33,432 nt of DNA from Brevinematales bacterium (lineage in GTDB: Bacteria > Spirochaetota > Brevinematia > Brevinematales > GWF1-51-8): the NCBI GenBank assembly GCA_013177895.1, contig JABLXV010000041.1:1-33432 (forward strand). The letters are read 5' to 3'. Made by a program: the position numbers and the translations under genes. The notes below the pieces were generated by a model. That model was not told the origin of the DNA. It ran no database searches and was given only the letters and a program-made list of their open reading frames with translations. The number at the start of each line of letters is the position of its first letter. Position 1 is the first letter of the stretch. Of this stretch, positions 1 through 33,432 are shown one piece after another.

Positions 1-78
1 AATGCTGCAAATAATATTCTCAAGGTTGGGGCATCGACCTTTCGGGGAGAGGACGTAAGACCCGCGCAAGCGGGCTGA
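1..78 (+). CDS. tnpB: TnpB C-terminal fragment (RNA-guided nuclease, partial)
   Basis: Frame 1 reads NAANNILKVGASTFRGED and then stops at TGA 76-78, the same C-terminus as the full TnpB at 25309-26457. Only the last 25 residues are present because the window begins inside the gene. The NAANNI segment follows the catalytic DRDxNAA motif of the RuvC-like domain in the complete copy; the catalytic residues themselves lie outside the window. Function is inferred entirely from the complete copy. Confidence 0.85.
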   Translation, partial: NAANNILKVGASTFRGEDVRPAQAG

Positions 79-127
79 CCTTAATGATCCGAGAATCTCC
101 GTGGCTTTAGCATGGAGAGTATGTCAA
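1..127 (+). mobile_element. Right end of an IS605-family element (partial, cut by window edge)
   Basis: The first 127 nt match the 3' end of the complete element at 25206-26506 with about seven substitutions. Visible parts are the tnpB C-terminus (1-78), a GC hairpin CCCGC-gcaa-GCGGG, and the subterminal hairpin CTCC-gtg-GCT-tt-AGC-at-GGAG at 97-117, followed by TCAA at 124-127. TCAA is the known right cleavage tetranucleotide of IS608, so I place the right end at 127. The differences from the second copy show it is a diverged family member rather than the same copy repeated. Flanking DNA from 128 is target sequence and would be the guide part of this copy's omega RNA. Confidence 0.85.
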
Positions 128-196
128 ATATGCTTTTTCAATGAGATCGAAGGTTGCTTTTAGGTATTTTTCTTCGACAGAAGGTTTACGAGGCAT
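107..196 (-). pseudogene. Short gene interrupted by the IS605-family right end
   Basis: Starting at ATG 196-194, one base after the stop of the 60-residue gene at 198-380, the minus strand reads MPRKPSVEEKYLKATFDL and IEKAY, then crosses into the IS right end at 127 and stops after six IS-encoded residues (29 codons in all). The charged, helix-like N-terminus and the one-base spacing to its upstream neighbour suggest a real two-gene unit whose second gene was cut by insertion of the element. No family can be assigned from 23 native residues. No strong ribosome binding site is visible, so translational coupling to the upstream gene is likely. It could also be a chance open frame. Confidence 0.5.
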
Positions 197-197
197 T

Positions 198-380
198 TTA
201 AAGACCAATATTTTTTATTTCATTTACTAATGTACCTTTATTAGCTTCTACAAAACTATCAATACCTTCACCCCATAAATCATATTCAGTTTGTCCGCTA
301 TCATTCTTTAAAGGCCAATTTATTACACCTTGATTTTTATCGCTTTTCAACGCTTCAAAAGATTCGCTTGCTAACCCCAT
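198..380 (-). CDS. Small hypothetical protein, 60 aa
   Basis: I do not recognise this protein. It begins MGLASESFEALKSDKNQG and is a soluble, mildly acidic 60-residue product without signal peptide, cysteines or membrane span. The ATG at 380 has a good Shine-Dalgarno (AAGGAGTG about 5 nt upstream). Its stop is one base before the start of the IS-interrupted gene at 107-196, so the two were probably cotranscribed. It is separated from the large minus-strand operon by a terminator (667-690) and an AT-rich gap, so it should have its own promoter within 381-660. Confidence 0.65.
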   Translation of the reverse strand: MGLASESFEALKSDKNQGVINWPLKNDSGQTEYDLWGEGIDSFVEANKGTLVNEIKNIGL

Positions 381-666
381 ATTTCACTCCTTACTTAGAT
401 ATTCTTTTCCTACCGCTTTGTATTCCTCCCGGATACTGACGTAAAACCCTTTTATATCATATAACCTATATGATTCATATATTATATAATATAACACTTA
501 ATCTATCAATAAATCCATATATTACCCCTATTTATCGGAGTTCTACATATATTATTCATTATTCGGTGTTTTATATGTATTTATTCATTTTTCGCGATTA
601 TATGATAGTGTTTCCTATATATAAGTCAATATTATTACTGAATATATTTCATTATTTCAATAAATA
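381..666. other. AT-rich intergenic region without a convincing gene
   Basis: About 285 nt, very AT-rich between 455 and 660, built of TATAT/ATTATA-like tracts. The only long open frame (470-667, plus strand) encodes an Ile/Tyr-rich low-complexity peptide with no ribosome binding site and ends in the terminator stem, so I do not call it. The minus-strand leader of the 198-380 gene lies in 381-450. Many -10-like hexamers are present, which makes a promoter assignment unreliable. Confidence 0.6.
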
Positions 667-690
667 AGCCCCCGGAACACTCCAGGGGCT
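667..690 (-). terminator. Terminator of the large minus-strand operon
   Basis: A 10-bp stem with a 4-nt loop: AGCCCCTGGA, loop GTGT, TCCGGGGGCT on the minus strand, with one T-G wobble. It is preceded by an A-rich stretch and followed by TTATTTATT on the minus strand; the plus strand also has a T-rich run downstream. It lies 24 bp past the stop of the 859-residue lipoprotein gene, the last gene of the operon. Confidence 0.75.
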
Positions 691-714
691 ATCTATTTTT
701 ACTTTATTCTTCCC

Positions 715-3294
715 TTACGGTACATAAGCTCCAATACCCGATACACGGTTATACAGGTGATAATTCCATTCGAAGTAATAATCCCAATTTTGCGTGTATG
801 TTTTACCGGCCTCGGTATATACCGGGTTAGATACGCCGAGCATTGCAAGGACCGCAGGATCGTTGATATAGACCACATAGTCGTAATAGATCGTCGTGGT
901 AACCTTACCGGGCTGGCCGTACACATCTACGGTATTCAGTCCCTTGAATACGATCCTGTAATCATAGATACCGCATTTCGCAATCGACAGGCTTGTCCCC
1001 GCGCTATATGTAGGTGTACCGTATTTCGGTTTCCACGGTAATTGTATTCCCTCTGAACTTGGTACGCCTGGTTTATTTCCATAGTATATAGGATAAGTAA
1101 ACACCCATGCGTTCTGGAAATTAGTCCCAGGCGGAGGCGTACTAGCGATCGCTTCCCATGATTTTATAAAATTGATCGATTCATATTTATTCAAATATCC
1201 ATCCGCAACCTGGCCGCCCTGATTAATCGTACAGGCAGGATCCGTCACATTCCATGCTTTCGAATTCCCATAGTAAAGCTTACCGGTGATGATCGTTTTA
1301 TCGAATGAGACGATGAGATAGATATAGTTATATGAACTGACACCTGAAAGAGACCACGGCGTTGATACAGCAGCGTCAGAAACCCTGATATTTATATAAG
1401 GAGTAGTCGCGGGAAAATGCGACCAAAAACTGAATACTTTTATGGTATTCACATACGACCCGTCATTGATCGAGGTATTGAAGGACTTCTTAAATCCTAA
1501 TTCCAATTTGTTGGTAAGCGGGTTCGTGGTGCTCTTTATGATCGTTCCCTTATCCTTCTTATGATAGACCGCCATTTTTCCGTCAACATCGGTCGTGAAG
1601 GAATGATAATCCTCAGATACTTCCTGATGATTCCCCATTTCCGAAACAGGCGCGACGGTCCCATTTGCCTTGATATACGCTTTATTATTCACGTCGATAT
1701 TCCTTGCGAGAACAGGATAGAACTTATCGGATACATAATAGAGCTCCGAAACCCCGTCGAAAGCGTAAATATCGCTGCCGTACCCGAATGACTTCGACCC
1801 GCTGACCACCGGCATATTATCGATATCCGGTGCGTATGGAGTAAATGAAGGATAAGCGATATATGTTTTCCATGAATAATTCGTTGTATTATTACCCATA
1901 TTCAAAATACCGTTAAGCTTATTTCCCGCGTTTTCCATCGGTATTTCAGTGTCAATTTGATATGTGACAATACCCATATTGGTATTAACTGCCAATATTT
2001 GCATGGGTTTTGAACAGATAGAGGAACTGTAATCGAATTCCTTTACCGCGAGATTGAAATTGGTATGATCGCCGAATTGCACAGCTGAAACGATATATTT
2101 TATATAGTCAGACTGGGGAGAATATTTACTATTAAAATATACTACCGGAGTCCATGACGTGAGGTGATAGGCTCCCGCGCTTTTAACATAAATCGGTTCA
2201 TAGACTTTTACGTTATTGGTGTTCATAAGCCGGGTATCCGCGGCAAAAGTAAAATTAGTCTCGTATGTCTGGCCGTTATACCCGACCGCGCAGAAGCGGA
2301 CATTATACGTTGCTACCATTCCCTGCCTGAATACGGTAGTATACATACTATTCAATCGATCCAGAGCGAAAGGTTTTTTCTGTTCGTTGAAATTCAATCC
2401 GCTATCCCATTCCCCGATGACATACCCGTTTACAATGATCTTGAAAGAGCGGACGCGCTTGAGTAAAGAACTAAAATCGAAATACCGGTATTTCTGTACC
2501 GTGTCCGGGTTTCCAAGATCGACTTCATTGATGGAATATAACCGGTTCGTACATATATTTGCAATGAAGCCCTTGAGGGTCGGCACTATGAACGGCGGGA
2601 GGATATTCCTCATGTGGACGACTTTATCCGAAAGGACGGAGCCGTCATAGAATTTTACTTTATCCACGACGATAGTAGGATAATCGTCCAGGTCAATACT
2701 GACGAGGATAGAGCGGGTATCCGCAGTTATGGATTTTGCGGAACTGCCTATTACCTGCCCGCCTACAAATACGACGATATCGTCGGCTTTACTCTTGATT
2801 TCCTGGGGGAACGTGATCTTGAGTTTTTTATTTTGGACGTCATATATCGTTTCAATATAGCCGGTGAATTCAGGCCGGAAGATATTTTCGCAGTAGTAAT
2901 CCAGCTTCTTTGATTTATCCTTATTCCAGAAATTGCGGAGCTCGACTTCCTGTATCCCGGCGATGTTGAGGGAAGAGTCCTTAATATAGAGGGTAGTATT
3001 ATTGCTCATCCAAATGAATTGGACAGTAGGATAGAGCTCGACCCCGTTATGATAGATCGGGCGGATATTCGAGCTAACGAGGACTACCGTTCCCAGGTCA
3101 ATATTGACCGGTTCCTGAAATACGAAGAGGAGTCCGTTCGTATCGAATTCCGTATCCAGCGTAGGCTCGGCCATCGTGCCGATTGACACCGTAGGATTAA
3201 GCGGGTTATTTCCTGCATTTTCTTTCGGACCCATAGAGCACCCGACAACTGAAGATATAATAAGTGCAATGAGTAACGTAACTAACTTTTTCAT
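715..3294 (-). CDS. Large surface lipoprotein, 859 aa
   Basis: The N-terminus MKKLVTLLIALIISSVVGC is a lipoprotein signal with the lipid-accepting Cys at residue 19, so the mature protein is membrane-anchored and probably displayed outside. The rest is beta-rich, Tyr/Asn-rich and has few further cysteines. Residues about 30-190 contain a module also present in the neighbouring lipoprotein (3664-4908): a hydrophobic strand with a PV pair, an xxYxG turn, a W..NNT stretch and an ELRxF motif. The ATG at 3294 has a strong AGGAGG. It is the last gene of the operon, directly before the terminator. No enzymatic motif is visible; an adhesin or surface-exclusion role is conjecture. Confidence 0.85.
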   Translation of the reverse strand: MKKLVTLLIALIISSVVGCSMGPKENAGNNPLNPTVSIGTMAEPTLDTEFDTNGLLFVFQEPVNIDLGTVVLVSSNIRPIYHNGVELYPTVQFIWMSNNTTLYIKDSSLNIAGIQEVELRNFWNKDKSKKLDYYCENIFRPEFTGYIETIYDVQNKKLKITFPQEIKSKADDIVVFVGGQVIGSSAKSITADTRSILVSIDLDDYPTIVVDKVKFYDGSVLSDKVVHMRNILPPFIVPTLKGFIANICTNRLYSINEVDLGNPDTVQKYRYFDFSSLLKRVRSFKIIVNGYVIGEWDSGLNFNEQKKPFALDRLNSMYTTVFRQGMVATYNVRFCAVGYNGQTYETNFTFAADTRLMNTNNVKVYEPIYVKSAGAYHLTSWTPVVYFNSKYSPQSDYIKYIVSAVQFGDHTNFNLAVKEFDYSSSICSKPMQILAVNTNMGIVTYQIDTEIPMENAGNKLNGILNMGNNTTNYSWKTYIAYPSFTPYAPDIDNMPVVSGSKSFGYGSDIYAFDGVSELYYVSDKFYPVLARNIDVNNKAYIKANGTVAPVSEMGNHQEVSEDYHSFTTDVDGKMAVYHKKDKGTIIKSTTNPLTNKLELGFKKSFNTSINDGSYVNTIKVFSFWSHFPATTPYINIRVSDAAVSTPWSLSGVSSYNYIYLIVSFDKTIITGKLYYGNSKAWNVTDPACTINQGGQVADGYLNKYESINFIKSWEAIASTPPPGTNFQNAWVFTYPIYYGNKPGVPSSEGIQLPWKPKYGTPTYSAGTSLSIAKCGIYDYRIVFKGLNTVDVYGQPGKVTTTIYYDYVVYINDPAVLAMLGVSNPVYTEAGKTYTQNWDYYFEWNYHLYNRVSGIGAYVP

Positions 3295-3330
3295 ACAAAC
3301 CTCCTGATATTTGAAAACAATTCCTTTCTA

Positions 3331-3651
3331 TTATTTTCCTTTATTTGTTTCTTCGCTTTTCATTTTTTTAAGGCGGACATCGGTAAACACGCAGACCACC
3401 CCGCCTTCATTCCAGATAATTGGATAATTAAAATCCGCGATCGCATAGACAGCTGTAAGCGGATACTGAGCATTTCCCCAAGTTTTAGGTGCGAAGAATA
3501 CGATACTGCCGTTTTTGCATTTATCAAGGCTTTCCCAGCTAAGATCGTTAATGATCTGATACTCGCTTTGATTGAGCATATTGACACCGGGTTTCGTACA
3601 ACCAGCGAATGCGATTATTACCATAAAGAAAAGAAACAACCCTTTTTTCAT
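3331..3651 (-). CDS. Small lipoprotein, 106 aa
   Basis: The start MKKGLFLFFMVIIAFAGC is a lipobox signal with the Cys at residue 18. The mature part of about 88 residues contains a WNEGGVVCVF segment and a basic tail, with no recognised family. The ATG at 3651 is preceded by an AGAGGTTCTT Shine-Dalgarno and lies 12 bp after the stop of the 414-residue lipoprotein gene. Position and signal peptide suggest an accessory partner of the two large surface lipoproteins on either side. Confidence 0.75.
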   Translation of the reverse strand: MKKGLFLFFMVIIAFAGCTKPGVNMLNQSEYQIINDLSWESLDKCKNGSIVFFAPKTWGNAQYPLTAVYAIADFNYPIIWNEGGVVCVFTDVRLKKMKSEETNKGK

Positions 3652-3663
3652 AAGAACCTCTTT

Positions 3664-4908
3664 CTATTTTATTCCTATCTCGTCCCCAAGGTAATAGGCT
3701 TTTATATGTTCCAGCTGATAATTTGTGCAAATATTATATATCATAGTTCCATTTGTATCAATAGTTTTACTGAAATCTTGAATAATTTTCATATTGACCG
3801 TATTAACGAAAGTGACGTTTTTCCCGAATGTTTTATAAACGTAGTTTGTCCCGGATACCCCGTCGTAGTATACATAGTTTGAAATCGTATCAATGTAAAA
3901 AGATTTATGCCAGGCTGAATTATACCCTATCCCGGAGGCATAAATATCTAAGCCGTAAGTCACGATCGAATTGACTTCCGCCGCAGGTATTTCCAGCCGA
4001 ATATTATTCGGTTCGCACATGAAAGTATAATCCGCAAAGAGCAATGAGCCGTCTTTTTTTACAGAGATCCCGTAGGCGTTTGTCACATAGATATCGAGAA
4101 TGTAAGTCCTGAATTTTGAGATCGTATTCGTGGCCATTATGCTTTGGTTCGAGCTATCCTCAATTTCATAGTCCGTATCCTTCCCATAGAGCGCTGCGTT
4201 TAGGCCGACGGGTAGAGAATTGGAAATAGGTTTTTCAAGGTAGAAATATTTATAGCCGTAGTCGTCATAGACCTTCATAGGCTGGATATGCGTGAACGGA
4301 TAAACGGCAAGCGATTTATCGAATTTGACTACCGTATTCGAGATTTTAGTAAAACCGGAATAGATATTTGCATAGTCCCCGACGGTACGTTTGACAATCA
4401 CATAGAAATCGTTATCGATATCGACGGGCTGATTAAAGACGACATAGCACATGTTCGAGTAGAAATAGGATATGAATTTTGGATCCGGCCTTTTATTTCC
4501 GTTGACGTATACGGTGAACGGTTTGAGAGGTTCCCATTGCATATTGTAGAAACCGCGGAGCTCGATCTTCTCGATTTCGGAAAAACGGACATTATGAATT
4601 TCCTCGAAGAGGAGAACGGTATTATTATCATACCAAGTCGCTTTCGAATCGTAAGCGATCCCGTCATAGAGTATTTTGATACCGCTTAAAGTACGTAGTG
4701 CAATGATCCCGGTCGGCGCGACCGGCACGGAGAAGGAAAGGATGATATTCGTCATTCCATAATCCATGAAGGCGAACACCTCTACCGGCCTGAGAGTTAT
4801 ATTATTCGTTCCATAGATGACGACGTTTTCAAGGTATGGATCCATCCCGAGCGAGCAGGCTGAAAGCGCAGTAAAGAGGATAAGGAGCGCGAATATTTTA
4901 GAGGTCAT
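3664..4908 (-). CDS. Surface lipoprotein, 414 aa, paralogue of the 859-aa lipoprotein
   Basis: The signal peptide MTSKIFALLILFTALSAC places the lipidated Cys at residue 18. The mature N-terminal half resembles that of the 859-residue lipoprotein in order of motifs: a strand ending SFSVPV, ILYDG, WYDNNTVLL, and EIEKIELRGF, followed by an FNQPVDI strand. This supports a shared domain, about 170 residues long, followed by a different C-terminal part. The gene start overlaps the 3' end of the beta-helix lipoprotein gene by 11 bp, and GGGAGA precedes the ATG. No catalytic motif is seen. A role on the donor cell surface fits its location, but that is inference. Confidence 0.82.
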   Translation of the reverse strand: MTSKIFALLILFTALSACSLGMDPYLENVVIYGTNNITLRPVEVFAFMDYGMTNIILSFSVPVAPTGIIALRTLSGIKILYDGIAYDSKATWYDNNTVLLFEEIHNVRFSEIEKIELRGFYNMQWEPLKPFTVYVNGNKRPDPKFISYFYSNMCYVVFNQPVDIDNDFYVIVKRTVGDYANIYSGFTKISNTVVKFDKSLAVYPFTHIQPMKVYDDYGYKYFYLEKPISNSLPVGLNAALYGKDTDYEIEDSSNQSIMATNTISKFRTYILDIYVTNAYGISVKKDGSLLFADYTFMCEPNNIRLEIPAAEVNSIVTYGLDIYASGIGYNSAWHKSFYIDTISNYVYYDGVSGTNYVYKTFGKNVTFVNTVNMKIIQDFSKTIDTNGTMIYNICTNYQLEHIKAYYLGDEIGIK

Positions 4909-6208
4909 AATTATCTCCCGCTAACATTGCGCCGGTGTTATTGGTATCGTTCAACTGTTCGACGGTCATTAATTCCCCATTGATAAAATCGTTATATTTT
5001 TTCACATAAGGGCTGAACCCGTTATTATTCAAAAGATGATTAGTAAGATCGGTATTCTCATAAATTGCCCAGGTATTCGTATTATCTGTAAACTCATTCC
5101 ATTCGATCGCATAGAACCCGGAGGCTCCGGAGAGAAAGATATCGCAGCAAGCCGGGTTATAGAAGTTATTTGAAAAGACATTATCTGAGAGATAACCACC
5201 GATACAATTTGCAAGAAGGAGCATATTCTGGGCCTGGCAATAGACGATACTCGAGGAATCAATTTGCGGGAATACTTCGTTAGATATGACGATGAGTTCA
5301 TATCCTGAGAAGTTATTAACATGCAGTCCGCTGATCCGGTTCGACATTCCGCCATAGAATGAGAACATGACGACCCCGGAAGTGTTCAGGATATCCATAT
5401 TGAGAAGTTTATTATCATTCCCTTTTAGCTTGAGGAGGCAATGTTTCGTATTCCCGTTCATAGTGAGGGTGAAGGTATTATTATTCCCTTCGGCATAGAT
5501 ATAGTTTTCGTAGTGGTTTTGCACTCCGGACGCGGAAACATGGAATGTCGAATTATTGACGGACTTGAGGATGATACCGGCGTCCGATCCGTGATCTTTC
5601 ATATTTGACACGACTATCCCGGATGACGCGAAGGCATAGACGCAGTTCGAAACGGTCATAAAGAGGGTTTCCAGGACCCGGATATTTTCACAGTTATAGA
5701 TTGATATTCCATAATCCTGATCGCGGTTAATGACATTGGAAAGCATGATTGCGGAAGAATCGACGATTTTATACCCGATCCCCCAGCGGTTTTCGAGGTT
5801 CAAGAGGGAGATACCGGATGAATTGGAAATGAGAATATTTTTCGCGGTCGTAAAACCATAGACCTGAGAGTAAGTGTTATCGTAGCCGCCGACGATCGTG
5901 ATATTCGTCATATTCATAATATAGATATTCTCATAGGTACAGATATCCGCTTTAATGATCCCGATCCCGAGAGTTTTAGCGATCGAGTAAGCCCGGTCGA
6001 TAGTGAGCACTGGGGAGTTAAGCCCATCGTTCAGGTCTGAACCGAAGCCGGACATATAGACTGCGTTAGTATTCCCGTCCCCGACGATGACTTTATTCGC
6101 GTCCGCGATAATGCTTTTATTAATCTTATCGACGACTTCGCTGTAAACCGAACAAGCGGCTGTTATGAAAGCGTAAGCGAAGAGAAAAAACAACCCTTTA
6201 ATCTTCAT
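4898..6208 (-). CDS. Right-handed beta-helix lipoprotein, 436 aa
   Basis: The signal MKIKGLFFLFAYAFITAAC has the lipid Cys at residue 19. Residues about 48-115 carry the signature seen in DUF1565/pectate-lyase-like beta-helix proteins: YMSGFGSDLNDGLNSPVLTI followed by ITIVGGYDNTYS. The remainder is a run of short Asn/Ser-ending strands (SSGISLLN, CENIRVLE, NNSTFHV, GNNNTFTL) typical of a parallel beta-helix stack. Such proteins bind or modify polysaccharides or act as adhesins; no lyase active site can be assigned here. Its ATG overlaps the stop of the upstream gene as ATGA, indicating translational coupling. Confidence 0.82.
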   Translation of the reverse strand: MKIKGLFFLFAYAFITAACSVYSEVVDKINKSIIADANKVIVGDGNTNAVYMSGFGSDLNDGLNSPVLTIDRAYSIAKTLGIGIIKADICTYENIYIMNMTNITIVGGYDNTYSQVYGFTTAKNILISNSSGISLLNLENRWGIGYKIVDSSAIMLSNVINRDQDYGISIYNCENIRVLETLFMTVSNCVYAFASSGIVVSNMKDHGSDAGIILKSVNNSTFHVSASGVQNHYENYIYAEGNNNTFTLTMNGNTKHCLLKLKGNDNKLLNMDILNTSGVVMFSFYGGMSNRISGLHVNNFSGYELIVISNEVFPQIDSSSIVYCQAQNMLLLANCIGGYLSDNVFSNNFYNPACCDIFLSGASGFYAIEWNEFTDNTNTWAIYENTDLTNHLLNNNGFSPYVKKYNDFINGELMTVEQLNDTNNTGAMLAGDNYDL

Positions 6209-6870
6209 TCATCATCCTCAATATTTTCATGATTTTTAAGGTATTCAATCGGTTCAGTTACCTCAACCGATATTTCAATATCTCCCGGATTTTCTTTTTC
6301 CTGAAAACTTATATCGAATTTTGAAGCCCAATGTATACCTATAAATGAGCAGAGGGCATCTTCCTTTTTATATATTTCATATCTATGATCTATCCAGAAT
6401 TTCGAACTCTTTTCAGTTTTTAACATATCCGGGAGGATTTCTTTTATTTCAATTTTACTATTACTAATAAAATAATTCACAGCCGCAGCTTTATACCGTA
6501 CAGTTTCCGCCCAGGATATTTGTTTTTCTGAACCGGTAAGTTCAGGAAGCGCCCATACTTTCTTATTGACAACGGAAGCGTATACCGGATCCATTCTTTT
6601 AAATTTCATATAGCAATCAGGGCACAGGCCGTTTTCTTTATAGTAATCCGGATTCGTTGAATCAATTTCCGGAGAAGCCCATCTCTTTTCCGCCCGGTGT
6701 CCGCAAGCATACATAATCATAGGGTTTAAAGGATCCCGGAATTCTTTCGGATTTTTCTTCCGGAACATTTTTTTCGTATCCTCGTCCGTCGGAGGAGTGT
6801 TATATTCGTCATAGGTTTCATTATTCAGATGTTCCCAAGAAGGCAGCCCGTTATGAATTTCAACACCCAT
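6205..6870 (-). CDS. Cytoplasmic protein with CGH/CPDC zinc-type motif and GSEKQI-WAE-R motif, 221 aa
   Basis: No signal peptide. Residues about 55-87 contain ACGHRAEKRW and then LCPDCY, a Cys-His/Cys-Cys set likely to bind zinc. It is followed by LPELTGSEKQISWAETVR, a motif I recognise from uncharacterised cytoplasmic proteins of phages, plasmids and Firmicutes, where the zinc-type and GSEKQIxWAExIR motifs occur together. The function of that family is unknown to me. It is unusual among the exported proteins around it. The ATG at 6870 follows a GAGGAT site, and the stop overlaps the next start by 4 nt. Confidence 0.75.
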   Translation of the reverse strand: MGVEIHNGLPSWEHLNNETYDEYNTPPTDEDTKKMFRKKNPKEFRDPLNPMIMYACGHRAEKRWASPEIDSTNPDYYKENGLCPDCYMKFKRMDPVYASVVNKKVWALPELTGSEKQISWAETVRYKAAAVNYFISNSKIEIKEILPDMLKTEKSSKFWIDHRYEIYKKEDALCSFIGIHWASKFDISFQEKENPGDIEISVEVTEPIEYLKNHENIEDDE

Positions 6871-6872
6871 GT

Positions 6873-7388
6873 TTATATCCTCGCAAGGGCGCTGACATAT
6901 ACGCCCGAAAGATTAATATTTTCACCGATGAGGAAGGTATACCCCCCTTCGGCCCCGAAGTTAAAGAACTCGACACGAACCGCGGCCCCTACCCGGAGCG
7001 TCATTTCTTTAAGCGACCCGAGCTCAGAAGTATAGAGAGAAAGGCCGCCGGAGATGGGTATATACACCCCGACGGAGAACACTTTATTAAAATTGAAAGA
7101 GTACCCAGGTATAATACCGAAATGTAAGTTATAAAGTGAAAACGGGATGAAATTAATAAAGAGCGCGGGTTCGATCTGAAAGTTCCCGAGGAACGACGTC
7201 GAATTTATGGAGAAGTAATACTTAAATATCGAATTCATTCCGACCTGATACCCGAGCCTCAGGCCGACCTCGACGGTATCGGAATAAAGAATAACTGACG
7301 GGGTAATATTCACCGTCGGCTCCCGAAAGAACACTTTTGCCGAAAGAAGCGCAGGTAATAAGAGGAACATTGATAAAACCAATCTCAT
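6873..7388 (-). CDS. Outer-membrane beta-barrel-like protein, 171 aa
   Basis: I chose ATG 7388 (MRLVLSMFLLLPALLSA) because GAGG lies 7 nt upstream; a GTG at 7400 would add four residues and lacks a site. A Sec signal ends near residue 17, then alternating hydrophobic/polar strands with aromatic ends (LRLGYQVGM, LHFGIIPGYSFNF, FSVGVYIPISGGL, GAEGGYTFLIG) suggest an 8-strand-size barrel. No cysteine. It resembles in style the 154-residue protein at 14843-15307. It sits between the beta-helix block and traG; a channel or anchoring role for the transfer apparatus is possible but unproven. Confidence 0.7.
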   Translation of the reverse strand: MRLVLSMFLLLPALLSAKVFFREPTVNITPSVILYSDTVEVGLRLGYQVGMNSIFKYYFSINSTSFLGNFQIEPALFINFIPFSLYNLHFGIIPGYSFNFNKVFSVGVYIPISGGLSLYTSELGSLKEMTLRVGAAVRVEFFNFGAEGGYTFLIGENINLSGVYVSALARI

Positions 7389-7396
7389 AATATACC

Positions 7397-10033
7397 TCAC
7401 TTTGAAGGTCCGAAACCTAAAAAGCTAGCAACGGAACCAAGAACATTATCAACAACTTTTTTCCCCGCGTCAACAGCTTGTCCGCCGGCGTCTTGAATTT
7501 TAAAACCGACTTTATTTGCGGCCATATCTATTTTTTGATAATCTGTAGTGTATTGACCGTTTTTATATAATCCATTCTCAATAACCTGATGTGAATATGA
7601 TTTCATTCCTGTTAAAAATTCGTTTCCAATAAATCTTTCCTGCATGGCCATATCTAATATTTCTTTGACAGTAGAATCATTTATATATGCGTCGGTATTT
7701 TTTATTTCACTTTTAAAAGTATCATAATTCTTGAAAGCATTATCAAGTTTTGTAAGATCACCGTCGTATTTATCCGCCAAGCTCATAATTCCATTATACA
7801 TCGCTTTATTAACAGCGTTCATTCCCATATTTTCATTATATGTATTTTGAACATTCTTCCCGTCCGACCATGAAGTACCAATCCCACCGTTACCATGTAT
7901 TTGACCGGCAATTTTTCCACTTCCTCCGCCTGCTCCGCCTCCTTGATATTGTCCTTCAATATTTGCACCACCTCCCGCACCTAAATTAATACCTGTTTGA
8001 TCACTCATATATCTAGCATAAGAACCGCCTTTAGATAGATCAACATGAAAGGTATCTTTCATAACACTTTGGAACATATCATAAGGGGCAGTCCCCAATT
8101 CATTTTGAACATTCATATTAGCAAAACCTTTTCGTGTATTGAATGCTTCTGTTGATCCTCCCTTAAAAGCTAATTGAGCAATATTCTCAAACCCGCCACT
8201 CCCCATCATTCCATCCAGCCTGGCGAATTGAGGATCAGTCTGTACTTTCGACATATATGTATTTGCGAAGGCATTTTGATCGGTAATCTGAAGTTTCCCC
8301 GTCGCCGCATTGAGCCCCACCGAATTCTTGAAATCCGGATCGTTCAGGAGTTTATTCTTAAACCCTTCGTGAGTATTGGCGTAATCCATCATCTTAGAAG
8401 CGGCATTCATCTCGACACCATTCATGCTATTCCCGCCGCGCGAGAAATTCATAAGCGATTCATTCCCCGCATTCAGGTTCCCGTAAGATCTCCCGGCCAT
8501 TCCGTAATTATCCATTGTAATAGACGCGGCAGCAGCCCCAGCGCCCCCGGTCACTCCGCCGACCATACTTTGTACTACCTGCCCGACGCCGAAACCTGCC
8601 AACTGTCCAATAAAGATTAGAACGACAGCGTACATTATCATCGCAAGGTAAAAATCTACATTGATTGTCGTTATTAGCCCATCCTGGACCCGAGCGGAAA
8701 GCCCGGCAACGGAATTTACAATACTGCCGGCAATCTGGTTTTGAGCTATTAGATCAACAACGTTTTCAACCAGACGAAGCGCAGGAGCCCATAACGCAAG
8801 ATATATAAATGTAAAGTAGTATGCCTCTACGGTTTTATGTGTGCTAGGGAAAAATATAAGAATGAACATAAAAGGAAAAAGGAATACGAGAGCAATAGTC
8901 AACATCATTTTCAGCTGAACAAACATGATTTTCCCGATCTGAAATTTGATATCCGCGCTCTTGACTTCCTGAGCCATGTTTTGAGAAAGAGCATAGGAGT
9001 CTTGCGGGCTATTTGCTATTGATTTATTAAGTATCGTAAGTTTGATCATATCATCGAGGGTAGCCGGAACTTCTACATTTTTATTATCTGAATTCTTTCT
9101 TGCGACTTCCACAGCCGGAAGAAGGTTATTAACATAATCGGATACAAGGTAAAAGTCAGGGTTTTCTTTTGCCATCTGCGCGGCTTTCATTTTCACATAA
9201 TTATCTACGCTTCCCCTGACTTCGATATAATACAATCCCGCCTTCATATTCGTTGTAATGAATTGCCCTTTATTATTATCATTTACATTATTTAACACTT
9301 TAAAGATAGTTCCTGCTGTCATGTGTTTTGATAAGATCAGCATATTCGTATCATGGGTTTTCAGCCCATATTTTGCGGCGTCGTTATAAGGCATACCAAG
9401 ATACATATAATCCATAGCTTTTTTCAGATCCAATGAATTGAGTACAAAAGAAGGATCATATTGTGACGTACGGAGATCGTTAGCGACGTCCTTTAGAAAC
9501 ACACCCTTTGAGAAATCCATTACGAGCTCGCGGACTATCGGATCGTCAATCTGAGCTTCCAATACTTTCATATATGCGTCCAGTTTATCCATGAGTTTTC
9601 CAGAAGCTCCGTTCGGGGTTCTATTAACAACGGAGAAAAACGATAAATCTATCAAGTCGATAATCCATCTTTCAACCTGACTGGTAAGTGATAGAAGCAT
9701 TGCCGGCGGATAAGGCATATTGTAAACAGTGGCGCTATAAGGTTCAATTTCAGTAGGAGTCTGGTTTTCAGGATTAAGCGGATATTTAATGAGCTTGACG
9801 TCTACCGTAGATGACATAAAAAACGTAACAGCAAGAAGAGTAACTATATAAGGCGCTACTTTAATTCTCTTAAAATCAGCATTATTCATGATGAAATCGA
9901 TAAAGAAGGCTATCAGTGTAAATAAATAGAGAACAGAATTGACTCCATTTGACATGAGCCCGGAAAAGAATTCCGCGATAGCGTTAAACACTATCCGATA
10001 GACTTCAATATTTCCATTTACGAATATTTCCAT
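7397..10033 (-). CDS. traG: TraG-like mating-pair stabilisation protein (VirB6-like N-terminus), 878 aa
   Basis: The N-terminus (NIEVYRIVFNAIAEFF) matches the start of F-plasmid TraG, which reads GGEWLRNNLNAIAAFM at the same place, and the later segments SSTVDVKLIK and LSLTSQVERWI also follow the TraG_N pattern. Membrane spans are visible near residues 32-50, 63-77, 370-392, 398-420, 440-460 and 470-500. From about 500 the protein turns into a long Gly/Asn/Ala-rich hydrophilic tail, as in F TraG. F TraG acts in pilus assembly (N-terminal domain) and mating-pair stabilisation. Base composition changes near 8230: the 3' third (7397-8230) is richer in A/T than 8240-8620. ATG 10033 follows AGAGGCGG. 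Confidence 0.8.
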   Translation of the reverse strand: MEIFVNGNIEVYRIVFNAIAEFFSGLMSNGVNSVLYLFTLIAFFIDFIMNNADFKRIKVAPYIVTLLAVTFFMSSTVDVKLIKYPLNPENQTPTEIEPYSATVYNMPYPPAMLLSLTSQVERWIIDLIDLSFFSVVNRTPNGASGKLMDKLDAYMKVLEAQIDDPIVRELVMDFSKGVFLKDVANDLRTSQYDPSFVLNSLDLKKAMDYMYLGMPYNDAAKYGLKTHDTNMLILSKHMTAGTIFKVLNNVNDNNKGQFITTNMKAGLYYIEVRGSVDNYVKMKAAQMAKENPDFYLVSDYVNNLLPAVEVARKNSDNKNVEVPATLDDMIKLTILNKSIANSPQDSYALSQNMAQEVKSADIKFQIGKIMFVQLKMMLTIALVFLFPFMFILIFFPSTHKTVEAYYFTFIYLALWAPALRLVENVVDLIAQNQIAGSIVNSVAGLSARVQDGLITTINVDFYLAMIMYAVVLIFIGQLAGFGVGQVVQSMVGGVTGGAGAAAASITMDNYGMAGRSYGNLNAGNESLMNFSRGGNSMNGVEMNAASKMMDYANTHEGFKNKLLNDPDFKNSVGLNAATGKLQITDQNAFANTYMSKVQTDPQFARLDGMMGSGGFENIAQLAFKGGSTEAFNTRKGFANMNVQNELGTAPYDMFQSVMKDTFHVDLSKGGSYARYMSDQTGINLGAGGGANIEGQYQGGGAGGGSGKIAGQIHGNGGIGTSWSDGKNVQNTYNENMGMNAVNKAMYNGIMSLADKYDGDLTKLDNAFKNYDTFKSEIKNTDAYINDSTVKEILDMAMQERFIGNEFLTGMKSYSHQVIENGLYKNGQYTTDYQKIDMAANKVGFKIQDAGGQAVDAGKKVVDNVLGSVASFLGFGPSK

Positions 10034-10042
10034 AACCGCCTC

Positions 10043-10840
10043 TTAAAACTTCTCCTGTTTATTTCCTAATAACCCGCTTTTATATTTGTGGTAAAAATCA
10101 GTAAGTCCGTTTTCTACGGCTTCAGGTGAGATATTTCCCGAGGATAACAAATAGTATGTTCCGTCTGAGGGAACAAACGCGATCACCGCGGGAAGTTCAT
10201 TAATATTGAATTTCTTTTTAATTTCTCCTGATACATCAGAAAACACTTTCGAGCTTTCCATAAGCATTTTTTGAGGAATATCATATTTAGATCCGCCATC
10301 CGTAACCACAATGTAATAGTCAAACCCCTTTGTTTTAAGATTGACAGCCACAGCTTCCGCAACTTTATTATATTTAAGGATTTTATAATCGAGGAATATA
10401 CCAACGATCACTTGACCGGTCATTAATGGCAGAACGTTTTCGTTCTGGAAATCGTTATTTTTGAGTCCCATCCCAAGCGCGGCTTCTTTTACAATATTTT
10501 GAAGATGGATTTTTTCTTTATAGATTTTTATCATATTCTCAATATATATTTTCGCTGAAGGCAGGTCACGGAATTTCATTAAATTTGAAAGGGACTGCTG
10601 ATAATCGGCTTGAAGCTGATCGATATTCTCAACTTTCTTATATTCTTTATATTCCTTAACTTTTTCAGCTTCAGTAATGACAGGCTTATCATCCTTTTTA
10701 TCTTTCTCATAGGGTTTAAAGTCAGAATAAGCATAAAACCCTTCCTGACTTCCATAATCCATAAACGAGCTATACTCTTCCCCGTAAAGAGAAGAGAATA
10801 GAATTATTGAAAGGACAATCAACCCACTTATTTTACTCAT
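10043..10840 (-). CDS. traF: TraF-like periplasmic protein with thioredoxin-like C-terminus, 265 aa
   Basis: I chose ATG 10840 (MSKISGLIVLSIILFSSLYG) over ATG 10867 because an AAGGAT site lies just upstream and it gives a clean signal peptide. The mature protein has GFYAYSDF near its N-terminus, then a helical segment (LSNLMKFRDLPSAKIYIENM) and a C-terminal alpha/beta part with YYIVVTDGG and NINELPAVIAFVPSDG. This order matches F-plasmid TraF (GYFWY start, helical middle, thioredoxin-like end with cis-Pro). No CXXC is present, so it should not be an active oxidoreductase. In F, TraF works with TraH, TraW and TraU in pilus assembly. It is immediately upstream of traG. Confidence 0.6.
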   Translation of the reverse strand: MSKISGLIVLSIILFSSLYGEEYSSFMDYGSQEGFYAYSDFKPYEKDKKDDKPVITEAEKVKEYKEYKKVENIDQLQADYQQSLSNLMKFRDLPSAKIYIENMIKIYKEKIHLQNIVKEAALGMGLKNNDFQNENVLPLMTGQVIVGIFLDYKILKYNKVAEAVAVNLKTKGFDYYIVVTDGGSKYDIPQKMLMESSKVFSDVSGEIKKKFNINELPAVIAFVPSDGTYYLLSSGNISPEAVENGLTDFYHKYKSGLLGNKQEKF

Positions 10841-10853
10841 TTCTTTATCCTTT

Positions 10854-11972
10854 TTAATATTTATCATAAATCGATTTTATCTCAGTATTTAGCTCATTTA
10901 TTACTTTTTCAATGGATTTTGTTAAATCTCCATCCTTTGATTGAACTTTCATTTTTGTAAGCTGCATGACAAGAAATTCAAGGTCACCAGTTATTTTTGA
11001 AGTAACCATTCCCGCATATTCTTTTACCTTTGTTTTTAATGTTTTTTTATCAGCCGCCCCTAATATATCCTGATTGATTATTGAGATCACCCCATAGCTA
11101 TTCAATAAGTTATAAGTCGATCCCTGTTTACCATTAGGATTATCAATATAGCTCTCGATATAATAATTTAATTCCTGTAAGGATTTTTCTATAGTTTCCG
11201 GGAGACCGGAAACAGATAATTTATTACCTGATACTTTTATCCCATAAGCAAGGCGTAATTTTGATTTTAATTGTTCAGTATCCAGATTCGACCAATAAGT
11301 TAGATAGGTCAATCCGTTGTAGATATTAGCTATATCCGCATTCCCGGCAAAAACACCAATTTTCATTTTCTTCGCGAGTACATCATTGAAAGCTTTTTGC
11401 CATTTTTGAAGCGTATCGTCCGGGCCTACATCCCCGCCATTTGCTTGAGCTTCTGCTGTAACCTGATAATACAATTCCATATCATCGCCGGCAATCAATG
11501 CGTAAGCTAATTGGTAACGGTTATTCAGTATTTTAGTATAGAGATTATCTGCGCCCTGTATTAATTGCATAGTGTCATTTATTTGTTCTACAATACTTTG
11601 ACTCATTATCTTTTTCATTAACTCATTCCCTGCTATCGATACCAGCATATCAATATTATTGATATCGACTAGGGATTCTAGTTTTTGTTTTGTTTTATCC
11701 CAAAATTGCCGCGCCCCATTCACCGCAAGCTGACTATCCCACCTAAAACCGAACGGGCCGAATTGAGGCACAAGATCATCCAGTGTCGGTACAGGAGTGG
11801 GTGTAAAGTATTGCGATTTTATCTTTTTATTAATTGTCACCCCGTCCTTGTTTTCCTGATAAATATTATTCCACGAGTCCACCCATTGATCAAAATCGGT
11901 TTTAACCTGTCCCCATCCCCTACCGCAGATGGCAAATAAAATCAGAAGAAATACAACCTTTTTTATCTTCAC
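10854..11972 (-). CDS. Periplasmic protein in the TraH position, 372 aa
   Basis: The start codon is GTG (11972) with GGAGGTGAAACT before it, and it overlaps the traC stop as GTGA. A Sec signal (KKVVFLLILFAICGRGWG) is followed by a helical, coiled-coil-rich mature protein with motifs such as GGDVGPDDTLQKWQ, NSYGVISIINQDILGAA and a C-terminal EKVINELNTEIKSI helix. Size, export, helical character and location between traC and traF/traG fit TraH, but the cysteines of F TraH are missing and I cannot align it securely. A VirB5-type role is the alternative. Confidence 0.5.
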   Translation of the reverse strand: MKIKKVVFLLILFAICGRGWGQVKTDFDQWVDSWNNIYQENKDGVTINKKIKSQYFTPTPVPTLDDLVPQFGPFGFRWDSQLAVNGARQFWDKTKQKLESLVDINNIDMLVSIAGNELMKKIMSQSIVEQINDTMQLIQGADNLYTKILNNRYQLAYALIAGDDMELYYQVTAEAQANGGDVGPDDTLQKWQKAFNDVLAKKMKIGVFAGNADIANIYNGLTYLTYWSNLDTEQLKSKLRLAYGIKVSGNKLSVSGLPETIEKSLQELNYYIESYIDNPNGKQGSTYNLLNSYGVISIINQDILGAADKKTLKTKVKEYAGMVTSKITGDLEFLVMQLTKMKVQSKDGDLTKSIEKVINELNTEIKSIYDKY

Positions 11973-14422
11973 AGTTTCACCTCCGTCATAGCGGCCTGGA
12001 CTTCCGATGCGACCCGCGCGATCGCCTCTTCCTGGGACATACCTGATTTCATATATGCTTCTACTCTTGTATTTTCATTTTTATTGGAGGAGAATAATAT
12101 TTGATCATAGGGAGTAGAAATTAACCTTATAGGGGTTCCTCCATTAGGTGAATACATAAATACTTCCGAATATTTTCCATCGATTTTTACTAAGGATTTT
12201 ATTATTTGTTCTTCATATTCGTTTAGAATAAGGTATTTTTGTTCTTTCAGTGATTGTAATTTTTTCTCATCATGTCTAAATATAAACTGAAATGAAGCAA
12301 TATCTCCGATTGCAGCCGTTTCTTTTGTTAAATATATATCTGTTAATGATTGAGTTCCGATAATAACACCGCCCCCATGACTCCGTACTTGACGAACACT
12401 TGCTTCCACATTTGGTGCAATATATGGATTTCTTATAAAATTATGAAATTCATCATATACAGCTAATTTTTTCTCTTTATTTCTTTTATCGTACATATAC
12501 TGCGATATTTGCGCCATTACTGATAGCATGATAGCGGTGTTTAAGTCCTCACCTACATCTTCCATTGATTGAAGTTCAATAGAATTTAATTGTTTATCAA
12601 ATATTAGACCTTCACGCTCATTAGAAAATAGATATCCATTTGTTCCTGTTGATGAATAAGGATACAAAGCATCTGAGAGGTCTTTATTTCCATCATCCAT
12701 TAATCTTTGAATAATATCATCAATAGATATTTTATTAGGATTATCACAGTTTTTGATAATATCGACTATTGTTCTTTCTATAATACCTGAAAGATTTTGA
12801 GGGAGAAATGCTTTTGGAGAAACCATGAATTTTATTAAATCCGATATCTGCCTAAATAATTGAGGTTCAATTTCTTCAATAGAATTAATGTTATTTGGAA
12901 TAGAAAGAAATGGGTTTAGGGAAGCACCGCCTCGAGAACCTATTTCAAAATAGTTCTGTTTAAGCGATTGAGCAAATTTTTTATAAGAATCTTTCCCAAC
13001 TTCAACTGTCCATTCCTTTGTTCCAATACCAAAGTATTCTTTTAATAAATTTTGAATAAAATATGATTTCCCGGATCCGGAAGTACCATATACAATAGCG
13101 CAATAATTTTCAGGGGAATTAAATAGATCATACCCAATCAGCTGGCCCCGGCGTGATACGAAGAACGTAACAGGATTGAGGGTATTCCCCTTCCAGTCCC
13201 CGTACACCGGCGCGGAGCAGGCGATATTTGTAGTAAGAAGCGATCGCGCCCGATCGAACGAATCAAAGTTTTCCGGCTTGAGCACGAGAGGCAGGGAAGA
13301 AAGGAATAGCGGAATCTGAAGCGGGGCTTCCCTTTGCATGAAATAACCCGCGCTTTCAAAGCGTGTTTTACATCGGTCGCCAAGCCGTTCGACTTCTTTT
13401 TTATCCGTAGTAAACACGGTAACGGTATGATACGCCCGGCTGATATAGTTCTGGTCCTCCTGTAACTGTTTGATGAGGTTTTCCATTTCCGCCTTTTTTT
13501 CCGCAGCGTTTTTTAGGCCCCGGAATTCATTCATAACGGCTTTTTGTCCGCGGAGCCGGTCGATTTCTTTTTCCTTTTCCCCGATCTGTACGTTATACGT
13601 CCAAAGGAATTCCTGGGGCATTTGCGCGACCTCGACGAAAGCGTCGCCGAGGATCGTAGCAGAATTATAGGGATAGATAACGTCGGGGTAGTTTTTATTG
13701 GTATATACCACCCCGTATTTTCCGCTTATTACCAGGTGATCTTCATTCGCCTGCAAGTATGCTTCCGAGTTGAGTATCTGGTCTGAAAGTATTTCTTCCG
13801 GATTATATACATACCGTTCATCCTTGACATTAAATAGCGACCGGAATATCTGAATTAAGGCCGAGGGTTCGAGGGAAAGAGACTGCGTACCGGCCTGTAA
13901 AAGAGCTTCGTGCATGAGTTTCTTTATATTATCGATCCTTTCAACCTCGAGCTCATAATTATTCACGTCAAACGATTTCGTCCGGTAAGTCACGAACACC
14001 CTGAAGTTCCGGGGCTTAAAATCCTTTCTATCTTTCCAAAACCCTTTCACACTCGCGTCATTAAGAAACTTCACATTTTCGGCATAGGACCAGAGAAGCG
14101 ATGGGTCTTTCGTTGTTTTCATCATAGTATAATTTTCAAGGTAAGGCCGGAGATACCCGTCGGACTTAACCATCACCTGGATCAGGTCGCCCGGTCGCAA
14201 ATGCTCGATTTGAAAGATACGGGCAATCATAAGCATTGATTTTTCATCTAGCCCGAGCATAGGGACGCCCTCGAAAATAAACCCCGCGGTATCATCATTC
14301 ATTATATAAAGACGGCCTTCCGGATCATACGTAAAGAACTGGAAGAATTCGCTGATAGTATATCTCCCGTCCCCTGATAAAGTCTTAAGTTCCTGTAAAT
14401 CCGTTATGATCCCGTTACCCAT
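11969..14422 (-). CDS. traC: TraC/VirB4-type conjugation ATPase, 817 aa
   Basis: A cytoplasmic T4SS ATPase. Walker A is GTSGSGKS at residues 446-453 and Walker B is LAVYDEFH with Asp657-Glu658; between them lie ASLNPFLSI and, after Walker B, VRQVRSHGGGVIIGTQSL, the expected VirB4/TraC motif order. The N-terminal half (residues 1-420) corresponds to the TraC-F-IV domain. F TraC energises pilin extrusion and assembly. The gene is compositionally split: 13140-14422 (N-terminal half) is clearly richer in G+C than 11990-13080 (ATPase half), which may reflect recombination. ATG 14422 follows TAGGAGAAA. Confidence 0.92.
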   Translation of the reverse strand: MGNGIITDLQELKTLSGDGRYTISEFFQFFTYDPEGRLYIMNDDTAGFIFEGVPMLGLDEKSMLMIARIFQIEHLRPGDLIQVMVKSDGYLRPYLENYTMMKTTKDPSLLWSYAENVKFLNDASVKGFWKDRKDFKPRNFRVFVTYRTKSFDVNNYELEVERIDNIKKLMHEALLQAGTQSLSLEPSALIQIFRSLFNVKDERYVYNPEEILSDQILNSEAYLQANEDHLVISGKYGVVYTNKNYPDVIYPYNSATILGDAFVEVAQMPQEFLWTYNVQIGEKEKEIDRLRGQKAVMNEFRGLKNAAEKKAEMENLIKQLQEDQNYISRAYHTVTVFTTDKKEVERLGDRCKTRFESAGYFMQREAPLQIPLFLSSLPLVLKPENFDSFDRARSLLTTNIACSAPVYGDWKGNTLNPVTFFVSRRGQLIGYDLFNSPENYCAIVYGTSGSGKSYFIQNLLKEYFGIGTKEWTVEVGKDSYKKFAQSLKQNYFEIGSRGGASLNPFLSIPNNINSIEEIEPQLFRQISDLIKFMVSPKAFLPQNLSGIIERTIVDIIKNCDNPNKISIDDIIQRLMDDGNKDLSDALYPYSSTGTNGYLFSNEREGLIFDKQLNSIELQSMEDVGEDLNTAIMLSVMAQISQYMYDKRNKEKKLAVYDEFHNFIRNPYIAPNVEASVRQVRSHGGGVIIGTQSLTDIYLTKETAAIGDIASFQFIFRHDEKKLQSLKEQKYLILNEYEEQIIKSLVKIDGKYSEVFMYSPNGGTPIRLISTPYDQILFSSNKNENTRVEAYMKSGMSQEEAIARVASEVQAAMTEVKL

Positions 14423-14467
14423 ACCTTTTTCTCCTAACTAACAAAATACAAAGAAAAAACAACCCTC

Positions 14468-14821
14468 TTAATTCCCTTCAACCCACTGCGCTTCCCGAAG
14501 TATCATGTGCTCATAGTGAGGTTCGATGAGGGTTCCGTCGGCGTCCATAAACCCGAGAACATAGATACGCCCGAGAACTTCGTCGATTCTCATTGGTATC
14601 GCGCTATCATTATTCATATTCATGGCATATTTATACTTTTGAAGATAGTCCGCTGAATAGGCGGTCTTTTCATTCCCGACCCCGGTCCAGATATCCCCTT
14701 CTTTATTTTGAATTCCATAGTAAACATCAGGGATCTCATAATTGATTTCATTTTTAATCGCGGCTTTCCCGCAGGCAGACATCATAATAAGAACACCCAA
14801 AGCAATAAGTACGTATTTCAT
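14468..14821 (-). CDS. Lipoprotein, 117 aa
   Basis: I start at ATG 14821 (MKYVLIALGVLIMMSAC), which has AGGAGAAG 4-8 nt upstream; a longer frame from TTG 14839 lacks support. The lipid Cys is residue 17. The mature 100 residues include DVYYGIQNKEGDIWTG and RIYVLGFMDADGTLIEPHY, with no recognised family. It precedes traC by 45 bp, a gap that holds only the traC ribosome binding site and a GGGTTGTT tract. It may be a small outer-membrane component of the transfer channel. Confidence 0.75.
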   Translation of the reverse strand: MKYVLIALGVLIMMSACGKAAIKNEINYEIPDVYYGIQNKEGDIWTGVGNEKTAYSADYLQKYKYAMNMNNDSAIPMRIDEVLGRIYVLGFMDADGTLIEPHYEHMILREAQWVEGN

Positions 14822-14842
14822 TATACTTCTCCTATTCAATTT

Positions 14843-15307
14843 TTATAAAAAGAACCCATAATAGATACCGGTATTGATATATTGAAGCGCCTGATCAACG
14901 ACAATGAGATCGGTATAGGTTACCCCGACTTTGAAGAATGACGTTTCAAGGAAATACTTGATACTGATCCCGGCGTTCAGGAGTGTAAAAATAAACCCGC
15001 TTTCCTTGATCGCGGCCAAGCCACCGCCGATATTGATATCGATATTGAATTCTGAATAGGAGAACAATCGGATGACGGGCACAAGGATGATTTCCTGGTA
15101 TCCATCCTGGAAATTGAATTGAGCTCCCAAGAGTATAGGAAACGAAAGCCGGTATAGGGCTTCGAAAGAGAGTTTCCAGGAATAAGTCGCCGGGAGTTCA
15201 GTAATATTGACCTGATTGACCATTCCGACCGACGCTTCGATGGAGGAAGCGTAAGAAGCTGCCGCCGTTCCGGAAACAAGAAGTATAAATAACAACAACC
15301 TTTTCAT
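14843..15307 (-). CDS. Outer-membrane beta-barrel-like protein, 154 aa
   Basis: MKRLLLFILLVSGTAAASYA is a Sec signal with an AxA-type cleavage site. The mature part shows amphipathic strands with aromatic borders (WKLSFEALYRLSFPILLGAQF, FNIDINIGGGLAAI, AGISIKYFLETSFFKVGV) and ends in Tyr-Gly-Phe-Phe-Leu, close to the terminal aromatic pattern of BAM substrates. It has no cysteine. ATG 15307 follows AAGAGGTTGTT. Together with the 171-residue protein near traG it is a second small barrel encoded inside a transfer operon. Confidence 0.68.
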   Translation of the reverse strand: MKRLLLFILLVSGTAAASYASSIEASVGMVNQVNITELPATYSWKLSFEALYRLSFPILLGAQFNFQDGYQEIILVPVIRLFSYSEFNIDINIGGGLAAIKESGFIFTLLNAGISIKYFLETSFFKVGVTYTDLIVVDQALQYINTGIYYGFFL

Positions 15308-15318
15308 AACAACCTCTT

Positions 15319-15729
15319 TTAATCTTCTTTTATCGCAAGAGCCGTTTTCTTATCCTTCAGATTGATCTTGAGGCTATTTTCCAATACCGCCGTAAGACCG
15401 ATATTTGTTTCACCCTGATTCGGAAGCATGATATAGATTGCGACTTCCAATGAAACAGGGTTCCCATTTTTATCCCGGTAAATAAGGTTTTCGAGATACA
15501 CGAGATCATTCCCGTTATCGTATTCCTGAATAATGAAACCCGTAACGATCGCCTCAGTATATCCTTGAGTTTCCATTTTCCCGGATATTTTCGCCGCGAA
15601 CACATAAGCGAGCGGGTTTTCTTCCAGGACTTGATACTCAATTAATTCCGGTTCGTCCAATAACTCATCCGTCCATGCAAAAGGGCCCAGTACGATAGAA
15701 AAGAGAATAACCCATACTATTCTTTTCAT
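15319..15729 (-). CDS. Exported hypothetical protein, 136 aa
   Basis: MKRIVWVILFSIVLGPFAW is a Sec signal peptide without a lipobox Cys. The acidic mature part has segments EYQVLEENPLAYVFAAKI, GFIIQEYDNGNDLVYLENL and GNPVSLEVAIYIMLP. I do not recognise a family. A strong AGGAGG precedes ATG 15729, 15 bp after the stop of the glycyl-radical-type miniprotein. It belongs to the T4SS operon and is probably periplasmic. Confidence 0.72.
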   Translation of the reverse strand: MKRIVWVILFSIVLGPFAWTDELLDEPELIEYQVLEENPLAYVFAAKISGKMETQGYTEAIVTGFIIQEYDNGNDLVYLENLIYRDKNGNPVSLEVAIYIMLPNQGETNIGLTAVLENSLKINLKDKKTALAIKED

Positions 15730-15744
15730 CCGGACCTCCTATGA

Positions 15745-15924
15745 TTAACCGAACAGAACAACCCCATAATTCGCCGCCGCTTCCGTGACATCTTCCGGGG
15801 CAGCGGATTTTCTATCCATAAACTCCTGCTTTTTTCCTTCGTTCCAATTCTGTACCGGGCGGTAATAGCCCACAATTCTTGAATACACTTCCGTCGGCAT
15901 TACAAGGTATCCTGTCTCCGCCAT
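15745..15924 (-). CDS. Stand-alone NrdD-type glycyl-radical domain miniprotein, 59 aa
   Basis: ATG 15924 follows AGGGG at about 6 nt and the frame fills the gap between traB-C and the 136-residue gene. Residues 12-39 contain EVYSRIVGYYRPVQNWN and then EGKKQEFMDRK. From family knowledge, the R-x-x-G-Y-x-RPV-x-x-WN-x-GK-x-x-EF pattern is the C-terminal glycyl-radical segment of class III anaerobic ribonucleotide reductase (NrdD family, PF13597); Gly19 would be the radical site. The catalytic barrel and Cys-x-x-Cys zinc site are absent, so it cannot be a reductase itself. An independent radical-domain role, as GrcA/YfiD plays for pyruvate formate-lyase, is conjecture. No signal peptide, unlike its neighbours. 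Confidence 0.72.
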   Translation of the reverse strand: MAETGYLVMPTEVYSRIVGYYRPVQNWNEGKKQEFMDRKSAAPEDVTEAAANYGVVLFG

Positions 15925-15932
15925 AACAACCC

Positions 15933-16616
15933 CTATTTTTCTATATAGCTATCCGTATAAAACTCGAAAGGCTCCGCGAATACGATAGTCACCTTGACGC
16001 CGTTTTTCAGGAATACCTGCGGAACATATTTCTGCGCGAGTTCGAGGTACATATCCGCCATTTTAGAGAAAGCGGTAGGCGTAGATTCCTGAATGATCTG
16101 AGTACCTGCATTCAGGGCGGCATTTTCCGTAATTCCTAAAAGAGCCGGATTATTTTGAAGAATTTTCGCCGTACTTTCGAGAAGTGAAATGATCAAGGAT
16201 TTGATAAACCCTTCGGCTTCTTTTGAATATACATCGCCCTCGACGCCGAGAGTACCGCCTTGATAGACATAACCCTTGAGGGGAATAGTCCTATTTTGAT
16301 TTTGAAAATCGACGTAAGAGAGAGCTTCGACTCGGATCATAACGCGGGAAGAGGTATAATCCCCCAGCGCCCAAGCGCAGATGATCCCTCCGTCCATATT
16401 GACTTTCCGGTAATTCGGAAGCTGGGCATACCCTTTCAGCTGTATATACACCGGTATCCCCTGCCCTCCCTGTATGGGGGCATAGCCGCCGGTTAAAAGG
16501 ATTCCTTCAACAAAGGAACCCGGAGGGATAACAACCACCCCCTTCTGCTGAACCGATTGCGCGAAAGCGCCGGTTACTGAAAATATTATAAATAATAACG
16601 CAACACTGAATTTCAT
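15933..16616 (-). CDS. traB: TraB/VirB10 C-terminal half with its own signal peptide, 227 aa
   Basis: MKFSVALLFIIFSVTGAFA is a Sec signal. The mature part shows the F-type TraB C-terminal (TrbI/VirB10) signature: IPPGSFVEGILLTG, PVYIQLKGYAQLPN, the DYTSSRVMIRVEALSYV stretch, and GYVYQGGTLGVEGDV. In known T4SSs this domain forms the outer-membrane cap and is joined to a cytoplasmic-side N-terminus through one membrane span. Here the missing N-terminal part is a separate gene directly upstream (16627-17058). AAGGGGAAA precedes ATG 16616, so this is an independently initiated, exported protein rather than a frameshift product. Confidence 0.85.
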   Translation of the reverse strand: MKFSVALLFIIFSVTGAFAQSVQQKGVVVIPPGSFVEGILLTGGYAPIQGGQGIPVYIQLKGYAQLPNYRKVNMDGGIICAWALGDYTSSRVMIRVEALSYVDFQNQNRTIPLKGYVYQGGTLGVEGDVYSKEAEGFIKSLIISLLESTAKILQNNPALLGITENAALNAGTQIIQESTPTAFSKMADMYLELAQKYVPQVFLKNGVKVTIVFAEPFEFYTDSYIEK

Positions 16617-16626
16617 TTATTTCCCC

Positions 16627-17058
16627 TTATTGAATCTTCGTTAATTTCTTAGTCTTTTCCGTGGTATCCACTTTCGGTTTCGACTGGACGACCGGTTTCT
16701 TTTTGAGCTCATCCTGCGTCTTTTTCAAATCTTCCGCAACCGCCGCGATCTGATTCGTCGCGTCCAGTGCGGTATCCGCTTTCTCCCCGATCTCTACGAT
16801 ATTTGATTTCATGGAGTTCAATTCGGCCTGTTTCTGATCCATATACTTATTTTGAATTTCTTCCAGTTTTGAATCGGAGAACGAGATCTCGACGCCTTTA
16901 TCCTTCTTTTTCGCCCCAGCGTTCTTATTCGAAACCCCGATAATGACAAAACCAATAAGAAGAACGCCGACGATACCTATAACGATGGTAAATATTTTAT
17001 TTTTACCGGCGGCCTGTTTCGGGCTCGCGCTGGGAGAGAGTAAGTCTTTCAGAGCCAT
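16627..17058 (-). CDS. TraB/VirB10 N-terminal half: membrane anchor plus coiled coil, 143 aa
   Basis: A cytoplasmic start of about 22 residues (MALKDLLSPSASPKQAAGK) is followed by one span at about 23-44 (FTIVIGIVGVLLIGFVIIGV), a basic stop and then a periplasmic helical/coiled-coil region (residues 55-115) and a Lys/Pro-rich end (KKKPVVQSKPKVDTTEK). This is the architecture of the N-terminal third of F TraB: short cytoplasmic tail, span, coiled coil, Pro-rich linker. The product stops where the outer-membrane domain would begin; that domain is the next gene. AGGAGG lies upstream of ATG 17058. Confidence 0.75.
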   Translation of the reverse strand: MALKDLLSPSASPKQAAGKNKIFTIVIGIVGVLLIGFVIIGVSNKNAGAKKKDKGVEISFSDSKLEEIQNKYMDQKQAELNSMKSNIVEIGEKADTALDATNQIAAVAEDLKKTQDELKKKPVVQSKPKVDTTEKTKKLTKIQ

Positions 17059-17067
17059 GATATCCTC

Positions 17068-17826
17068 CTACTGTTTCAATTTATCATAAACGACATAGAG
17101 GTACGTACTTTCCCCGGCATTGAGAGTAAAGCTATCGATACGGATAGCCTGGGGCCTTTTCAGCATTCTATTCTTTGCTTCCACCATAGCGAAATTAACG
17201 AAATAGTATTCGGTTAATTTGAGGTTATCCGCATCGTCATTGAGTACGGCATAAACAATCCCGACTTTGTGAATATTTTCAAAAGCGGAAACGGGCACGA
17301 TTTTCACTGTCCCGCCTGAAGGCAGTGTATAATCAACGGATTTTTCATTAAGTTCTCGCATAGGGAACATAGCGCTTTTCATTTTCGGGTAATTGAACAT
17401 GAGCTTGAAGAGGAGTCGATAATCGATATCCGCCGCGAAGGTAATCTCCGTAGCTTTTACTTCCGGCGCTTCAGTCCCTGAATTTTCCTCATAAGCGACG
17501 AATATTCTTTGTTCCGTACCTTTAAGAGGATTGAGAGTGATCGGGTATAAAGACCCGTCTTTCATCTGGACGGCCAGCGTAACCTTGACCAGGGTAGTCA
17601 CATTGATATTATCGACGTTTTTAATAATCTGGAAGTTTTTCCCAATATCGGTATCTGCGGTCACGGAAGCGATGATCCGGTCTTTAAACTGGATAATGAC
17701 TGCCTCTCCCGGGGGAACGTCCAGGGTATATTCCTTCGCGCCCTGAAGGTTCAGGTACGGGGTAAACCCCGGATAAGCGCTCGACGATATCAACACGATG
17801 AATAAAATCGATAATATTTTTCTCAT
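17068..17826 (-). CDS. traK: TraK/VirB9-like secretin-type T4SS protein, 252 aa
   Basis: I start at ATG 17826 (MRKILSILFIVLISSSAYPG), which has AGGAGT 7 nt upstream, rather than at a codon 24 nt earlier inside traE. After the signal the protein reads KEYTLDVPPGEAVIIQF and RIIASVTADTDIGKNFQII, with later NPLKGTEQRIFVAYEE and a C-terminal IDSFTLNAGESTYLYVVYDK. Exported, beta-rich and located between traE and traB, it takes the TraK position, F's counterpart of VirB9. Its N-terminal module is repeated in the 120-residue gene at 19058-19420. Confidence 0.75.
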   Translation of the reverse strand: MRKILSILFIVLISSSAYPGFTPYLNLQGAKEYTLDVPPGEAVIIQFKDRIIASVTADTDIGKNFQIIKNVDNINVTTLVKVTLAVQMKDGSLYPITLNPLKGTEQRIFVAYEENSGTEAPEVKATEITFAADIDYRLLFKLMFNYPKMKSAMFPMRELNEKSVDYTLPSGGTVKIVPVSAFENIHKVGIVYAVLNDDADNLKLTEYYFVNFAMVEAKNRMLKRPQAIRIDSFTLNAGESTYLYVVYDKLKQ

Positions 17827-17837
17827 ATAAAAAACTC

Positions 17838-18431
17838 CTATTGATCGCATTTCAGGATAGCTTTTAACTTTTCAACGAGAAGCCCATTCGGGCTTTGTAC
17901 GAACTTTATTTCGACCATCCCGGTTTCCGTTTTTGTTTTAACGCCGTCCATATAGAAAACAAACTGTCCGGTAATCCCGACGTGCAATGGATCGTCCGGA
18001 CTGATCTTGAATTCCGTAGGGTAAAAATTCTTGCTCATTTTATACTGTTTTACCTGCTCATACTCTTTCAAAATTGCCTGTTCATATTCACCTACAATAT
18101 CATTCGCCAGATACTTTAAGAGGAGAGTTTGGGCGTCCTTATAGGAATACTCATTCCAGTTAAAGGAGAGATTCGCAAGATACCTTGCCTGTTCCGCGAC
18201 ATACTGTTGTGTAACTCCATTAAGACGCGCTTCAATGGGGCCATCGATCACGGATGGGACTAGCACATACGGTCGGAAAGTTACAAGATATACGATGATC
18301 AAGGCAAATACAAAATTTATAACAATACTCACCATAGTAAATAGAGTATTTCGTTTTACCGTATTCGTCATTTCCCTCGCCGTGCTATAATATTCCTGAA
18401 CTTTTTCCGGTATCTTAATTTCTCCTGCCAT
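17838..18431 (-). CDS. traE: TraE/VirB8-like inner-membrane T4SS protein, 197 aa
   Basis: A cytoplasmic N-terminus of about 30 residues, one span at about 31-52 (TMVSIVINFVFALIIVYLV), then a periplasmic domain with RPYVLVPSVIDGPIEARLNG, QYVAEQARYLANLSFNWN and a C-terminal beta part with LHVGITGQFVFYMDGVKT. This is the pattern of F TraE (VPxxID...; YLxxxAxxLxxLxxN). It assembles the inner-membrane platform. ATG 18431 follows AGGTGAG, 8 bp after traL. Confidence 0.82.
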   Translation of the reverse strand: MAGEIKIPEKVQEYYSTAREMTNTVKRNTLFTMVSIVINFVFALIIVYLVTFRPYVLVPSVIDGPIEARLNGVTQQYVAEQARYLANLSFNWNEYSYKDAQTLLLKYLANDIVGEYEQAILKEYEQVKQYKMSKNFYPTEFKISPDDPLHVGITGQFVFYMDGVKTKTETGMVEIKFVQSPNGLLVEKLKAILKCDQ

Positions 18432-18438
18432 AACTCAC

Positions 18439-18747
18439 CTACTCGTAAAAGATTTTATTCACTTTTCTTCCGGGCGGGAGATCCTTCCCGACCTCGATAA
18501 TACCCCAATCATACAATAAATGCCTGAGAAATCCTTTCGGATATCTTTCTCTAACCTTCTTTAACGCATAAGTCCCTACTCCGCCTAAGATCACAAAAAG
18601 GATTGAAAATATCCAAAGGAGCGGAAAAATGACAAACATAATAATCACACCCGCGCCAAGCGGTATAAAATCAAAAGGCACAAATCCGCCGGGGAGTTCC
18701 GCTTTTTTTCCCAGATATTTCGGGACTAAATAAAAACGATCCGTCAT
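18439..18747 (-). CDS. traL: TraL/VirB3-like inner-membrane protein, 102 aa
   Basis: Starts RFYLVPKYLGKKAELPGG, followed by two adjacent spans at about 28-46 and 48-62 (GAGVIIMFVIFPLLWIFSIL; FVILGGVGTYAL), then RERYPKGFLRHLLYDWG. Size, the early PKYL motif, the hairpin of two spans and the YPKGFxRHxLY stretch match F TraL, a VirB3-type partner of TraC. It begins immediately after the pilin stop (TAAATG) without a clear Shine-Dalgarno, so coupled translation is likely. Confidence 0.82.
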   Translation of the reverse strand: MTDRFYLVPKYLGKKAELPGGFVPFDFIPLGAGVIIMFVIFPLLWIFSILFVILGGVGTYALKKVRERYPKGFLRHLLYDWGIIEVGKDLPPGRKVNKIFYE

Positions 18748-19041
18748 TTAAAGTAAAGCCGCGCCGGATCCAGCTGCGATTGCGACAACGAACAACGCGA
18801 TAGCAGCGCCCCATCCACGCTGAGACTTCCCGCGTGATACCTGAATAGCCTCCCAAAGGCCCCATACTAATGCAGCAACCGAGATCAGGCCCAGAACGAC
18901 ATTAATAATAAAGCTTTTTGTTTTTTCAGCGACATCGGTAAGCTGACCGAATACTTTTTCTACGGAACCCGACTGCCCCGATGCCATATTCACCACCGCA
19001 AAACAAAAGAACGAAATCGAAATATTTTTGAACCATGCCAT
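18748..19041 (-). CDS. TraA/VirB2-like pilin candidate, 97 aa
   Basis: I start at ATG 19041 (MAWFKNISISFFCFAV), preceded by GGAGGTACAATAAA; the longer frame lies inside the upstream gene. A signal peptide ends near ASGQSG, and the mature protein of about 75 residues has two spans (SFIINVVLGLISVAALVWGL and GWGAAIALFVVAIAAGSGA) joined by a basic loop (VSRGKSQRG). That is the VirB2/TrbC/TraA prepilin layout. It lies directly before traL, as in F-type and other T4SS clusters. It is the likely pilus subunit exported by TraC. Confidence 0.82.
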   Translation of the reverse strand: MAWFKNISISFFCFAVVNMASGQSGSVEKVFGQLTDVAEKTKSFIINVVLGLISVAALVWGLWEAIQVSRGKSQRGWGAAIALFVVAIAAGSGAALL

Positions 19042-19057
19042 TTTATTGTACCTCCGT

Positions 19058-19420
19058 TTATTTTTCATATATTCCATTGAGTTTTTGAACTTCAATATTG
19101 AACATTATATTCGTGCATTTCTTATCAGGAATCACTTTTACAGGAAGCATATCGTTATCATCAAACTCCACAAAAAATGAGAATGAAATGACGGTATTTA
19201 ATATTACCCCTTCGACCGTCTTTTTCATACTCACCTTTTTTATTAATACGCTTTCATCCAAAATGACGATATTTTTTATTACTTTCCCCTTAAACCGGAT
19301 TGCGAAAGGTTCGTTTTGGGGAACGGTTATTTGAACAGACTGGCCTTCAGATATTTCGATCATTTTTCCATAGCTCACTGAGAACATTAAAAGCATGGAA
19401 AAGATTAAAAGTTTACGCAT
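19058..19420 (-). CDS. Small exported protein resembling the N-terminal module of TraK, 120 aa
   Basis: MRKLLIFSMLLMFSVSYG is a Sec signal. The mature part reads MIEISEGQSVQITVPQNEPF and AIRFKGKVIKNIVILDES, followed by a strand-rich segment ending VIPDKKCTNIMFNIE. This parallels the neighbouring TraK (EYTLDVPPGEAVIIQFK, RIIASVTADTDI, NPLKGTEQRIFVAYE) in motif order and spacing. I infer a stand-alone TraK-N-like paralogue without the C-terminal domain. ATG 19420 overlaps the upstream stop as TAATG and GGAGGT precedes it. Confidence 0.65.
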   Translation of the reverse strand: MRKLLIFSMLLMFSVSYGKMIEISEGQSVQITVPQNEPFAIRFKGKVIKNIVILDESVLIKKVSMKKTVEGVILNTVISFSFFVEFDDNDMLPVKVIPDKKCTNIMFNIEVQKLNGIYEK

Positions 19421-19842
19421 TACTGTACCTCCATTAATATTTCTATATAATCCTTACTGTCATCGAATACGCACGAGATATCCTTTTTTAGGATATTTGA
19501 AATGAACATGACGGTATTATTCATGGACGGGGGTGCTGCGATCATGATCTTCCCATAGACCCCGCCGTACCGGTCTACAGTTTTCAGGACATACTTGATA
19601 TCATTCGTGGTCGCGTCCTTAGTAATGATCACGGGGATCATAACCGTCGTGTACTTCGTCACGTCCTCGTGATATTCAGGGACATAAACAAACTCCGTTT
19701 TCGGCTTGAGGTAAAGGTTCCCCTGTTTTTGCGCCGGCACGAACGTCCCGACGACAGTAGCTTTTTTCGAGCCGCCGGCCCCTACCCCGCTCCCGCAGGA
19801 TACAAATAATACAGCGAATAATAAAACCGGTATATACCGCAT
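19420..19842 (-). CDS. Lipoprotein in the TraV position, 140 aa
   Basis: I use ATG 19842 (MRYIPVLLFAVLFVSC), since AGGAG is 6 nt before it, rather than TTG 19848. The lipid Cys is residue 16. A Gly-rich linker (GSGVGAGGSKK) leads to LKPKTEFVYVPEYHEDV and a C-terminal alpha/beta part (YGGVYGKIMIAAPPSMNN, ISCVFDDSKDYIEILM). It is the only lipoprotein next to the pilin-L-E-K-B block, where F carries traV, the VirB7-like lipoprotein. Identification rests on position; sequence similarity to TraV is not clear. Confidence 0.6.
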   Translation of the reverse strand: MRYIPVLLFAVLFVSCGSGVGAGGSKKATVVGTFVPAQKQGNLYLKPKTEFVYVPEYHEDVTKYTTVMIPVIITKDATTNDIKYVLKTVDRYGGVYGKIMIAAPPSMNNTVMFISNILKKDISCVFDDSKDYIEILMEVQ

Positions 19843-19851
19843 ATCCAACTC

Positions 19852-20148
19852 CTAAAATCTTAATATAGGGCTTGCGCCTGAAATAGACTGTTTTTCTTTT
19901 CCATCTTTCAACGCGATCTTTTCATGATCGATATTTCTATTCACGATCCACACAGAAGGATCGTCTTTCAGGACCTCGTCCTTCCCCCGCTTATACGATT
20001 TCAGATTGACCCTGATCTCCACTTTTTTCCCGACGATAGAACCCTTTTCCAGGGTCTCACCGAAAACCTTTATTTTACCGCCGTATTGATTTTTTATTTT
20101 TTCCAGATCGCTAATAAAATTTTCTAGAGTAACAACCTTTTTACTCAC
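19852..20148 (-). CDS. Hypothetical cytoplasmic protein, 98 aa
   Basis: GTG start at 20148, overlapping the upstream stop as GTGA, with GGAGGG just before it. The protein is basic and soluble: VVTLENFISDLEKIKNQYGG, then IVGKKVEIRVNLKSYKRG. I do not recognise a family. Its place at the junction between the cytoplasmic block and the exported T4SS genes suggests a regulatory or accessory role, but nothing in the sequence proves one. Confidence 0.65.
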   Translation of the reverse strand: MSKKVVTLENFISDLEKIKNQYGGKIKVFGETLEKGSIVGKKVEIRVNLKSYKRGKDEVLKDDPSVWIVNRNIDHEKIALKDGKEKQSISGASPILRF

Positions 20149-20846
20149 CTTTCCCTCCCGTTATCCAATTCCATACTTCCGACTTCCTGGGCGAATATTT
20201 TATCTCCGTAAGCCTCTACGATCTCCTGGAGCTCGTTCGGTTCGGCCATTTCTATACTTGTCCGGTCATTCTTTTCCAATTTATCACTTTTTACAAGATT
20301 GGGAATATCATCGTTTTTGATTTCTATTCTTAAGGTTTCAGGATCAACGTATTCTTTTTCGCTATTATTCTCTTTGATACATTCTTTCGAATACTCTAAA
20401 TATCTTTTATACCAATATGATTCTTCCTTCGCTTCCCATTCAATTTCCAGTCCCAGATCGATCAGAGTTTTTTCTTCCGCCGTCGCTTCCCTTACCGCCA
20501 GTTCTCCATTATCGTTAAAGACTACAAGAAACCCGTACCGGTCGGCTGGATAGCCGCCGTGTTCAGGGGTATGGTTCAGATTACTGATATTGTCGTTATG
20601 GTAAGGTTCCAACCCGAAAGAGGTTTCGTTGCTGACAACCAGCGGGATTCTAAACCCTTCCGGAATACTACCGTCTTGTAAATACTCCGATTTAATATAT
20701 CCTACGGAACTATACGGAAGGTTATCCCCGATGATATCCCGAATGAATTTCATGTTTTCATTATCGCAATGCTCGAGATATTCATCGAGTTTCCCCCAGT
20801 CCCATTCTTTGATAAAAGTTCGGATACTTTCAATTTCCCTTTCCAT
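20145..20846 (-). CDS. Hypothetical acidic cytoplasmic protein, 233 aa
   Basis: No signal peptide or membrane span; strongly acidic. The middle contains GYPADRYGFLVVFNDNGELA, and the C-terminal part contains DRTSIEMAEPNELQEIVEAY. The TSIEMA motif recurs near the C-terminus of another operon protein (22442-23029), hinting at a shared binding element. ATG 20846 is preceded by GGTAAGGG, 4 bp after the upstream gene. No family recognised. Confidence 0.65.
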   Translation of the reverse strand: MEREIESIRTFIKEWDWGKLDEYLEHCDNENMKFIRDIIGDNLPYSSVGYIKSEYLQDGSIPEGFRIPLVVSNETSFGLEPYHNDNISNLNHTPEHGGYPADRYGFLVVFNDNGELAVREATAEEKTLIDLGLEIEWEAKEESYWYKRYLEYSKECIKENNSEKEYVDPETLRIEIKNDDIPNLVKSDKLEKNDRTSIEMAEPNELQEIVEAYGDKIFAQEVGSMELDNGRER

Positions 20847-20850
20847 ACCC

Positions 20851-21144
20851 TTACCTCGATAGTTCTTTCTGCATTCCCATTTCCTGAGAGCGTTCCATCA
20901 TCCGTATCTTCGATAGGTTTTCTATCTGGTAACTATGCTTATATAGTATTTCAACGTTCTGATCTTTAGTAATCCCGTCCAGCATACCCATTTCGTTAAA
21001 TTTATTGATCATGGATTTAAACTCATTCCCGCTCATCTTTTCATGCCGCATTCTGTATTCCGACAGGTCCTTCGCGGTATTATGATCCTCCGCGCCCTTG
21101 TTAAACCCCATTTCGGAATGAACTTTCAGATATTCACCGGACAT
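20851..21144 (-). CDS. Hypothetical small charged protein, 97 aa
   Basis: A soluble, helical, Met-rich protein: MSGEYLKVHSEMGFNKGAED, then YRMRHEKMSGNEFKSMINKF and IRMMERSQEMGMQKEL. No cysteine, no signal. ATG 21144 has GAGGTAG upstream. It is preceded by a 77-bp gap, the largest within this part of the operon, which contains only an imperfect small hairpin (TCATC-acg-GGATGA). Function unknown. Confidence 0.6.
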   Translation of the reverse strand: MSGEYLKVHSEMGFNKGAEDHNTAKDLSEYRMRHEKMSGNEFKSMINKFNEMGMLDGITKDQNVEILYKHSYQIENLSKIRMMERSQEMGMQKELSR

Positions 21145-21221
21145 AAAACTACCTCACTTTTATCTTATGTCACCCCGTTCTTTGACTTCCTGTCATCACG
21201 GGATGATCCACGTCCTATGGA

Positions 21222-21830
21222 TCAAAACTCCGAAATCTTCATTTTCCTTAACAAAAACAATTTCCCCTTCTCGCTGATATACACCGCGATCGTATCGTTC
21301 ACATTCAAATAGGAAAGCTGGATCGGCGGCATGGTAGCCGTGATCCCCTGGATCATATCTCCGTCCGAATTCGCCGTTTCGATATAGTAACGGATCCCCG
21401 AAGGAAGCTTGGAAGTCCAGGTCACGTCAATCTTCGATCCCGGGATAACCGTTCCATTCAGGAAGAAGGTATCCAGTTCGATGGAGTTTGTCTGCCAGAA
21501 ATCCGTCGCGACGTACGCGCCGACGATTCTGCGCTGATCATTCCCCTCGTCCGCGGATACCACGATGATGGGATACTTCTCCGTTGAGGTATCATAGTTA
21601 AGGCTGAATTCCGGTGTATATACCGAGAAATTTGTATTAATATTTTCTGAAACAATTTCCACTTTGATTGGATAAATAACGAATAATCCTGAAATCGTAC
21701 TATTCATAGACATTTCATAATGATAATGATAGATCTTCAAACTGTCGTCGTCCCCGGTAGAAGCCGGCTTGATCGCGCATGATGCCGCGGCCAATATCAA
21801 TCCGAACGATAATAACAGCTTATTTCTCAC
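21222..21830 (-). CDS. Lipoprotein, 202 aa
   Basis: GTG start at 21830 overlapping the upstream stop as GTGA, with GGGAGC before it. MRNKLLLSFGLILAAASC is a lipobox signal with the Cys at residue 18. The mature part is beta-rich, with IYHYHYEMSMNSTISGLF and VGAYVATDFWQTNSIELDTF segments and Ig-like or jelly-roll style alternation. It has no further cysteine. It is the only exported product in the first seven genes of the operon. Family unknown. Confidence 0.75.
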   Translation of the reverse strand: MRNKLLLSFGLILAAASCAIKPASTGDDDSLKIYHYHYEMSMNSTISGLFVIYPIKVEIVSENINTNFSVYTPEFSLNYDTSTEKYPIIVVSADEGNDQRRIVGAYVATDFWQTNSIELDTFFLNGTVIPGSKIDVTWTSKLPSGIRYYIETANSDGDMIQGITATMPPIQLSYLNVNDTIAVYISEKGKLFLLRKMKISEF

Positions 21831-22417
21831 AGGCAGGCTCCCAGAATATCTTTAAAAAATGAAAAGGGCGTATTCACTCTCCCGGTTTCCCGGTCGAATT
21901 GAGACGCCTCGATAACATCATGCAAATTTAATACATGATTATTTCTATCGGGATTAAAACACGATCTGACTTTATCGAGAACACAGTCAACCGGAATCTC
22001 TTGTTCATTCCCGTTCTCAAAAGCGGAAGCGCTGAACAGGTCTTTCACCTGCCCGCCCTGGATATATTCAATAATACTCTTCCAGTTCTCCCGAAGTTTC
22101 AACCGGTAAACCCCATGATCAGAACCGTGAGAATAGAGATAATATTTAAAATGAGAATTAATCCCTTTATCATCGCTAATTTTCTCAACCGCGAACCCAA
22201 ATTTCTTAAGATATCCATCCATTTTCAAATCGGGTTTCCGGCAGCAATTTTCACACGCCCTCTTGTAACAATCCCTGATAAACTCAATATTCCCCGTCCA
22301 TAAAAACGAGGCGACGGGTTTAAACTCCTTTTTTGCTTCCCTTTCCATCATCGTAATGATATCCATATTCTTTACCCCCGCTTGTGTTGACATCCTATCC
22401 TCGCGGGACTTCGGCAT
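21827..22417 (-). CDS. Hypothetical cytoplasmic protein with Cys cluster, up to 196 aa
   Basis: Three in-frame starts are possible: ATG 22417, ATG 22393 and ATG 22366 (MDIITMMEREAKKEF, with a GGGGG tract upstream). The last fits the protein-like part best, and the segment before it carries a nucleotide motif found at other leaders in this window. Residues about 53-60 read RACENCCRKPD, a possible metal site, and later residues read SACSF-like and CVLDKVRSCFNPD segments. No signal peptide and no recognised family. Confidence 0.6.
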   Translation of the reverse strand: MPKSREDRMSTQAGVKNMDIITMMEREAKKEFKPVASFLWTGNIEFIRDCYKRACENCCRKPDLKMDGYLKKFGFAVEKISDDKGINSHFKYYLYSHGSDHGVYRLKLRENWKSIIEYIQGGQVKDLFSASAFENGNEQEIPVDCVLDKVRSCFNPDRNNHVLNLHDVIEASQFDRETGRVNTPFSFFKDILGACL

Positions 22418-22441
22418 CCATGCCTCAGCCTTTTCTTCTAT

Positions 22442-23029
22442 TTACTTACTAAACTCCAATTCTGGGCCCTCAAGTTCTTTATTCTGATCCTTTCCTTTAT
22501 CCTTATTATAGGGCCCGCGTTCGATGGTGTCGGCGATTTCATCGGTAATGATTTCCTTGATCGCCTTACTGTCGGCCATCTCGATACTCGTCAAGCCATC
22601 GGCGATTTCCAGAAGTTCCTTTTTCCCATCCCCGAAAAGCTGTTCGCCTGCCTTATCTCTGATCTTGTCACGTGTCATCACGATATCCGCGCCGTCGCGG
22701 TCGAGGTTTTGCCCATGCGGTTCGAATCCGATCTCTGCTAACACCTCCTGACTATTCACCCTTCCTCCCCATCCCCTGAATTCATCGATCGAAGCATTTT
22801 TCGCTGCGGTCCTCAGATATGCGACCAAGCTATCAACTTCCTGAATTTTTCCTTTTTCCACAAGGTTGAAATATTTTTCATACATCAATCCCACCTGTTC
22901 TTCGGGCGCATTCGCCAAAGCCTCGGCTAGTTCGAGCCCTCGTTCGAGCTCTTTTAATTCGTCATAAAATTTATCTTTTTTCTTATCCCCCGTCCCGACT
23001 TCGTTTTCTTTTCCGTAATCGTTATCCAT
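22442..23029 (-). CDS. Hypothetical acidic helical protein, 195 aa
   Basis: Soluble, acidic and mostly helical, beginning MDNDYGKENEVGTGDKKKDK and with ELKELERGLELAEALANAPE as a probable coiled-coil or helix bundle. The C-terminal part carries LTSIEMADSKAIKEIITDEI, matching the TSIEMA element of the 233-residue protein. No cysteine. ATG 23029 is preceded by GGAGGTAAG. No family recognised; a substrate or regulator of the transfer system is possible. Confidence 0.62.
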   Translation of the reverse strand: MDNDYGKENEVGTGDKKKDKFYDELKELERGLELAEALANAPEEQVGLMYEKYFNLVEKGKIQEVDSLVAYLRTAAKNASIDEFRGWGGRVNSQEVLAEIGFEPHGQNLDRDGADIVMTRDKIRDKAGEQLFGDGKKELLEIADGLTSIEMADSKAIKEIITDEIADTIERGPYNKDKGKDQNKELEGPELEFSK

Positions 23030-23039
23030 ATCTTACCTC

Positions 23040-23225
23040 CTACCTTGTCTCCTTACTTTTCTGAATCGACAAAAATTCTTCCAGGTTATCCATCACGGAA
23101 GCTGTCAGGTGCAATGACTTTTTTGTGAGTTCGTTTTCATTGCCGATATTCCCGTGAGATATCATATAATTTATAACGTGCACATCTTCCTTTTCTCTTA
23201 AACTTACCGAATATGGAGTTTTCAT
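23040..23225 (-). CDS. Small hypothetical protein, 61 aa
   Basis: A 61-residue basic-to-neutral protein: MKTPYSVSLREKEDVHVINY, then LTKKSLHLTASVMDNLEEFL. The C-terminal half looks helical. GGGAGGCG precedes ATG 23225, and it is 10 bp upstream of the next gene, so it is part of the operon. The layout would suit a small DNA-binding or chaperone-like protein, but there is no diagnostic motif. Confidence 0.6.
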   Translation of the reverse strand: MKTPYSVSLREKEDVHVINYMISHGNIGNENELTKKSLHLTASVMDNLEEFLSIQKSKETR

Positions 23226-23240
23226 AAAACGCCTCCCGTT

Positions 23241-23774
23241 TTAATAAAGTCTCATTCCACGGGTAAACTCTTTTTTCTTAAAATATTCCCGCTTTTCTTC
23301 AAACGACATATTGATGAATTTTTCTTTTTCGTCGCCGGTATATTTTTTACTCTTTATCATAACAGCGACTTCCGAATTCTTTTCGATCAATTCATTTTTC
23401 ATTATTCGGATTTCATAAAATGATTTTTCTTCGATGGGTTTCCCGTTCCAGTTCTCGACATCTTTTATCGACATTAATTCAATATTTTCCAACGATCGGA
23501 GTTCTTTGATTAAACTCTCCTTTTCTTCAAACCAGATTACCGCATTATTGTAAAGATACATTTCTATCAGATCGGGATTATGGTTATTATCTTGGTTTGC
23601 ATATTCTTTGGCTCTATCGTTATCATGATACTTTTTTTCGATATCTTTTCTCTTTGACCTGATGATCTGAAGATGGGCTACCATAACGACCTGTCTTTGA
23701 ATATCAGGCCGATCTGAAGTGTTCAATATCCCGTTTGCCTCGTCCTCAATTTCTTTCAAATATTCTTCAATCAT
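23241..23774 (-). CDS. Hypothetical coiled-coil protein, first gene of the transfer operon, 177 aa
   Basis: Highly charged and helical, from MIEEYLKEIEDEANGILNTS through IIRSKRKDIEKKYHDNDRAK to SFEEKREYFKKKEFTRGMRL. No signal, no membrane span, and only Lys/Glu-rich helices. ATG 23774 follows AGAGGGTAAG and lies about 35 nt downstream of the -10 box of the operon promoter. As first gene it sets the operon's 5' end; function unknown. Confidence 0.68.
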   Translation of the reverse strand: MIEEYLKEIEDEANGILNTSDRPDIQRQVVMVAHLQIIRSKRKDIEKKYHDNDRAKEYANQDNNHNPDLIEMYLYNNAVIWFEEKESLIKELRSLENIELMSIKDVENWNGKPIEEKSFYEIRIMKNELIEKNSEVAVMIKSKKYTGDEKEKFINMSFEEKREYFKKKEFTRGMRLY

Positions 23775-23808
23775 TTTTCACTTACCCTCTTGCATTTTTA
23801 TCGAATAT

Positions 23809-23837
23809 ATTTTATAATAATATAAATTATATGTCAA
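23809..23837 (-). promoter_or_regulatory. Promoter of the minus-strand transfer operon
   Basis: On the minus strand, a perfect TTGACA (-35) occupies 23837-23832. The -10 is TAAAAT with 17-nt spacing (23814-23809) or TATAAA with 15-nt spacing (23816-23811). It points into the 177-residue gene. The same 96-bp gap holds the leader of the divergent sigma2-FecR gene, so both units can be controlled from here. Confidence 0.7.
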
Positions 23838-23870
23838 GAGGTTTATAATAATTATTTTTGGAGGTTTTTG

Positions 23871-24764
23871 ATGGACGTTTCCAAATACAGCGACGATATT
23901 CTGGTATCCAAAATTGAAATGGCAATGAAAAATAACGATGACACGGAAGAATTCAAAGAAGAGCTTAGAAAACGTCATCAAGATAAATGCGTAGAATATG
24001 TTTTTTCATTAACGAAAGATAGGTACACCGCTGAGAGGATAGTAGATAATCAATTCAACCGTCTTGAATTTCTCATATATAAAAATAAGTATTCCGGGAA
24101 AGACTTTTTCAACTGGATAAAACCTTTTATCCACTCCGAAGCAAAAGATATCTTCCGAAACTTTATCGTTAAGCAACGGAAGGCATTACTTGTCGCCGGC
24201 AGTTTAGCCCTTCTCCTTTTTATCATTCTTGTCCCCATGCAAATGTTCAATACCTTCCTCGGCAAAACCGGTCTTGAGGTAGAAAACGAATACAAGCTGG
24301 CATCGACGACAAAGTACGATATTCCGCTCGGGCAAGTCACGGCGGAGAAAGACGCTGAATTCAAGATCGAAGGGAACAATGAAAAGCTCTTCGCAATGCA
24401 GATCAAGAAGGGTACGGTCAATTTCAAGGTGAACCCGTTAGCCGTCGGCCAGGAATTCACCGTTAAGACTGCCGCCGCCGAATACACGGTCGTCGGGACG
24501 GAATTCACCGTTACGGTCGCTTCCAACGCTTCACAGATTTCCGTGAAGGAAGGTAAGGTCAAGGTTAAAACTCAGGGCGGCTTTGAAGCGGTAGTCATGC
24601 CCGGAATGAGCAAGACTTTCTATGAAATGTCTATCAGTACGAACGAGCTCATTACGAACACAATAACCGTGACTCCGAAGAAGGATCAAAAGGATGGAAA
24701 AGAGGGTACTGGCAAGCCGGAGCCGGTAAAGGATCTATCGGCGAAGCCGCTGACGAACATATAA
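23871..24764 (+). CDS. ECF-sigma region-2-like domain fused through a membrane span to a FecR domain, 297 aa
   Basis: ATG 23871 has GGAGG 6 nt upstream. Residues about 38-97 follow ECF sigma region 2: YTAERIVDNQFNRLEF aligns with the AEDxVQExFxxLW core, and FFNWIKPFIHSEAKDIFR with the FxxWLxxIAxNxxxDxxR end. A single span follows at about 105-123 (ALLVAGSLALLLFIILV). Residues about 148-245 are a FecR domain (IPLGQVTAEKDAEFKI, VGTEFTVTV, ISVKEGKVKVKT, MPGMSKTF). A Lys/Pro-rich tail ends it. There is no sigma region 4. In classical systems FecR is an anti-sigma partner of a separate sigma factor; here both types of domain share one chain, divergent from the transfer operon. Confidence 0.8.
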   Translation: MDVSKYSDDILVSKIEMAMKNNDDTEEFKEELRKRHQDKCVEYVFSLTKDRYTAERIVDNQFNRLEFLIYKNKYSGKDFFNWIKPFIHSEAKDIFRNFIVKQRKALLVAGSLALLLFIILVPMQMFNTFLGKTGLEVENEYKLASTTKYDIPLGQVTAEKDAEFKIEGNNEKLFAMQIKKGTVNFKVNPLAVGQEFTVKTAAAEYTVVGTEFTVTVASNASQISVKEGKVKVKTQGGFEAVVMPGMSKTFYEMSISTNELITNTITVTPKKDQKDGKEGTGKPEPVKDLSAKPLTNI

Positions 24765-24781
24765 CAGGATAGGCTATAACA

Positions 24782-24813
24782 GGGAAGTCCCGCTATAACG
24801 GCGGGATTTTCCC
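24782..24813 (+). terminator. Terminator after the sigma2-FecR gene
   Basis: A GC stem TCCCGC-tataacg-GCGGGA (24788-24806) extended by an outer GGGAA/TTCCC pairing, about 18 bp past the stop. A short T run (TTTT) sits inside the 3' arm and AATTTT follows. A plausible intrinsic terminator, though the U tract is interrupted. Confidence 0.55.
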
Positions 24814-24861
24814 TTAATTTTCCGTAAGGAAAAAGACAACCTTTTTACGCTGTTGTTGTTA

Positions 24862-24892
24862 TAATACATTATATACATTGTAATACATTATA
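24862..24892. repeat. 12-bp direct repeats TAATACATTATA in an AT-rich segment
   Basis: TAATACATTATA occurs at 24862-24873 and 24881-24892, with a third degenerate ATACATTG between them. The surrounding 24855-24930 is extremely AT-rich and directly adjoins the first iteron array, so it could be the DNA-unwinding element or an operator of the replication origin. No gene is seen in it. Confidence 0.6.
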
Positions 24893-24932
24893 GGATTATA
24901 ATTACATATATAATAAGGAGTTATAAACGTTT

Positions 24933-25200
24933 CCCTAAGTTTTATGGGGCGTTCCCTAAGTTTTGTGATACTTTTCCTAAGTTTTATGGGGCGTATCCTA
25001 AGTTTTATGATACTTTTCCCTGTGTTTTATGATACCTACCCTAAGTTATATGGGGTAAGACTTATTTGAATGAATAATGGATATTAAGGGTTAATAATTT
25101 ACTTTTTCAGGGATATCCTAAGTTTTATGATACTTTTCCCTGTGTTTTATGGGGCATTTCCCTAAGTTTTGTGATACTTTTCCCTAAGTTTTATGGGGCG
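24933..25200 (+). repeat. Iteron array of the first replicon (about ten repeats, probable origin)
   Basis: Ten repeats of about 18-19 bp begin near 24933, 24954, 24975, 24996, 25018, 25039, 25116, 25138, 25160 and 25182, spaced 21-22 bp, about two helical turns. They share CCCTAAGTTTT and end in one of two ways: type A CCCTAAGTTTTATGGGGCG or type B CCCTAAGTTTTGTGATAC. Two copies have CCCTGTG in place of CCCTAAG. A 60-bp AT-rich gap (25056-25115) splits the array into six and four. Such directly repeated sites upstream of a Rep_3-type gene are characteristic of theta-replicating plasmid origins, bound by the initiator. The IS at 25206 separates the array from its rep gene. Confidence 0.85.
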
Positions 25201-25210
25201 CTTATATGAA

Positions 25211-25255
25211 ACCGCCGGGAAAACTCTGAGGCTTCAGCATAGAGATGAGAGGCGG
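25211..25255 (+). repeat. Left-end subterminal hairpin of the IS605-family element
   Basis: CCGCC (25212-25216) can pair with GGCGG (25251-25255), enclosing the imperfect palindrome CTCT-gag-GCT-tc-AGC-at-AGAG at 25224-25244. The same palindrome occurs in the right end and in the copy at the right window edge. Such hairpins are what Y1 TnpA transposases bind on single-stranded DNA. Confidence 0.65.
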
Positions 25256-25258
25256 GTA

Positions 25259-25287
25259 TTGATGAATTTCAAAGATTCGTCTATATT
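25259..25287 (+). promoter_or_regulatory. tnpB promoter inside the IS left end
   Basis: TTGATG (25259-25264), 17 nt, TATATT (25282-25287). The -10 overlaps a CGTCTA motif also found upstream of four other plus-strand units. The corresponding position in the right-edge IS copy has TTGACT-17-TATAAT. tnpB starts about 20 nt downstream after AAGGAG. Confidence 0.6.
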
Positions 25288-25308
25288 GTAAAAGGAGCAA
25301 AAGAACAG

Positions 25309-26457
25309 GTGAAAGCATTTGTATTCAAACTCTACCGTTCTAAGAATAATAAGACACTTCATCAGACTGTCAATATCGCGGGTATCATCTATAACTACTG
25401 TATCGCCGTTCATAAGAAATACTACGGAGTATTCGGAAAGTCTCTATCCGCAAACCGCTTAAAAGTACATCTAACGAAGCTGAAAAAGAGAACGGAATAC
25501 GAATACTGGAAGAAGGTAGGAAGTCAGGCTATACAGGATATCGTAGAGCGGATTGACCGGGCATACTCCCTGTTTTTCAGTAACCTGAAACGGAAAGTCA
25601 AATGCGCTCCCCCGTCATTCAAGAAAGTGAAGAAATATAGATCATTCACGCTTAAACAGGCGGGATATAATCTTTTCGAGGACAACCGTATCCGTATCGG
25701 GAAGAAGGTCTATAAATACTCGAAGTCAAGGGAGATAGAAGGGAAGATAAAGACGGTAACCATAAAGAGAGATACAATAGGTGATTTGTATATATGCGTT
25801 ATCACTGATTTCAAAGATGATTGCCCTGTCCGCTTGTCCCCGAATAATGGGGGCGTCGCGTCCGGTAAAATGGCGGGGGCGGACTTCGGGCTGAAAACAT
25901 TCCTCACTCTTTCCGATGGCACAAGGCATGAGTCGCCGGAGTTCTATAAGCAGTCACGGAATGAAATGAAGAAGGCTTCCCGCGAACTGTCCAGTAAGAA
26001 AGACGGTTCAAATAACCGGAAGAAGGCTAAGCTTTCGCTAGCCCGTGTCCATCAGAACATATCGAACAGGCGAAAAGACCATCACTACAAACTTGCGCTC
26101 GAACTCTGCCGGAAATATGACGTAATCTATTTTGAGGACTTGAATTTGAAGGGAATGAAAGCACTCTGGGGAAGGAAAGTGTCGGACTTCGGTTTCTATT
26201 CGTTTCTCAAGATACTGGAGCATATCGCCGGAAAGTACGGAACTGAAATACGGTACATCGGACGGTTTGAACCGTCCTCGAAAACCTGTTCTGTATGCGG
26301 ATACATCTATGAGGGTATGACGCTTAGGGAAAGGGAATGGGAATGCCCGGAGTGCGGTACGTTGCATGATAGAGACCTGAACGCTGCAAATAATATTCTT
26401 AAGGTAGGGGCATCTACCTTTCGGGGAGAGGACGTAAGACCCGCGCAAGCGGGCTGA
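25309..26457 (+). CDS. tnpB: TnpB, IS605-family RNA-guided DNA endonuclease, 382 aa
   Basis: GTG start at 25309 with AAGGAG 10 nt upstream. The N-terminus (MKAFVFKLYRSKNNKTLHQT) is the usual TnpB/OrfB helix-turn-helix-type start. The RuvC-like site is intact: Asp192 in GADFGLK, Glu276 in IYFEDLNLKGM, and the HDRDLNAANN motif with Asp354/Asp356. A zinc finger uses Cys327, Cys330, Cys346 and Cys349 (CSVCG, CPECG). Length is normal for the family. TnpB uses an omega RNA from the element's 3' end to cut DNA next to a TAM identical to the insertion target, promoting retention of the element. Confidence 0.95.
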   Translation: MKAFVFKLYRSKNNKTLHQTVNIAGIIYNYCIAVHKKYYGVFGKSLSANRLKVHLTKLKKRTEYEYWKKVGSQAIQDIVERIDRAYSLFFSNLKRKVKCAPPSFKKVKKYRSFTLKQAGYNLFEDNRIRIGKKVYKYSKSREIEGKIKTVTIKRDTIGDLYICVITDFKDDCPVRLSPNNGGVASGKMAGADFGLKTFLTLSDGTRHESPEFYKQSRNEMKKASRELSSKKDGSNNRKKAKLSLARVHQNISNRRKDHHYKLALELCRKYDVIYFEDLNLKGMKALWGRKVSDFGFYSFLKILEHIAGKYGTEIRYIGRFEPSSKTCSVCGYIYEGMTLREREWECPECGTLHDRDLNAANNILKVGASTFRGEDVRPAQAG

Positions 26458-26506
26458 CCTCGACGATCCGAGAATCTCCGTGGCTTTAGCATGGAGAGTA
26501 TGTCAA
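26360..26506 (+). ncRNA. Predicted omega RNA (reRNA) of the IS605-family element
   Basis: By analogy with characterised TnpB systems, the RNA overlaps the 3' end of tnpB and ends at the element's right end, with the guide taken from flanking DNA after TCAA (26507 onward). Conserved between the two right ends are hairpins CCCGC-gcaa-GCGGG (about 26441-26454) and the subterminal CTCC/GGAG hairpin (26476-26496). The seven substitutions between copies mostly lie outside these stems. The 5' limit is a guess. Confidence 0.55.
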
Positions 26507-26550
26507 CCCAGCGAATTTTCCCAATTCGTCTGAAGATAAGGGAGGAATTG

Positions 26551-27834
26551 ATGGATAACAACGAAATATACGACTTTAAAAAAGATGTCACTATCATTGC
26601 TATATCTCATAATTTAACTGCGCTTGAATTACGCATATACAATACGTTAGTAATGTACGCTCAAAAATCCTCTAATAATTCGGATAGCTACAATCAGAAA
26701 TTTTCAATACCTTTAAGAACACTGATGGATATGTCATACTATAAATCCAAAAATTACAGATATTTTCTAAAATCATTGGAAGCAATTAAAAAGACGGAGG
26801 TCAAGATTGACCTTTTGAATGATAAATTAAAAGGAAATTATTTATCTGCATATTTATGCTCACAAATATCCTTTTATGAAGATCAGCCGGGTTTAGTCTT
26901 TTACGAGTTTTCAAGTGATATTGTAAAGCTTGTCCTGGATCCGAAGAAGTATGCACCTTTACAGCTGATGATAACTAATCAGCTTGAAAGTAAATTTTCT
27001 ATGATACTTTACGGCTTGATCCAGTTTTACCGTAAGGTTGAAATTCCTGAAATGGATATCATGAAATTTCGGGAATTATTCGGGATTTTGAATAAATACG
27101 AATCTCCGGCACATATAATGAATGAGGTACTTAAACCTGCGGTCAATGAAATCAATCATTCCCCGCAAATTCCTTATATCGTTACTTTTAAATTTTTACC
27201 CGAGGGAGCAAAGATTAAGAAAAGTATAAAGTTCCGTTTTTCCGCTAAGAATATTGCGATCGGAGAAAGTTCAATCCTTGATAAAGATATTGTACTACCG
27301 AGTCGGATATTCGACTTGATACCGTCCGCATACAGGGGACTATATGAGATCATCGAAATGCTTCAAAGATACATCGAATTGAACGGAGCGGAATATGTAG
27401 TATCGAACATGGTATATACCAATGAGAAAAATCCAAAGAAGAACTATATCGCATATCTGACAAAGGCGCTCGAGAGTGATTATGCCGCCGGTGATCGCGC
27501 AAAGAACGCAGACTTTGAAAGGATCCGCAGAGAAAAAGAAGAGCAAGAGAAAGCGGTAAAAGCCCGGCTTGAGAAAGAGGCGCTGGAAAAGATGGAAAGG
27601 CGAGAAAACCGCCGGAAATCACTCGAGGCATATTTCAACGATCTCCCGGATGAGAAGAAAGAGGGAATTAAAGAAACCGCTATAATTCGTCTTGAATCGA
27701 TGAAATTTAAAGAGGAAGCTGATATAATAAGGTCGGGCAAAATGCCGGACAGCGATTTAGTTTCAGCTTTATGGGACACGGAATTCTTCAATGCGATCGA
27801 AAATACTATGAAAGGAGAATATATTGCAGATTAA
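26551..27834 (+). CDS. Rep_3-type plasmid replication initiator (first), 427 aa
   Basis: I start at ATG 26551, 1 nt spacing rules met by AGGGAGGAATTG; the frame extends upstream to an ATG that lies inside the IS right end and is an artefact of the insertion. ISHNLTALELRIYNTLVMYA near residue 15 is the first-winged-helix signature of RepB/Rep_3 initiators, and SKFSMILYGLIQFYRK marks the second domain's start. Residues about 320-365 are a charged helix (REKEEQEKAVKARLEKEAL). It should bind the iterons at 24933-25200 and load the replisome. It begins a co-transcribed unit with the following three paralogues. Confidence 0.85.
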   Translation: MDNNEIYDFKKDVTIIAISHNLTALELRIYNTLVMYAQKSSNNSDSYNQKFSIPLRTLMDMSYYKSKNYRYFLKSLEAIKKTEVKIDLLNDKLKGNYLSAYLCSQISFYEDQPGLVFYEFSSDIVKLVLDPKKYAPLQLMITNQLESKFSMILYGLIQFYRKVEIPEMDIMKFRELFGILNKYESPAHIMNEVLKPAVNEINHSPQIPYIVTFKFLPEGAKIKKSIKFRFSAKNIAIGESSILDKDIVLPSRIFDLIPSAYRGLYEIIEMLQRYIELNGAEYVVSNMVYTNEKNPKKNYIAYLTKALESDYAAGDRAKNADFERIRREKEEQEKAVKARLEKEALEKMERRENRRKSLEAYFNDLPDEKKEGIKETAIIRLESMKFKEEADIIRSGKMPDSDLVSALWDTEFFNAIENTMKGEYIAD

Positions 27835-28243
27835 CGAGTTATACAACAAATCTTATCTGGGCGGCGCTGTACGCTTCATTGCGGCCACAAAACCCGCTGA
27901 ATACTTCTGCAAAGAGATGAATATCATGATCCTTCACTCGGAAGATCTCGAGAAAAGCGAGGATCCCTATTATGCGTACCGCGAGATAGTGATCACGCCG
28001 GTATACGATCACGCAATGGAACGGGAATACCTTTATGAATTCACAAAAGGAATGACGAAGCTCACTATTGTATTTGTATTCCACGCAACCCGGAAGCTGG
28101 ACTTACCGGAAGTTAAGAACGCACTGGGATTAATATACCAGGATTGGCAGGATGTCGTCAATAATATGACAGATAGCAATAGCATGGAAGAAGTTCAGAA
28201 AGAGGCTTGGAATAAGTTTTTAGATCTGAATAAAGATAACTAG
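27824..28243 (+). CDS. First of three tandem paralogues, function unknown, 139 aa
   Basis: TTG start at 27824 with AAAGGAG 7 nt upstream, overlapping the rep stop by 11 bp. The protein has the features shared with the next two genes: an early LYNKSYLGGAVRFI, a cysteine (YFCKEM), a strand ending REIVITP, EREYLYEF, a hydrophobic strand LTIVFVFHATRKLDL and a helix LGLIYQDWQDVVNNM. No signal peptide or known domain. Translational overlap with rep suggests a role in replication or copy control. Confidence 0.7.
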   Translation: MQINELYNKSYLGGAVRFIAATKPAEYFCKEMNIMILHSEDLEKSEDPYYAYREIVITPVYDHAMEREYLYEFTKGMTKLTIVFVFHATRKLDLPEVKNALGLIYQDWQDVVNNMTDSNSMEEVQKEAWNKFLDLNKDN

Positions 28244-28252
28244 GAGGTTTTT

Positions 28253-28642
28253 ATGAGCGAACAGAATAATACTGAAGTCAATCCCATGTATGATAAGGAC
28301 TACGGCGATGGAATCAGATACCTGAACTACGGCTATAAAGGGGCGAAGGTATGTGTTAAAACCTTGCATACTACCGTCTATGAAGATAGCGTAATCGGAG
28401 TCATATCCGAAGCGGGTATAAAATACCGCCAGTATACAATCTCGCATTACCAGAAAAAAGAAAACCCGGTAGAATTTCTTTATGAAATTGAAAGATCTAT
28501 TATGGACGATGAGACAGGGCAGCCGATTCCGGTTTTTCTTTCATTTCTCTCCCAGAAAGAATTAACTATAGATAAGGTCCGGGATATTATCGGTAATATG
28601 TTTAAGGATATTCAAGCAATAAGCAACGCGAAAAGGAGTTAA
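28253..28642 (+). CDS. Second of three tandem paralogues, function unknown, 129 aa
   Basis: ATG 28253 follows AGGAGGTTTTT. It retains MYDKDYGDGIRYLNY, a cysteine (AKVCVKT), YRQYTISHY, EFLYEIE, the hydrophobic strand IPVFLSFLSQKELTID and IIGNMFKDIQAISN. This is the most diverged of the three. The fold appears alpha/beta with a C-terminal helix. The unit has no known domain that I can name. Confidence 0.72.
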   Translation: MSEQNNTEVNPMYDKDYGDGIRYLNYGYKGAKVCVKTLHTTVYEDSVIGVISEAGIKYRQYTISHYQKKENPVEFLYEIERSIMDDETGQPIPVFLSFLSQKELTIDKVRDIIGNMFKDIQAISNAKRS

Positions 28643-28644
28643 AA

Positions 28645-29004
28645 ATGACAGCGCAGAAACACCCTCTTTATGACAAATCGTACCTCAATGGAAAGGCGCG
28701 TTTTTTATCTTCGATGATAATGCGCGCGAAGGATTTTTGCGCTTTAAAGGACGTATCTATCCGGGAAGTGACTAGAATTTACAGATCAGGCGAAGGGACA
28801 GTAAATATTACCAGATACAAGATCACACCGTTTTTCAATCCGGCAAATGAGCATGAATATGTTTTTGAGTACATACAGAAGAACCGGATAAAAGATATTG
28901 TGATCCTGTTTCACAGCGAGATCGCGTTAGATCCGGATTACGCCCGTGCCGTCGTAGGTTATATTCACCAGGACATTACAAACCTGATGAATCAAATGTC
29001 ATAA
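28645..29004 (+). CDS. Third of three tandem paralogues, function unknown, 119 aa
   Basis: ATG 28645 follows AAAGGAG, 2 bp after the previous stop. It carries LYDKSYLNGKARFLSS, AKDFCAL, ITRYKITPF, HEYVFEYIQ, DIVILFHSEIALDPDYAR and VGYIHQDITNLMNQM, each aligning with its two upstream neighbours. A terminator (29027-29050) follows, so rep and the three paralogues form one transcription unit separate from parA. Function unknown. Confidence 0.72.
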   Translation: MTAQKHPLYDKSYLNGKARFLSSMIMRAKDFCALKDVSIREVTRIYRSGEGTVNITRYKITPFFNPANEHEYVFEYIQKNRIKDIVILFHSEIALDPDYARAVVGYIHQDITNLMNQMS

Positions 29005-29026
29005 AACACTTAATCTCATTTCCGAT

Positions 29027-29050
29027 AGCGGCCTTCGGGCCGCTTTTCTT
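29027..29050 (+). terminator. Terminator after the paralogue triad
   Basis: AGCGGCC (29027-29033), loop TTCG, GGCCGCT (29038-29044), then TTTCTTTT. A stable UUCG-capped stem with T-rich tail, 23 bp after the third paralogue. Confidence 0.85.
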
Positions 29051-29060
29051 TTAATATATT

Positions 29061-29093
29061 TTGAAATTGCGTATTTCGTCTAATTAGTATAAA
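29061..29093 (+). promoter_or_regulatory. Probable parAB promoter region
   Basis: A good -10, TATAAA (29088-29093), lies 21 nt before the parA ATG. The -35 is uncertain: TTGCGT at 29067-29072 gives 15-nt spacing and TTGAAA at 29061 gives 21. Between them is CGTCTA (29077-29082), which recurs at other plus-strand leaders. ParA-family operons are often autoregulated at this site. Confidence 0.5.
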
Positions 29094-29113
29094 ATACCAG
29101 AGAGGAGTTTTTT

Positions 29114-29863
29114 ATGACGGTTATTACCATTGTTTCACAGAAGGGAGGGGTCGGAAAAACCGCGACAGCGCTGACCCTGGCAGATATTCTGTCGAAAAAA
29201 TACAAAGTCCTTGCGGTTGACCTCGACCCTCAGTATTCGATGACCTGTCACCTGACCGGGGACTTACTTCCCAGTATTTTATCCGTTATCAGGAAGCAGG
29301 CTGGGATTGAGGACCTGATCAGGAATTTTGAAGGCCGGTTCGACTATATACCGTCACAGGACGAAATGAGTTATCTCGAGCGCGAGCTTGTTTTAGCAAG
29401 CAGCAGGGAATTTCTTATCTACGACGCTATATCTGATATCGAGAACCGTTACGATTTTATCATCATGGACACTCCTGGATACCTCGGATTCGTAACCCAG
29501 ACAGCCATGTATGCAACGGACGTAATGGTAATCCCGACGCAATTAGAGCGCTGGGGAGCCCGCGCGATAGGCGTCAATCTGGCGATCTGGGAAGAGATCG
29601 GTGATTTCAAGAAAAAGCACATGAAGCGACAACATAAGGCGATCATCCTCCCGAACCTTTATGAAAACAGGAAAATCAAGAACGACGTCCTCGAGATTGT
29701 GATCGACGCATTTCAGGGTATCACCTACGAAAAGCCGATTCATCGTTCTGAAGAGATCGCAAAGGCTTTTTCACAGGAAGGAAAATTCCTGCCGGAAGGG
29801 ACAAATTCTTATCAGGAATACAATGATTTCGTTACGGCTCTTCTCGAGCTCGTGAATAAGTAA
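29114..29863 (+). CDS. parA: ParA-type partition ATPase, 249 aa
   Basis: ATG 29114 follows GAGAGGAG. The deviant Walker A motif is KGGVGKTA at residues 10-17, with the signature Lys10; VLAVDLDPQYSMT is the Walker A' region and YDFIIMDTPG the Walker B. There is no N-terminal DNA-binding extension, so this is a type Ib-like small ParA. It moves plasmid copies apart with a ParB-type partner, which is the next gene. Function in segregation of this replicon is strongly supported by both context and motifs. Confidence 0.93.
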   Translation: MTVITIVSQKGGVGKTATALTLADILSKKYKVLAVDLDPQYSMTCHLTGDLLPSILSVIRKQAGIEDLIRNFEGRFDYIPSQDEMSYLERELVLASSREFLIYDAISDIENRYDFIIMDTPGYLGFVTQTAMYATDVMVIPTQLERWGARAIGVNLAIWEEIGDFKKKHMKRQHKAIILPNLYENRKIKNDVLEIVIDAFQGITYEKPIHRSEEIAKAFSQEGKFLPEGTNSYQEYNDFVTALLELVNK

Positions 29864-29872
29864 GGGGGGGGG
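29864..29872 (+). repeat. Nine-G homopolymer in the ribosome binding site of the ParB-like gene
   Basis: After the parA stop TAA (29861-29863) come nine consecutive G and then AAAAT before ATG 29878. The G tract supplies the Shine-Dalgarno. Homopolymers of this length can change by slippage, which here would alter the spacing or strength of translation initiation. Confidence 0.8.
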
Positions 29873-29877
29873 AAAAT

Positions 29878-30717
29878 ATGGCGACGACAAAAGTAGATAA
29901 GGGTAAAATATCCGGGATCGGCTTAAGAAAGCCCGCAGCGGCCGCAATCGTTCCAGCCGCAGGATCCACTGAAGTAAGTCAACTTAACCACAGATTTTAC
30001 AACGTCCGATCAGGCGCTCCCATTTCCCTGGACGAATTAAAGGTAAGGATATCGGGGAACTTCCAGCGCCGGGATAAACTGGCCGCCGAGACATTGATCG
30101 ACCTATTTTTCATATCGGCGAACAAATCCTACTACGGCCTTGAGGGGCAGTTCGAGCAATGGATCCAAGACAATTTCACCGTTCATAGAACGACGGTATA
30201 CCGTATGATAAAAGTCGTAGACGTCCTGATGGAGTATTCCGAAGGGAAGTTTAACAACGCTCTTACGGGGAATCTGGATCAGACCCTTGAGTTCATTGAA
30301 AATGCGGTAAATACAGTCGGGATGACGAAGCTCATATCGATTTCTCAGGTCGTCGAGGAAAAGCGCGACGAGATGATCGAGCACGTTATGGCCGGCGAGA
30401 TCAAGACCGCGGACGAGATCGATAAGCTCAATAAGGAATACAAGAAAGAAATGGCCGCCGGCAAAGAGAAGCCTTTAAAGGTAGAGGCGACCGCAGAAGT
30501 TATTCCTGATGAAGAAGAGGCCGTAGATCAACGTGTAATGTTCAAGAAAGCAAAAGGAAAATTCGAAGTTATTGTCTACCAGAACGGAGAATTATGGGCT
30601 GATAACTCATTATTACTGACTGTAGATCCTCAGCTGAAGAATGACGTCATTCATTCGGTTACAGAAAACATCATTTCGGAGCTCGAGAAGAATTCCGGTA
30701 AAGTCTTTAAAGAATAG
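29878..30717 (+). CDS. ParB-like centromere-binding protein candidate, 279 aa
   Basis: Directly downstream of parA. An Ala/Pro-rich N-terminus of about 35 residues would suit a ParA-stimulating tail; residues about 85-115 include WIQDNFTVHRTTVYRMIKVV, a helix-turn-helix. A helical region and an acidic linker follow (EVIPDEEEAVDQ), then a small C-terminal domain (GKFEVIVYQNGELWADNSLL) which may dimerise. The ParB/Srx nuclease-type N-terminal domain is not seen, so I call it ParB-like by position and HTH only. Confidence 0.7.
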   Translation: MATTKVDKGKISGIGLRKPAAAAIVPAAGSTEVSQLNHRFYNVRSGAPISLDELKVRISGNFQRRDKLAAETLIDLFFISANKSYYGLEGQFEQWIQDNFTVHRTTVYRMIKVVDVLMEYSEGKFNNALTGNLDQTLEFIENAVNTVGMTKLISISQVVEEKRDEMIEHVMAGEIKTADEIDKLNKEYKKEMAAGKEKPLKVEATAEVIPDEEEAVDQRVMFKKAKGKFEVIVYQNGELWADNSLLLTVDPQLKNDVIHSVTENIISELEKNSGKVFKE

Positions 30718-30754
30718 CCGCCGGTCATACTTAATCATACATATCCACCAAATC

Positions 30755-30779
30755 ACCCGCCTTTTTAGGCGGGTTTTTT
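30755..30779 (+). terminator. Terminator after parAB
   Basis: ACCCGCC (30755-30761), short loop TTTTTA, GGCGGGT (30768-30774), then five further T. Strong intrinsic terminator 37 bp past the ParB-like stop. Confidence 0.88.
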
Positions 30780-30781
30780 CT

Positions 30782-30811
30782 TTGAATTCCTCTATTCCGT
30801 CTATATATTAT
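30782..30811 (+). promoter_or_regulatory. Promoter of the small unit between parAB and the second origin
   Basis: TTGAAT (30782-30787) with TATATT (30804-30809) at 16 nt or TATTAT (30806-30811) at 18 nt; CGTCTA (30798-30803) lies just before the -10. It follows the parAB terminator and precedes a unit closed by the terminator at 31005-31041. Confidence 0.55.
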
Positions 30812-30986
30812 GGGGCGACTCATAGGACGTGAGAAGTCCCGCGAGAACACGGAAGTCAATAATGAGCGGGAGAAAGACAATGACATTCATGGAAAAAGAG
30901 TATCTCAGGCCGGCGATAACGTGAAGATAGAGACAGACACAGGCGAAGAGAAAGAGCTACACTACGCTCATATCGATTATCGTTGA
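30810..30986 (+). CDS. Possible small protein, 58 aa
   Basis: Reads MGRLIGREKSRENTEVNNER, then a hydrophilic middle and a more protein-like end (DNVKIETDTGEEKELHYAHI). It has no Shine-Dalgarno and its ATG overlaps the likely -10 box, so it may be translated only from a transcript that starts further upstream, or the unit may be a non-coding RNA. It is the only sizeable frame between the parAB terminator and the next terminator. Low certainty. Confidence 0.33.
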   Translation: MGRLIGREKSRENTEVNNEREKDNDIHGKRVSQAGDNVKIETDTGEEKELHYAHIDYR

Positions 30987-31004
30987 TAATACCTCCTCCG
31001 TTTG

Positions 31005-31041
31005 ATCCCGCCCGGATCCTCCTCCCTGGGCGGGATTTTTT
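31005..31041 (+). terminator. Terminator of the small unit
   Basis: ATCCCGCCC (31005-31013), 14-nt loop, GGGCGGGAT (31028-31036), then a run of T. Very strong stem; it closes the unit that starts near 30812. Confidence 0.88.
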
Positions 31042-31190
31042 ATTCCCATATTCAAAATATTAAAAGAAATACAACCCTTTTATTCCCATATCTTTCGACT
31101 TTCAAATATCAATCACTATTTCTTATTTACTTATTTTCTTATTTTCCCCAGTCCATTAGTTATAAGATATAAGGCAATAAGCGATTCTGC
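31042..31190. other. AT-rich non-coding stretch before the second iteron array
   Basis: No gene seen. It contains a direct repeat TTATTCCCATAT (about 31040-31051 and 31079-31090), a copy of the ACAACCCTTTT motif and long T-rich runs between 31110 and 31150. AT richness beside iterons is compatible with an unwinding region of the second origin. Confidence 0.5.
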
Positions 31191-31427
31191 GGGGAGTTAT
31201 TTAATAGTTAAAAAGAGTTTTCTGATACAGTAAAGGAGATTTCTAATATTTTAAGGGAGTTTTGTAATAACCTTTCTAAGAGTATTCTAATGTCAAAAGG
31301 GAGTTTTGTAATAAGCCCTTAATAAGAGTTTTATAATGCCTAAAAGGAGATTAATAATACGGTAAAAGGGAGCTTATTAATACCGCTTCCGAGACACAAC
31401 CATTTTTAAAAAGGAGTTTTCTAATAC
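31191..31427 (+). repeat. Iteron array of the second replicon (about ten repeats)
   Basis: Degenerate repeats of consensus AAGGAGTTTTCTAATAC begin near 31191, 31211, 31231, 31251, 31275, 31295, 31320, 31341, 31363 and 31408. Spacing is 20-24 bp except for the last, which follows a 24-bp interruption. Several copies vary at the RGGAG and (C/G/A)TAATA positions. They precede the second Rep_3-type gene, as expected for its origin. The 3' half (AGTTTTxTxATAC) is also that of the first replicon's type B iterons. Confidence 0.78.
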
Positions 31428-31610
31428 AATGCCCATTCATCCTGAATTCAAATAGTTATCATTTCAACATTGAGAATTTGCCTAAAAAGACTTCTTTTCC
31501 CTATTAATTCACATCTTTATCATAGTTATTACTGGTATTATACTTCATATCGCAACTCTTTGCAAGCGAACCTGCAATTCTTCCTATTCCCTTTTTTCCA
31601 TTCTGAGGTT
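31428..31610. other. Non-coding gap between iterons and the second rep promoter
   Basis: About 180 nt without a gene, terminator or clear repeat. AT-rich, with TTATC-containing segments but no convincing DnaA box (TTATCCACA). Probably part of the origin region. Confidence 0.45.
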
Positions 31611-31641
31611 ATTAAGAGTTTTATGATACATAAAGGGAGTA
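31611..31641 (+). repeat. Promoter-proximal iteron pair at the second rep gene
   Basis: ATTAAGAGTTTTATGATAC (31611-31629) and a partial copy ATAAAGGGAGTA (31630-31641) lie immediately before the -35 box of the second rep gene. Binding of the initiator here would block its own promoter, the usual autoregulation in iteron plasmids. The first of the two also matches the core of the other replicon's iterons. Confidence 0.65.
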
Positions 31642-31645
31642 CGTA

Positions 31646-31674
31646 TTGACTTTTCTCTTATTAGATTATATAAT
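31646..31674 (+). promoter_or_regulatory. Near-consensus promoter of the second rep gene, predicted leaderless
   Basis: TTGACT (31646-31651), 17 nt, TATAAT (31669-31674). The rep ATG is at 31680, only 5 nt after the -10, and no Shine-Dalgarno lies between. Transcription should start at or next to the A of the ATG. Confidence 0.85.
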
Positions 31675-31679
31675 CATTC

Positions 31680-32600
31680 ATGACAAGAAAAGACCCTAGA
31701 AAATACCTTATACGTCAATCGAATACACTGTCATTCTCGAGACATAATCTGAATGCCGTCGAAAAACGCATTGTCTATCTATTGGTATCACGGTTAAAGC
31801 CTGACGACAAGGCATTTCAGGAATACGAATTCACGGTTCAGGAACTACTGAAAGGTATAGATTTAGGCCACAATAATCATCAATATCTCAAATCCACAAC
31901 GGAAAGCTTAATCGGCAAGGTTTATCTTTTACCTTACGAAGGCGGTTTATTACAAATCTCCCCTATCTCGAGCGCGATATATAACGAAGATAACACGATA
32001 GTAAAATTCAGTTTTGATCCGAAAATGAAAGCGCACTATATTGAACTCAAGAATAATTACACCCAATTTCAGCTTGAGATCGTCCTCGGGCTGAAAAGTG
32101 TATATTCCCAGAAGTTATACGAAATGGCGAAAAGTATTGCGAACAAGGGAGACCCATCGGTACGGCATAGCGTAAGCGAATGGAGATACCTGTTATATAT
32201 TGAGGAACATGAGTACAAGCAGTACAAAGACATGAGGAAGTACGTTTTTGAGATCGCGCAGAGGGAACTGGATGAAAAGACTGACATTCACCTTGAATAC
32301 CGGGAAGAGAAGGCCGGGAAGAGGATAAACTGGCTATGGATGGAAGTTCACAAGATCGAGAACGAGGAACAGCGTCAGGCATGGATTCGCCAGACGAAAT
32401 TCAATCAATTACCGAAGAAGGTACGCGATAAACTTCTCGCGGAAGCGGGAGCGACCGAAGGGCATAAAATCAACGACGTGGCCGCGAATGTTACGGCAAA
32501 GCAAAAAGCGATCGCGGGAGCCGAGGAAGCCGGATTATTCGATAAAAAGCCGCCGGCGATAACGGAAGCACCGCAAGAAAATCAGGACGATGAGGATTAA
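31680..32600 (+). CDS. Rep_3-type plasmid replication initiator (second), 306 aa
   Basis: SNTLSFSRHNLNAVEKRIVY near the N-terminus is the RepB/Rep_3 winged-helix signature, followed by YEFTVQELLKGIDLG and the second-domain start LEIVLGLKSVYSQKLYEMA and WRYLLYIEEHEYKQYKDMRK. Length is typical for the family. Its C-terminus is Ala/Glu-rich. It shares the family but little detailed sequence with the first initiator, so the window carries two distinct Rep systems. It is preceded by its own iterons and a strong promoter with no leader. Confidence 0.9.
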   Translation: MTRKDPRKYLIRQSNTLSFSRHNLNAVEKRIVYLLVSRLKPDDKAFQEYEFTVQELLKGIDLGHNNHQYLKSTTESLIGKVYLLPYEGGLLQISPISSAIYNEDNTIVKFSFDPKMKAHYIELKNNYTQFQLEIVLGLKSVYSQKLYEMAKSIANKGDPSVRHSVSEWRYLLYIEEHEYKQYKDMRKYVFEIAQRELDEKTDIHLEYREEKAGKRINWLWMEVHKIENEEQRQAWIRQTKFNQLPKKVRDKLLAEAGATEGHKINDVAANVTAKQKAIAGAEEAGLFDKKPPAITEAPQENQDDED

Positions 32601-32655
32601 TTAGACCTACCAATCCAATAAATCATCCTATTCCGTCTATGAATAGGAGGAACAC

Positions 32656-32829
32656 ATGAAGAACAATTTGGTATCTACCCTCAAAGATGCGATCAAGGAT
32701 ACCGTATCGAAAACCTCGACAAAACTGATGAAGGCAATCGAGGCGAAAGGTATCAAGGTCATGGATAGCGTTAAGGTGAAGGATATCTATGATATCCAAG
32801 AAGAAATTCTGAAATCACTCGGATTTTAG
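32656..32829 (+). CDS. Small hypothetical helical protein, 57 aa
   Basis: ATG 32656 follows AGGAGG at 6 nt. The product (MKNNLVSTLKDAIKDTVSKT, later VKVKDIYDIQEEILKSLGF) is basic and predicted helical, with no known family. A CGTCTA element lies 22 nt before the ATG and a terminator 13 nt after the stop, so it forms its own short unit. Such small basic proteins beside plasmid rep genes are often regulators, but nothing here proves it. Confidence 0.7.
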   Translation: MKNNLVSTLKDAIKDTVSKTSTKLMKAIEAKGIKVMDSVKVKDIYDIQEEILKSLGF

Positions 32830-32841
32830 GCAACAATCCCC

Positions 32842-32864
32842 GGCCCCGCAATGGGGCCTTTTTT
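32842..32864 (+). terminator. Terminator after the 57-aa gene
   Basis: GGCCCC (32842-32847), loop GCAAT, GGGGCC (32853-32858), then six T. Strong intrinsic terminator. Confidence 0.88.
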
Positions 32865-32905
32865 CATACCTTCAAAAAGAAGAATAACAACCATTTTATC
32901 CAATC

Positions 32906-32997
32906 TAATACTCACAGGCCGCGCAGGCCAGAATATAGCTATTTACATAGATATTTCTGCGCGTCCGACCCCGCGATCAGGAAGATCACGGGGTTTT
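32906..32997 (+). ncRNA. Possible structured small RNA ending in a terminator
   Basis: A gap of 290 nt lies between the 57-residue gene's terminator and the next gene. It holds a long imperfect hairpin (GCGCA 32921-32925 with TGCGC 32958-32962, enclosing an AT-rich stem) followed at once by a second terminator. A weak promoter (TTCAAA 32871, 17 nt, TTTTAT 32894) would start a transcript near 32906. No open frame is seen. Whether it is transcribed is unknown. Confidence 0.35.
32968..32997 (+). terminator. Terminator-like hairpin
   Basis: ACCCCG-c-GATC-aggaa-GATC-a-CGGGGT (32968-32994) followed by TTT. A nearly perfect stem with T tail; no coding gene precedes it within 130 nt, which suggests a non-coding transcript. 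Confidence 0.8.
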
Positions 32998-33030
32998 ATC
33001 TGAAATTCTTTTTATCGTCTATCCTATAAG

Positions 33031-33115
33031 GAGCCGAGACAGGAGGTCGAAGTCCCGCGATAACACCCCCGAGGGTAACTCGAGTACAAGCGGACGTCAA
33101 TAACGATATGAGGAG
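33031..33115 (+). promoter_or_regulatory. Structured leader with a recurring GAAGTCCCGCGA motif
   Basis: Downstream of a CGTCTA element and a -10-like TATAAG (33025-33030) lies a GC-rich leader containing GAAGTCCCGCGATAACAC, an inner hairpin with CCCCGAGGG, and GTCAATAA shortly before the gene at 33122. Related sequences lie at 30831-30870 (plus) and 22380-22412 (minus). It may be an operator or RNA regulatory element. Confidence 0.4.
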
Positions 33116-33121
33116 TTATAT

Positions 33122-33346
33122 ATGTTTAATCCGAAAACGCTGAGAGAGTTCCGGTTCAGTTTTCAGAACGCGGTTGCAGCGCTTGAGAGCCAGTACAACG
33201 TCAAGGTCGAACTTGGAAATATCAAGTATTCCGAGAACGAATTTAGATCCCAGATGACGGTAACGTCAGTGAATAACGGCGTCAAAGTCATAAGTGAGCA
33301 TGACATTATAGAAAACCGACGGGAAAACTCTGTAGCTTCAGCATAG
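33122..33346 (+). CDS. Gene truncated by an IS200/IS605 left end, 74 aa as it stands
   Basis: ATG 33122 follows GAGGAG. The native part (MFNPKTLREFRFSFQNAVAA, then YNVKVELGNIKYSENEFRSQ) runs to about residue 62-63 (EHDI); the last residues (IENRRENSVASA) are encoded by the IS left end, which begins at about 33310. Short proteins with a VELGNIxYxxxEFRxxxxV stretch occur in phages and plasmids and continue beyond this point, so the C-terminus is probably missing. Function unknown. Confidence 0.7.
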   Translation: MFNPKTLREFRFSFQNAVAALESQYNVKVELGNIKYSENEFRSQMTVTSVNNGVKVISEHDIIENRRENSVASA

Positions 33347-33362
33347 AGATGAGAGGCGGGCA

Positions 33363-33391
33363 TTGACTTAGATAGCAGAATATAGTATAAT
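33363..33391 (+). promoter_or_regulatory. Consensus promoter inside the edge IS left end, predicted leaderless
   Basis: TTGACT (33363-33368), 17 nt, TATAAT (33386-33391). The first ATG (33397) comes 5 nt after the -10, the same arrangement as at the second rep gene. Confidence 0.75.
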
Positions 33392-33396
33392 ATATC

Positions 33397-33432
33397 ATGA
33401 AAGAAAGAGAGTATCATTCTGATGGAAACTAT
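33397..33432 (+). CDS. Start of a probable Y1 transposase TnpA (cut by window edge)
   Basis: The frame reads MKEREYHSDGNY and runs off the window. IS200/IS605 TnpA proteins typically begin with a short polar stretch leading to a hydrophobic YHLVF segment, which would come next. Its position right after an IS605-type left end supports this. An ATG at 33422 is an alternative start. Twelve residues do not allow more. Confidence 0.4.
   Translation, partial: MKEREYHSDGNY

Follow-up and report, generated by a model that had tools for sequence, protein, structure and literature searches.

The gene at 23871-24764 raises the question of whether a domain related to region 2 of ECF sigma factors and a FecR domain can occupy one chain, on opposite sides of a membrane and next to an operon for DNA transfer, and, if so, what such a protein would do there. 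The window, by which we mean the whole stretch of DNA that was analysed, comprises 33,432 nucleotides of contig JABLXV010000041.1 from a Brevinematales bacterium (GCA_013177895.1). Its relevant features, together with those of a second locus in the same assembly, are collected in Table 1.

The gene, its protein and the plasmid that carries it

The ORF is present where the first-pass annotation had placed it, and the protein is organized as had been proposed there, with a single span followed by a FecR domain on the outer side. Hydropathy indicates one strong transmembrane segment, and the positive charge that precedes it implies that the N-terminus is inside. The FecR match scores 33.4 bits, against the Pfam curated cut-off of 24, and covers only positions 34-97 of the 97 in the profile, corresponding to its second two thirds; Leptospira-named FecR families are among the matches. 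A synaptonemal-complex match was rejected as a product of coiled-coil bias. We also rejected a step in G+C content within the gene (0.40 and then 0.63 at third codon positions) as the scar of a fusion, since TraC and other genes in the window have steps that are similar or larger. The terminator-like stem that follows the gene suggests that it is probably transcribed alone.

On one side of the gene, across a gap of 96 bases, a run of minus-strand genes that includes the transfer genes extends from 23774 down to 715, so that the gene and the transfer operon are divergent, as had been noted at the outset. On its other side are two Rep3-type initiators and ParA. The presence of F-type transfer genes, Rep3-type initiators and ParA shows that the contig belongs to a plasmid and encodes transfer functions of the F type. 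The promoter that points into the operon is close to the sigma-70-type consensus and looks like a housekeeping promoter, which argues against the window protein being a sigma factor that reads it.

Table 1. Positions of the sigma-like/FecR genes and of neighbouring or comparable features (window coordinates unless another contig or locus is given)
Feature	Position	Strand	Details
TraG N-terminal-type transfer protein	7397..10033	-	PF07916, E 1.7e-25
TraC-like ATPase, F-type transfer system	11969..14422	-	PF11130, E 8.7e-44
TraE-like, TraL-like and pilin-like genes	17838..19095	-	names inferred from gene order, and for the first two also from matches to the second plasmid
Divergent transfer operon, first gene	23241..23774	-	177 aa; no family found
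Sigma-70-type promoter into the transfer operon, TTGACA-17-TAAAAT	23809..23837	-	near consensus, 11 of 12; consensus match only
GGAGG ribosome-binding site	23860..23864	+	sequence
Sigma-like/FecR gene, whole	23871..24764	+	ATG at 23871, stop codon ending at 24764; 297 aa; bitopic, with sigma-region-2-like domain, one transmembrane span and FecR domain
Sigma region-2-like core, residues 26-105	23946..24185	+	NCBIfam, AlphaFold/Foldseek, hhalign
Transmembrane span, residues 105-127	24183..24251	+	hydropathy 2.70; charge +3 before, -1 after
FecR domain (PF04773), residues 167-231	24369..24563	+	VVGTEF type; Pfam E 6.2e-8
Terminator-like stem, 13 pairs, 3' of the gene	24782..24812	+	consensus match only; 1 found against 1.2 expected
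Second gene of sigma-like/FecR layout	G000:C3:51040-51990	-	317 aa; same layout as the window protein
Small ribbon-helix-helix/CopG-like gene	L041:9966-10154	-	directly before the C3 sigma-like/FecR gene and overlapping it
ECF and FecR gene pairs			host chromosome, L121; same order, L122, L123, L004 and L129; more distant, L043, L127, L132 and L134

Resemblance of the N-terminal domain to sigma region 2

When residues 1-104 of the window protein were compared with NCBIfam, seven of the eight matches, the best of them at 3.2e-4, were to sigma factors, and all shared one register. A single-sequence AlphaFold model, of moderate confidence, places helices at residues 26-48, 51-71, 76-86 and 91-108, and the helices expected of region 2 are present; past residue 133 the full-length model is too poor for use. 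Foldseek returned 11 matches in the PDB, of which seven, including the top four, are ECF sigma chains from initiation complexes of M. tuberculosis, none of the 11 being significant by itself (E 1.1 or worse). The first-pass annotation had proposed that residues 1-100 be compared, by HHpred or Foldseek, with sigma-70 region 2 (PF04542) and FecR; Foldseek led mostly to ECF sigma factors, but PF04542 gave no match to the N-terminus.

Profile comparisons were made with hhalign. Profiles of region 2 from ECFs of the phylum served as reference, and both shuffled sequences and 93 neighbouring decoy windows as controls. The score of the window protein was reached by 0 of 150, 2 of 300 and 0 of 200 shuffles, and one decoy of the 93, from the protein at 29878-30717, lay above it in one test. 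The score itself is 24, compared with 60-124 for true ECF region 2; a profile to which this query had itself contributed two of the ECFs gives 32.6 and a probability of 85 %, a value that is partly circular. It could be argued that the N-terminus is an unrelated helical domain, borne by an ordinary membrane FecR protein and similar to region 2 by chance, since the single tests are weak, a decoy surpassed the protein once, and a second protein of the same layout (encoded on contig C3; see below) is only marginally region-2-like when taken alone, with 2/200 to 19/200 shuffles reaching its score. We regard this as improbable, because the profile and structural matches are overwhelmingly to sigma factors in one register and the shuffles were beaten repeatedly. 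Neither a different fold nor an alignment with an unrelated family, either of which would have told against the original proposal, emerged from the NCBIfam, Foldseek or profile results, in which sigma factors predominate. The resemblance to region 2 seems real yet remote, the matches being consistent but weak, and we read residues 1-105 as very probably a strongly diverged sigma-2 domain.

The absence of region 4, also pointed out in the first-pass annotation, is evident: profile comparison detects no region-4 signal in the window protein, and there is no space for such a domain between residue 105 and the span. The region 2.2 motif reads AERIVDNQF (TAERIVDNQF with the preceding residue), as against AEDLxQExF in ECF sigma factors, and TKELVTSFF stands at this position in the C3 protein, such that the positions through which region 2.2 binds core RNA polymerase (the DAED and Q-E residues) are altered in both plasmid proteins. 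With region 4 absent and these residues lost, the window protein probably does not function as a sigma factor. ECFs whose region 2.2 lacks the acidic DAED motif, as in EcfP, are intrinsically inactive (PMC8999054).

A fusion of sigma and FecR domains is not in itself new, because IutY of Pseudomonas putida (group ECF243) is a single-chain sigma/anti-sigma hybrid with a working ECF sigma domain; it works with the receptor IutA, and its sigma part is freed by Prc and RseP (PMC5411451, PMC8999054). The window protein has the same order of domains (PMC5411451), namely a cytoplasmic sigma or sigma-like part, one span and a FecR-type part, which in IutY is the periplasmic anti-sigma part, and the genome encodes a full-length homologue of site-2 protease (PF02163, E 1e-60). 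Regulated proteolysis might likewise free its region-2 domain, which would serve RNA polymerase either by itself or together with a second protein that supplies region 4; split sigmas of the latter kind are known, as in SigO-RsoA of B. subtilis, where sigma-2 and sigma-4 belong to different proteins (PMC8103513). This seems to us distinctly unlikely, given the missing region 4 and core-binding residues, in which the window protein differs from IutY, and the failure to find on either plasmid contig a region-4 domain that could serve as split-sigma partner. It differs from IutY further in that no receptor gene was seen and in the location of its gene beside a transfer operon. RsoA carries sigma region 2, as the window protein carries a region-2-like domain, in a chain that lacks region 4; RsoA works with SigO. 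RsoA is not known to be a FecR membrane protein.

A second plasmid protein and the FecR genes of the phylum

The first-pass annotation had suggested a search of the genome for homologues close to F-type genes, and one was found. Contig C3, likewise from a plasmid, has an F-type system of its own and encodes a Rep3-like initiator, and its sigma-like/FecR gene lies directly upstream of a pilin-like gene, with TraL/TraE/TraC-like genes of an F-type operon in line. The C3 and window proteins are about 23 % identical (BLASTP E 3.6e-6 over residues 79-233), the aligned stretch starting late in the region-2-like part and continuing through the span and FecR, and the FecR domain of the C3 protein (PF04773) scores 35.1 bits, over the curated cut-off. 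The small CopG-like gene that precedes it stands where TraY does in F; by eye, the window gene at 23040-23225 (minus strand), which has no family match, may resemble it.

The known members of the group are these two proteins, both from one assembly. A third member was found neither in 393 genomes of the phylum nor in 72,556 plasmids or viral contigs, and searches of the genome, viral and plasmid collections with the whole protein gave no relatives. Loose plasmid searches led only to FecR genes of the usual kind or to FecR-like stretches that carry no annotation, and a search of the 393 genomes with the N-terminal part returned real ECF genes and chance matches, the readable frames of fusion-like length not being FecR proteins. 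An alignment of TraC used as query gave no matches, and none of the remaining 392 genomes sampled from the phylum has TraC.

Each of the two TraC loci in the genome lies within 10 kb of a FecR gene. Eight FecR loci in this genome exceed the cut-off, and a cytoplasmic domain of at least 100 residues occurs only in the two on plasmids; the chance that at least two of the eight would lie near TraC is about 0.7 %, with about 60 kb of the 3.6 Mb counted as near. In the phylum, a FecR regulator with a cytoplasmic start and a span is typically preceded by a separate, complete ECF gene, often overlapping it; at least nine loci, one of them on the host chromosome, show the two genes in contact or overlap. 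No separate cognate ECF sigma gene stands beside either plasmid FecR gene. The contrast originally drawn with two-protein FecI/FecR systems needs correction in that the single chain had a precedent in IutY. Like the window protein, the members of such pairs have a FecR domain behind a span and a cytoplasmic N-terminus, and two ECF-linked FecR proteins of the order (L004 and L123) share its VVGT-type motif; in the pairs, however, sigma is a complete protein encoded by the neighbouring gene, whereas in the window protein a region-2-like domain replaces the cytoplasmic anti-sigma part. The simplest history would be that an ECF/FecR pair became fused, lost region 4 and then diverged.

Alternatively, the protein could be an accessory envelope part of the transfer machinery, with a structural FecR domain and, as its cytoplasmic domain, a vestigial anchor that plays no part in regulation. 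Both copies do occur together with F-type transfer genes, and the C3 gene immediately precedes a pilin-like gene; moreover, many of the phylum's FecR proteins have no cytoplasmic part, being secreted or similar to lipoproteins. We consider this explanation unlikely, since no FecR proteins are annotated in three F-type regions of other plasmids, which argues against a core part, and since the VVGT-type motif occurs in two FecR proteins of the order that are linked to ECF genes.

A possible role for the window protein

The explanation that we tentatively prefer, and that seems to us quite possible, is that the window protein is a one-piece, region-2-only derivative of an ECF sigma/FecR system that belongs to the F-type transfer module and behaves as a tethered sigma mimic. 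The FecR part, outside the inner membrane, would read the state of the envelope or of the transfer apparatus, and the region-2-like domain would stay tethered inside and act by protein contact rather than by starting transcription. It would bind a partner of sigma factors, in the simplest case an anti-sigma domain of the host, or perhaps RNA polymerase weakly, and so adjust the expression of transfer genes or of envelope-stress genes. That the protein controls conjugation is a hypothesis suggested by the position of the gene only. Against a tethered mimic are the N-terminus of the C3 protein, which is not reliably region-2-like, the small number of members (two) and the housekeeping-like promoter of the operon.

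A partial parallel is provided by PhyR of the alphaproteobacterial general stress response, in which a degenerate sigma-like domain titrates the anti-sigma factor NepR (PMC8103513). In both proteins a degenerate sigma fold, in the window protein a probable one, is joined to a sensor part, with titration of a partner by the window protein being a proposal; PhyR has a receiver domain, whereas the window protein lies in the membrane, has FecR instead and retains only the region-2-like part. In the open-licence literature we found nothing on FecR together with conjugative plasmids or on ECF/FecR fusions lacking region 4, which is weak evidence of novelty, and no region-2-only tethered form tied to conjugation.

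A broader proposal, which we think rather unlikely, is that a plasmid-borne family of tethered sigma-2 mimic/FecR proteins is standard in the F-type modules of this lineage and taps or jams host ECF/FecR signalling, thereby deciding when transfer takes place. If a tethered mimic of this kind exists, conjugative plasmids would own a one-protein device leading from envelope to cytoplasm, a host-type sigma pathway minus its transcription half, and transfer would be coupled to the state of the envelope in a new way. It would also be the first membrane-tethered sigma mimic, as far as the open-licence literature searched shows.

Several other features of the window may be noted. The transfer-operon protein encoded at 22442-23029 (minus strand) contains a short stretch, VAYLRTAAKNASIDEFR, that is like sigma regions 2.3-2.4. 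With this segment NCBIfam gave only two matches, both to sigma-70 factors and both weak (0.06 and 0.12), and shuffle tests were marginal or negative; if the resemblance were real, there would be two sigma-like proteins at the locus. An IS605-type OrfB/TnpB gene (25309-26457, plus strand) adjoins the sigma-like/FecR gene, and bases 1-80 of the window read like the end of this OrfB/TnpB gene, so the contig seems to begin inside another copy. Three successive small ORFs at 27824-29004 (plus strand) resemble diverged tandem copies (LYxKSYLxGxxRF...), and no family was found for those of the three that were tested. The two Rep3-type initiators (26491-27834 and 31680-32600, both plus strand) are different from each other, and the second, by eye, strongly resembles the one on contig C3.
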